From Phaeodactylum tricornutum CCAP 1055/1 (Eukaryota; Bacillariophyta; Bacillariophyceae; Surirellales; Neidiaceae), in NCBI RefSeq assembly GCF_000150955.2, contig NC_011669.1, positions 1,742,993-1,806,992 on the forward strand: 64,000 nucleotides of DNA. Direction: 5' to 3'. The notes beneath the pieces are model-generated. The model saw only the letters and a program-made list of their open reading frames with translations. It had not been told where the DNA came from and did not search any database. Below are positions 1-64,000 of the stretch, one piece after another. How positions within the stretch are numbered: position 1 is the first letter of the stretch; every line of letters begins with the position of its first letter. A program made the translations under genes and the position numbers.

Positions 1-2977
1 GGGCCGGTGCTTGCCATAACGCTAGTTGTAAAGGAACATCAGCTTCTTCTATCCCAAAAAGTTTCTTCGAAGAGCCGTTTGCCGGGTTCGTCTTCATACC
101 TTGCAATGGCAGTAACTTGAGGCGAATTTTGATCTCATCGATCTGTACTCCACCGGATCCTGGAACACCATTCCCCGTGTGATACATTTGAGCCATTGCT
201 TCTGACTCCGATGCCCAACGGGCTGCAGCGCTTGGTGTCAACTGATTCGTCTGTAATTTTCCGTTCACAATGCGAACTTCCTTCGTCCCATCGCAAATCG
301 CCACGACTTTCCCTTCATGCATCATTGGCCAATTGATGAAGAGAGACTTGTCTAAAATATTCGGGGCTAGTAACTCCACACCTGGCAAAGGCGGCATCTG
401 ATTGAGGGTGAGCAGTGTATTCGGATACTTGGAGGCGCTACCAAAGCAGTTTAATCCGATTGGAAGGAGCTCGACCTTCGCAATTGGTAAAACGCTCAAC
501 GAAGGAAAGCCAGGATACGGTATTTGTGTACCAGAGATAATCTCAGGCATAAAAGCGAGACCAGTCGACTCAAGCTCTTCAACTACGTTGACCGCAGACG
601 ACGATCCAATAATGTCCGGGAGACCAATATTTTTGTTCGGCGACTCAACTGTGTCCGTGCAAGATATATCGTAGCGGTAACAAAACACTTTCCCCCGCGC
701 GTTCCGTCGCCGCTGATCTACAGTTAGTTTATTATCAGGGCAATGAGCAGTAATTGTGTCTTTCAAAAGCTTAATATCAATAAAGGGAAGAAGATTGACA
801 CCTTCCCATGGATTTCTGGAAGTGGTGGACGAGGCAAATTCACGTCAGAATGGAATAATAAAAATGCTACTGCAATTGATCGCTGGGCTTACTTCTTTCC
901 GTTCATGTCGACATCAAACTTTTGAGGATAAAAGTGAATAATTGGAGAATCGGGCATCATCATTAGTCCGCGGTATAATTTCGGCACAAGCGCAGCAGAT
1001 GCAGGAGGTAAACAACCCATGAGCTGTTGAAACGGCTTGAGCGGTTCTCCGAGTTCAAACACAATCTCGTCAAACATTTTAGGAATGTCGATAAGATCAC
1101 TCAACATGGGACCTGGTATCCATGACGAAAGCGATCGTTAGTATGACTGCAACGGCGAAATCCATTGCGAGCACAATCATACCCTTGAGAAACTTACCGT
1201 AATGATACGGATAAAACCATCCCCAACTTATGCATCCCTTATAATAGTAAGCCAGACACCACATGAGACCTTCCATATAGGATTTCCGCAAAGCCCAATG
1301 ATCCTCTTTGTCAAGTGGAGTCATTTTCATCTTTTCGAAATAGTACCTGCCCTTGAAATCCTTTTGTCCAGATTGTGTCACTGCGCTCCAACCATCTACA
1401 AAAGGATTCAATACTGAGGACGAGTCTACTTTGGTCATGATACTTTCAATCATGGTCAGATAGTCATTCTGTTTCGCCGTTTCTGTGGCTTGCAATTCGG
1501 CATCGGACGGCCCATCCGCTTTGCCGTCCCGCTTGTCCCACTTGCGACGCTTTTTAAGGTAGACGGCGTCATCTTTTTCGCGTTTCGTTAAAATTTCCGT
1601 TTCTACGGCCCCAATGGCGGCCACGAACGTTTCCAACCGGGCCGGGTCGGAAATATCACCCGAACTCGTCAAGTACGCTCCAACTGGCCATTGTACACGC
1701 TGACGTTTGTAAATGTCAAAGAGTAAATCAAACGCGCCGTCCCCAATATCCAAAGAAGGCATATGGGGCAAGAAATCGTTCCCCACTAAGAACGTCATGA
1801 ACACGAAATCGTCAATGATGCGTTCTAAATTCCACGTTTCATCCGTACCGGATACAAATTCCATTTTCAAGTACTCTCGCAAAATGGACAAATGCAGGAG
1901 CTGAAAATCTGATTCCTTGGTAAACTTTTTGACTTGTTTGAGTGTATTTTGCGAACCAAAGTTGAAATTGAAATCGATAACTTCACGTAGGATTGTAAAA
2001 TGGGGTTCATGTGTGACCAATCCCAGCATGATGAGATCGGCGTCTTGTCCGTAAATGCAGTGTCGCGTGTTGGGTGCGTAGTTGGGCTGTGCCCTCATTT
2101 CGCGTATATGTTGCATAATCTTGTGCTCGCCTTCCCCGGGGACGTCGTGTCCGGAAAAGATTACCGTCAGTCCGTGCCAGGAGGGGTCTTCCTTGATTTT
2201 TTTGCGAATAAAGTACTGTATGGTGTTGGAGACCTTGGCGAGGAACTCGGTACCGGGGGTAATGCAGTTGGAATCGAACACTTCCCGTTGGTTGCCTTTC
2301 TCATCCTTCAAATCTTTGGTAGCTTCAGCCATGTCCATGGCGGAGCGAAAGCGTCGGGAACGCTGTTGGTTGAGTTTGGCTCGGGGCGCGACACCGTCAA
2401 TGGCCATGTAGACCGAGACTTTGGGTTTGACAATTTGCGTAATGATGCGATCCAAGTCTGCAACAAGATGGGGGTGGCGTTGTATCGGTGAGAAGAATGC
2501 CTTAATGGATTTATGTTGTCGGCAGACAGCGGAGGTACACGGAGCAGGCATCAGCCCCAACGCCAGAATTGTTTCCACAACTTACAATGCATGATTCCAA
2601 GCATCATGTCCCGTTCCGTGATAACATCGGAAATGTCCATATGGGACGGATGCGTACAACCGTGAATGATACCATTCATATCGAGATACAAGTGGTCAAA
2701 CTCGGGCAAGAGAGCATTGTCCGTTACAATCTGGTTGATCTTCGGATAACGCTCGGAAATCCAGCGATAGAACTAACAAAAGGCGCAGACGACAGCATTA
2801 GCAACCATGGTAGTGGAGAAGGTAACGCAAAAAACAATCAACGGTAAGTGCGGTGCCTATTTACTGTAAAGGAGCGCAACATTTGGCTCGTCTACGATCC
2901 TGCGAATCCCCACGGCGTCATTCCAAGTGTTCGTCTGTATCAATTTAATCACGTCCGCGTACCTTGGGAACTCCCAT
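1..2977 (-). CDS. XRN: XRN-family 5'-3' exoribonuclease, partial (3' end outside window)
   Basis: Processive 5'-3' exoribonuclease that degrades 5'-monophosphorylated RNA, either after decapping (XRN1/XRN4 type) or in the nucleus (XRN2 type). Five exons can be joined: 2963-2977 (MGVPK), 2586-2772, 1198-2457, 893-1112 and 815 down through base 1. Introns are 2773-2962, 2458-2585, 1113-1197 and 816-892, all GT-AG and all phase-consistent. The N-terminus reads [15 protein letters not shown], then [21 protein letters not shown]-like ([15 protein letters not shown]), GEGEHKIM, the acidic [12 protein letters not shown] and [12 protein letters not shown], which are the conserved metal-binding blocks of the XRN nuclease. 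Further on come FYPYHYGPMLSD and [14 protein letters not shown], typical of XRN segment 2. The reading frame is still open at base 1, so the tail and the XRN1 versus XRN2/4 class cannot be decided here. It is divergent from the SNF2 gene. Confidence 0.93.
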
Positions 2978-3685
2978 GATGCAACTCGAGCGTTTTTGTT
3001 TGTTTGGGTAGCAAAGCGATCGACTGCCGTTGATTCTTTGCCGTCCAAAGTACCACCAATCAATCAACTGATCGATCAATCCAGCACGTACCCACACTCA
3101 CGATCGGGTGTGGTGGATGGAAACGTTTGGGACACCCGCCAATGTCCTAGACATTCCACTGCCCGAACGGTCGACAGCTTTCGTCTACCAACAGCGACAC
3201 AGCGTTGGGTCTCCGGTTTTGGGAGTCCGGTTGACTATGACTGTAAATTTGCAGTTATCTGGGACGATCCTATAGCGTGTCGTCGTATTTTTCGATATAA
3301 ATTTTTGAACTATTGAATTATCCTTTGGACATTAATCAGACTTGGAATCGACGTGTGACCCGCTCTCTATTCTACTCGAATAGCTTCCATTTTCGTTTCG
3401 AGTAGGTGGGCGCGCTATCTACAGGTAGCGCAAACCCCGCGTCCGCAGCGTTTCTCGCGAGGACGCCGACTAAGGCGCTCTTTTTCCCATTCCGACCCAA
3501 ATTTCCGACGGCTTTGGTCGTCTTCGCCTTTTGCCAAACTCCCCTCGACTCTTGGTCGTAATTGGTCGTCAATCGTACACAACGCACCCACACACGCACC
3601 ACCCGTGAATCTGTATTACTACGGCCCCAGTTCTAGCTAGCTCACCCGCTCACCAGTGCAGTGCAGTGCAGTGCAGAACACAATC
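2978..3685. promoter_or_regulatory. Divergent intergenic region between XRN and SNF2 genes
   Basis: About 700 bases separate the XRN start (minus) from the SNF2 start (plus). Open frames here are short and resemble nothing I recognise. A four-fold pentamer repeat of GTGCA lies at about 3656-3677, directly before the SNF2 start codon. It presumably carries both promoters, but I see no clear TATA box. Confidence 0.5.
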
Positions 3686-6600
3686 ATGACCAAAGGCACG
3701 TTGCAGGGATGGATTGCTACCAAGAAACGGGGCCGGGATGACGTGCAGATTGCGCGTGATCGGGCCCGTGCCGTGGCGAGCCGGCGGCAAGCACCTTCAC
3801 ACGCCCACCAGTCGGCACCGACCCACCAAACATTGCCGGTGGCTAGAAAGGCTGGGACGAAGAAAAAGCGCCGTTCCACTGATTGGGCCGACGACGACGA
3901 CGATTCACTGAACGATTTTGTCGTGGACGACGAGGAAGTCGATTTGGACGAGGACGATGATGATGAAGCGGACTTTGACGAAACTTTATTGGAAGAAGAA
4001 GAGGACGAAGACGACAGAATTGACTGTGAGGCAGCCAAGCAAGCACCGATAAACCCCAAAAGCAGTCGCGGTAAGAAACAGTCGTTGGACTCGAGTGGGC
4101 ACGAGGGCTCCCACCAGGACGAGTTCCGTGGGAAAGCGAAGGTCCCTACGAAAAACGCCAAAAAGAGCGAGCCATCTTCGCGACAAATACACTCTGGGGT
4201 ACCATCTCGGAAAACAGGCGTAATGGCGACTCCCATCACCAAAGAAAAGGTGTTGGCGGCTTTGCTAGATTCGGATGAGGAGATGGACAGATTACCCAGT
4301 GGATCCAAGTTCACCGGTAGCAATACGTCGTCCTCGAGATTTTTTGGGAAAAGCATGTCGTCGAGCGTCGAAAAGTCTACTCCACAAAAAGTCGGCCATC
4401 AAGTGGATGAAGTGGACACACCCTTACAGCTAAACATCAAGAGGAAAAAGGTGGTTGGTAAAACATACTTTTTGGAAGACACCGACGAGGAAGAAAACAC
4501 AAAGACAGCGGTAGTCCAATCATCACGCGTTACCGAGGACGACTATATTTCCGACCCTGACGAAGCCGTTGCCTTGGCGTGGGCTCTCCAAGAAAGCACT
4601 GGTGAGTCGCGGACTGACACTATACAACCCGCTTCGAAACCGCTCGCTAAAGCGACCCCCGTCTTCTTGGAAGATTCCGAAGAGGAAAGCAACAATATTG
4701 TAGACGACCAGAATGACGACGAGCAGGATGTGTACGTCGACGAAGACGCCAAAGCAGCGGGTTCGGTGTTACAAACGGCCAACGAGTTGAGTTCCCAAGT
4801 CTTACAGGGCATGGCCAATTGGTCGGCAACAACAGTTACATCCAGCACCGGTGCCGTTCCTATGGGAATCATTGCCGACGGTGCTCTTGCTCTGGCCTGT
4901 GTTGACAACCCCACGAAATTGTCATCATCTAACGATTCCCGACACGATTGGATTTCGCAAGAAGTGATGCGTGATATTTTACCCGATGTTACGTTGGCCG
5001 ACTATCAGTTGATTGGGGTCAACTGGATGGCCTTATTACACGGAATGAAGTGTGAAGTAACGGGTCGAGATTCGCACACCAATGTAAATGGCGTGTTGGC
5101 TGACGGTAAGTTCAAAAAGTTATGTTGCATGGGGCTTCTATTCTTATAGTACTAACATGTAGTTCGAATTGCTTCTTAAGAGATGGGACTGGGGAAAACT
5201 GTACAGACCATTGCTTTTTTGAGTTGGTTAAAACATTGTCGCGTGCAGCAGTCAAATCAGAAGGCTTCGTCCAGCGGTAGGCACATCGATCTAACGGATT
5301 CGGAGGATGAAAGGAACGACAAAAAACAAAGCATTGAGGAGGAATCGATGGACTATCCCCATCTAGTAGTAGCCCCAGCGTCAGTTCTCTCAAACTGGGA
5401 ACGAGAATTTGAAAGGTTTGCCCCTCATTTGAATGTTGTAAAATACCACGGGAGTATGAACGAACGTTCAGAGTTGCAAGAGGATCTACGCATTTATTTA
5501 CCAAGCAATCGAGCAGCTCGCAAAAAGCACAAAGTGACACCACTAGACGTTATACTAGTGCCCATCACCTACTTTCAAAAAGAGAAATCGGACGATCGCT
5601 CATTTCTTCGTCGCTTCAACTATCACTACATGGTGGTGGATGAAGCACATCTACTAAAGAATGCCAAAGGACTGCGATACAAGTCACTGGATCGCTTCAC
5701 AACGCTCCATAGACTGTTATTGACAGGTACACCCGTTCAGAATTCCCCCAAGGAGCTGATGTGTTTGTTATGCTTTCTCATGCCGTTGTTCTCGCGAAAG
5801 GGAGGAAGCGATTTTGATGATGAACAAGGGAATGATGGTGGAGAAAGTATGCTACAGCACTTCGTGTCGATGGAAGGAGGGAACACTCTGCATGACGAGA
5901 CAGCGTACAAAAAGCTGAAGCAGCTATTTGCCCCCTTTGTCTTGAGACGTAGAAAGCAAGATGTCCTTAGTCAGATCATGCCTCCAAAAGAGCACGCTGT
6001 GGAGATTGTGCAGCTTGACGAGTCGTCTCGTTGCCTCTACGATAAAATCATTTCCGACCATATTCGTTCCAAGAAAAAAGGCGACGCCTCGTCGAGAGAG
6101 CATTTGTTTACTCAACTTCGAAAATGCGCTCATCATCCGCTACTTCTTCGAGCTCGGTATACTTCTCCGACCGAGAAGGAACATTTGGCGAAATGGTTTT
6201 ATCAGTACGGTGCCTTTCGTGGAGAAGGGTGTACAATGGTCAAAGTTCGCGAGGAATTGGATCGATTCAACGACTTTGAAATTCATTTGACTGCTTTAGA
6301 ATTGCTGGAGGAGAATCGACTTCGTCACGAGCAACTTGGTCGTTATGTTTTGCAAGAGAAAGACTTGTTTTCTTCAGCAAAATGCAAGCGGCTTCGGGCC
6401 ATTCTACCGGATTTGGTTGGTAAAGGACACCGTATCTTAATTTTTTCCGTTTGGACAAGTTGCCTGGATCTGCTAAGTTGTTTGATGGAACAAATGGGTC
6501 TAGGGTATCTACGTATGGAAGGCAGCACACCTGTCAACGAGCGACAGGCCCTGATCGATCGATTTACGAGCGAGACCAGTATTCCGGTTTTTCTGCTCTC

Positions 6601-6985
6601 CACGAAGGCGTGTGGGTTGGGTATCAATTTGACTTGCGCGGATACCTGCATTATGCACGATCTCGACTTCAATCCTTTCAACGATTTGCAAGCGGAAGAT
6701 CGTTGTCATCGTATTGGGCAAAAGAAACCTGTCAAAATTATCAAAATGATAACGGAGGATACAGTTGACGAGGATATTTACAAAATGCAGCAACGAAAGG
6801 CTCGAATGAATGCTGCCATCATGGATACAGATTCTAGGGAATGGAACAACGTTGCCGCCAATGAAAAGGGAAACATGCTGAAACATGCAGTGGATCGCTT
6901 TTTGCGTTCACCCACCCAGTCAAGGTCTTCGAAAGAAAGAGGTGACAAGGAAAATAGCGGCAATATTGACATGACGGATGTATAA
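3686..6985 (+). CDS. SNF2-family chromatin remodeller, Fun30/SMARCAD1 type
   Basis: ATP-dependent nucleosome remodeller, acting in the nucleus. Exons are 3686-5105 and 5181-6985 with a 75-bp GT-AG intron; the splice completes the motif ADEMGLGKT. The protein is 1,074 residues. The first half is low complexity, with acidic runs and basic patches. The helicase core follows: DEMGLGKT (Walker A), VVDEAHLLKN (DEAH box), LTGTPVQNS (motif III), LSTKACGLGINL and EDRCHRIGQKKPVKI (motifs V and VI). The DEAH box, the short spacing between the lobes and the RIGQ motif fit the Fun30/SMARCAD1/ETL1 group, whose members act in heterochromatin maintenance and DNA end resection; that assignment is by family resemblance. 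The in-frame GTG upstream at 3656 is not a plausible eukaryotic start, so I chose the ATG at 3686. Confidence 0.9.
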
Positions 6986-7153
6986 ACTGTGCAGCAACAC
7001 AGACTGGATGCCAGAAAAAAGTGGCCAGTTCCACTTTTTCTTTTTCAAATTGTACATAGCTTTCCGACAGCTATTCAGTCATCTCAATGGCATGGCAGTC
7101 CAGTTAACTCGAGAAATATTTAGTCAGCTTTATGAACCCATTCATTTTACATC

Positions 7154-8422
7154 TTAGTTCGATTTGGTGTCGGTTATTCCTTGTCGTTTGGTCCGCGACG
7201 CCCGAACCATCTGAAACGCCCGTTTCTTGGCGTCCACAGTCTTATTGTGCTTTGCAATTTCTTGCCTTTCCGTCGTGGCTTGTCCCCTCACAGTCTTAAC
7301 GAGTTTTTCTGCCGCCTTTGTTAAACTCTCTGGCTCTTGCCCTGGAACAGGTTTGGGTGCATCCCAGATACCAAAGTACGAGCGAGCCGCCGGAGCTTTC
7401 AGAATAGCTGTCTGCGTTAGGGTCATGAAGTTGTTGCTGGTCCAGTAACAAAGCATGGCGGCTTCAAAATTCACACATACAGGTACCATGCCAATTGACA
7501 TGACTCGGAAGAAATTCACCATGAGGTGTCCTGATTGGGCATTCTGAGCTACCATTTGTTCCTTTCCCAATTCAATCAGCGCCAAGAAAGAGAGAGCAGA
7601 AGTGAAAGGCAGAATATACAGTGGATCGGAGGCCGTGAGATCAGTGAACCAATACATTCCACCAGTAGATAGCTCCTCTGGAAAAATAGAGGGCATTTTG
7701 CGAAGACCGAAAAACATTCCCATAAAAAGAGGCATCTGTATGACTGGCCCAGCAAAGGCCCGAAAAGGCTTGACCTTGTACTTGGCGAAAATGGCCTTCA
7801 TTTGGCCGGAAAACTGCAACTGATCTTGGCGAGATGGAGTCCCCAAAGCTTCGTAGCGCGCTTTAATTTGCTGAAGTTCCGGTTGCAGATGTGCCATACG
7901 AGAGCTTGTTTGCTGGGATGCAACCATGACAGGGAATAAACACAGTCGAAGGATCACTGTGACGCCGACAATGGACCAGCCATACTCGAGCCCAGAAAAC
8001 TCATGAAGACTTTTGACCGCCAAGATGGCTTGATCCGCCAAGTTGTACCAGGTTGGATCCCAAGGAGCTTGCTCCGCCGCAGCAAACCAAGCATCACCAG
8101 TCGAAGTAACTCCCTCCGTGAGTTGTTTCTGTGAGTCTTCAAAAAGCCTGTTCAAGGTTTCATCAACAGACGCCGACGTGTCGTTTATCTCGTTCCGATT
8201 TTCTGGTCCGGAGCTAAAGTTTCGTGCTGCGATGCTCGTCAGAAGCGATGCATTTTGTTGATAGAATTTCGCCTCTACGTTTGGTACAAGGAACGCCGCA
8301 TTGTTTGAAGTTACTTTTCTTACGCCTCTGTCTGCGGAAGGTAACGATATCCCGGCTTGTCCCGACGCCAGGAGTGATCTCGGAAAGGCAGCGACGGCTC
8401 TGGATGATACCACGCGGATCAT
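7154..8422 (-). CDS. OXA1: OXA1/YidC-family inner-membrane insertase, mitochondrial
   Basis: Inserts membrane proteins into the mitochondrial inner membrane. Single exon of 422 residues. The N-terminus (MIRVVSSRAVAAFPRSLLASG) is rich in Arg, Ser and Ala and lacks acidic residues, as in a mitochondrial presequence. The YidC/Oxa1 core starts at about residue 145 with YGWSIVGVTVILRLCLFPV, the usual first membrane helix plus the RLCLFP motif with its conserved Arg. It continues with QMPLFMGMFFGLRKM and a final pair of hydrophobic helices containing LCYWTSNN. The C-terminal tail of about 70 residues is strongly basic, as in OXA1 proteins whose tails bind the mitochondrial ribosome. It could instead be the plastid paralogue ALB3, but there is no signal-peptide-like leader. 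It converges with the SNF2 gene (168 bp between stops). Confidence 0.9.
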   Translation of the reverse strand: MIRVVSSRAVAAFPRSLLASGQAGISLPSADRGVRKVTSNNAAFLVPNVEAKFYQQNASLLTSIAARNFSSGPENRNEINDTSASVDETLNRLFEDSQKQLTEGVTSTGDAWFAAAEQAPWDPTWYNLADQAILAVKSLHEFSGLEYGWSIVGVTVILRLCLFPVMVASQQTSSRMAHLQPELQQIKARYEALGTPSRQDQLQFSGQMKAIFAKYKVKPFRAFAGPVIQMPLFMGMFFGLRKMPSIFPEELSTGGMYWFTDLTASDPLYILPFTSALSFLALIELGKEQMVAQNAQSGHLMVNFFRVMSIGMVPVCVNFEAAMLCYWTSNNFMTLTQTAILKAPAARSYFGIWDAPKPVPGQEPESLTKAAEKLVKTVRGQATTERQEIAKHNKTVDAKKRAFQMVRASRTKRQGITDTKSN

Positions 8423-9179
8423 GCTTACAAGTCAAACTAAATATTAATGGAGCTCGATGCCAGTCAATCTCTCGTAACCTTGATGTCGCGCACACTGTAG
8501 AAGAAAATCCCGTCTACCAAACAAAGATTTCGTTCCCTGTGGACCTGTGAGGTGGCTCTCGTCGGCACTATTTATGATCCATTTGGTGCTCTGTGTTGCG
8601 TTTGCTTTTGTCGTTGGACGTAGACTGCCTGACCCTCCATTCAATGGTATGTCCATCGTCCGATAAGGTATTTTGAGCGCTGCGACTGCCAGACGTACTC
8701 AGAATGTGAATTTACAGTTACATACCGAACTCATGTTCATACAGTGGACAGAGGAGTGGAGCAGCCGTGTCCCTAACTGAAAAAGGATATATACCTGGAA
8801 TGTACCGTCTAGATGTACCGACCATAAGTCCACTATCGAAAAAGTAAAAAGCAGGCATGGAATGGAGAGATATCTCTAAATATTTCGAAAATATCATGAA
8901 TGACTTTTCAGTCTCTACATTTTGAGAACAATCACAGGTTTCGGCGTAATGAAGACACCAGATCACGAAATCAAACTTCGCGATCGCATAAGAGACATTG
9001 TTACTGACAGTGAAACTGGTCTGATCGATTTCATTAAAGGTCAAATCCTCGCTACATCGCTATTCTATACCAAAATACCTCAAACCTTGGGAAAAGAAGA
9101 GCACCACGCTTCGGTTGGACGGTGTATCGTGTATCCAATTTTTGGGGAGGAGCGCGGTCGTCGGGGCGGAAGCAGTTCA
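8423..9179. promoter_or_regulatory. Divergent intergenic region OXA1 / SGNH gene
   Basis: Holds the promoters of the OXA1 gene (minus) and the SGNH-like gene (plus). The element TTTACAGTTA lies at 8711-8720, one of several similar copies near gene starts in this window. An in-frame ATG of the plus gene at 8949 leaves open whether 8949-9179 is leader or coding. Confidence 0.4.
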
Positions 9180-11192
9180 ATGGGCAGGCATTCAAATCGA
9201 TGGAACATGTTACGCCGCATTTTACGTAGCCCAGCTCTTTACTTGACCTTGGGTATCTATTTGGGCGGACATTTGCGGCTTCTCAAACCTCTTTTTGACA
9301 CGCTGGAAGAACTCGAGGCTACTAGTAGAAATATTGCCAAGGAGATGGAACATCGTGTCGATCAGTTTAGCGAAAAGTTGCAAAATTGCCATCGAGATGC
9401 TCCTGTTGCGTCGTCTACTTTAGCTTCAGTCTGGAAAAAATCGTTCTCAGAAAAACGTGAAGCAGATCAGCAAGCCAGCAATCCGGTTTGTCAAAAGTTT
9501 GACGGCTCGCCGTTTGGCCCACCGTCAGCAAACTCACTTTGGCTAATGTTCCGAGATCGGATACACGCTTCGAGTCGCTTGACCAAAGACTCCACTTTCA
9601 CGCAAAGCAAGATGATTGACGAGCTGATCAATCTCGTTTCTCCTCGACTCGTAAATTCGGTAAAATCGGTAGTTCGTGATTGGACCCGGGTGGATGAAAT
9701 CCTGATGAAGGCCATGGAACGGTACCAATTTTTGGAGGCCGAAAACAACGACAATGAATTCCCGACGTCGCTAGACGCCCCACCACCCGTCCGAATACTT
9801 GTGATGGGTGGTTCGGTAACGCGCGGTACGAATTGTGCAATTTCGATCCCTGGTGTTACACGTTTCGACTGTGCATGGCCGAGTCGTTTGGAGCAACTTC
9901 TCAATCGGTTATTCTTTAACGACAAGAATATCGTCGAAGTCAAAGTTGTGGGGATTGGAGGTTCAAATTCGGCTACGGGAACGGTCATCTTAAAAGATGA
10001 GCTACTACGAAAAGATGCCCGGAATCCGGACATTCTGATTCATTCCTACGCGACCAACGACATGCATGTCCTCACCATGGAACAAGCCAAAAACAGTAAC
10101 ATCACTTTACATAGTCGAGTATTCGGAATGTCGCAAGCTTTTGTACGGGAAACGCTCAAAGCCAATCCATGTACCAAGGAACCACTTCTGCTTTGGATGG
10201 ATGACTATCTAGGGAACGAACAAAGGGATATCTTGGCTATTTCAGAACTATCCCAAGGTATTCATGTCCTTGCAAACTACTATGGCTTTACATTCCTTTC
10301 ATATGCTGATATGGTTCGCGATTGGGTTTATGGGGACACTCGTGAAACACTCTTTTCCCCATCAGGATGGTACCAAAAGGGAGTTTTTGCACGGGAGGTG
10401 CATCCTGGAGCTGGCGCGCATCTAACAATGGCCTATGTTGTTGCGTTCAATTTACTTAATCTCATCACCACGTACTGTGCCCTTGAAACCAACGTTTTGC
10501 CGTTGCCATTGCAGGCAGTAAACAAACAAATTTCTGCTGCGCGCCGATTCGACAAAAAGGAAGAATTTGGGTTGATTGGCAAGCCAGCACCTTTGCCGAA
10601 GGGCATTCCTCCACAATTGAGTAGGGGGCTAAGTCTGGAACACATTAGCGATCTTTGGCATGAATCGTCTCACGAGCTTGGAGCACCCAATCCAGATTCT
10701 CCCCCACCAGATTGCCGCGATAAGTGCATATTTTCATGGGTCAGTGGCATGGATATGGAACAAAATGATCCCGTTTGGGTCAACAAACTATTCGCACCGT
10801 TCATTCTGAAGTCGACCGATTGGAAACTAGCCGAAGGTCATAAGAAAATAGGATACATTCCTATCGGACCAATTGGCTCGACTTTGTCACTAGAGTTTAA
10901 AGACGTCGGTCAGCCAATTCAGTCTGTGTCACTGTTTACAATGAAAAGTTATGGTCCCAAGTGGAAGGACAGCGAGGTACGAGTGACTATTTCAGCCCGT
11001 TCAGAACAAAGCAGAGAATGGGACACTGTTGGAATTCGTGACCTTGTTGGTGCTCACGAGAAGAAAACTAGTGAAATGTACATGGAGATTTTCTCGTTCG
11101 CAGAAGTGCAAAAAAATGGCTCCGTACGTATCGACATGGCTCTATCCAGCGGTATAACATTCAAACTCTTGGGACTCACGATATGCAGCTAG
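9180..11192 (+). CDS. Membrane-anchored SGNH/GDSL-hydrolase-like protein
   Basis: Probable hydrolase of the SGNH (GDSL) fold; the substrate is unknown. From the ATG at 9180 the protein is 670 residues. An in-frame ATG at 8949 would add 77 residues, but the 9180 start places a basic N-terminus (MGRHSNRWNMLRRILRS) directly before a hydrophobic stretch (PALYLTLGIYLGG), a type II signal anchor. The catalytic domain starts at about residue 203. Block I is MGGSVTRG (GDS changed to GGS, Ser near residue 212), block III is SYATND (near 292) and block V is EVHPGAGAH (His near 408). The last 150 residues show no motif I know. The architecture suggests a Golgi or cell-surface esterase/acetyl-transferase-like enzyme on polysaccharides; this is inference. 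Its stop lies 23 bp from the convergent TOP3B stop. Confidence 0.65.
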   Translation: MGRHSNRWNMLRRILRSPALYLTLGIYLGGHLRLLKPLFDTLEELEATSRNIAKEMEHRVDQFSEKLQNCHRDAPVASSTLASVWKKSFSEKREADQQASNPVCQKFDGSPFGPPSANSLWLMFRDRIHASSRLTKDSTFTQSKMIDELINLVSPRLVNSVKSVVRDWTRVDEILMKAMERYQFLEAENNDNEFPTSLDAPPPVRILVMGGSVTRGTNCAISIPGVTRFDCAWPSRLEQLLNRLFFNDKNIVEVKVVGIGGSNSATGTVILKDELLRKDARNPDILIHSYATNDMHVLTMEQAKNSNITLHSRVFGMSQAFVRETLKANPCTKEPLLLWMDDYLGNEQRDILAISELSQGIHVLANYYGFTFLSYADMVRDWVYGDTRETLFSPSGWYQKGVFAREVHPGAGAHLTMAYVVAFNLLNLITTYCALETNVLPLPLQAVNKQISAARRFDKKEEFGLIGKPAPLPKGIPPQLSRGLSLEHISDLWHESSHELGAPNPDSPPPDCRDKCIFSWVSGMDMEQNDPVWVNKLFAPFILKSTDWKLAEGHKKIGYIPIGPIGSTLSLEFKDVGQPIQSVSLFTMKSYGPKWKDSEVRVTISARSEQSREWDTVGIRDLVGAHEKKTSEMYMEIFSFAEVQKNGSVRIDMALSSGITFKLLGLTICS

Positions 11193-11215
11193 CAGCAATT
11201 GTAGCAGAAACGTAT

Positions 11216-14200
11216 TCATCGTTCATTAATTGCTAACAGTAAATCCTTTTGCAAGGGTCTAATTCTTCCACTCCTCCCTCGTCCTCTCGCGCGCCCGCCC
11301 CTTCCGCCGCGGCCTCGCCCACCTCGTCCTGATGCTGTCAGTCGGTCCGAGCCGTGATAAATTCTAACTCTCGCTTTCAAAACCTCGTCTTCGGGAAAAC
11401 AGCTAGTGTATTTTAATTCACCGTCAGGAAAAGGGGAATCGCCCGCTTTGAAGTCGACCTGCATAAGGTGGACTCCCAATGCTTCGTCTTTTTTGTTAAG
11501 AACGGTGATCTTCTCGATACCTTTGGGCATATAAACGATGATCGGGTCTCTAGTAGACACGAGTCGCCACTTCGGGCCCATGTGGGGGTCAAGAATTAAA
11601 ACACCATCGCTTTCAGGATCTGTACTAACAGTCAACTCCTCAATCGAAGGGTGTTCATCCGGTAATGGGCATTCCAAAACAAGGCGTTTTCCAGCAATGG
11701 AAGTAATCTGTTTTTCTTTCTGTTCGTCTTCCGTGTCCGTAGGATCTTGAGGGAGCTCATCAGCATCTAAAGACCATTTGGAATCGTTGAAGCAGCGTGG
11801 ACACAGAGGAAAAGTGCGCTGTGGGTTACCAACTGAAAAAAGGCACAGCTCAAAATTGCAGTTTTCAACCGAGCAGACTCGTCCTGTCCACTGTTTGACA
11901 ATACCTCCTGAAGGTAAAGGATATACGGTTTCTGTCCATTTGTTGTACAAGCGAGGTGGTGGCCCTTCGATAAATTGCAAGTAGCGACGAGTTAGGCCAC
12001 ATCTGGTAAACGGTTTCCCAACATCTTCAAGTTTGGAAAATGACGTGCTGAACAAGACATCCATTTTGGAGATGTTATTCACAAACGAATCAAACTTGTT
12101 TCTGAACAAATCGATAGCCTTTTGGACAACAATATCCTTGCTCAATAGCCCTTTGGCAATCTTGTTGCACTCGTCTTCTATGTCAGAACGAACGCGAGGA
12201 AGTACAAGCGAGCTGTCTATCTGATGGTAGCCTTGCGCCAAAACAATACCGAGCTTCGATGGTACCAAACGACGGCCTGATTCTAAAGCGACATAATTGC
12301 GCTTTTGAACATTTTCTATGTGTGTCGAAATACTGGCATCCGTACCAATTCCGTTCTTTTCCATCAACGAAATCAACTCGGATTCGGTAAGGTAAGTGGG
12401 TGGCGTTGTCATCTTCTCTTTAATGCCGAGGTTAGCACGAACTGTGGTACCTGGAACAACGGAAACTTTAGATGAATCACCTGGCGACGAACTGGTATTC
12501 GTGAGAGGAATTAGTTCACCATATGCAAACGCTGGAAGGGCCCGCTCTTCCTCGTCTTCATCACCTTCAATATTCTCTTCGCCATATTCTGTATGCAACA
12601 GGACGGCAAGGAAGCCCGGTGAAACAGGCTCTTTGCCTCGAAGAGTAAATACACCTTTCTCTCCCAGAGCTTCGATGGCAAAATCGATCTGCGTTGAACG
12701 CCACACTGCATCTTGGCTGACAGAAGCAATGAAATGACGCACAACTAAATCGTAAACCCGCGCCATGTCCCCGCTTAGTTCACCAGCACGAGTAGCACGG
12801 CATGGGGTGATTGGAGGATGGTCTCCCATATCAATGCCTCCCCGCGACTTGTTTGGACCTTCTCGAAGTAATTCTCTCACATAGCTCCCCCATCGAACGT
12901 CTGATGACTGTTGCTGAAGAGTGCCATAAATATCGAAAGATTTCGGATAGGCCGAAGACTCGGTTCTAGGGTACGAAAGATAGCCACTCAGATAAAGTCG
13001 TTCTGCAGTTTGCAACGTGGCGTGAGGACCAATTCCTAGTGCTTTACTGCAAGCTTTGAGAAGCGCCACTGTATTCAAAGGAATTGGTCGTCCCTGTTTC
13101 TTATCTTTGGCAACGACGCTCGTAACTTTGGCAAAAGGTCCACTTTCCAAGGCCTCAAGTAACAACTTTTCGACCTTGTTCTTGTTGAAAGAACGCCCCG
13201 AGCCCCAGAGAGCTCGCAACGATCGCCCTCGCTTCATGACGGCCAGTTCCAACACCCAGTACGGTTCCGGTTTGAACGTTTGAATGTCAATGTAGCGTTG
13301 CACACAAAAGCCGAGCGTCGGGGTCTGGCAAGGGCCGTAGGAAAGCACTGCACTGTTGAGATCACCATAGCGACCTTGAAAGTATCGAGTTTGGTAGCGC
13401 GAGAAAGCAATGCCTACTTTCAAATCCAATTCCTGTCGGGCATCAACGGAAAGGGCCTGGTTCTTGTCTGGCTTGCCCTATCCAAGCAAAAGAAGAAAAT
13501 ATGTTGAGCTTTGTGCAGAAATAAAATCAAAAATGTCTTGAGGGGAGATATGACCTACCAAAGAGTTGTAGGCTTTTTGAATATCGGACGGATTAATTGC
13601 GGAAAAGTAAGCACGATAAACGCGATCAAAGTTTGAGCTACCACCGCTCTTCATTACATGCATACAACAGTCGAGTACTTCAAAGTTGATGTTTTCACCT
13701 TCCCGGTCGCAGTCCATCCAAAGCACAATGAAATGCACGCCACGGGCTTCATCCTCCAAATGCCGAACTACGGAGGATTTGCAAGGCTTTCGCACAATTG
13801 GCGCCTCAAAGAGTTCGGCCGGATCCACTGAATCCCACGATTGATATTTCTCGGGAAAATCCACGTTAAATACGTGCCCGGCCACCGATGTGATCTTATG
13901 TTGGAAATGTTTTGCGTGTGGAGCCTTGGGAAAGGAAATGCCGTTGGACAGCTCGTACACAGGGAGACTCTTGCTTCGCATACTAGGATTGGATGATTTT
14001 CCTTCCGCTGATGCCAATCCATGTGCAATGGCCTGAGCAATACTAGGTTTTTCCGCTACGTGTAGGATAGTGATGGACTCCCCGCGGCCAAAATTGGGGT
14101 CGCTAGTTTGTTGCGGCTGATTGGGCGGGATCGAAGGGGCAAGGGGTTTGCTGGAGTCGGAGGAAGCTACGGAGGAAGCTCTTCCACCCGTGCGCTTTGC

Positions 14201-14878
14201 ATCAAACTTCTTGCTGGCTGTGACTTTACCATTCTTCTTATTCTTTGCGATGTTGTTTCCAATTTTGTTTCCCACACCATCATACTTTAGTAACTGTTTC
14301 TCCAGCGTCTCGTTCTTTGGCTTGATGCTCTTTTCGTTCGGATTCGATGAGCCTCCTTTGCTTTTCTTTTTCTTGATCGACGATGGCTCTTGTGGTTCCA
14401 CGCCATTTGGTTTGAGAAATTTGGGAGAATTCTTTGCCTTTGCATTCAGCGGCTTGGCTTCTGCTGGATTGATACGTTTTGTCTTCCCATTGGCGTTTTT
14501 GCTTATGGACGTTTGGGGGACTTGACTTTTCTCTTTCGGTTCGAACGGTTTTGCCTCCGCCCGGATGACCGAAACCTCTTTGGTGGCTTTGGAATTTGTA
14601 TCGTTTCGCGATGGAGCAACGGATGAGTTTGACGGTAGCGATGCTTCTTGGTCGCGATTGGGTCGATTGGACTTGCCGGATCGTCCCCGACCCCGACCAC
14701 GTCCTCGTCCACCGTTGCCGGCAGCTGTCCGTCCGCGCTCGCCGTCACGGACGGTTTGAGGACCACGACCTGAGCTTGGGACAATGGGAGCACCGTGGGT
14801 ATCGCTGTCCGTCATGATTACAATAAGTGGTCGGTGTTGGGGTGCCAGTACGAATGGCAGCATAGGTCCAGAATCCAT
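11216..14878 (-). CDS. TOP3B: DNA/RNA topoisomerase III beta-type
   Basis: Type IA topoisomerase that passes single strands of DNA and, in animal TOP3B, also RNA. Exons are 13559-14878 and 11216-13477; the 81-bp intron (13478-13558) restores YNSL-GKPDKNQALSVDARQELDL. From the ATG at 14878 the protein is 1,193 residues; ATGs at 14863 and 14815 are alternatives. The first 250 residues are disordered with an RG-rich run (GGRGRGRGRGR). The TOPRIM domain begins at ITILHVAEKPSIAQAI and contains the metal motif WMDCDREGENI. The catalytic Tyr sits in GYLSYPRTES. FQGRYGDL and SYGPCQTPTLGFCVQRY match TOP3B more than TOP3A. After a Cys-containing C-terminal region, the tail is again RGG-like (GRGGRGRGGRGGRARGRGR). 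Two RG tails suggest RNA binding and arginine methylation (inference). Confidence 0.9.
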
Positions 14879-15250
14879 CACGACAACGAGAAGGAAAAAG
14901 AAACCCTACTCTCTCTAGAGTAGAGTATTACAGCTAGGGCAACAGATTCGGACTGCTCTTTGATATGTGACGCTTACTGTTAATCACATTCATTCCTGGT
15001 GACAGGAAAGGAGAATGTCTCATGACTTTGAAAAGTATGTTATCGAGTCGTATAAGACAGTCGTAGATGAAGGCGAACGATCGGGTTCGAAAGATCGACC
15101 CAACCGACGCAAAAATAGGACTGGACCTGACTATGGCGTGGACTGTTGGGCGTTGTCTCCTCCCGTCTTCTTCGCTGACTGTGAATAAACATTTAGTTTC
15201 TGTGTTGTCCCTCGGTGATCTCTTACGTCTACCTTGTATATTCTAGTGCT
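14879..15250. promoter_or_regulatory. Divergent promoter region TOP3B / RPN5
   Basis: Short region serving both genes. It contains TTACTGTTAA at 14974-14983, a relative of the element seen near several other starts, and a pyrimidine-rich stretch close to each start codon. No RNA gene is visible. Confidence 0.4.
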
Positions 15251-16852
15251 ATGGCTTCCGAAGGCGCTTCTGGTGCCGCTTCGGGCGGCCAGTTGCAAGA
15301 AAAGTTGGACCTGTCGAAGGAAACCGACGCCAAAATAGAACAGGCTCGAACGCTCGTCAACGCGGGACAGTTGCCGGAAGCACTCGCTCTACTATCCGCG
15401 TTGGAAAAACAATGCCGGGTGGGGAACGACAATCCTTCTTTGGTCCGTGTCTGCGAAGAAAGCCTCAAGCTGTGCCGGCAAGTCGGCGACGAAGACGCCA
15501 TGGTCGACACGATCCAAAGCCTGGTGACGCGACGCTCACAAAAGACCTCCGCCGTAAAAGCCCTGGTGCAGACGGCCTTGCCATGGTGCGTCGAAGAACC
15601 CTTCGCACCTTTGCCAGTGTCCACCGATTCCGAAATTGCCTTTCGGGATCGTTTGGTCGTCGTCTTGCGGGACGTTACCGACGGAAAGCTCTTTTTGGAA
15701 CGGGAGCGGGCGCAGTTGACCCGCGCGTTGGCGACCATTAAGGTACGTGTGCAACACCTTGCCGTGAGAGCATACTGATTCGCGATTCTCTCATTGAATC
15801 TAACCGTGTGTTGGTGTCACAATGGTCCGGATTCTTACCCGTTACGGTTGTATTTTAGGAACAACAAGGGGATATTTCTGAAGCCGCCAACGTGTTGCAA
15901 GATGTACACGTTGAAACTTACGGTTCACTTTCCAAAAAGGATAAGATCGAATTTATTCTCGAGCAAATGCGTCTTACGCTGGCCAAGAAAGATTTTGTCC
16001 GGGCTGCCATTGTTGCAGGAAAAGTATCAAAGAAAAATTTGGCGGAAGAGAACATGAAAACGTACAAGGTCCAATTTTATACACTCATGACAATTTACCA
16101 TCGGCACGATAAGAACGCTCTCGATTTGGCCAGAGATTATCATGCTATTTACTTGACTCCGCATATATTGGCGGACGGTGTCAAATGGAGGGAAGCCTTG
16201 CAAGCGACGGTCGTTTTCTTGGCGCTTAGTCCGTACGACAACGAACAGCAAGATATGTTGAATCGGATTGCCCTGGAGGAGAACTTGGAAAAACTTCCGG
16301 CTTGCAAGTGAGTATCGTGCTTTGTGTAAATGACAGTACTGGCTAGTGTAGTGTTCACGAAGTATTCTTGTTGGTTGCCAGTGTCTACTTTCTCATTATA
16401 TTCGTTTGGTTCTGGACAGAAAAACGATTGATCTCTTGCTCAAGAAGGAAATCATTAATTACCCAATGACGCATCAAGCCGAACTCGAAGCGCTACCGGT
16501 ATGTCACGAAGGTGGCGAAGATCTGGCGGCGCACTGGCACGAAGTTTTTCACCGCCGCATTATTCAGCACAATATTCGCGTCGTCTCGGTTTACTACAAA
16601 CGTATTCACGGTGCCCGTCTCGCACAGCTCTTGCAACTGGAGCCCGCTCGGGTCGAAAAGGAAATAGCATCCATGGTCAGCGAAGGCTCGATTTACGCCA
16701 AGATCGATCGCCCCAAAGATATTGTTCGCTTTTCACAACCCAAAACGGCGGAAGCGGTTCTTTCGGACTGGGCTTCGGACATTGATAAGCTGCTTAATTT
16801 GGTCGAAACAACCACACATTTGATTGACAAGGAAAACATGACGAGTTCGTAG
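15251..16852 (+). CDS. RPN5: 26S proteasome regulatory subunit RPN5 (PSMD12)
   Basis: Non-ATPase subunit of the 19S lid, a PCI-domain scaffold of the 26S proteasome. Three exons: 15251-15742, 15859-16307 and 16420-16852, giving 457 residues, close to human PSMD12. Introns are 15743-15858 and 16308-16419, both GT-AG. The ATG at 15251 follows a short leader. The N-terminal half is helical TPR-like (MASEGASGAASGG, then KIEQARTLVNAGQLPEAL). The middle has KTYKVQFYTLMTIYHRH and YLTPHILADGVKWREAL. The C-terminal PCI/winged-helix part contains HNIRVVSVYYKRIHGARLAQLL and VSEGSIYAKIDRPKDIV, and ends in the helix DWASDIDKLLNLVETT. All of this agrees with the RPN5 family. It converges with the F-box gene. 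Confidence 0.95.
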
Positions 16853-16935
16853 TGATCTATTAAGCTTGAAAAGGTTTTACTCCGCCATCACTATGCTAAC
16901 TTTTTCATCACTATCGTTACTCTTTGGTACTGATC

Positions 16936-17925
16936 TCAATCGAACAATTCTACAGTCGGCGGCTGGGTCGCCCTGGTCGTGCCCAGACTCTGCCACCCTT
17001 CTTGATGCCGCTCCAAAATCGAGGATTGACTAGCATAACGACACACGTCTGGCGAGGCATCTCCAATCACCAGGAGTTTCGACCAAAAGGAAAATATCTG
17101 AACTACTTCTCCCGCCACGGCCATACTTTGACTTTGTCGTGCGACACTTTCCTTACTGCAATACCACAGCAACGTCTCGTTTGAGAAGCGCTTGGCGATC
17201 ATACATCGTAATAGTTGCCCCGATTGTGCGACTTCGCTCTCGACATGTGTCGAATCGTATACGGCACCATAACCCGGCGTTTGTTGTCGTTCGACACGTT
17301 GCTCAGCAAATCGAGGTTTGGAAAAGACGAAGCCGTTACCGTTACATCAAGTGCAAAAATATACTCCATTGTACTCGGGATCCCCACAATTGCTCACCTC
17401 TACGCGTCGAGAGAGTAACAGGGTCGGGACACGGACGTGACAATTCGACGGCTGCGTGCATATTCCTTCCAACTGCTCCTGCGCTCGCAATAGCTGCATA
17501 ACATCAATTAGCTGTCGCTGAACAGCAATACTGCGTGTTCGACGCTGTGCACTGCACAGTGCCAAGTCGCGGAATCTCCAGCACGTTCGCTGGAGCCGAA
17601 CGAGAGATTGGCAGTCGAGGAACTCTAGTACTCGTAAAACAAGGTCGTCAGCTGCACCGTACTGAAGAAAGGAAGCGCACTGTCTCGCAAACAAGTCGTT
17701 CAAGTCTGATATTTCATCTTTCTGGTCTTGATTCTGGCTTTGAAAAGTGATACTTTTGTTGTGGACGTGGTGGAGGTTCTCCATGGACTTCAGAAAATCT
17801 CTGTACTCTTGAGTATTTTGGACAGTTTTTACATCTTCCATGCGGAGCGACGAGAGCCAGCGTATACAAGCATCTATCTCTTTTTTCGTTTCGCTGCCTT
17901 GCTGCCATGTGAAAGTATCCCTCAT
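16936..17925 (-). CDS. F-box protein with in-frame TGA (possible selenocysteine or nonsense codon)
   Basis: Likely substrate-recognition subunit of an SCF ubiquitin ligase. From the ATG at 17925 the frame runs 192 codons to a TGA at 17347-17349, then stays open in the same frame for another 136 codons to a TGA at 16936. An F-box lies at about residues 93-122 (DDLVLRVLEFLDCQSLVRLQ, then CWRFRDLAL). The text across the TGA reads EYNGVYFCT-x-CNGNGFVFSKP, and downstream MIAKRFSNETLLWY, VVQIFSFWSKLLVIGDASP and GWQSL look like ordinary conserved coding sequence. The normal residue at x is probably Gly (GGA needs one change from TGA); that is from memory of similar diatom proteins. The neighbouring Cys residues make selenocysteine possible. 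No intron with GT-AG ends removes the TGA without deleting the core. Alternatives are a null allele or a sequencing error. Confidence 0.7.
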
Positions 17926-18506
17926 TTACCTTCTCTAGTAGGCAGAGCCAACAAAAATATTGGTAGCTCCAGAATTTGTCAGGTAGAGGGGAGTCTTCCG
18001 TATGGTTGTCGCAATGTAAATGAAATCTGTTCGAAGTTTTTTACTTGCCGTAATCAGTCCTAATCATTTCTGCATAGTACATTCCCAAGGCCTCGTTCCC
18101 TGGCTACTTTTTGATTTGAGTAGAGAGTTCCCTGTAAACGGATTCTTGCTGTAGTTCATTTACAATAAAGCCTGCAATCCGATCTTTTTCGCCGTCAGTT
18201 TGTCGGTTTCCTCTCGCTAGAATTTCGTGTCCGTGTTTAGGATACCAAGGTAGAATAGGGGTTCGGGGGAGGGTTCACAGTCAGGCAAGGCCGGCAGTGA
18301 AGGACGAAGATGCTGTTATTCTTTGATAGAGTACCCGGACCTTTGTGTAAATGAGCTAACAGTCAATCTAAAGTTTGGCCATAGTCACATTCATATTCTT
18401 GAAAGAAGAGTCTAGAAGAACTTATGTAATGGAAGCTGATGCTGCAGGGTTAGAATTCATAATGATTTCTATTTATTTGACAAGCGGATTTGCCCTTCAT
18501 TTTTGG
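17926..18506. promoter_or_regulatory. Intergenic region upstream of the F-box gene
   Basis: About 580 bases between the F-box start and the methyltransferase stop. The element TAACAGTCAA is at 18357-18366. I see no coding frame I can support and no RNA gene. Confidence 0.4.
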
Positions 18507-19493
18507 CTATTCCTTGTTCTCTGGCTTTTGGTCGTTTACGATGTCGCTTTCCTCCTCCTCTTCATCGCTATCCCAGTGGTGGTGTTCGTCCAGGATCTTC
18601 GGATCAAAACCTCGGAGAGGAAACTTTCTGGTATGGTCAATAACTGTAGAACCAGCAAATTTTTCGTTGGCCAGAGGATCTTTTGTCAGTTCTTTTGGTT
18701 TCTTTTGAATAACATCATCAATCACAAATGACATATCACCATCATCATCGTCGTCGATCATATTTCCCCAATTGTAGAGATTAAGCGGCATGCCTAAAAC
18801 GACTTCCTCGACAGCCGAGATCCATCCTGGCATTTCGTATCCACAAGTCACAATCTTGCACTCGAGTCCGGCGAGTTTTTTCTCCAGCAGGGGTCGGAAC
18901 TTGGCAAGCGCTTCGTCCGCAAAATACATACTAATGATGGTTGCTTGTTGCACCACAGCCCATGCGGGATGATCTTCGTCCATCAAGTCGGCAACGATGA
19001 ATTCCAGCTTTGGCCGCGGGTGGCGCTTGGCAAGGCGATCTCGCGCGATCTGTACGATCTTTTCGTCAATGTCTATACCAGTAGACTGCAGGACACCAAA
19101 ATTGATCGCATAGAAGTTGACTCGGCCGTCACCCGACCCAAGGTCCACGTGAATGTCCCGTGGAGTTGCGGCGGTGAGGTCGAAAATTTTGCCAACGGCG
19201 GCATCGGGCAGTGGCACCCAAGGGGATAGGGAAGTTTTCCGCAGATACTCATCCATACTTTCCTCACCATGTTCGTAAGGACCTTCTAGCCTTCCGAATG
19301 TGGGCGAATTTCCTGACAAGTGGTACTTCTCGAAAGCGGGTCGTTTCCGACGGGTAGAGGAAGACAGAGAGCGCTGCACAAAAGGAAAGCAATCCTTATT
19401 TTCTATTTCACTCGTGAACATTCCGGTGATTTTCGAAGGAAGAAAAGCGCGAAGGTGCTTCTCGTTACGAGCCATGGATATTAGACGCGCCAT
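18507..19493 (-). CDS. Class I SAM-dependent methyltransferase
   Basis: Transfers a methyl group from S-adenosylmethionine; the target is unknown. Single exon. The frame is open further upstream to a GTG, but the first ATG is at 19493, giving 328 residues. The first 60 residues are basic and hydroxylated (MARLISMARNEKHLRAFLPSK), so mitochondrial targeting is possible. The SAM-binding loop is HVDLGSGDGRVNFYA at about residues 127-141, followed by GIDIDEKIVQIARDRL (motif I acidic end) and LEFIVADLMDED (motif II). The DLGSGDGR signature resembles the lysine methyltransferases ATPSC-KMT/ANT-KMT (FAM173), but the rest is not close enough to name a substrate. The C-terminus is acidic (DSDEEEEESD). 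It is divergent from the sirtuin gene. Confidence 0.7.
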   Translation of the reverse strand: MARLISMARNEKHLRAFLPSKITGMFTSEIENKDCFPFVQRSLSSSTRRKRPAFEKYHLSGNSPTFGRLEGPYEHGEESMDEYLRKTSLSPWVPLPDAAVGKIFDLTAATPRDIHVDLGSGDGRVNFYAINFGVLQSTGIDIDEKIVQIARDRLAKRHPRPKLEFIVADLMDEDHPAWAVVQQATIISMYFADEALAKFRPLLEKKLAGLECKIVTCGYEMPGWISAVEEVVLGMPLNLYNWGNMIDDDDDGDMSFVIDDVIQKKPKELTKDPLANEKFAGSTVIDHTRKFPLRGFDPKILDEHHHWDSDEEEEESDIVNDQKPENKE

Positions 19494-19913
19494 GGTATTC
19501 AAAAACAGATCTTTGAAGTAGGTGTAATAGTACACCCAGAGCTTTTCAATCGACTTGTAAGGGTCGAAATAGGGGATTTTGGTGTGTGATACGTTCTGTC
19601 GTTCGACAAAAAATCGCACGTTATCGATGAGAAACAGATGACGTCACATGAGTATCAGACAGACGGTTTGTGCGTTTTTATTGCTCTAAATTTTTGGTCG
19701 CATTTCTGCCCGTGCGTAAGTTACAGTTAGAAGTTCACAGCTTTCCGTCACTAATTTTTGGTCGGAGGCTTTGGCAGTCCGCTCTGTTACGGTCAAGGTA
19801 AAAAGGCCTGCGTCGAGACGGCAGCAAATGCGAGAATTAGCTGAATCACCACTTTGCAGCAGCAATAGAAGAAGAAGCGCTGTGGCGGGTAAGGAAACTT
19901 CCGCTTCGGTGTC
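19494..19913. promoter_or_regulatory. Divergent promoter region methyltransferase / sirtuin
   Basis: The 420-bp region holds a perfect cAMP-response-type palindrome TGACGTCA at 19639-19646 and TTACAGTTAG at 19721-19730. TGACGT-type sites are known CO2/cAMP-responsive elements bound by bZIP factors in Phaeodactylum carbonic anhydrase promoters. Use here is inference. Confidence 0.45.
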
Positions 19914-21366
19914 ATGACACGCCAAACGAAACGGTGCAAGGAAACCGACATGCCGAGGGCCAAAGCTGACAGGCCACCGTTTCCGCTTCACAAATCAGCC
20001 CGAAAGCCGTCTTTCGAAGAGGGGATTGAATCAGTGGTCAATCTAATTAAAGAGCGACGTAATGTTGTTGTCTTAACGGGAGCTGGTATATCAGTCAGCT
20101 GTGGCATTCCGGACTTTCGTAGTAAAGACACAGGCCTGTACTCGATACTAGACGCGGAAGAGCTAGGCTTATCGTGTCCGGAAGAATTGTTCGATTGGGA
20201 AGTTTTTCAAGAAAGCCCACAGCCTTTTTACACTTTTGCTCGAAAATTGTATTTTCCCCTAGGAAGCGACGAACGTGCGAAACCCAGCGACTCTCACAAA
20301 CTCTTGTCTTTATTGGAAAGACAGAAGAAACTTCTTCGAGTTTATACCCAGAACATTGACGGCTTGGAGCAAGAGGCGGGCGTATCCTCAAAGAAAATTG
20401 TGTACGCACACGGATCTCTGCAGTTCGCTACATGTCTTACTTGTAAGCGGAAAGTGAGTGCCAAAGAGATTGAACCAGACATTCTAGTTGGTAACGTCGC
20501 GCGATGTCAGCAGCCGACTACCTCTCCAAACGGCAAAGTGTCGGCCAGCCCTGTCTCAGCTCGAGACCCAACTCCTCGATCACGAAAGCGTGCACGATAC
20601 GAGAATAGTCTGGTTTGTAATGGTATACTGAAGCCGGGCGTAACGTTCTTCGGTGAAACGTTGCACGACAATGTCGGGCGAAGTTTGGAAGTGGACTATG
20701 ACAAGGTCGATGCCCTGATAGTGATTGGTACCTCACTCTCCGTGTACGTATGTAGACTGGATGTACGTGAGGTGACAGTGGCTTGATGTACGTTCTTACC
20801 ATGCTGCTCCGTCTTTACAGGGCACCCATATCCAAAGTCATTGGATACCTTCCGCCCGGTATACCACGAATACTCATCAATCGCACAATTGTGCACCTAC
20901 AACAGAAAAAGATGAGAATGAAAATAAAGAAGAAAAGGATTTTCGCGAGGAATATGTTTTTGATGCCTATCTCTTGGGATTTTGCGACGATGTGACCCGT
21001 GCGCTTGCGAAGCAACTGTTCTCGGATGTCAACAGTGAGCCCCATCCGCCCTTGGACGATGGGCGTCTATTGTCAACGCTCAAGCAGTCGGACCGAATTT
21101 TCAATTTGGCTGAGTGGGATTCCGTTCGAGTGCCGAAGGACCGCGTCTTTCTGTTTCCTGGTGCTCAGCCACCGGCGATCGACGACGAGGCATCGGAGAT
21201 TGAGTATAAGGAAGTTGCACACTGTGATGGTTGTAGCAAACGAATCAAGGGCATGATTAAAAAATGTTCAATTTGCTTTGATTACGATTTGTGCTCCGCA
21301 TGCTTTCCAAGTTTGTCACAAACTCACCACGAAGGAAGCCATCCTTTTTACGAAGAAAACGGTTAG
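19914..21366 (+). CDS. Sirtuin (NAD-dependent deacylase) fused to a C-terminal ZZ zinc finger; frame broken
   Basis: NAD-dependent protein deacylase. Exon 1 is 19914-20743, the intron 20744-20820 (GT-AG), exon 2 from 20821. Motifs: LTGAGISVSCGIPDFRS (NAD loop), YTQNIDGLE, YAHGSLQ (catalytic His), CLTCKR, CNGILKPGVTFFGE, VIGTSLSVAPISKVIGYLP and PRILINR. The Zn module is split by about 36 residues carrying a basic patch (PRSRKRAR), possibly a nuclear signal. Just after RILINRTIVH, near 20,890-20,905, the frame shifts by one base. The downstream frame (DFREEYVFDAYLLGFCDDVTR) is clearly the sirtuin C-terminus. It is followed by CDGC, CSIC, CSAC and a final His pair, a ZZ-type zinc finger (about 21,223-21,360). 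No plausible intron explains the shift; it may be an assembly error or a real mutation. The start ATG is at 19914. Confidence 0.82.
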
Positions 21367-21545
21367 AAAGCTAGCTAGAGTAAATGTCATAAAAAATCGA
21401 AAACAATCAACTCTTGTTCAATCACCATTATAGATTCACAAACAAAACGGCACTCTTACATATGGAAGCTGGAAAGTCAAGGTAGAGAGGTTCCTCTGGA
21501 CAGGGCAGAGCGTATAGACATCCATACCTACATGTCCATCAACGA

Positions 21546-22569
21546 TCACTTGTCTGTCTCGGAAGTCTCGCTGTTGGCCGGAGACTTCTGATCGACAGTA
21601 TCGGCATTCTCTTCAGTTGCCTTTGGTGTCGAATCGCTGCTAGCCGACACGGTCTCATCCAAGAATTCCAAGTAAGGCTTTCCGCCTAACAAGACACCGC
21701 TTTCTCGGTCGCATCGCTCAGTTTCCCATTTCACAAGTCTCTGTACGAGTGGATGCAAATCACGCCACCCTTGCGCGGTCGCTTCTTCCATTAGAGCGCA
21801 TTGCTTTAAGGCTTTGTCTTCGTACGCTTTGGCTGCCTCTTCGAGTTTGGCTTCGTTCCGATTCAACCTTTCCATCTTTCTATCGGGGGTTGTCTTCCCT
21901 TTGCTTTCCAAGCTATTCGTCTTTTTCCGCAAACCTTCTACCTTGGACTCGTAGTGATTTAAGGTTTCGCGCAGCTTTTTGACCTCAACCAGACCTGCGT
22001 CAATTTGCGTGTTGACAACAGATTCCCATTCAGCGGCGTAGTCAATTACGTTCTTTTGAAACCTATCCCCGCTATGCTTGGTCTCCGTACTCATACGGAT
22101 CTGCAAGGAAGCCATCGAGCCCTCGTTGGTCGTATCGCCGATGCAACGATAGATTGGCGAGTCGATGGACAGGTCCGTCAAGGCTTGTAACATCTAATGA
22201 CAGGACAACAACAGACTCAACCGTGAGATGAAGACTAAATTTTTGGACGATAAGACTTTAGATCTCTTCCACCGAGCAAAACAGACGTACCGTAAGTCGC
22301 GCCTCATCGGCTTGTAACGTAACAAGTCGAAAATGTTTCGCTGTCGCCACGAGCGAACGCAATCTTTTGCGTAGTACCTCATAGTCTTTCGTAAGAGGCA
22401 CCAAATCCAGAGCATGCAAGCTATCGCGTCTGGTCTGATAACTTGTTTCGACACAACGCGATAAGCGCGATGCCACGGGTGAAGCTTCGACGGCTGTGGG
22501 CTTTTGTAGATCCTCCTTTTCTCGCGTTGGGGAAGTGGGCGACTGCGCCGGTTCCTTGGTCATCACCAT
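21546..22569 (-). CDS. BAR-like coiled-coil protein
   Basis: Two exons, 22291-22569 and 21546-22193, with a 97-bp GT-AG intron; 308 residues. After a disordered start rich in Ser, Pro and Thr, residues 35-230 are almost entirely amphipathic helix: SRLSRCVETSYQTRRDSLHA, then LVPLTKDYEVLRKRLRSLVA, FQKNVIDYAAEWESVVNTQI, and LRETLNHYESKVEGLRKK. The three-helix pattern with conserved YESKVEGLRKK and a closing HPLVQRLVKWETER resembles BAR domains, which sense or bend membranes in endocytic and vesicle traffic. The assignment is by pattern only, and another coiled-coil scaffold cannot be excluded. The C-terminus is acidic and disordered. Two ATGs, 22569 and 22563, are possible starts. Confidence 0.6.
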
Positions 22570-23693
22570 CTTGCTTCAATTCTCGTTGACAGTGAATGAA
22601 AGGGCGAGAGTGTGTAGGTAGATTCAGGGATCGGGACTTCCACTACTCTAACAGTCAACCTTCTGCTAAAATGTTGGTGGTCGACAGCACTGGACAACCG
22701 ACAGTGAGATGAACGCGAGGTTTACATTATACGTCGATGCCAAATTTGTTACGAACAGCCGTTGCGTAAGTGAAAGAGGTCATGTGTGGGAAGTCGTTGA
22801 TGTAATTTACAATTACTTCGTCGCCAAAACGGTATTGGAACCTTCTGGGCTTGTGGACAGAAAGAAATGGATTTCCTTATTAGATACCAATAGTGTTCTT
22901 TTCGGCTCTGTAACAAAACATTTAGGGTAGGTTTATCTATGTTCATCGGAACGAAATTACTTAGTTACTCTATGTAAAAGTATTTTTGAACGAGCGTAAA
23001 GAGAGGGACTTTACTGACCGTGGAGGTAACAATACTAGATCAACTGATTGGAATACGAGGACTCAAATTTCAAAACGATTTTGGGATCTTCGACTAAACA
23101 ATTTACAGATAGTGGCAGTTTTTCTACTTCGATCTATTCCGATCTTTATGTTTCATAAAACAGGGTTGGTCCTCTCTCAAATCGCAGAAGAGGAAATGAC
23201 CCCAGATTACTAGCTCCTTTATAGGTCACAAAAGATGGATACTTGCTCCGATGCCGTACGTTGTGACTGGATCGCGTCCGTGTATCATTGTGTACATAGT
23301 CTCTCTGCAGCTCTCATGCCGAGTATTCCACTTAAAGGCTGGTAGCTTCCAGACGGGATCGTCACACAGTAAACAGCGAGCCACGACTTTAACGGTTATT
23401 GTATTGTCAACGTAAAACAAGTACCGAAGAGACGTCGTTACAACCAATGAATGAACTTATATGAAAATCTGTATATGCGACTATACCTTGATATATACTC
23501 TGCGAAACGTCGCGAACGAGCGTGCTATATCCTCCGGAACGAATCCGCTGCTTTTTCTGCTTCTGTTGACGGGGGGGGGGCTTCTCGCCAACAACCAACC
23601 TCACACAGACACCCTTCCCCTTGAAACGGCAATCTCTGTGTATTCCAGTTACGGTCGATTTCTTTCTCTGACTGGTGATCCTTTTCCTAAAAA
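22570..23693. other. Intergenic region, 1.1 kb, BAR-like gene / first presenilin
   Basis: Divergent region. TAACAGTCAAC at 22649-22659 lies 80 bases upstream of the BAR-like gene start. A run of ten G is at 23571-23580. Short open frames at 22,709-22,930 and 22,986-23,213 resemble nothing known and have no support. A TATA-like ATATATA sits near 23,490. Confidence 0.4.
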
Positions 23694-25433
23694 ATGAAGT
23701 CCTCAGCGTCGGCCGGTATTAGTAGCTCTACTGCAGGGACAGCACCAGCGGACAAATACGGTGCCTTAGCGGACGGCGTCGTTCCTCCGAACGAAGATGC
23801 TTCTCCCGCGCCACTGGCAACAGGGGATTATGTCTTGCAGAACGACACGGAACACGACGGTTTGATGCGATTCAACGAAGACGACTCTGATGATGATTCT
23901 GAAGATAGCGAAGAGTACGAAATGTCAATGGGGGAACTTTTGTATTCGACGTCTTCGTACTACGCAATTGCCAAACCAGTCACTCTGGCCATGGTGCTGT
24001 CAGCGCTGGCCGTTGTTAATGTCAATAACGACTACACACGGGCTCAGGGACAGCAAGCGATGGCATCGGCCTACGAAGTATTTGACGTGAACAGTGGTGG
24101 CAGTGGACAGGCATTCGCGTTGAGTATGGCGAATGCGCTCATTATGGTTTCGTTCATCTGCGCTTTGACGTTCGTCATTGTGCTACTCTATCACCTGCGA
24201 TTTATGAAGTGTTTGATAGGTTACATGATAATATCTTCAGGGACTTTACTAGGCGTGTTGGGTGGAAACATGATGCAGGTGGCGGTCGCCATCTACGAAA
24301 TTCCCGTGGACAAATTGACTTTTTACGGTTTTATCTACAACTTTTGCGTTGTGGGGGTCCTAGCTATCTTCTTCGGGCGCGGAATTCCTAAATCAGTCAC
24401 ACAAGGATATTTGATTGCAACCTCGGTTATTCTCGCTTGGCATCTTTCCTACTTTGATGATTGGACGACCTGGACGTTGCTCATGATGTTGGCGCTGTAC
24501 GATCTCTGCGCAGTCTTGACTCCTTGCGGACCGCTCAAGGCACTGGTCAACCTCATGTCTCAAGATGACTCTCCCGACATGCCTGGCCTTTTATTTGAAG
24601 CCGAGCTTCCGCCCGAAGCCAAGCGTCCGGGTGGTAAGAAGTCACGGCCCGACAACAGTGCGGAAACAAACTCGCAAGTTACTTCTCATCAAGAAGGTTC
24701 TGGCTTGGTGAAGTCCACTGAGCAACAGGATCAAGTCCTTGATTCTCATACCAAACCAGCTCAAGTTACAAGATCTTCCGAAACGCAAGAGCGTGTCGTC
24801 CAAGTTCCTTTGGCCATTGCCAAAGTATACAACTTGTCCGTCATTGGTATCCCACTTGAATCGATCAGTACTATGCACCCAAAACGTTCGACGAGCGCGA
24901 CTGCCGCCCCATTGCTTTCCTCTTCGGAAGAAGATGCTTTCATTGCGTTACCCACAAATCCATCAACCGCACAGTTACGTGCAAGTGTGACAGTCCGCTT
25001 ACCAACAAACGGCGGTCGTCTTGAACCAGTTGCGCGTCGTGGCAAAAAGGTGTATTTGGAACGCGATCGACATGGGGAACCAAAGCGCGTTTTATGGGTG
25101 GACCGTGACGGAAAAGTGTTTGCGGAACTGCGTGACGGCGACGAAGAGGCCGGCAACGATGGGCATAACTCGATTCGACTTGGTCTTGGAGATTTTATTT
25201 TCTATTCCGTGTTGGTCGCCAAGGCCGCACAGTACTCGTTTGCCACCTTTGCTGCCTGTCTCCTAGTCATCTTGGCCGGTCTCGGTGGTACACTTGTGTT
25301 GTTGAGTGTGTATCATTCAGCCCTGCCCGCGTTACCCATTTCTATCTTTTTGGGTGTCATATTTTACATTCTGACGCGTTGGAGCGTGGAGCCTTGGATT
25401 GAGGCCATCTTAACTCGACCGTATTACGTATAA
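23694..25433 (+). CDS. Presenilin-type intramembrane aspartyl protease, copy 1
   Basis: Catalytic subunit of a gamma-secretase-type complex, cleaving membrane-protein helices. Single exon, 579 residues, ATG at 23694. The N-terminal 80 residues are cytosolic and acidic (EDDSDDDSEDSEEYE). Membrane helices start at about residue 95 (KPVTLAMVLSALAVV). The first catalytic Asp is in ALYDLCAVLTPCGPLKAL (Asp near residue 270) and the second in LGLGDFIFYS (Asp near 500). The conserved PALP motif follows in HSALPALPISIF. The loop between the two catalytic helices is long (about 220 residues), rich in Ser, Thr and Gln, as in presenilins where autocleavage occurs. GLGD and PALP together distinguish presenilins from signal peptide peptidases only partly; the YD in LYDL and CGPL support presenilin. 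A second copy follows 306 bp downstream. Confidence 0.9.
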   Translation: MKSSASAGISSSTAGTAPADKYGALADGVVPPNEDASPAPLATGDYVLQNDTEHDGLMRFNEDDSDDDSEDSEEYEMSMGELLYSTSSYYAIAKPVTLAMVLSALAVVNVNNDYTRAQGQQAMASAYEVFDVNSGGSGQAFALSMANALIMVSFICALTFVIVLLYHLRFMKCLIGYMIISSGTLLGVLGGNMMQVAVAIYEIPVDKLTFYGFIYNFCVVGVLAIFFGRGIPKSVTQGYLIATSVILAWHLSYFDDWTTWTLLMMLALYDLCAVLTPCGPLKALVNLMSQDDSPDMPGLLFEAELPPEAKRPGGKKSRPDNSAETNSQVTSHQEGSGLVKSTEQQDQVLDSHTKPAQVTRSSETQERVVQVPLAIAKVYNLSVIGIPLESISTMHPKRSTSATAAPLLSSSEEDAFIALPTNPSTAQLRASVTVRLPTNGGRLEPVARRGKKVYLERDRHGEPKRVLWVDRDGKVFAELRDGDEEAGNDGHNSIRLGLGDFIFYSVLVAKAAQYSFATFAACLLVILAGLGGTLVLLSVYHSALPALPISIFLGVIFYILTRWSVEPWIEAILTRPYYV

Positions 25434-25739
25434 AGACGGAGTGAGTAACGAAACCTATCGGATCGTGTTCATATATCAAGCAGAGTTAATTTTTCACGCA
25501 TACTTCATCCTGCATTTGACAAAAATTAAGGGTAGTGGCAATTTTTATGGTTGGTATCTGACAGAGAGCAAATATGTGGTGCTGGTACTGTAGGCAGCTG
25601 TGCTCTCCAATCGATTGCCAACCAAAGGAGGACATTTTCCGATTGATCTTGGTAGCGGAAATGGACTGGACCGCCCGACTCGGCATGAACCGAATTTGAA
25701 CGACCCATTTACGGAAGCAACACAAGTACAGAAGTGACA
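25434..25739. promoter_or_regulatory. Spacer between the tandem presenilin genes
   Basis: 306 bases that must hold the 3' end of copy 1 and the promoter of copy 2. No further gene is visible. Confidence 0.4.
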
Positions 25740-27597
25740 ATGGTGGAAAGTGAGTCGGGCATGGCTGCAGTAGGACCCCAGCGAGATGGGTCCCATCCAG
25801 TCCATTTATCCATGGAGCCGCTATCCATTGATCAGGAACATCGTGGCGATGAAGGAGCTGTTAGTTTGCGAGATATTCACTACGGAATGGAGTCATTTTA
25901 CGCCATCGTCAAACCAGGTATGTTAAGGACGACAATGCCATAACTTCTGTGAATACGTCATCTTTTGTACTCTGACAAAGATGCAATTGTATTCCTATTT
26001 AGTCTTTCTCACTATGGTATTAGCTGCGTTATCGGTCATTTACATTTCGACCCCGGAACATGCTAGGGCACAATCAGCTGGCTTGGCCAATACGTACACA
26101 GTACGGCAAAGCGACGAGAATGCTAACAATGCCCAAAAACTCGGAGACAGCCTCCTCAACGGAATAATCATTGTGTGCGTTGTTTGCGCCCTAACGTTTT
26201 TCATTGTAATACTATACAAATACCGATGTATGAAGATCCTCCTGGGATATATGATTCTGTCAAGTATGTTGTTGTTGGGCTTTCTTTGCTCCATCATGTT
26301 TGAGGTTGCCATTGATAGGTACGAATTAAATGTCGACGTCTTGTCCTTTTATTTTTTTCTGTACAACTTTTCGGTTGTTGGGACTGTCGCCATATTTTTC
26401 GGCAAGGGCATCCCGCCGTTCGTCACTCAAGGGTATTTGATTGCGACTTCGGTAATTGTGGCTTGGCAACTAGCTTTTTTTGATGCTTGGACGGCGTGGG
26501 TACTGCTGGTGCTGTTGGCTCTGTACGATTTGTTCGCTGTGTTGACGCCGTGCGGTCCTCTTAAAGCCCTCGTCAACCTCATGCAACAAGAGGACGCTCC
26601 CGATATGCCTGGGCTATTGTACGAAGCGTCACTTCCAGATACAGCTCGGCGGCGACGACGACGCTCTAATCCAAGACCTGAACCCTCATCGATCTCACCA
26701 GAGAGTACGACGAGTGCATGCAACGAAAGAGAGTCAGAAGCAATTGGTGACACTACACCGACAATGCAGAGTGGTCAACAACTTGCAAACGACTCGTCGC
26801 CGGCGTCAGATGGATCTCATGACACATATCGTCCCGCTGATACTCATGTTATCCACGACACAGTGCCTTCTCCATCACGGTCCCGACAGATTATCTCTGC
26901 TATACATGACTCAGGAGAAGGGCAGCGGGAAGAGACCGATCCAGAACTCTCGACTTATCCCACGGGTCAAATTCCCCTAGCAATAGCCAAGCTATACAAG
27001 CTCCCATTGTTGAACAATCCCAATCCGAGTTGGCGGCGACCTCGTGAGGAAGGGCAGGAAGTAGAATCCTTTTCCTCAGAAGAACTGCTGTCCATGGTTA
27101 CAGCTGTCTTTCAGCACGGAGGTGGTCGTATTGTACCTCAACCAAACCGGCCACCATCCGGTCCTCGACAGTGGCATCGACAATCGGCAAACTCAGAACC
27201 TCGTTTTGTAGTAATGGATCGCCACGGTGCTCTCAAAAGAACGTTGTTTGTAAACCGAGAAGGACGTGTTTTCGAAGATCTAACGAATCGACAAAATGGC
27301 GACGATGATGATGACGAGAGCTCCGGACGAAATTCGATTAAATTGGGCCTGGGTGATTTCATCTTCTATTCCATTCTTGTTTCCAAAGCAGCTATATACA
27401 GCTTTGCTACCTTTGCTGCTTCATCTTTGGCCATTTTGGCAGGTCTTGGGTTGACACTGCTGCTGCTCGCCATTCGAGGACAAGCCTTACCCGCTTTGCC
27501 CATTTCTATCTTTTTGGGTGTTGTCTTTTATCTTACGACTCGCTACGTCCTCGAGCCTTGGGTCGAAGAGTTGTTTCTACATCAAGTTTATATTTGA
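25740..27597 (+). CDS. Presenilin-type intramembrane aspartyl protease, copy 2
   Basis: Tandem paralogue of the preceding presenilin. Exon 1 is 25740-25917 and exon 2 26003-27597; the intron (GTATGT to TTTAG) restores FYAIVKP-VFLTMVLAAL, which aligns with copy 1 YYAIAKPVTLAMVLSAL. It is 590 residues. Catalytic Asp residues are in ALYDLFAVLTPCGPLKAL (near 235) and LGLGDFIFYS (near 511), with PALPIS near the end. The loop between them is long and hydrophilic but differs almost wholly in sequence from copy 1, while the membrane core is highly similar. Copy 1 lacks the intron. The ATG at 25740 is the first in frame. It probably forms an alternative gamma-secretase; subfunctionalisation is inference. 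Confidence 0.9.
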
Positions 27598-27655
27598 TGT
27601 GAAAAATAAATAAATTTTACTAATAGAAGATACGATTGCTCACAGTCGTTCATTT

Positions 27656-29461
27656 TCAATAATCGTCTACCTCCACATTTGCTTCTCCTTCCAGTGAAGC
27701 TACCTCGACTTCGGCTCTGTCCAGAAAGCCTTCAGTTTTTGTCTGTTTCGCGTCTTCACTTGCGTCAAATTCCGTTGGATCAATCATGCTCTCTTCGGTT
27801 GAGTCATTTTTCTCTTCTGTCACACCTTCCACCCCGGTTACTAATTCGGGCCCTCGTTCATTCTTGTACAGAATCTGATGAAAGTGCTCTGCTCGAGCTT
27901 CGTAGCCGAGAGCGGCTTCCAAAGATCCACGTGCATATGGCTCCACAATCCGCGAAAACACTGACTGGAGATGTTCTGCAGCCGCACGCAGGCCCTTGGC
28001 ATCGCCCCGCAGCCCGGGAGTTAGGACTGACCGCTCATTCGCTTGGAGGTCCACTTGTATACCTTGCAACAGTTCGTCGAGCGAAGTGCGGAGCCTGGAA
28101 AATATACCAGGCAATAGGCAACGTCGAAGCTCATTCAGGCCCGTCAGAATAGAGTTGACAAACCGTGCCAACGGAGGTACTGACATAAGTACTCTAGGGG
28201 GTGGCTGGGGCTCGGTCAGACCAACCAGTACGCTACCAACCGGTTCCGGATCATGGCTCAAGAGTGGAGAGGAAATGCCGGCATCGGCGCAAATCTTGAG
28301 GGTCTCTATGAGTTGATGAGATCCTTCTTTCCAAGGGGCCACGACCAAAGCATGCATCTTTGGTTCAAACAAGGCAGGGAGCTGAGCAGTAAAGTCTGCG
28401 CCAAGTCGACCCATCGAGCTTGCGAAAAATACGGAAGCCTCGAGAGCATCACGCAAAGATGCGGCGTCATCCATCGATGCAAGATGGAGAGACAACAATG
28501 ATAGAAATGAATGAATGCGTCTAGATGTCCACAGACTCAAAAGAGAAACGGTCGATTCCGGTTTGCTTGATTGCTGTCTAAAAATGGCATTGAACTGAGT
28601 AGCGACTTCAAAAACGCTGAGAAATGGAAACGCATTAATATAAGTCAATAAAGTAATGATCGAATATTTGCAATCGGTGCCTCGTCTTCTTTGTACGTAC
28701 CGTGTTCGGTAGCGCTCGATAATGTCCAAAAGCTCCTCCGCCGCTCCAGAAGGTCGACCAGTAGTGAAGGACGGTGTTGAATCCAACCATGTATCGCGAG
28801 CTTCCAGAAAATCGACTTGCAGTCGCAATTCCATTGCAGCATGTACTCTCTCCAAATTCGCTTCCGACTGCCGCTCTAGGTCGATGGAGTTGAGCCGTCG
28901 CAAAGCTGTAACGACTTCAAGACAGTCCGGCATAGTCACGGGTGCTTTCAGACGATGCAAAAGGTGGCGACGGAGATCCGATTGTCTAGAGCGAATTTGA
29001 AGGATGACTTTCTTCACGACGTCGTTGCTATCTCCGTGGCGGCGTTCCAGCGTATTCGAAAATGCTGCAATGCTCAACGCTTCTTCGTACAAGTTCGATC
29101 GCACACAGGCGTCCATCAAGGACGGTAACTCCAACAACTCCAGCAGGGAGGAATGCTGCAGCAAGGTTCGTCGCCGAACCCTGTGTTTTTCAGACAATAC
29201 CGCCAACGACGTATCCTTATCATCGTCTTGTTCCAAAGCTTGCTGTGCGTTGACAACTTGAGCTTCTGCGCGCTTAATTGTCGCTTGTAATTCTTGCAGA
29301 GCGTCTTCCATGGCCCGTCCGCGTCGCTCCACCGAAACGAAAGTGCCGGCATGAGATGCACACAAGGATTGAAGCTGTTCTTCGGCCGCGTCCAAGGCTG
29401 CTTTGGCGACATTGCGCTCGTCCACACCACCGCCGCTTGTGTCCAGCAAGATGTCTCCCAT
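27656..29461 (-). CDS. COG8: Conserved oligomeric Golgi complex subunit 8
   Basis: Lobe B subunit of the COG tether for retrograde vesicles at the Golgi. The frame is open from the ATG at 29461 to 27656 (601 codons). An 84-bp stretch at 28617-28700 has perfect intron ends (GTACGTAC to TTTCTCAG), contains no in-frame stop and is a multiple of three; splicing it gives LDIIERYRTR-VFEVATQFNAIF and 573 residues, which suits the family better. Diagnostic segments are HSSLLELLELPSLMDACVRS, YEEALSIAAFSNTLERRH, LRRHLLHRLKAPVTMPDCL and LRRLNSIDLE, all typical of COG8. The C-terminal 60 residues are acidic. It converges with presenilin copy 2 (58 bp between stops). Confidence 0.9.
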   Translation of the reverse strand: MGDILLDTSGGGVDERNVAKAALDAAEEQLQSLCASHAGTFVSVERRGRAMEDALQELQATIKRAEAQVVNAQQALEQDDDKDTSLAVLSEKHRVRRRTLLQHSSLLELLELPSLMDACVRSNLYEEALSIAAFSNTLERRHGDSNDVVKKVILQIRSRQSDLRRHLLHRLKAPVTMPDCLEVVTALRRLNSIDLERQSEANLERVHAAMELRLQVDFLEARDTWLDSTPSFTTGRPSGAAEELLDIIERYRTRYVQRRRGTDCKYSIITLLTYINAFPFLSVFEVATQFNAIFRQQSSKPESTVSLLSLWTSRRIHSFLSLLSLHLASMDDAASLRDALEASVFFASSMGRLGADFTAQLPALFEPKMHALVVAPWKEGSHQLIETLKICADAGISSPLLSHDPEPVGSVLVGLTEPQPPPRVLMSVPPLARFVNSILTGLNELRRCLLPGIFSRLRTSLDELLQGIQVDLQANERSVLTPGLRGDAKGLRAAAEHLQSVFSRIVEPYARGSLEAALGYEARAEHFHQILYKNERGPELVTGVEGVTEEKNDSTEESMIDPTEFDASEDAKQTKTEGFLDRAEVEVASLEGEANVEVDDY

Positions 29462-31220
29462 GCTAGCTCTGGATCGAGACAGCGTGATGCCTAAAAGTTA
29501 CAGTATGTTTACACTCGGCTGACTTGATTTGTGGGTCATATTCCTGTTTTTACCGGTCTCACTGCCATGAAAAATGCGACCAGCAGTGTCCACCCCGGAG
29601 TTAGTTCGTACGGATCCCGGTTCTAATCTGATTCATGTGTTCATCGTCACTACCAATAACATACTTAGCAATACCGTATTGGGTTGTCTAAGCCATGAAA
29701 TTAAAATGAGGCACATTCCTCACTAATTCTGTAAAACTCTACAGAAACATTAACTTACTTTGCGCAATGCGGGGCACTGACAAAAGCAACAACAAAATTA
29801 GGCACACGCAAGGAGCTTTTCATGAAGCCTGTTACAATATACTTACAAAGTACACTGTGCGGACAGAAGCTCTGTTCTGGACAGAGCTTGGTAAACAGAA
29901 GAGGGCATTACTACAAACAACCGGCAATACTCCTAAGATCCTTGGGGACTGTAAAACTCTACTTGTTGGCAAGGCTCCCCACAGGACAGGCAGCGGATAC
30001 AAGGACCTATGCGTAAACTAGCAATGCGGATCAAAGAACTTATAAAACAATGATTGAAGAATACGTGCTATAAACTAGTTCTTTTTACTCCTCCAATTTA
30101 CCAAGATACAACAAAACCAGGAGCAGACTCAAACATACACAAATATCTTTCTTTTGTCATAGTATCCTTATACCATTACGCGCGCTCACATATACTTATA
30201 GTGGAACCGGAAATACCTTTCATAACATGCATGCCGCGGGAAATGGAGCGCATCCATTTACATCCGTTAGTCAGGCAATAAGTATTGTCAGTCCCACTCC
30301 GTTGCCACTGTCAGAACACGACATGTTCAGTCGTGTTCTCTCCAACGCACAATACATCATTGTATCTAGGGATTCCATGCAATAAGACCAAGTTAACTTC
30401 CATATGACTCACTTCTCTCTTATGAACACTCCAACTGCCTTTCACCTTGTTGTCATCCAAAGGACAAACATCATTCAAAGACATGTTGCATGGTCCTCCT
30501 GTGAGGTTCTCAGGTAACTAGAAATTAACCTTTTGTTTGTGATCTCAACCCTTTGTTAATCAATTCACAAGCTGCAGCCAAGGGTTCTGATCAAATCCTA
30601 TCTCAGCTTGTCACACAGTGTTGTACACAGCACTGTGGGAGCCTTCATAATAGTAACCATGCTCCTTAGCATGACAATGGATGAGTCTTGAAACAGGCAC
30701 ATCATGTTCTGTACACTCTACTGGGATTGCACCTGTCCAGAACCACCCATAAGATTACTTTTGACAGGCTTGCCTTGGGTGTCACAACCCAAGTAGTATG
30801 CACCATTGCGCAAACCGGTACTGAAAACTGCCATTCCAGTTGACATGATTGCTTCATTTGGACTGCTGCACAGACTGCACAGCAAGCACTGTTACCAAAT
30901 GTTGTTGTCGAGCGTAATTGTACATGGAATCTATCAATGTTATGACTGTTCCCAAATTGCAGCGGCTGGCAACTCATAAAGGACCAATGTTGGGTGCATT
31001 TGCCAATTTGGGTAAGAGACAAAGCGGCTAGCAGTGTGGCAGAGGAACAATCAAACAAAAGTGCATCCTATAGATCCAACCAAGCTGGAGAAAGCTACAA
31101 GGGCATATACAAAGAGTGGCAACTTGGACTGCATCCCATCAACTCAACATGGGAAAGATGGTCAATAAAGTGATAATGTAAATCAACAAATTCTGCCCCA
31201 TGAAGCTGGTGTAGTATAGG
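29462..31220. other. Repeat-rich, gene-free region left of the hAT-like element
   Basis: No host gene can be supported. The stretch 29,860-30,080 is a diverged repeat of 32,820-33,020. A perfect 10-bp inverted repeat with a 7-base loop lies at 30313-30339 (AGAACACGAC / GTCGTGTTCT). From about 30,430 rightwards CpG almost disappears. A minus-strand frame at 30,702-31,058 is open but unrecognised and CpG-poor, so it is probably decayed element sequence. Confidence 0.5.
29880..30081. repeat. Dispersed repeat, copy A
   Basis: About 200 bases that align by eye with 32,826-33,022. Shared blocks include GGTAAACA, CATTA-TACAAACAAC, GGACTGTAAAACTC, GATACAAGGACC and TAAAACAATGA. The family is unknown. 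Copy A keeps CpG sites where copy B has TG or CA. Confidence 0.6.
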
Positions 31221-31259
31221 CAGGTTTCTCCAAATTTGGTATTTTGATTTAAATTTGGC

Positions 31260-31471
31260 ACTTGTTGTTGACCCAACTCCTGTCATGGGCAACATCTCAC
31301 CAGAAGTTCAATTGCCTACTGCTAAAAGCCAAGTTGCTTCCAACACACACACAATGATTCAGAGCCCCACAGTCCCTACAAATATCCAAGAGTACAGTAT
31401 AGCCTCATAATCCTTGTAGTTCATTGTTTTCTTACCAATGATCTCCATTGTTGTTTTGTGTTCATCAATAC
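31260..31471. repeat. Captured host fragment inside the hAT-like element (matches 54,889-55,105)
   Basis: About 210 bases nearly collinear with 54,889-55,105, lying between two inverted AAATTTGGCA motifs (31251 and 31474). Most differences are CG in the 55-kb copy and TG or CA here. The match stops at the subterminal motifs, so the fragment appears to have been taken up by the element and then decayed. Confidence 0.75.
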
Positions 31472-32825
31472 TTGTGCCAAATTAGAATCTTAAAATAAGA
31501 CCTAAAGAAGCTAGGGCAATAACCTAATATGCACCACACATTTTTCCCAATTGCAGTTTTGATGTGATGTAAAAGCATGCACCACACGTAAATTTACAGT
31601 CAACAGGCTTGGCCTTCTTGAATTTTGCTCAACCACTTATTCTAGAAATGCATCCAATGGGTAAGAGAATTTGCTCAACTATTTGTTCACATGTCAGAGC
31701 AACAGACACCATTTCAGGTCAAGCATGGCCTTGAATATGGACTGAAGATTATGCAGATAGAGCCAGGCACACACAATAGTCTTTCCATGTGCTGCAAGTT
31801 CTGTTTATTTTTTTTTGGTTGCAAGGAGAAGGTTGGACAAAAGCAAAAAGACAAACAATGTGAAGTACTTTCAGCCAACTTTTTGGCCACTAAGCTACAC
31901 CCATCATGTGAAAGGGCAACATTCAATATGCTGGGAACAATACTGTTTGCTCCCTGAGGAAGAAAAGGAAGCATTCTTTTCCAAAGAAGCTCCATTGAAA
32001 AACACATTGCATGCATATTTTCCTGGAACACAGGCCCCCTTTGCTACAGAAATTGATGCTGACATTGTTGACACTCTAGTTGGTGAAATGTAATTTGACA
32101 TTGAAGATGAAGATGCCAAAACCTTTTCAAGTGCAATGAAAATTTTTCAGCCATGTCATGATGGGGAGGAAAATGGTCATCACTGGTATGAGGTGACTGC
32201 AAAGAATCCACTACAGCACTTCTGCACACTTGACTATCTTGCAGTGGGGCTGTCTTTCCGTCAAAGTAGTTGCATCTATGCAACAAGAAAAGAGCAGACT
32301 GGGTTTGCAAGTATGGGTTTGCTACAACAAGGTGATGTTGCAAAGTATGCTCACATGTGCTGTGCCTTTAATTACCAACAATTGAAGAATGTTTTGTCCT
32401 CATTATGGACATTTAGTGTTGTACTTGACATGTCAAACCACATGTCAACTTGTTATTTTGACATCTGTGCTTGGGTATTTTGGTATGGGATAATATGCAA
32501 CTTTCATGTTGTTGCACTTCCAATCAGTGGCCATCCTACAGATTTGGCCATGTTTGCAGCATTTGTGTAGTTCTTTGATGTACTAGTTCCTGAATGGAAC
32601 TAGAGGTTACTTTCTGTGGCTTCCACTGGTGAAAAGAAGATTACTGGTTCTGTAGCTGGTTTTGTAACACGCATAGAGAAGACTGCTTTACCAAGATTTG
32701 TTTGCACTTTGTGTGGTTCCTGCCAACTAGACCTTATGATGCAGCAATTTTATTCCAAGAAATTGGATGAACTCTGTTACATAGTACAACCAATGGACAT
32801 ACATAGGACAGGAAAATGCTGTGTC

Positions 32826-33022
32826 AACAAAGTCTGGTAAACAAAGATAGGCATTATTACAAACAACCTGCAATACACCTAAGCAAGCCTAGGGACTGTA
32901 AAACTCACTCGCTGACAACGCTCCCCACGGGTTAGACAGTGGATACAAGGACCATGCTAATGAGATATTTGGATCAATGACATTCTAAAACAATGAGAGA
33001 AAGATTATTCTACTACTAGTTC
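32826..33022. repeat. Dispersed repeat, copy B, inserted in the hAT-like body
   Basis: Partner of 29,880-30,081. Transposase similarity stops near 32,810 and resumes near 33,480, so about 650 bases including this repeat appear to be a later insertion. The remainder (33,022-33,480) is unclassified and CpG-poor; it might be a fossil of a longer element. Confidence 0.55.
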
Positions 33023-34559
33023 ATCAGGCTTGGGAGGTCCAGTTCACTGGGCAACCATTACGATGTTCCAGATAATCTTACTCACACATATGAGTCTTCT
33101 TCTTCTAAGTATAAATCCCACACAGAATCTTGCAGTGAGTAATTGTTCCTGCCTGATTACTCTCTTACCATTTGTGGGACTGGATCCTATCATTTCTCTT
33201 CCATGAGATTCCCATTTTGCAAATACATTGCGTCATACAATAAGGCCAACACAAATCCAACGGTTCCATTGCTATCTTCAACATGATTACCATTCACATT
33301 ATCATTGGTATCTGTGACCTGTTGCGCAGACATGTTGCAATGGTGTATACCATAACAAACTTGTCTACTCCAGTCTGATAGGATTGATTGGATAAATGCA
33401 CTGCCAACAACATTTTGAGGCAATGATTGGAAGCAAGTGCCCAAAAGTGTCAACAACAAGATGGCTCAGCACAAGCAATGTAACCTGCTGGCTGAAGCAT
33501 TTTGGAGCTTAAGTTTGTGACCTTCTAGATCAGAAGAATCCACCCTGCAAGCCTTCCACTGCATTTTGGGTGATACTGTTTACTGTTGATGAGATTGCAC
33601 AGGAAGTTGCAATCACATGCCAATCTTTGCAGGGGCAACAGACTCTGTTGGGCTAGCAGCAGGAAAGTCTGTCAAAGCTGTCCACTTGGATCATTGAACA
33701 GTTTAGTGTTCATGCATTGGAAGGAATTGCTGACTTGAGCAGTGATACAGTGAAGTCCTCTGGTGGGTGCTATGGTGTTTGTACAAATTCTATTGTCTGA
33801 GTATGTGGGAGATTTGGGCACCTTAGTTGAGTAAATGCTGGCAGATATGGGTGAGGAGAGAAGAAATGAGGTAATTTTGACTGTTGCAGAGGCCATTGCT
33901 GACTTGGTTGAACAATTGTTGGACATTGTAGCAGAACAAGACACAAACAACAAATCTGCTGCTAGTTCCCTGTATCCTTCCATGCTCTTTGGTTAAGATG
34001 CATGGATCCGTGTTTTCCAAACTTCTGGCAACTCACCATGGTTGTCTTAGCATGGCTTATGACAAAGCTGCAATGAATGAATTAGAAGACCAGTTTCACC
34101 AGCTGCGCAAAGCTTACAGTAGAGAACAAACGCTCAGGGAAGAAATTGAGGCCTGCTCTGCAAGTGCTTCATTTGAGGAAGGCTGGTACCAAATGTTCAG
34201 GATTGCTTTCCCTTGCTACATGAGTTTTCTGGAGGTATAGCAACTGTTTTCCCTGGAACAAGTTAGGTGGAGTCAGATTTTTCTCTCCTGAAGTGGTCTA
34301 AAGATGAGTTCTGTGCAGCAACCACATATTTTTCTCTTGAAGGCATCCTCCATGCCAAGCAATACAAGGCTTTGCACCCAAAGTAAGTTCAAATTGCTGT
34401 AAAAAATGACTTTGGTGACATATCTGCTCCTAAGTTACAAGTGCCAAATTTAATACAAATAAATCCCAGAAACTATAGCTTATTTATTTTAAATTTGGCA
34501 TATGCCAAATTTGGAGAGGCCTGACAATCGGGCAGATTTGGGGCATATCAAGTTTTTAT

Positions 34560-34621
34560 GAGGAAAACCGCTATTCCGGTGTGAAAAACTTGAAAAAGTC
34601 GCTATTTCGGTCAGATTTGAA
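34560..34621 (+). repeat. Left terminal inverted repeat of the MULE-like MITE
   Basis: Pairs with 35077-35138 in inverted orientation with about 6 differences in 62 positions. Confidence 0.85.
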
Positions 34622-35076
34622 AATTGCAAAGTACTTTTGAGTGAGCGCGAATCGGCTTCTACAATTAGGAATAATTCAATGCTCGGTGTATGCTCTGTAG
34701 ATGATACAGCGGAGGTATCGCGCTGGCATGGATGAGCTGCTTCCAACCCATGACCTCCAGGATTTGCCACGCCTTTTCTTGTCGAGGCCCAAGCGTCGCC
34801 CCAAAGAAGCTAAATAGCCCAAGGAATGAACAGCGCCGTTAAAACACAATAACGCTATCAGCAAACGTTATTTCTACCAGCACTGGTAGCGCCTCCACTT
34901 CCGGCATTGGCAGATTGTTTAGAGCGGTACCAGCAGAGAGAGCACAGCGCCCGGAATGGAGTTGCATATCGACCAGGGCTGATGCTTGGTGAGGCACGAA
35001 TTAGACGCAGGACGTGGTGATTTCACCTTCGGCGGCATCATCACCGTCAACAACGACCAAGTGAGCCATAAAAAGG

Positions 35077-35138
35077 TTCAAATCTGACCGAAATAGCGAT
35101 TTTTTCATGTTTTTCAGACCGGAATAGCGAAGTTCCTC
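35077..35138 (-). repeat. Right terminal inverted repeat of the MULE-like MITE
   Basis: Inverted partner of 34560-34621; directly followed by the AGTTTTTAT target duplicate. Confidence 0.85.
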
Positions 35139-35263
35139 AGTTTTTATCTATCTACCTAATTCTAAGCAATATCTGCTTTTCTGTGTTTCTAGGTCAAGAG
35201 AACAAGTCTGACACAGGTATGATGTTCTAATGTAAATCATGTTACTGCTGTCTTCAATCTATA

Positions 35264-38200
35264 CTAACTGTAAAAATAAACAGCGGCGACAACCACAACA
35301 ATCGTGACCAAAGTTGAAGGAAATGCTTTTTCAAACGATACGGTCGACGAACTACTCGATCCGTTGCAAACCGATGATCCAAAGTATGTGGAGTCTCTGC
35401 AAGGTTCGCAACTGGTGTTTACGGAAGCACGACCAATTGGAGAAGTGCTTTGGGGAGGACACAAAATGGCGTCACATCCAAACATTTCCACATCACCATT
35501 GTTCCAATTCGCCTGGGTACATAATACTGGAGGGAAGCCCTCGAATTTATTGTCTCTGGCATAAAATGCCAAGTCGGTGAAACGTTTCAGGCCCGATGGA
35601 AGTTCACCCGTCAGGAGGTTGCCCGAGACGTCGAAAAACATCGGGTTTGTAGGATCTGCGGCAGCCAAAATATTTGGTGAGAGTTCACCGATGAACTGAT
35701 TCTCTGATACGTCCAAAGTTTGCATTTTCGGATGGACGTTAAAAGCGGGTAGTGTGCCGGAGAAGTTGTTATCTCCGACACGTAAGCTGATCAGTTTGCG
35801 GTTTTGTTCAAACTTCGGCAAAGTGCCGCTCAACTGATTGCTTTCGCAAAAAAACGACTCTAACCGCGAAAGCTTTCCAAGCTCGGATGGTAACTTCCCA
35901 TCGATTCGGTTGAATCTAACATCGATCTCGCTCAGAGCTGGTGCGCCACCGATGCCGTCAAGAGATGTCAGTCCAGTAGAATCGAGCTGTAAACTCCTTA
36001 ATGTTTTTGCCTTCTCTATCCCCGAGAAACCAACCGTGATCGGGTTCGAATACAACCACAAACTCTCCAACCCAGAAATCTCATAAATTTCTTCAGGGAG
36101 GCTGCCAACAAGGTTGTTCGCTCCCAGAGCAATCGACCCAACCTGAGAACCCTCGTTGCATTCAACGCCATACCATTCGCAGACATCGGTAGAGCTGCTC
36201 CAGCCTTCTTGGTTGTACCATCTGGAACCTCCCATTGTGTCATACATCGACTTCAGGATTCGTGTGGCTTGCTCTTTCTCCAATGCCGAGCAATAAGTAC
36301 TTCCGTAAAAGGTAGAGTTTTCATCCCCTGGGCACTCGTTGCATAGATCGTCTTCCGTCATCTGGCGGCCGTTGACATTGAATGTACCCGGTAGACAGAG
36401 CAATCCCGGACAAGAGAATTTGCCTACAGCCCCATTCATCCACAGCGTTTCGTCACAAAGACCATCTCCGATGCCCTCTATTTTATTATTGGCGAGATCG
36501 ATATTGAAGCGCTCGTATATTCCAAGTTCACTTGGAATCGAGCCAGTCAATAGATTGGAATCGAGGAGGATACGTATAACACCGCTGGGATTCTCAACAC
36601 TATCAAGGAAATTGCTTGGAATTTCACCTGTCAAACTGTTTGATCCAAGGTCAAGATTTCTCAGATTCGGGAAATTTGAAAAAGCTGGCAGAGTGCCACT
36701 CATTCCGGAGGTTGCCCTTTCACGAGCTGAAAGGTAAAGTCCCTCCAGTGATACTAAGCTTTCAAGCGGAGCTAGGGGCCCAAAAAAGTTGTTCTCTGAC
36801 AGTAGAAGGTTGCGAAGAACAGTCAAGCTCGCAATTGAGTCTGGGATGAGTCCGCTCAAATCATTGTGAGAAGCAACAAATGCTTTCAAATTGGATAAGT
36901 TTTCTATGGAAGGCGACAAAGTGCCCGTAAATCCACATTGAGCGATGTCGAGGAATTCCAGCGCGGTCAGCGAGTACAATTCGGTCGGAATCTGCCGGCC
37001 ATTGAATGCCGTATTATCCATTTTGAGAACACGAAGATTTGTGGCTTCGTTTAGGCCTTCGAGGGATATAACGTTCGTGGAATCGATGTAAAGCTCCTTC
37101 AGTGACTTCGAATCTTTGATGTCCCCGAATCCCATGGTAACGCTGTTTCCGCTAAGGTTGAGAACTCGGAGAGAAGGGAGATAGAACATATAAGACGGGA
37201 TAGTTCCGGATAAATTGTTGCCGCTGAGCTCAATTTTGACAACATCATCCTTTCCCTCGGAGTTCGGCTCGCAATCAACACCAAACCATTCGCAGACAGT
37301 AATCCCATTTTGTAACCAATTGTCTGCCTTTTTCCAGTCGTTCCCTCCTGTCCTTTCGAAAAACTCTCTCAAGATTTCTTCCTGGGTAAGTTGCTCAGGT
37401 GAGATGGCGCCACAGCGTGTGCTCCCGTACCAAAGCGCTGAGGCACGGTAGGTGCAAGGTTGGCAGTCTTCAGTCGACGTCCGGCGTCCGATGGTATTAA
37501 AAGTACCCGGTCCACAAAGTAAGGCATCACAGCCGGATTGCAAAAGACCATCCATCCAATCCTTCATTTCGCACACTGAATTCGGGACAGCACTGATCCT
37601 GTTCCCTCCTAAAAGAAGTTGCATCTGGCTGAAATCAGCAAGAACTTCTGGGATTGCACCGTGTACGAGGTTTTGCTGTAAATCAACAATGACTTCGGAG
37701 CTCTTGTCCGAGTGTCCAGATAGGAAAATTGAGGGGATAGTGCCCCCCAAACTATTCGCTGCTAGATAAAGCTCGCGAAGTCGTGGCGCTCGATGAAATG
37801 CTGGGAGACTCCCGACCAACCCAGGTTCACCAGCAAGCTCATCCGGTTGTCTTTCGATGGACAACACTTCAAGAGAAGACAAAAAACTTAGGCTCGAAGG
37901 AATCTAACAGAAAGGTGAGACAACGAAGTTCCTTATGGAATGTAACCTCCCTCCCTGCGAACAAAGGGTCTCTTACCTCGCCCGTCCACTTGTTTCCGCC
38001 GATGGAAAGAACACGCAAACGGGAGATCGAACCAAACATATCTGGTATCGGTCCAGAAAATCCGTTATTGCCGAGGTAGAGCTCCTCCAGACTGGAAAGA
38101 TCACCTATTGACCTGGAGACTTCGCCTGACAAGTTGTTGTGATCAAGGACTAGTCTTTCCAAAGATTCCAACTTAAAAAAATCTTCCGGTAGAGATCCCG

Positions 38201-41200
38201 TCAATCCGAGAGAGGCCAACTCGAGCTCTCTAAGAGATATAGACGAGCCGAGTCCGACTATTGAAGTGATGTTTGTCTGCGACAAGCGCAGTAGTTCTAG
38301 ACTTGAAGCACCTCCCACCGAATCGAAGTCCACGTCAATTTGGTTTTCACTGAGATCCAGTTCAATCAATTGTGTGAGGAGCCATATTCCGGAACCCACT
38401 GTCCCAACCAGATTATTATTGTCCAAGACAATACTTCGAACAAGCTCATTATGATCGCCTCCTAAATAGCAATCCACGCCATACCAGCTGCATACACTAG
38501 CAGTGCTACCCCATCCATCAGCTCGCTTCCATTGTAAACCATACAGGTCGCGGAACAGAGAATTGAGAACATCACGTTCAATATCTGGCCCACACGATGT
38601 TTGTCCAAAAAATTGGGCGTCCGACCTTGTCAGACAGGGCTCGCATCGAAGAGAAGCGGATGCGCGACCTATCCCGTTGAAGGAGCCAGCCCCACACAGA
38701 ATGAAATCACAGGAGTCTCCGGACGGCAAGGCATTCCTCTCATTCCAAGACTTTTCGCAGAGACCTTGTGGAATTCCCTCTATCTTATTGTCTGCAAGAT
38801 CAAGAGTCATTTTGTCGAATCTAGCAAGCTCGAGGGGGAGTGTACCATTGAGTCTGTTGGAATGCAGGTCGATACGGACTTCTTGAGACAAACTAACATT
38901 TTGCAGAAAATTGCTCGGAATTGCTCCTGAGAGCTGATTTTTATGAATATGGAGATCTGTCAAGTTCAGGCTTTTTTGAAATGACAGTATCGGTCCAGTC
39001 AATCCGTTGCTGATGGAGGAGATTTGCTCTGAGAGACTAAGGTACTTCAGTGACAGCAAGGATTCTAGCTCCAGCGGAAGAGGCCCCGAAAAGGAATTTC
39101 TGGAAAGGTTCAGGTACTCCAATTTTTTGAGCGACACAACTGAAGTAGGGAGCGTTCCTTTTAAGCCGCATTCAACACAAGCAAAGACTTCTAGATCTGA
39201 CAATTCTGCTAGCGCTGCAGGCAAAGCACCTCCAATATCATTCTCAGATAGGTACAGTATTTGAAGACTTTTGAGAGCGGTAATTTCAGTCGGCCATACA
39301 CCACCCAATTCGTTGCCGACTAAATGCAACAATTTGAGACTGGAAGCCTTTTCAATTCCACTCAACGAGCTCAATCCAGTATAGTCGAGATTGATATACG
39401 ATAGGCTTCGCGTCTCACTGATCCCTGTAAAGCTTATTTCAATTCCGTTCGATGCGAAATTAATCTCCTGCAACCGCGGCAGACTGTACACTGACGTCGG
39501 AATTTTTCCCTGAAGTCCGTTCTGCATCAGGTCAATACTCTTTACAAAGCCATCGCTATCACACTCAATACCGTACCAGGAGCAAAACTCTATATCGGAA
39601 TTCATCCAGTTGTCATTTAATTTCCAGTTGTCTCCGTCGGCCTCGGTGTACAATTGCTCAAGTACATCTCTCTGCCCTAAAAGAAGCTGGTCATCTGCAT
39701 CATCGCACATAACACTTCCATAATAAGGTGCCGACGATCCTTCTGGGCACGTCTCACATACGGACGAGGCATCTTCCTGCCTACCAAACAGGCTAAACGT
39801 GTTGGGTGGACATAGAATCGCATCACATGCATACAAGTCAACCGTGCCTTTCATCCAGTTATTCTGCCGACAGACACCATCAGGAATATCATTTATCATG
39901 TTGCTTGAGAGGTATAACGACATGTTTTCAAATCGGGCAAGCGAAGCAGGAATTGCGCCCGTCAGTCTGGTGAGACATAATGCTGTGTGAGATCAGTTCA
40001 TAAAGTATTATATTGATCAACGAGTTGTAAGTCTCACCTGTTCATCGCGAGATCTACTTCAATACTTGATTTTTCTTGATTGCTATCGAGAAAATTTTGA
40101 GGAATGGAGCCGGTCAGGCTATTTCTGCTGAGATATAATTGCTTTAAGTTTGACAGCCGATCAAAAGATATCAAAGGCCCTGTCAAGCCTCTCCCGGCGT
40201 CTGCGCTAGTTCCGATAATCGCATCAATGTCATTATTTCCTTTTCCATTTTCTCTTTGAATGGCAAAGAGCTCGAGGGATAAGAGGTTGTTCAGTTCGGG
40301 CGGTATGGAACCCTCAAAATTGTTATCTGATAAAGCCAATCTCTTCAGACTAGAAAGAGAACCAATGCTGGCGGGGAGCTGACCAGAAAACCTATTATTG
40401 AGTAGAAAGAGGTCCTCAAGGTTATTCATCAACGAAATCTCAATCGGCAAAGGCCCTTCAATCGCGTTAAAATTTAAAAAGAGTTGCCGTAAGTTTGATA
40501 ATTGCAGAATCTCTGGCGGAAAGGGCCCGGTCAGGTCATTGTCCGTCAGACGAAGCTCACTCAAACTAGAAGACTGGCCAACTCCAGAAACAGAATCAAG
40601 GTTTGTGCTTGACAAGTCAAGACTCCGGAGATTTGTTGCTTTGGCGATACCGTTGAAAGAAAACAATACAGCATTTTGCTGAAAATTGAGTGCTTCCAGC
40701 GAAGTGATATTATAAATTGAACGAGAAGGAGTTCCTGTGAGGCCATTGTTCTCCAAATTGATCTTAACAACCTCACCGACTGCATTACATGTCACTCCAA
40801 ACCAAGAACAGAAATCGGTCGTAGAAGTCCATCCACTATTATTCAACCAGCTGTCTCCATGAGTTGAAAAGTAAAGGTCTTGAAGAATGATCAAAGTTTC
40901 TGCTTCATCTCCCAACGAGTCGTTGCCTCCACATTTCGTCACCCCCATTACTTGAGCCTGAGCACAAGGAGAACATATAGACTCCGAAAAAGTCTGCCGC
41001 CCGAAACCATTGAACGACCCAATAGGGCAAAGAATTGCGTTACAGCCATAAGTTCCAACGAGCCCATCGTTCCAGTTTTGCTGGTCGCAGATCCCATCGT
41101 CAAGACTCGTAATACGATTTCCAGCTAGATCCAACACCAAGTTACCAAAGCGACTGGCCCAGCTCAAAGGAACCGATCCTTCGAATGCGTTGCCGCTGAG

Positions 41201-43258
41201 AAGTACTTCTATGCGGTCGTTGCCTCGCTTAGTTGCTTGTAGAAATTCGACAGGCAAACTTCCCGTCAAAAAGTTTCCTCCCAACTGTAAACTTGTCAAC
41301 TGCTCAAGCCCGGAAAACGAGGGCAATGTACCTGTAAGGTCGCCGACACTCGCGGTCTGACGGATTGACAAGATTTGCAGGAGCGAGAGATTGCCAAGCG
41401 AGGTGGGAAGCTCTCCCGAAAATGAATTTTCAGCTGCAGCAATTTCGATGAGATCCGACAGACTTCCAAGCTCTGTCGGCAACGCTCCGGTCAACGAGTT
41501 GCCGGAGATCTTGAGACGTTTCAAGTTTGTTAGGAGTCCAATACTCGAAGATAGAATACCGCTAAACTTATTGTGCGAAAGATCGAGGTCTTCCAGCACC
41601 TTCATCTGAAAAAGACTTTCCGGTACAGCGCCTTCAAGCTGATTCGACGCCAATGACAATCTTCGAATGTTTGATGAAACGATACTTCCAATGTTGTCCA
41701 AAGAAGTCAAATCCGATTGGGTCAAGACAAGTTCCTCCAATTTGGTCGCGTTTTCAATTCCTTCGAACCGAAAGTTGATTGAGTTTGCGCTCAGGTCGAG
41801 AATCCGCAGCTCTGGGAGTCGAAAAAGAGAAGGATAGCTACCAGAATCCGTCATATCATTGTTCCGGAGTCGAATTGCCGAAATATGTCCGTCCGTGGTA
41901 CACTCAATGCCAAACCACGAGCATGGCGAGAGAGCTGGGTTTAACCAATTGTCTGAATTCTTCCAAAAACGCCCACCCATTTTTTCGTAAAACTCCGTCA
42001 TGATGGCACGTTCTTCGTCGGAGCCCACAACCGTAGTCGGACAAGTCGTCGTCCCCCAGTACTGTGCTCCGGGACAAGGGGTGCATGGTCTCGACTGCGT
42101 CGCTCGACCGAACGATGCCCTTTGACCGTTTGGGCACAAAAACGCGTCGCATCCTTGCAAAGCGACTGTTCCGCTCATCCAGTCCGGGGGTATAAAATTG
42201 CAGAAGGAAGAGGACAGCGTTATGCTGTTGTCAGCCAAATAGAGATTCATGCGTTGCTTTATCAAAAGAGAGGGAGGAACAGCGCCAGTGAGGGCGTTAC
42301 TGAACAAGTCTACTTTGATTGTTTCAAATGGCGACGCAGACGCCAGAAAGTTTTCGGGAATGGTCCCACTCAGCTGATGGTTCTGCAAATACAATTCTTT
42401 GATTTTAGACAGGCTCGAGAAAGCTGGCAGGCTCCCTGACAAGCCTGGTCCCTTTTCACTTCCAAAGACGCGATGAAGCGCAAAACTTTCCAGTTCCGTA
42501 CACCTGTCCAACTCGACTGGAATTTCACCGCCGAGCGCGTTCTGAGCTAAATTCAACGTCTGCAAATGAATAAGATTACCAAGAGTAGATGGAATTGCGC
42601 CAGTCAAATCGTTTTCGTAGAGGAGCAACTCCTGCAATCCCGTCAAGTCTCCAATTGCTTGAGGCAGAGTACCCGTAAAGTGGTTGAAATTCGCAAGGAG
42701 TGATCGCAAATTTGTCAATCGCAACAGCTCCTCCGGAAGAGGCCCACGCAAACCAAGATTAGTTAGGTGCAAAACCTCCAAGCTTATCGCTGCCGAAATG
42801 CCGTCCAATGCCTTGACGTTCGTTTTGCTTAAAACAAGAGTTTGGAGGAACTGAGCGTTCGCAATCCCATCGAATTCAATAGTCAAATCAGTATTCGCGT
42901 CCAAAACCAGACTTTCTAAATAGGGAAGCTCGAAGGTCACCGCAGGTAGAGATCCTACCAGATGATTGTAAGACAAATCGATCTTCTGCACATGTCCCAA
43001 ACGACGTTGATCTGGATGGGTTCCGTTGTAGCAAGTGATGCCGTAAAATTCACAGATATTCGACGCTTCCAGCCAATTGTCGCGATGTGTCCAACTCAGC
43101 CCCGATGTGCTACCAAATACTCGATCCAAGATTTGCTTACTTTGAAGCATCGCAGCTTCTTCCTGAGCGTGAGCGCCATTGAGAACGAAACAAATGACTA
43201 CAAACAAAGTTCTCCAGAGAAAAAGCGGTCGGTACCAACTATCGCAACGTCGGGGCAT
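35264..43258 (-). CDS. Giant secreted, surface-anchored leucine-rich-repeat protein (seven modules)
   Basis: Three exons: 40038-43258, 37977-39966 and 35264-37903, with GT-AG introns 39967-40037 and 37904-37976; 2,616 residues. The ATG at 43258 gives a signal peptide (MPRRCDSWYRPLFLWRTLF, then VVICFVLNGAHAQ); earlier ATGs at 43348 and 43312 only add a poor leader. The mature part repeats one plan seven times: a Trp-rich cap (W-x-DNW, C-x-W[FY]G[IV]-x-C), about ten plant-type LRRs (L-x-x-N-x-L-x-G-x-[IL]-P), then a Cys-rich end (ILCP-x-GSFN-x-x-GR, C-x-x-C, YG-x-x-x-C). An eighth Cys cap closes the array before a Ser run and a hydrophobic tail (STLVTIVVVVAAVYFYS) with no cytosolic domain, so a GPI anchor or short membrane anchor is likely. 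No kinase is present. Likely a cell-surface adhesion or recognition protein; function is inference. Confidence 0.88.
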
Positions 43259-44392
43259 TTCTACGGCTACAGCATTTAAATGGTTTTGGTCGTAACATAG
43301 GGGTGGCGGCATGCTTAGCTTCTTTAATGAGGTGCAGCATGCATCCATCGAAGAAGTTTGTTTACCGTTCTGGTCGGTCAATCCGGTTTGCGAAGTTTAC
43401 CCGGCAATCTTCGCTTGTTTTTCGAAGTCGTGATTTTCGTTTTGCGGTCGTGTACAAGAGGTACGGGTATGAGGAATGCGATTTGTTACGGGAATGACTT
43501 ACGCAGCATCCTCACTTGTTGCCATACTCCATGTGGATGAAGCGTTTAGAAAGTGCGAATGAATCGTGTGACGGACCAGCGATATCGCGCAATAACACTT
43601 TATATATTGGACCGTTTTAGCAACTTTCGACTCCGTTGAGATATTTTTATTGTAGTTGTGCGCGCATGGCGGGAGCTTTCACATGTTTCTTGTTTTAAGT
43701 CCTGTCACGAATACTCAAGGATTTGATTGTATACAACTGAAAAATGCTGCGATTAACTGGATGAATCCGACGGCGAAAAAGAAGCACACATCGGATGCAT
43801 TCGCATACCTCACATGCGGAACCACCTAGCTCAACCACCTAGCTCAACCAAGGATTTGCATACAAGACCTTGGCATCCATAGGAGCTGAAGATAGGCATT
43901 TACCATTGCTCTCCCTGTGCCGCATTCCGATTACCATTCCCGGGGATGGCTAGTACGCACCCCTTTTCGTGAATGAGACCCACATCCACGACTCTTTCGA
44001 ACCAAGTTTCAGAAACGTTGCTTCAGGCCATTGCTTGAGGCCTTCGGGGATTCAAAAAGCAATGCCAAGCCGGCAACACCAATGAACAGATTGTTTAAAT
44101 AACCACAGTTGCATTGACGGCTCAAAACAATACTTACACAATGCAAATTGATAGATGGAAAGCCTATAGCACAAAAGGTCGCACATGCACGAAATATCGC
44201 TAGTTCCTGGAAGCGTCATAGCATTGTAAATTTCTTTATCTTGCTGTAACTGTAAGTTATGTGCTGTCGTCAATAACCAATAGCAATGAGGACATAGTTT
44301 TATGTTGTCTAATGATGTGGGTGAGTCTGCGGAAATCGTGGTTTATGGCATCGAAGACGCATTCCAACTTAAAAGTCGTTACACTCTTACAA
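43259..44392. other. Intergenic region between LRR gene and NOP16
   Basis: 1.1 kb without a supportable gene. It must hold the LRR promoter and NOP16 3' sequences. A short tandem duplication of CCACCTAGCTCAA lies at about 43,822-43,848. Confidence 0.4.
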
Positions 44393-44978
44393 TCAATGCG
44401 TGTTGGAAACGTCAGCTCTTCTCTGTTCCAGTGTCAACGACAGAAACACAGCACCCATTTTGCGCAATTTAGCTTCTGTGTGCTGCATGTAGTTCACCTT
44501 CGTATCCCGGAACATAGAACCGTAGTCGTCGTCCCATTTTTCTACGCAAGCCGACATATACTTCTCGTCCTCTTTGCTCAACGGAAAGCGCGCTTTGTAA
44601 TTAGGCTCATCGGAATCTGGTATTTCAAAAAGTTCAATCACGTGAACCTTGTCGGCTCTGGCTTTTTGTTCGCGTTCGTCTGGTAACTGGTTTGGCTTCG
44701 CTGAGAGTCCCATCTCGGCGAGGTTCGCCGTATACGACTTATTCACATCCCAATTCGCCTTCACGACTTTGTCTTTGATCTTCGGATTGGGATCCCATCT
44801 ATTCCAGGAGCGGTTCTATGAAAAGGGTGCTTTTGTTGAGAAGAAACCAAACAAAAAATGGATTGGCTTGACGAGTAACGAGACAAACGATCCCTTCAAC
44901 ACAAGCCACAAATACCTTAAGTTGAGTCCGCCCTATGCGTCCCGCACGTCTCTTCTTATTTCTTCCGTGTTTCACCAT
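44393..44978 (-). CDS. NOP16: Ribosome biogenesis protein NOP16
   Basis: Nucleolar factor of 60S pre-ribosome assembly. Exons are 44916-44978 and 44393-44815 with a 100-bp intron (44816-44915; GTATTTG donor, TTTTCATAG acceptor); 161 residues. The N-terminus is highly basic (MVKHGRNKKRRAGRIGRTQL), followed by RWDPNPKIKDKVVKANWDV and NKSYTANLAEMGL, the family hallmark (x-W-D-x-x-K-x-x-x-x-N-x-x-x-M-G-L). The C-terminal segment YMSACVEKWDDDYGSMFRD plus KVNYMQHTEAKLRKM is also diagnostic. The donor site is weak, so the first exon deserves checking by transcript data. An upstream frame reaching 45164 lacks a good start. Confidence 0.87.
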
Positions 44979-45531
44979 TCCGTGACACCACAGCAGAAAT
45001 TCTTGTTTCACGAAAACAAGTGATCGAGTAAGAAAGCTCTTTCTTGTAACTTCTGCTTCACTGTCATTAGAGCAATTTCTTTCAACAGGTTTCGTTTTAA
45101 GTGTGAGGCAGTTTCGCGCTTTTCGGTGGTTTTCGCTATGACCAGTCTGTACGTCTGTAAGCATTGAATCTTCTTTTCCTAGGATACCCTACTTATAACA
45201 TAAATCAAAACTAAGACTGTGTGTGGAGACTCTTACATGACAAAACGCGTTATTTGGAGTCGCAGTCGAAACCGTAGTCGGCACAACGACCGTATACATA
45301 CTCGTTATTCAGTGAATTCTTACTACCCGACGCTCAATGTACGACAGTACCAGAACATACCAAAAAGATGTCTCTCATGAAATACCAAGATATCGATATA
45401 GAAATTTCATTGATGCACAGGGGAGCGCTAGATCGTCGAGCAGCTTGCGCTATAGAGCGTCCTTGCCCGCGACCTAGAAAGGTCATAACCTCAGTGCCAA
45501 CCAGACGACATTGATATCGAGAAGAACATCT
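44979..45531. other. Intergenic region NOP16 / PIS-like gene
   Basis: About 550 bases between the NOP16 start and the PIS-like stop, both minus. I see no gene, RNA or repeat in it. Confidence 0.4.
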
Positions 45532-46191
45532 TCAAGAGACCTTTTTATGACCCTGACCAGTATCCTCTTCCAATCCCGCATCTTGTCGGAGTACCAAAGA
45601 CAAGTAATCACTACACATCCAGAGCTCGATCCCCATAGCAATCCCGCGGCCGGCAAAAGCCAAGTACTTGAAAAACCCGAAACATGGGAGCTTTTCGCTT
45701 AAATCTGTATGTGAGCTTGCGTATGCCAGTATGTTTCCTCCAAATAATCCGTAAATTCCAAGTAGCCCGAGCGGGTTTCGAAAATTATTGGCGAAGAATG
45801 CCTGAATAAAGATGGGATCTTTTTGTCTGGCATTCTTCCAGTGTGATCTGTGAGCTTCGGCATGTAGCTGTGTAGCTAGCATGGTACACCACTCGAGGCA
45901 CAAAATAATTGTAGATGGAATAAGATAGGCCGGGTTTGACACGGCCGCCGCAACCCAAACACACGATCTTAAAATATTGTCAGCACCTATGTCCAAAAGT
46001 ACTCCAAATTTCGATGTTTGCTTAAGCGCTCGAGCAAGGATACCATCGATGAGGTCCAATGAAGCCGATAAAATCCAGAGAGAAAATGCGGTCCATGGAT
46101 GCTGAATAGAAGCGTGAAGGCCGGCGAGGGCCAGCATTATTCGGGCATACCCAAGCAGATTAGGAACGTAAAGAGCAACAGGAATCCCCAT
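45532..46191 (-). CDS. CDP-alcohol phosphatidyltransferase, phosphatidylinositol-synthase-like
   Basis: Membrane enzyme joining CDP-diacylglycerol to an alcohol, most likely myo-inositol, in the ER. Single exon, ATG at 46191 (the TTG at 46200 is not a start), 219 residues. The catalytic signature D-x2-D-G-x2-A-R-x8-G-x3-D-x3-D is complete at about residues 48-74 (DLIDGILARALKQTSKFG, then VLLDIGADN). The N-terminus VALYVPNLLGYARIML begins the first membrane helix as in eukaryotic PIS, and the short length (about 220) also fits PIS rather than choline/ethanolamine phosphotransferases. Further hydrophobic helices follow (PAYLIPSTIILCLEWCTML). The C-terminus is hydrophilic. It is divergent from NOT3. 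Confidence 0.85.
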   Translation of the reverse strand: MGIPVALYVPNLLGYARIMLALAGLHASIQHPWTAFSLWILSASLDLIDGILARALKQTSKFGVLLDIGADNILRSCVWVAAAVSNPAYLIPSTIILCLEWCTMLATQLHAEAHRSHWKNARQKDPIFIQAFFANNFRNPLGLLGIYGLFGGNILAYASSHTDLSEKLPCFGFFKYLAFAGRGIAMGIELWMCSDYLSLVLRQDAGLEEDTGQGHKKVS

Positions 46192-46714
46192 TTTTGCCAA
46201 TAGGGAAGGAAAATGACGACTCCCGAACTCCCTGGGTTAACTAATACAGATTACGCAGAGACAGTATCCAACATTTTGAATGCTGCACCAGAACTCTTCT
46301 GGTGACGGGATGGATTGACTTCAGAAGTCAATATTTGTCCTTGCTCATTGCGAAGCATCGTACCTTACTAGTACCTCGATGGGTATGTACGGGTAGTGGT
46401 GTGTTTGTTTCAGGCTGGTGGATAGATTCGGTCCATCCATCCATTTATTTTTTAGTTTGTTTGTTTGTCTGTTACTTATTCAAACAATTCACCGGTGCCC
46501 GTCCCGCTTGCTTAATGTTTACAACGAGGCGACGCTCCTGGAATATCCGTATCGCAGCGGCAACGCCAGCGCCAACACAAGCAAAGACTGGGACAGCAAC
46601 AACCCGTGAATTGTTGTCAAGTCCTGCTGGATACATTGCATACTACTGTACTCCATCGAATCATTGAATGGGAATCTTGCGTAGACACTGTAGGCTGAGA
46701 AGAAAATCACGATC
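46192..46714. promoter_or_regulatory. Divergent promoter region PIS-like / NOT3
   Basis: About 520 bases; holds a GTTT-rich tract near 46,450-46,470 and no supportable gene. It carries the promoters of both neighbours. Confidence 0.4.
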
Positions 46715-48828
46715 ATGTCGAACGCAAGAAAGCTGCAAAGTAAGTCTTTCTAGCGACCAACTTAGACAAGGATGTTGACAATGATAAATTGGAGCTAGCA
46801 AAGTCGCTACGTCTTTCTCGTACCTTGGGCTCACACTTTGCTTGCTTGGTAGCTGAGATTGATCGCGTCATGAAAAAGGTCGACGAGGGCGTCGAAATTT
46901 TTGATGATATTTGGGAAAAGGTCTATTCAACAGAGCAGCAAAATCAAAAGGAAAAGTACGAAATGGATCTCAAGAAAGAAATTAAAAAGCTGCAACGACA
47001 GCGAGATCAAATAAAAACCTGGATCGGGAGCTCGGATGTTAAAGACAAGGATGCGCTTATTGAAGCGAGAAAACTAATCGAGACCAAAATGGAGCAATTC
47101 AAAGTCTGTGAGAAAGAAACGAAGACAAAGACATATTCGAAGGAAGGACTAGCACGAGAAGAACGTTTGGATCCTGCAGAGGAATCGAAGCTGGCAACAA
47201 CAACATGGTTAGGCGAGTATATTGAGAAAATGATGGAGCTAGTGGAGGAAGCTGAGTTTGAGATTGAAAAGCTTTCTGCTGGAAAGGGCAAAAAGACTAA
47301 TAAACACCAAATTGATGATCTGCAACAACGGATGGCCAATCATAAGTTTCACGTTAGCAAAATGGAGGGGATTATTCGCCTCGTGAACAACGACCTTTTG
47401 GATGTGGATCCAGTTGACCAGCTACAGGAAGATATGGACTATTACTTAGACTCCTACAAGGACGAAGACTACATTCAGGCATACGACGAAGAATATTTTT
47501 ACGAGAGTCTTGGATTGGACGAACTAGATGTCGTCAATGTTGATAGAGTTACGCAGACGTCTGTGTCGACAAAAAAGTCTTCTGATGATATGGCCTCTAC
47601 TAGCTCAAAAGGAAGTAGAGATAGGAAATCTGGCAAAAAATCGGCGCTGTCGTCCGTAATCCCGCTGACTATCGGTCGAGCGCGGTCAACGAAAGACAAA
47701 GAAAGGGACAGGAAAAAAGAAGAGGAAGAAAAGGCATCAACGCCGACCAAAATCACACGATCTACTTCCGCTACATCAAGCAAGTCGGTAGATGGGCCGG
47801 TACCAGCAGCGAAGGTAGCTCCTACTGCTCCATTGCCCGGAGCCAGTATGGCAGCTATTTTGAAGCGAGAGACTGAGCAACAGGAAAAGGAACGACAAAA
47901 GGTAAGTTGCTCAATCATGAAGTTCGAAATGTGTTAAAATTATCTCACTGTTTTATTGGTACAGCTTCTGCGGGAGCAGCAAGCAAGGATACAAGCCGAG
48001 CAGCTTCGACAGCAGCAAGCGCGCCAACAGCAGGAGGCGCAGCTGCGTCAGGAGGCTATGCGACAGCAGCAAGCTCAGCAGCAAGAAGTTTTGAAGCGCC
48101 AGCAAGAAGAAGTTCTTCGCCAGCAGCAAGCACAAAAGGAAGTTGCGGCCAAGCAACAAGCTCAGCAAGCCGCGCAACTACAGGCACAGCAACAGGCTGC
48201 ATTAGAGAAAGTCCAGCAAAACCAACAGACCCAGCAAAGTGGACATGGAATCAATTCGTTGGATATGCTTACTACAGGTTTAGGAGGTCTCGGACTCGGA
48301 GGTCCAGGCGATACCCGCGGCAACGATGCGAGTAGCAGCGCTTCCATGGTAGGTTCATCTCAAGGAAATAAACAATTTGCTGCGATGGAAGGCGGAAGCT
48401 CCTACTTGTTATCGGGACTGGAACAGTCCTTTACAACTGCCCCGAACGCTGGCGACACGGATCGCACTCGACCGTACACTCCACAAAATCCGTATCCCTC
48501 ACCGTCGTCCTACCCATCGACGCCTTCAGCAATCTTTGAGAATCCTGGTGTATTTGAAAAGTTCGGGACAGATTGTCTTTTCTTTATCTTCTACTATGCT
48601 CAAGGAACATACCAGCAATATTTGGCAGCTCGTGAGTTGAAGAAACAAAGCTGGCGCTTCCACAAGAAGTACATGACTTGGTTTCAGCGGCATGAAGAAC
48701 CCAAGATAACTACTGACGAGTACGAGCAAGGGACGTATGTATACTTTGATTACGAGACAGGCTGGTGCACTCGAATCAAGACAGACTTTCGTTTCGAATA
48801 TTCTTTTTTGGAAGACACTCTACAGTAA
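46715..48828 (+). CDS. NOT3: CCR4-NOT transcription complex subunit NOT3
   Basis: Scaffold subunit of the CCR4-NOT deadenylase that shortens mRNA poly(A) tails. Exons are 46715-46739, 46853-47901 and 47965-48828; introns 46740-46852 and 47902-47964. Splicing gives MSNARKLQT-EIDRVMKKVDEG, 645 residues. Residues 1-235 form the NOT3/5 N-terminal coiled coil (FDDIWEKVYSTE, KEKYEMDLKKEIKKLQRQRD, IKTWIGSS). Residues 240-390 are disordered, Ser/Lys rich. Exon 3 opens with a Gln-rich helix (LLREQQARIQAEQLRQQQ) of about 90 residues. The C-terminal NOT box contains VFEKFGTDCLFFIFYYAQG, AARELKKQSWRFHKKYMTW and YFDYETGW. The 25-base first exon is supported by its agreement with other NOT3 N-termini. Confidence 0.93.
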
Positions 48829-48927
48829 TTTTAAATGAAAAATATTCAAAACCTCCACAATTTTCCATTCACCGGCAGCACAGAATTGATATAAGAACTC
48901 CTTAAACCTGTGCAATTATTGGAAAAT

Positions 48928-50263
48928 TCACTTGCTAGCATTACTTCCATGTTCTTCTTCTTCCGCTTCCCGGAGCTGCCGTCTTGCGAGTACACCGCCG
49001 CCTTGTCCAATGGTTTGACCATCAAACTTGATCACCAGCGCCGTCATGTTATCTTTACTCCCCATATCCAAACAGCAATCGAGCATCTGCCGGTAAAAAA
49101 GAACAAAAGCTTAGATGTTTGCGATATATCAGTCACAAAAGCCGACGCCGGAACAGAACACTGACCTCTTCGCAAATCAAGCCAACGTTTGACTCGCCCT
49201 CCTGGAACAGTTGCGATACTGTTTTCACAGCCTCGTAATTTGTTTGCACATCCCATATACCATCACAGGCTATAATGATGAATTCATCTTGCAATGTATC
49301 ACGATCTTGTACCATGATATCAGGAATTGGCGATACCTTTTGATCGCCAGGTTTCATTTCCAAAGAAGGCACCTCACTATTCGCAGCCAATACAACATCC
49401 AGTCGCTTGAAACGATAGTCGCCAAGACCACGAGACACAGCCAAATCGCCTTCTACCCGACCCCCCGCCACGTACCCACCCGCTGCCCGGATCCGCTGCT
49501 GTTCCTCATCGTCGTCGGGTTTGTGATCGTACGAGAGGGGGACAACCTTAGTGCCCGATCTCGAGAAGACGGATCGTGAATCACCAGCGTTAGCACAGAT
49601 AATCCATTCTGGCGTCACCACGACAACACACGCGGTCGTACCGGAATCTCCTTCTCCTTCGACGGATTTCTCCGAATTCATTGTTGTTGTCTCTGCTGTT
49701 GTAGCATCCCCGCAAGAGCCTGTATGTTTTCCATTTTCGGTGTCGGTGTCACCAATCGAAATCTTGGAATGGTACGGAGTATCCGCATCTGGAACATGGC
49801 TGCCTTGCAAAGCAAGGGCAATTTCTTTGTCAATTTCCACAAATGCATCTCTCAAGGCGGCTTCAAGCATCCCTAAACCGTTCTGCACATACTGTGCCTT
49901 TCCTGACGCTGGCATAGTTTCTCTACTTTCCGCCCACTCCTTACTGAAATTAGCGTAGTCTACGAATTTAGGTTGTCTGGAAAGTACGCGACAAAAGTTG
50001 CGTCCGGAATACATCGCTGCAAACGTCCCGCCATGGCCGTCAAACACGGCAAACAGAGAATGTCCATCTAGGGGAATTTCGTTGACCTCGGCGCCACTAC
50101 CAACGTTGCTTTCAATCGCGTACAGCTCTTCTTGCGTAATGTGCGCGTCTTCCATGTGTACACGCCATCCTTGCATCGACGAGACGCCGTAGGGGATGCC
50201 TTCCGGAGTAGTACCTACATGTGTTTCTTTCTCCGTCACGGGGGCTCCTAAGAGGTTGCCCAT
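48928..50263 (-). CDS. PP2C-type protein phosphatase (PPM family)
   Basis: Mg/Mn-dependent Ser/Thr phosphatase. Exons are 49166-50263 and 48928-49086 with a 79-bp intron (49087-49165); 418 residues. Motifs in order: MQGWRVHMEDAH (metal-binding Asp), LFAVFDGHGG, GTTACVVVVTPEWIICANAGD, LSYDHKPDDDEEQQRI, GDLAVSRGLGDYRFK, FIIIACDGIWDV and, in exon 2, LDCCLDMGSKDNMTALVIKF, which supplies the last metal ligand Asp of the fold. The N-terminus MGNLLGAP fits an N-myristoylation signal, suggesting membrane attachment as in several plant and human PPM enzymes (inference). About 60 acidic, Thr-rich residues (near 160-220) interrupt the fold between the DGHGG and GTTA blocks, which is longer than usual. 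Confidence 0.93.
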
Positions 50264-50944
50264 TCTGATGCTGGGTGCTCCTTCTATAGCTATTGCTTCA
50301 GACTAGATGCTGTTAATCACACCAGGACACGATCAAAATTAAATATAGAAGAAAATAGAACCTCTGAAACAACTGAGGTATATTTGACGAAAGGAGGCCA
50401 CTGAAGGCAACCTGCTCCAAGCTTGCGTTCAAAGGCGCTTGCGCATCTTCAAGTCTACCTACCGGCAGCGCGAACTGCTGATATTTGGCCTTGCCCTGAA
50501 GGTCGTTGGATGAACCTGCATAATTGCGACAAACATATGTCGTAACGACTTCTGGTAAATACAATCCCGTTCAAATAAGACGATCTTTCACTTTACAGTT
50601 AAGCAGTTAATTCTATTTCGCAGAATCCAAAACGCAGTAATAATTTTCCGTGAGGGTAGAATGCAACCCATTTTTGTGACTTAATGAGTGAGCCAAGCGA
50701 CCTACCGGTAGTTTCCTAACAGAGTAGGTAGTGTTTCTGTAGGCTCTGGAGTACTTTTCATCGACCGACATTCTCTGCAGATTGCGTTCTCTACGGCTGA
50801 ATGTAAAATCATATTTTCATTAGTTAACTGTAAACATCAGGCGTGACCCTCTCGGACTGAAAATATATATTACACCTTGTAAATGCGGAAGACACAAAAT
50901 GAGGAGAGAGTATCTGCCAAGTATATACCTTTCCATCAAGTACT
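50264..50944. promoter_or_regulatory. Promoter region of PP2C gene
   Basis: 680 bases containing TTTACAGTTAA at 50592-50602 and GTTAACTGTAAAC at 50823-50835. A minus-strand open frame at 50,313-50,564 begins with TTG and is not supported. The left end of the next gene (stop at 50945) adjoins it. Confidence 0.4.
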
Positions 50945-52731
50945 CTATGTCATTAAATGGTCATCCAAAGGATTGCCAAAGATCTCGTGCCGCGGCGTCG
51001 CGAGAATGACTGGCCGGCGGCTTTCAAACAGTGTCAACTTCAACATGTAAATGAATAGCAGAATGCATGTCGCAACCGCAAAGACCAGCGTCTCGTTGAC
51101 AAACTTAAACTTTGCCAAAATCACAACGGCGGTTATCGTTACCAGAAAGATGACGGCCATAGCGAAAGGAGGAAGACCTGGCATGGGTTCAAAGTCACCG
51201 TATATTCGTGCCTTGTGTTGAGCCTTCAATCGCTTGGCGACAATTAAGACCATCATTCCCGTCAAGAAAGTGCACATGATTGCGAGGAGAGCAATATCTG
51301 AAGTCGACCATTCGTCGGTACGAAAAAAGTCAAGGGATCGGCATTCTTCATCGCACCATACTCCGTATTTATAAATTCGCTGACACATATTCCATTCGCC
51401 AACGTCGTAGTTGTCATACAGCGAGCGCTTTTCGACGATACGTTCGTATTCGTTCCAAAACGTATCGCGGTATGACTGAGGGGAAGCAAAAGGACCGGAT
51501 GAGATGACAACATGGATAAAAAGATCACTAGCATAGTCGAGTGCGTAAAATGTACCTGCAAGTCTTCTTTCGATGTCGTCAACAGCCGGCCACCGTAGTA
51601 GTCGTCATCGACAGCTGCACCATCACCCGATACATCATCCTTGTTGCTGTAGTACTTATCTTCGTAGGCGGTACTGGATCCATTGTCCCCTTCTTGATCA
51701 CGTTTTTGGCTGTTATCCGCAATGTAGTCATCGTCGTACCAATTTTCGGTTTGCTTGTTGAAACTCTCCGAGACCTGATCAGGTGAACAGGTCAAACAAG
51801 AGTAGAACGGAGGGCGGAAAGAAATTTTCGACGAAATTATATTGTTTCCGACAATAAATCCCTTTGCAGCGTGCTTGCGAGAAGACTGCCCGTCATCGTA
51901 GGGCTGAGAGCATTGAGCGTCTGTGTATACATGCAACTGTAGCTTTGTCGAAGTGTAAGTTTCTCTCTCCATACACCCAATTTTCCCATATAGGACGCTA
52001 GCAGAGTTTCCAGATTCGAGCTGGACACAGTTGAGGTAAGCAGCGTCACTGGGCAGCGCAAAGCTTTGACCGTCAACAAGAGCCTGGTAGTTAAAATATG
52101 CTCTCATATAATGAGCGACCGAAACGACAAAAGTTGATATTTCGGCGAAATGACATTGATAGCTTTGATTAGAATCGTACAATTGAAACTTGATCATGTG
52201 TCCATTGTTGCTGTAAGAATGCGACGAGCTCGAAGTTAGCACATGCCCAACAAAAGAAAATCACACCACGCTCTTGTACATACTAATTTATGCAGGAGAG
52301 CGGCATGATAGACACTCCATCGAACCCAATATTCTGATTCCAGTGGAATTTGTCATCGTCGATGTTCTCGTATTGCGCCTTTTCTTTTTGATAGCTGCTT
52401 GTTCCATCATCACTATGCACAAAAAAATGGATGTGTAAGCACCACCTACAAGACCGCAAAGCGCCGGAAAAAACATATTCCTGAGATTAACTCACGCGTT
52501 CGAGGATTGTTGGCCGTCACCATTGTTTAGGGCATAGTCATCCGTGTAAAAATCGTCATTAGCCGCAACCAAGGTAGCAGGTGCGTCGCCTCCGAGGTAA
52601 AAGAGCGAGAATATCACCATAAAGGAAGCATACCCCAAAGGCATTCGCCTCCTCCAGCTTATGGAACGCCGTTTTTGCCGAGCGCATGTTCTGCGCATCC
52701 TATTGTGGTCAGAGTCATCCGCTGTATCCAT
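50945..52731 (-). CDS. Four-exon membrane protein of unknown function
   Basis: I do not recognise the family. Exons: 52496-52731, 52284-52412, 51556-52210 and 50945-51475; introns 52413-52495, 52211-52283 and 51476-51555 are GT-AG and keep the frame. 516 residues from the ATG at 52731. After a basic start (RRTCARQKRRSISWRRR) comes a signal anchor or signal peptide (YASFMVIFSLFYLGG, then APATLVAAND). The middle is extracytosolic-looking, with Cys pairs (SYQCHFAEI, YLNCVQLE, YGKIGCMERE, FYSCLTCSP), then a disordered acidic Tyr/Asp-rich region. The last 130 residues have three helices: IALLAIMCTFLTGMMVLIV, FAMAVIFLVTITAVVIL and VFAVATCILLFIYML. The plan resembles a receptor-like or secretory-pathway protein; that is only a suggestion. 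Confidence 0.75.
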
Positions 52732-53584
52732 AGTTGTTTGCCCCGTAGCGCTGTGAAAGCTCTCACAGTAATCCAGTAAAGCCGCCTAGTAGAATGGCTC
52801 TGCGAACTTGGCACCTACAACGACTGTAAGCGTTCTCAAGACCCTCCAGTATTGATATCGCTTTTCAGAAGTGCATCGACGTCTGAGATTAAGATGACTC
52901 AAAGAAAAAGCCTCGTTTACTCTTTGCTGAGGATCGGGGTTTGTCTGTTGGCTATTTTGAGAGAGATGGCGACAGAATTGCATCGGCCAAGAATCGGAAG
53001 AGGCATTACAGGGATTGCTAATCACGATTCGTTTGTCCTGCAGTATGATAGGACTACTCCTAAAGGAAATCAGTATGACCGCATTGGTAAAGTATATATA
53101 GCAAAAAATTGTGAGATTCCAGTTGGGATTTCATTCGCCATTTGGAATGTGAAACGAATTTCTATGCAACAATCGCTAAATTATGTCTGGCCGTATCAAA
53201 ATATGATTATCTAAAGAAATAATTAATAATGGGAGTGCCACTTGCAATCTCGTTGTGCTATTGGAGCCGGCTTTCACAGTCAACAAAAATGATTGCGTAC
53301 GTAGTGCGGACAATGGTTTGAAGCAGCTACCGAGGTAGCTAGTTGATTCGTCGCCTTTAATGTTAGAAGACACCAACAGTGGACTCCATTTCCTTAACCT
53401 AGTAACAGATCAACCACCAGTCGTAATACGAGTAAGAAACTGTGACATCAATGATTGTCGTTCAACGCGTAAAAAGGTAATATTTATTCAGCCAGCGACA
53501 CAGTCCTGTTGAGCCTGGACATTCCTCCTCGCTTCATATGAGCTGTAAGATCAGTTTCTTTTTCCAGTCAGTTCTGTGTGCAAG
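52732..53584. other. Intergenic region with an unsupported plus-strand frame
   Basis: 850 bases between two minus-strand genes. A plus-strand frame of 120 codons at 52,852-53,214 resembles nothing I know and has no typical leader, so I do not call it. No repeats are evident. Confidence 0.35.
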
Positions 53585-54807
53585 CTATGGCGAGGTGCTG
53601 ACAAGGTTATCCGTAAGGCTTATAGCAAAACTGTCGCCTACATTGAAACCTGCCAGCGTGCCCAAGCCAGGCTTCGCAAGTGTACCCATAGCTCCTCCAA
53701 GTGCTCCCATACCAAGTTCGACTCCGCGAGACAATGCCAACAAAGTCGTTTTTTTCATTAGTGATAGAGTAAGGGAGCCCAAATGCAACGACTTCGATTC
53801 TTGCTTCTTTCGCTGCTTCTCGAGTTCCTTACGAATGTATACATAGTAGCCAAATACAAGGATTGCTTGATGAACACTGAAGTCGGCAAGGTAGTAAATC
53901 AAGTTTGCATTCCAGCATACTGATATCATTTCCTGAGCCAGCTGCTGTTTGTCCTTGCCATCTCGAGAATGTCTGTTTGCGTAGTCTACAATATCCAGCG
54001 TCAACTTGTCCATCGTAAACAAATCCACACATTTTTCCGCCATGTACTCATATGCTCTCATTGTCAGCGTGATTGCGTGATACTTTAGCAAGGCTATTGA
54101 AAGTTTTCTATAGAATCCTTCCCACCGCTTGTCCCACTCTTTCTGTAACAAAGAAGCTCGATGATAAGAGTTGCCAACGAAAAGAGAAGTAGCATGGTGA
54201 ACACGTGCTCACGAAAGAGGACTGTCTCTGGTTGACGCTCTGGTACTTAATTTAACTTCAGAGATTTGGATGGAATAGCCCATTCAAGAAACTCAGATTT
54301 CAGCAACGGTCAAGTGACGCGTTCCATCATAGCGCAACAACACAACAAACAGATATATAATACACAAGTACAAGCGGCGATCGCTGACACACCTGTGACC
54401 ATTCTTCGGCTTCCTTGTCGGCCTGACGCTGTGTCATTTTCCCCTGCGTAACAATCTCACCTCGAGCAACGGTTGCTTTGAGTTCATCATTCCAGTATCG
54501 AGACGTGACTTGCATGGCCTGGGCAGTTGTAACTCGGAAAGTCTGTCGAAGAGAACGCGCAGATGAGGCAATCGTTCATCAGGTGCAGTAGGAGTCAGAC
54601 AGTAAATCGTCAACGTACACTATAGACAATTCGTTTCGGTCTCAAATGGTCGAGAAACCCACGGCGGTCAGCACATAGCTTCCTGTTGTTCATTAAGGCA
54701 TGGTGTTCCGGCTTGATGCCGCTACACGCCCAAATAGTCGTCATCCTCGATTTTGTATCATCTGCACCGCTCGCCTTGGGCAGCAGTATTGATGCCAAAA
54801 CCGACAT
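53585..54807 (-). CDS. Unknown protein with Gly-rich hydrophobic C-terminus
   Basis: I do not recognise this protein. Exons that join in frame are 54619-54807, 54393-54542 and 53585-54142 (introns 54543-54618 and 54143-54392, GT-AG), giving 298 residues from the ATG at 54807. It contains MTTIWACSGIKPEHHALMNN, RYWNDELKATVARGEIV, then WDKRWEGFYRKLSIALLKYH, and a hydrophobic C-terminal half (FSVHQAILVFGYYVYIRKEL; GVELGMGALGGAMGTLAKPG). A further 5' exon may start at the ATG near 55,053 (MNYEDYESTLYSWIFVGT), in which case ADDTKSRMTT could be an exon start after GTGCAG; this is uncertain. That putative exon lies in the stretch copied into the hAT-like element at 31.3 kb. The long second intron is larger than usual here. 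Confidence 0.6.
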
Positions 54808-54888
54808 CAGACAAAACAAGAGAGGAGATCAACAAGAATGTGACCAAGTGCAACGTCTCAGAAGAATCTTCTCGACTTGCTGTGCCTA

Positions 54889-55105
54889 TCTTGTTTGTTG
54901 ATCCAACTCCTAGTAAGGACAACGTCTCACCAGAAGTTCAATCGCCTACTGCTAAACACCAAGTCGCTTCCGTCCCACACACAACGAATCACAGCCCCAC
55001 AGTCCCTACGAATATCCAAGAGTACAGTGTAGACTCATAATCTTCGTAGTTCATCGTTTTCCTCAACTGTGATCTCCATCGTCGTTTTGTGTTCTTCAAT
55101 ATTGT
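54889..55105. repeat. Probable source of the fragment captured at 31.3 kb
   Basis: Near-collinear with 31260-31471. Here CpG sites are intact and there are no AAATTTGGCA motifs at the ends, so this copy looks like the original, or closest relative, of the donor. It is readable on both strands (plus: FVDPTPSKDNVSPEVQSPT to a stop at 55040; minus: MNYEDYESTLYSWIFVGTVG). Confidence 0.7.
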
Positions 55106-55378
55106 TTCTCCTCGTCGATGGTACGGGAAGAAAGAAGAAAAATTTCCGCAGCAGGCTAAAAATGAGGGCTCCCCCAAAGAGGGTTACAGAAAACGTACAC
55201 TGACTGGGAGCGGTCCTTCTGTCCTGTTTCGACTATTCAACAAATAACCCATTTACGAATATCTACTTTGTAACACTTGGACTTGACGAGCTAAGAGTAA
55301 CATCATCAGCCTGATACAAGTCAACTACTATGTCGCAATACTGAATGTACTCCGGCGTTTTCGATTTCTTGTTTATAG

Positions 55379-55948
55379 TTAGGTACGGTTGGCCATACGA
55401 CGCTTTTGCATACGTTCAAACTTCTTGCGCATGCGTCCTTCCTTAACCTTACGCTTGATTCGTTCTTGGGAATTTTCAAAGTAACGCTTGTGACGAAGTT
55501 CCATAAGGTGTCCCGACTTGTTAACTTCGCGCTTGAAGCGACGCAAAGCAGATTCAATCGGTTCGCCATCACCCACAGCGACCTTGACCTTCACTGAGAG
55601 CTCTGTCGACGGCCGCATCACTGCAATTTAAAAAGAATGGTCAGTGATATTTGAGTCTCGACCATGAATGCATTTGTGCCACACTGCATCGTTTCTGCGT
55701 GTGCCATCGTACTCAAATAGAATATTTGTCTAGTCGAAGGCAAATGTGTACATCTTTGCGCTCTTCGGGATATTCCGTAATCGGCCTTGACCGGTACCCT
55801 GGTCCATCGTATTTCTGTCGTCTGGCTCAACATTCTTTTACACAAAATTTGACGTACGCTTGGTTCCGAATGCGGGAGTGAATCCGGTTGAAAATGTAGC
55901 CGACATGACGGCAATCAATAGCGCCAGCAAAAAAGATGCTCGTGCCAT
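55379..55948 (-). CDS. Ribosomal protein bS21, probably plastid-targeted
   Basis: Small-subunit ribosomal protein of bacterial type. Exons are 55858-55948 and 55379-55620 with a 237-bp intron (55621-55857); the splice gives FGTK-LMRPSTELSV, 110 residues. Exon 1 encodes a typical signal peptide (MARASFLLALLIAVMSATFS) followed by TGFTPAFGT, which is like the ASAFAP-type transit start of diatom plastid proteins, so plastid location is likely. The mature part contains KVAVGDGEPIESALRRFKRE, VNKSGHLMELRHKRYFEN and ERIKRKVKEGRMRKKFERM, the bS21 core with its basic tail, in the longer form found in cyanobacteria and plastids. A mitochondrial S21 is the alternative, but it would not carry such a hydrophobic leader. 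Confidence 0.88.
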
Positions 55949-56338
55949 GGTGAATACAATATAGAGTCCGTTTCTATACTGACAGCACCGGTTCGTGAAT
56001 TATTTCTCCAGAAGTTAGTTCCGTTGCTGCTGGGGTGTTCGCAGTCAAACTACCGTGAGCTGATGTGAGGCTGTGGAGTGGATGATGTCTCCGTAGTAGA
56101 GCTCCACGGTACGTCCAGATTACAATAAATCATGGCCAAACACGTACTTGGACGGATTTGAGAAGTCATTCATAGTTTTCATGAGATTCCAAATTCTATA
56201 TTTAGACGAACGCCAGAATTTGAAATTGGTAGGGCTGGGTTTTGCTGAACACAAGGACACGGAACGACACCTACCTTTGTGGTGTTATGCCGTTGACTGG
56301 CCATGACCATCCTTCCATTTCTTCGAAGCATTTGTACG
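55949..56338. promoter_or_regulatory. Divergent promoter region bS21 / RecQ
   Basis: About 390 bases holding both promoters. No other gene or repeat is visible. Confidence 0.35.
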
Positions 56339-58820
56339 ATGGCGTGGCGTTGTGATGCCTGTACGTTTGAAAACCGTGTAGGGTCCGCCACCAAATGTGC
56401 CATATGTGAGACCACCCGGGAATACCCTCCCATGCAGGCAATCGCCTCTGTTCAACCGAAATCCTTAGCGCTTTCCAATGACGAAGTCGACACCCAAACG
56501 ACCAAGGTGCTGCATAAAGCGAACCCAACACCATTGCGTGAAACGACGAAGACACAGCAGCACAACACCATCGAGAAATTTCAAAATCCGAATGTGAAGA
56601 AATCCATACAATCTACGCTGTTTGGAGGAGTAGCTCCGAAGGGCGAAGAAAGACCGAAAGGTCGAAAGCGAAAAACAAAAGACGCTACTCATTTTACTTT
56701 GAACGCCAAACACCAAAGTCTATGTCTTCCTACCGGAACGAACACAGCAGCCGCATCCCGCCTCACTAGCGATGATACAATAGAAGTCCTCGCGAAGCGT
56801 ACGAAGAAGATCATGAAAGAGGTGTTTGGCATACGTAAACTTCGTCATTTGCAACCCAAATCAATTGAGTGCTTTCTTCGACGCCAAAGCCATATTGTTG
56901 TTATGGCTACAGGTGGAGGTAAATCGCTCTGCTACCAGCTTCCAGCTCTGGTTCTAGGCGGAACTACCATAGTTGTATCTCCACTCATTGCACTCATGAA
57001 TGATCAAGTAAAGGCCCTGTGCGACAAGGGCATTGCCGCAGCTGTAATTTCCTCTTCGATAGAGGATCGAGACAACACTGATACAATGGAACGATTACTG
57101 GGCCGGAATCTACAAGCGCAGCAAGCAATTAGCGGCAAAATAGTAAGGTACCCTCCAATAGTCCTGCTGTATTGCACCCCGGAGCAAATACAAACTGGTC
57201 GCTTTCGAAGTATACTCAAGGAACTTCATCAAGGCAAACGGCTGACAGGCTTTGCGATTGATGAGGCCCACTGTCTTTCCAGCTGGGGACACGATTTTCG
57301 GCCAGCCTATCGTAATTTGGGATACTTGCGCGATACCTTTCCGGACATACCATGCATCGCATGTACTGCAACCGCGACATCCAAGGTTATTGTAGACATT
57401 CAGGAGACATTACGAATGCGTAGCGCCCCTTTGTACTTGGGTTCGTTTGATCGGAAAAATATCTTTTACAAGGTCAGGTACAGGGACGCATTGAACGCCA
57501 CCAACTCGGTCGGGGCCATTAAAGATTTGGTGGCATTTATCAAAAAGCAACACACAAAGGCTAAAGAAAACAATTCGCCTTGTAGTGGAATTATTTATGT
57601 TCACAAACGTGAAGAAACAATGAATCTGGCCACTACGATTGCAAGCTATACAGGGTTACGTGTAGAAGGCTATCACGGTGCAATGAAAGCTGCGGACCGC
57701 ACGCGAATTCAGCAGGCGTGGACGTCGGGCGAAGTGCAGATTGCTATTGCAACGGTTGCATTTGGAATGGGTATCGATCTGGCGCATGTCCGCTACGTAG
57801 TGCACTGGTCAATGGCCAAGACGGTAGAGGGATTCTATCAAGAGTCAGGCCGTGCGGGTCGCGATGGTCTTGCAGCATATAGCCTCTTGTACTTCTCGAA
57901 AGACGATGCAAACAAGTTCAAATTTCTGATCACGCAGATGAGCGCAAAGAATGAAAAGAAGGAATCGATGAATCGCAAATTGGACGCTTTGCAGAAGATG
58001 GTTGACTACTGCATTTCGCCTGGCTGTCGACGCGCATTTCTTCTGCGCTACTTTGGTGCAAAGGAAACGGAAACAAAGACGGTCTGCATGAAAACTTGTG
58101 ATTACTGTTGTAGTCCGAGGAAAGTAGGGCTTGCAATGGAAGCGGCCGGCGAGAGTAAACTCTTCTCATCCCAAACGCGACCTTTTGGAAAACATGCAAT
58201 GTGGAATAATCAATGGGAACATGCGCATGGTGACGAAACTGTCAGTACCGAAGATTCAGATAAGAATGACGATGGTTTGAGAATCACCGAAGCTGCATCT
58301 TTTGAAGATGATCAAGACTGTTCGCATCTTCAAATACCCCGTGCGTCTGACTTTCGACGAGCTTCATCGATCCTTTCAAGATTTGAGGTCAGTTCTTTGT
58401 GGTGCTAGCAAAGTTTCTGTCTACTTCTCGAATCCACTGATTTCTCTTTCTCCACAGGCCATTGAATGTCAGCAGGACAAGAGGAACGGGTTCGTCAGGT
58501 TCAAGTCTGTCGATGGCAAGCACGAAAAAGGAGGCAAGCATGCGGTCATTATACCTCAGCACTTTAGACGCGTCGTCACAAATCCTTCTAGATCTGTTGT
58601 TTCTGAGGACCTTAAAGAAGATAGTGCCAGAAGCTCGTCCGATTTCGCATGCGACGCTCAGCGATTGATAGCCCAGCTTGCCCAAGCCCAGGCGAAGCAG
58701 GCAGCACTTATTTCTGGAACGAAGTTCAATGAAACTCGAGCGGTGCCGCCCCCTCCCCCTCCAATATCGATCACCACAAAGAAAACGAAGAGTATAGCGG
58801 TTGGAAAAAATGATACTTAA
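56339..58820 (+). CDS. RecQ-family DNA helicase with N-terminal NZF-type zinc finger
   Basis: 3'-5' DNA helicase of genome maintenance. Exons are 56339-58387 and 58458-58820 with a 70-bp intron; 803 residues from the ATG at 56339 (an ATG at 56303 would add 12). Residues 1-26 form a RanBP2/NZF-type finger (MAWRCDACTFEN, C-x2-C...C-x2-C), often a ubiquitin or protein-binding module. The helicase core has MATGGGKSLCYQLPAL (Walker A), VSPLIALMNDQV, FAIDEAHCLSSWGHDFRPAY (DEAH with aromatic-rich loop), IACTATATSKV, GIIYVHKR, ATVAFGMGIDLAHVRYVVHW and QESGRAGRDG. The RecQ-C zinc subdomain follows (VDYCISPGCRRAFLLRYFG, CMKTCDYC). Length and the absence of an HRDC domain suggest the RECQ5 or small RecQ group. 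Its stop overlaps the ValRS stop by 4 bp. Confidence 0.9.
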
Positions 58821-61800
58821 TTCTTATCCAATAAGGCCAGACGTTCAAAGTTTGCAATAGCCTCTTCGAGATCACACTTCTTTTTCAAAAGCGAATCAAG
58901 TTTCTCTAGATTCGCTTTTTGAAGATCGTTTGGAACGTTTTCTGTATAACCATCAGTAGCCATTTTCATTTCGAGAGTCGAAATTGTTGGTAGAGTAGAC
59001 CTTAGATTCTTTTGCAGACGCCCAATCTCAACTTTGTAGTCAACCAGTCCCTGTAAGTCAATCAGAACAGTCAGCTGATCATTGACAATGGCAGTTCCGA
59101 CAGTTTCTGGTGTGTCTGCTGGGGAAAGATTAATATCAATGGCAGAAGCTTTTCCAAGTGTCTTGATGTCATCCAGTTGGTCGAGAACGGCATGTAGCGC
59201 GAGTCCAGATACGTTCACAAAGAAATGTGTCTGTACCTTGTTGGCAATGTTGTACGACTGACGAAGTGATCTGCAGGCATTAACCACAGCCATTGTGTTC
59301 ATCATAGATTGCTCCACGGCCTCATTTTTGTAAGAGTTGTGAGTTTCGGGGTACGGGGCGAGCATGATAGTTTCAGGTTCCGTTTTGCCTAGCGTCCCAC
59401 GTCCAGGAAGTCGCTGCCAAAGCTCCTCAGAAACAAATGGCATCATTGGATGCAGTAACCGAAGGCCTGTTTCCATTGCGATCCAAAGCGTTGCTTGTGC
59501 TGCCCACCGATTGTCTATGTTGTTGACACTCATGTCGTATACGACGGGTTTGATCAGTTCCAGGTATGTGTTGCAAAGATCTTCAATCCACAAAGCATAG
59601 GCCGCTTGTTGTGCATCGCCAAACCGGTAGCTCGAGAAGAAATCGTTGACGGCTTCCACCGCTTTCATCAATCGAGATATCATAAATTTGTCTCGCGTCG
59701 CCATTTTGCCGCTAGCCATTAGGTCGTCCAACAGAGTCGGAGTAGGCGTAAAGTCCGCAACAAATTGAAGTGCAAAACGTGTGGCGTTCCAAAGTTTGTT
59801 GCAAAACAGCCGGAACCCAACAACACGTTTGACGTCAAGATTGATATCACGTCCCTGGACCATATAGGCCATAAGGCCGAACCGAAGTGCATCCGATCCG
59901 CATTCTGGAATACCGTCAGGAAACTCGAGCTCGTTATTCTTCTTCGATCGTTCCACTTCCTTCGCCGGAAGGTTGCCTCCTTCCAGACGCTCTTGCAGAG
60001 AGGCCAATGAGCACCCGTTGATGACCTCCAGAGGATCGATCACATTTCCAAGAGATTTTGACATTTTCTTTCCTTCCTTGTCCCGCACCATGGCATGAAG
60101 GAAGACGGTGTGGAATGGTAGTGTGTCGGTTAGTTCCAAACCCATCATAACCATACGAGCCACCCAAAAGAAGAGAATATCGAGACCAGTCTCGAGTAGA
60201 GACGTAGGATAAAACGCCTTCAAATCAGAAGTGTCATCGGGCCATCCCATGACAGAAAAAGGAAACAGTCCAGAGGAAAACCACGTATCAAGAACGTCTT
60301 CATCCCGCTCAATTGAGATGTCGCCAGCGGGACAGCCAAGTAATTTAGCGGCCTTCTCGAGAGCTTCCTGCGAGATACAGTATTGTGAGACGAAGTACGG
60401 CAACAAAAAAATGTGTGCATGCTTTCATCCTATTGCCTACCTCAGCGGACCGAGCAACAACCCACCGGTCGTTGTTGGCCATATCATTCTTTTCTAAACT
60501 TTCTCCCTTCTTGGTGGCGAACCATGCCGGTATCTGGTGACCCCACCAGAGTTGTCGACTGACGCACCAGTCCTTGATGTTATCCAACCAATGAAACCAC
60601 GTCTTCTCTTGCTCCTCTGGAAGAATTGTTAACTCTTTATTGCGTACCGCATCGGTAGCCCGCTTAGCCATACCGTCGCAGTTAACATACCACTGCGGAG
60701 TAATCATGGGTTCCAAAATATCACCCGAGCGCGAACATAGACCCAATCGCATCTTGTTGGGTTCTTTGCCTTTGAATAATCCCTTTTCTTTAAGCGCATC
60801 TTCTACCGCAATGCGAGCGTCGTACCGCATCATGCCGGTGAAAGGGGCACCATTTTCGTTGATTGAACCATCCGCAGTCAACATTGTGATGAACTCCAGC
60901 TCGTGACGTTTACCGCACTCGTAGTCGTTTGGATCATGGGCGGGAGTAATTTTGACTGCTCCGGTACCAAAGGACATGTCGACCAGTTCTTTATCGCAAA
61001 CAATAGGAATTCGGCGTCCGTTGAAGGGATGGATTAGATGCTTCCCGTGCAAGTGGGTGTATCGAGGATCGTCCGGGTGAACGGCAACAGCAGTGTCTCC
61101 CAACATGGTTTCCAGTCGGGTAGTGGCAACAACAATCTGTTCCTCTGAGTCTTCAATCGGATAGGCGAACGAAGTCAAGGTCCCAAATTCGTACCGACCA
61201 TTGGGGTCGTTGGGATTGCCCTTATGTGTTTTGACGTCCAAAAAGGTACGGCCTTCGAGTTCAATAAAGTCGACTTCGATATCGGAAATGGCGGACTTTA
61301 ATGCACACGACCAGTTTCCTAGACGATCCGCACGGTACAAGAGTCCCTTTTCGTGAAATCGATTAAAGGCTTCGACGACAGCTTTACTCAACATTTCATC
61401 CATCGTAAACCGTTCACGCGACCAATCGACACTGCTGCCCAATGATCGCAATTGATTGGTGATCTTACTTCCATAGTCCTTCTTCCATTCCCACACCTTT
61501 TTCACAAATTCTTCCCTCCCCAAATCGTGCCGGCTTTTTCCTTCGCTCTTCATGAGCATTTTTTCGACCACCGATTGCGTGGCAATTCCTGCATGATCCG
61601 TACCTGTGATTGTGAAATGTCAGCCCCGAAAACAATGAGTAATAGTGCGTTGATGAAGAACTCGTTGTGCGAGGGGTTGTTTTGCGTAAATTTTTGCACG
61701 GAGCCGATTGCCATCTATTGTGAATTGATTTCACCCGTGGCTGCCCAGAGGACCCGTGCGTGATGGGGAAACAGAAGCCAACGACGAACGAACGAATAAA

Positions 61801-62395
61801 TGCACTATGGAAACTTACCGGGAACATACAGAGTGGCGTGTCCTTTCATCCGGTGCCACCTCGTCAGGGTATCTTCGACGGCCGCCGTCAGGGCGTGTCC
61901 GAGATGCAGCGATCCAGTCACATTCGGTGGTGGAATCACCATGACGAACTTTTCATCTACGGGGCGATCGACCGCATCTTTCGGATCGCAGCTGTAGTAA
62001 CCACACTTTTCCCACCAGTCTTGCCAAGCGGCTTCGACTGCTGACGGATGATATGCGGCGTCCATGGGAGCCGAAAGATCTTTCTTTTCCCCTTTTGGGG
62101 TCGTGTTGACGAAGGAAGTCGTAGCGACCGGAGCTTTGACTTTTTCCTTACTCGGCGCGTTCCATTGAGGCTTGTCTTTCTTTTTCTTGTCCTACGGAAT
62201 GGACAAGAGAAAAGGTAAGCTGGTATTTAAACACCCGCATTCGACCCGAAACGTCAGAGTTCGCCCAGGGCCGCTTCGTACCTTTCCCTTGGCGAGCTTT
62301 TTCAGTTGATTCTTCGATAGCTTCTTCTCCCCTTCTGGAGCGGGAGTTTCATCTTCCGCATTCGGATTGACCCCCACCGGTGGTTCTTCCGACAT
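58817..62395 (-). CDS. VARS: Valyl-tRNA synthetase, cytosolic type
   Basis: Charges tRNA-Val with valine. Exons: 62282-62395, about 61819-62192, 60441-61603 and 58817-60367; introns 62193-62281, 61604-61818 and 60368-60440. Class I motifs: [15 protein letters not shown] (HIGH-like HLGH) and [13 protein letters not shown] (KMSKS). The editing domain contains [18 protein letters not shown], the WTDHAGIAT-like joint ([15 protein letters not shown]), and the anticodon-binding part ends in a coiled coil ([15 protein letters not shown]). The N-terminal exon is Lys-rich ([15 protein letters not shown]), as in eukaryotic ValRS. Joining exon 1 to exon 2 at the obvious sites gives a stop after 14 codons (TAA at 62148-62150), one base out of frame with [14 protein letters not shown]; either the splice is unusual, the sequence has a one-base error, or translation starts at 62065. 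The core from 62065 is 986 residues. Confidence 0.92.
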
Positions 62396-63325
62396 GATTC
62401 GACAGTGAACTACTCGCGATGCCGAAACGATTGGTGCCGTACAATGAGAGTACTAGGAGAGCGGAGAGCGGTAGGATTGGCTCCTGTAGAGTAAAAGGTA
62501 GAGACGCGGCGTCGTATACCCTTCTCGTAGTTCGTTGACAGTGAGTTGTACGCCGTTGGTTTTGTGCGGTGCCGTGATGGGATCGATGGATGCGTGTCGC
62601 GCGAGGTCACGTACAGACTGCAGGAGAATGGTTGTGGGGTTGGTCGTCGATCGTCTCCGTTTCCAGTCTTTGTCTTGTTGTCTTGACTTTAGGGTGTGTG
62701 GTGAAGGTGTGCTTCCCAAACATACCCACGGAAACCTGTGCGTGCGCGATGCGCGACCCTCTGTGTAGAAAGAGTACAGTCGATCGATTCTTCCGACTCC
62801 GGCTGTGGACACCCCTCGCGCGTCTCCATTTGGTATCTCTCTCTCTCTACTACTCAAGCTATGTCCGCACCATTGCGTGACGATCGCGCGTATGGAATCA
62901 CGCGAAAACCTCCCCTCCAATAAGTGTGTGCGCCAAACCCAAACTTGGGAGAGTCGTAACCAACCAAGGTAGGAAAGACGTAAGCGTGTACGTCGTAGGC
63001 GCACTCTCGACAATCCGCCGTGTATGTGTGTGTGTGTGTCACAAGATCCATCGATCCGAACGCGCCCAAAGGATCACAAGTCGGAAGCACGGCATGGCAT
63101 GGCATGAGCATTTACGTTTAGTAAAGTCTTACTCAACAACGTCACACCGGTATAACAATGGCCGTGAGGGAGGGGCGTTGTCCCTTCACTGTTTTAACGA
63201 CTGCGGCTTCGATAAAGCCGAGTCCTACGAGTGGGATTGTTGCGTGCAATACAGAAACAAACTCACAATTTTGAAACAGCGCTGCGTCCCGCAAAGGCTC
63301 CTTGTTCTCTCTCGTAAAAAAAATC
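62396..63325. promoter_or_regulatory. Divergent region ValRS / last gene
   Basis: 930 bases with low-complexity tracts: TCTCTCTCTCTC near 62,836 and (TG)n at 63025-63039. Several overlapping open frames are shadows of low-complexity DNA; none is supported. Confidence 0.4.
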
Positions 63326-64000
63326 ATGTCACAAGTTGTCCTGTCGCCGGACTCCTTCGCCGTCGAGTTGGAAATGAACCTGGGACGGGCCAACGGGAAT
63401 GTTTATCAACGACAACCAGGCATTCCGGGAGTCAACGACGGTCAAATCATGGTGCGGCTCAAGAAGAAGCGTTACATCATCATTGACTATTCCATTAAAC
63501 CTAACGAGGCCGATTTTCACGAGGCGGAATTATCCCCGCACATTGCTATTCCCGAAGGTGCCGGACAGGTCCAATGCACCGCACCGAATTGCTCCAAAGT
63601 GGGCGTTCCGGTGCTGCTCTACGACAGTGAACCAGGCGAACCGGCTTCTCTTTACCTGCGCTCGGGACTTTGCTTTCAGTGCCAGCGCGACTTGAACGAA
63701 AAGCGTCGCACCGACCGCAAACGTCCCGTCAAGGCAAACCAACAATACAACGTGGACGGCCCCAGTATTATTTACGCGATTGGGCCCAGCCAGAAAAAGT
63801 TCAAACTCAACGGCAAGACGATACATTTGCATTCCGATGCGCTCATCATTAACGGAAGCGTCGAAGGTACCAAGCACTTTCGGGATGGCTACGGATTTCA
63901 AGAAATTGGTGTCGATCTGCATCAATCGGTACAAGAAGCCGTTATGGACACCGAGCAATTACTACATTCGGTGTCCAACAACAATGATTCTGCTGCAGCG
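63326..64000 (+). CDS. Unrecognised protein with two CxxC-type pairs, partial (3' end outside window)
   Basis: Open from the ATG at 63326 (after a poly-A stretch) through the window end, at least 225 codons. I do not recognise the family. Visible parts: an N-terminal segment of beta character (MSQVVLSPDSFAVELEMNLG), a basic QIMVRLKKKRYIIIDYSIK, a Cys pair VQCTAPNCSK (C-x4-C), a second pair LCFQCQRDLNEKRR (C-x2-C) followed by RTDRKRPVKANQQ, then IIYAIGPSQKKFKLNGKTIH. The four Cys could bind zinc and the following basic stretch could bind nucleic acid; this is inference. Codon use is like that of its neighbours, so it is a host gene. Confidence 0.7.
   Translation, partial: MSQVVLSPDSFAVELEMNLGRANGNVYQRQPGIPGVNDGQIMVRLKKKRYIIIDYSIKPNEADFHEAELSPHIAIPEGAGQVQCTAPNCSKVGVPVLLYDSEPGEPASLYLRSGLCFQCQRDLNEKRRTDRKRPVKANQQYNVDGPSIIYAIGPSQKKFKLNGKTIHLHSDALIINGSVEGTKHFRDGYGFQEIGVDLHQSVQEAVMDTEQLLHSVSNNNDSAAA

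Follow-up and report, generated by a model that had tools for sequence, protein, structure and literature searches.

The described systems closest to an open frame interrupted by a single TGA in Phaeodactylum tricornutum are the selenoproteins of diatoms and the nonsense alleles that segregate in this species. Published counts give diatoms 20–44 selenoprotein genes (PMC7539508, whose main text does not name Phaeodactylum) and T. pseudonana 16 in an earlier count (PMC2375036); SELO of P. tricornutum is described as containing selenocysteine (Sec) (PMC3281104). For nonsense alleles, PMC10833087 enters 1898 nonsense SNPs from nine accessions in its site-frequency spectrum, reports 31,536 loss-of-function mutations, 588 of them common to accessions, and finds the SNPs in Pt1 to be more than 95% heterozygous. 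Because nonsense SNPs are abundant and selenoprotein genes few, a single in-frame TGA is more likely to stem from a nonsense allele.

The window (the whole 64,000-nt stretch of P. tricornutum DNA that was analyzed) contains one such frame on its minus strand (Table 1). A sequence-only reading had described it as an F-box protein with an in-frame TGA and a continuing frame of 136 codons. The TGA is indeed in frame with the start codon, the downstream run measures exactly the length claimed, and both quoted peptides (CNGNGFVFSKP and MIAKRFSNETLLWY) are present in it. Cys residues stand on both sides of the TGA (C-x-U-C if the codon is read as Sec), and Gly, which the sequence-only reading had expected at this position, would be a plausible residue there. 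When the frame is read through the TGA, no second stop or other disabling change is found in its 328 codons. A single disabling change over this length fits a nonsense allele or a young pseudogene; the lack of a second one is compatible with a decoded TGA as well. The 3′ end of the gene faces that of a convergent neighbor, which we take from its sequence to be an RPN5-like proteasome gene and which, on our reading, has two introns of 116 and 112 nt. Elsewhere in the window, positions 35264–43396 of the minus strand hold a run of very long frames that look leucine-rich-repeat-like by eye.

Table 1. Layout of the interrupted F-box gene and the adjoining gap, in window coordinates
Feature	Positions	Strand	Basis
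Upstream frame, 192 codons from ATG 17925	17350..17925	minus	ORF reading and Pfam
In-frame TGA, probably an ordinary premature stop	17347..17349	minus	Sequence, SECIS-like search, broken-frame survey
Downstream frame, 136 codons, weakly coding-like	16939..17346	minus	ORF reading, codon usage
Terminal TGA closing the downstream frame	16936..16938	minus	ORF reading
Gap of 83 nt before the convergent neighbor's stop codon, with no SECIS-like candidate	16853..16935	minus	SECIS-like search	

The assignment to the F-box proteins was borne out by Pfam, with residues 93–123 of the upstream frame (17557–17649) exceeding the cut-offs of both PF12937 (E = 1.6e-5; 25.0 bits, cut-off 24.3) and PF00646 (E = 2.6e-5; 24.4 bits, cut-off 20.5). 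In the read-through protein, the PF12937 score drops to 22.4 bits, slightly under the cut-off. The downstream 136 codons matched no Pfam family at E≤1, and the read-through protein matched no solved structure at E≤1; modeling the structure from this one sequence, with no relatives included, gave a poor result (mean pLDDT 40.6). The Pfam search of the gene also returned a weak match to DUF7895 (E = 0.26), a lead that pointed to two places in the genome, both under the cut-off, the one examined being unrelated. Searches of the organism's own genome (27,450,724 bases in 88 contigs, with the best candidates alone scored) reported no second copy or relative of the gene. A motif pattern occurred there in four places: once in the F-box gene, once in an FG-repeat-like protein and twice in frames with many stops. 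No homologue was found in the viral contigs searched or in the prokaryote contigs, where two pattern matches fell in stop-filled frames without a tblastn match. The gene is not mentioned in the portions at hand of PMC7539508, PMC3281104, PMC7678280, PMC2375036, PMC10833087 and PMC6254913.

The sequence-only reading had also assumed that the host possesses selenoprotein machinery, which was checked through tRNA-Sec, SepSecS and a set of control selenoprotein loci. Two tRNA-Sec genes with a UCA anticodon were found (C21:401878-401963 and C9:702978-703065), scoring 78.7 and 66.5 bits against an Rfam gathering score of 47. SepSecS is present as an intact-looking copy (C5:919039-920423); a second SepSecS-like copy, about 4.5 kb from it (C5:914004-914586), is apparently broken, with an in-frame TGA and pieces in other frames. 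Searches of the genome with four families yielded seven selenoprotein loci whose TGA occupies a familiar Sec site. They comprise two of the three GPx matches, the SelT-like member (context C-N-G-U) of the three Rdx matches, both SelM matches (C88:22705-22902 and C8:7530-7727) and two SelO genes with the TGA near the C terminus. The two SelM copies are near-identical and lie on different contigs, with five differences in the first 300 nt past the stop; they may stem from a recent duplication or from an allelic contig. With tRNA-Sec, SepSecS and selenoprotein loci all present, the machinery premise holds, and P. tricornutum is very likely able to decode TGA as selenocysteine. The control loci also form, as a by-product, a reference set from the same genome.

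These loci served as controls for a SECIS search past the gene, which the sequence-only reading had proposed as a check on Sec. The detector was home-made. It requires a core of TGA and GA, a hairpin with eight or more pairs, a limited span, AA or CC left unpaired in the apical loop and a helix below the core; it is unspecific and was tightened after three looser versions. Within 500 nt past the stop, all seven controls gave a candidate, with best scores of −17.2, −22.6, −23.6, −9.6, −13.7, −17.6 and −10.4. Four of these, belonging to two GPx loci, SelT and one of the SelO genes, have the appearance of clear SECIS elements and sit 44–177 nt past their stops. One SelM copy probably owes its −17.6 to chance, given that no such element occurs in the other, near-identical copy. 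For the F-box gene, this detector found no candidate in the first 461 nt past the stop, including the interval occupied by the clear control elements. Extension to 530 nt disclosed one that the 500-nt cut had hidden, at 462–503 nt and −9.3, within the coding region of the neighbor. This value is below the best of all seven controls, the weakest of which (−9.6) is ahead by just 0.3. Background pieces gave a candidate in 88 of 300 cases in the 500-nt set, 43 of them at −12 or better, and in 176 of 500 in the 530-nt set, where 149 of the 500 reached −9.3 or better and 117 reached −12 or better. The rate at −12 or better differed from one background sample to the other. The candidate of the F-box gene is thus at background level. 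Of the proposed check, then, the nearer 461 nt came back empty and the remainder held one background-like hairpin; the SECIS test leans against Sec in this gene without settling the matter.

The looser detector versions bear on how this result is read. Version 1, run without controls and without the AA/CC requirement, returned a large number of hairpins from 13000 to 16980, including one of −17.6 at 16507 and one of −17.0 at 16736, and was set aside as unspecific. Version 2 gave one match for the F-box gene, starting at its own stop codon, at −1.0. Version 3 gave a match of −30.7 with an 81-nt span within the neighboring gene, better than every control. This match was rejected, in a judgment made after the result was seen, because its AA lies in an internal loop, long spans favor low energies and matches likewise arose in 34 of 150 background pieces. 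Versions 1 and 3 thus both placed stronger hairpins in the neighbor's coding region than the final candidate. Rfam gave no match anywhere in the window at gathering scores and no SECIS at 15000–18000 with E≤10; since it also found no SECIS when run on five of the seven control loci (all but the two SelO loci), it was not used as SECIS evidence.

Open frame length and codon usage were considered as signs of coding. An open run of 136 codons in one given frame would arise by chance with a probability of about 0.004 from the stop frequency of wrong frames, or 0.0007 from base composition. The downstream stretch has the highest codon usage score of its six frames (+0.018; the others range from −0.05 to −0.15), a value that 8 of 380 wrong-frame chunks attain and that exceeds just 3 of 76 true-frame chunks. 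The upstream stretch, which contains the F-box, scores −0.005, with one antisense frame higher at +0.009; 16 of 380 wrong-frame chunks reach this score, and all 76 true-frame chunks equal or exceed it. Codon usage weakly backs coding of the downstream stretch, and it decides little, since the F-box-bearing stretch scores worse.

The frequency of comparable broken frames was surveyed in 264 kb, comprising the window and 200 kb of the same contig, with at least 100 open codons demanded on each side of the stop. Single stops split 53 such frames (17 TGA, 16 TAA and 20 TAG). Twelve of the 53, the F-box gene included, are coding-like by all four scores (3 TGA, 5 TAA and 4 TAG), a criterion picked after the table was seen and resting on a codon model trained on the same sequence. 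TGA is not enriched among these broken frames, and such a case alone therefore does not call for recoding. Many of the split frames are probably introns with an in-frame stop. At window position 13478, a TAG separates same-frame halves of 475 and 753 codons in an apparent topoisomerase III gene; this TAG, too, probably lies in an intron with an in-frame stop.

The suggestion of the sequence-only reading that the TGA encodes selenocysteine, in a new F-box selenoprotein with a C-x-U-C motif and a SECIS in its 3′ UTR, thus draws on a host with two UCA tRNA-Sec genes, SepSecS and GPx, SelT, SelM and SelO loci, on the flanking Cys residues, on the open frame past the TGA and on the weak hairpin at 462–503 nt. 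Against it stand the background level of that hairpin (149 of 500 pieces are as good) and its position inside the neighbor's coding region, the empty interval at 44–177 nt and a TGA count no higher than those of TAA and TAG among broken frames. Furthermore, no Cys- or Sec-bearing homologue was found in the organism's own genome or in the viral and prokaryote contigs searched, and F-box proteins are not known to be redox enzymes. Sec decoding of this kind is accordingly considered very unlikely, and the particular form in which a Sec beside Cys (C-x-U-C) would be served by an unusual or distant SECIS is given a still smaller chance. Were Sec nevertheless true, we would know of no earlier F-box selenoprotein, and the supply of selenium would be linked to protein degradation in diatoms.

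Two further explanations do without selenium. The TGA could lie within an intron and be spliced out: with GTGAGC at 17397 as donor and TTCAG, ending at 17098, as acceptor, a 300-nt in-frame intron would be removed and a protein of 229 amino acids left, and introns with in-frame stops probably account for the frequency of split frames noted above. Such an intron would, however, remove 100 open codons although the frame looks coding-like on both sides of the TGA (+0.031 and +0.036, each over 60 codons), and it would be far longer than the 116- and 112-nt introns of the RPN5-like neighbor. Shorter introns, among the 25 of 98 in-frame combinations listed, with ad hoc splice scores, use AAG or GAG acceptors. 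Splicing is therefore judged improbable. Programmed readthrough by a near-cognate tRNA, giving a longer isoform, would likewise make use of the 136 open codons. CTA and CARYYA are strong readthrough contexts; here, the TGA is followed directly on the minus strand by TGTAAC, which is neither, and readthrough appears the most remote of the explanations considered.

The evidence is best explained by an ordinary premature stop, be it a nonsense allele, a young pseudogene or a base error, to which we assign a probability of roughly 0.78. Nonsense allele or error had been the alternative offered by the sequence-only reading, and it is the part of that reading that fits best. The stop may have entered the reference as a nonsense allele, heterozygous or fixed; the gene may instead be a very young pseudogene, or the base may be an assembly error. 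An F-box is the contact to the SCF adaptor. If the interrupted allele is translated, the resulting 192-residue protein would keep this domain and lose the C-terminal part, which would be the one that chooses the substrate; alternatively, the transcript might be removed by nonsense-mediated decay. If the stop is an allele, intact copies would be expected on the second haplotype or among further strains. An ordinary stop at this position carries a warning for annotation: an open frame continuing past a TGA is insufficient for calling Sec, even with Cys nearby and in a host that makes selenoproteins.

Compared with known systems, the upstream frame shares its F-box with the F-box proteins of PF00646 and PF12937, while the C-terminal part of this gene lies outside any Pfam family (E≤1). 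With the diatom selenoproteins GPx, SelT, SelM and SelO, the gene shares an in-frame TGA in the same genome and, with SelT, a Cys near that TGA (C-N-G-U). In contrast to the F-box gene, the control selenoproteins carry the TGA in familiar Sec contexts, and four of the seven have a clear SECIS-like element close past the stop. The segregating nonsense alleles of P. tricornutum likewise present one premature stop in an otherwise open frame and are abundant across 17 accessions (PMC10833087).
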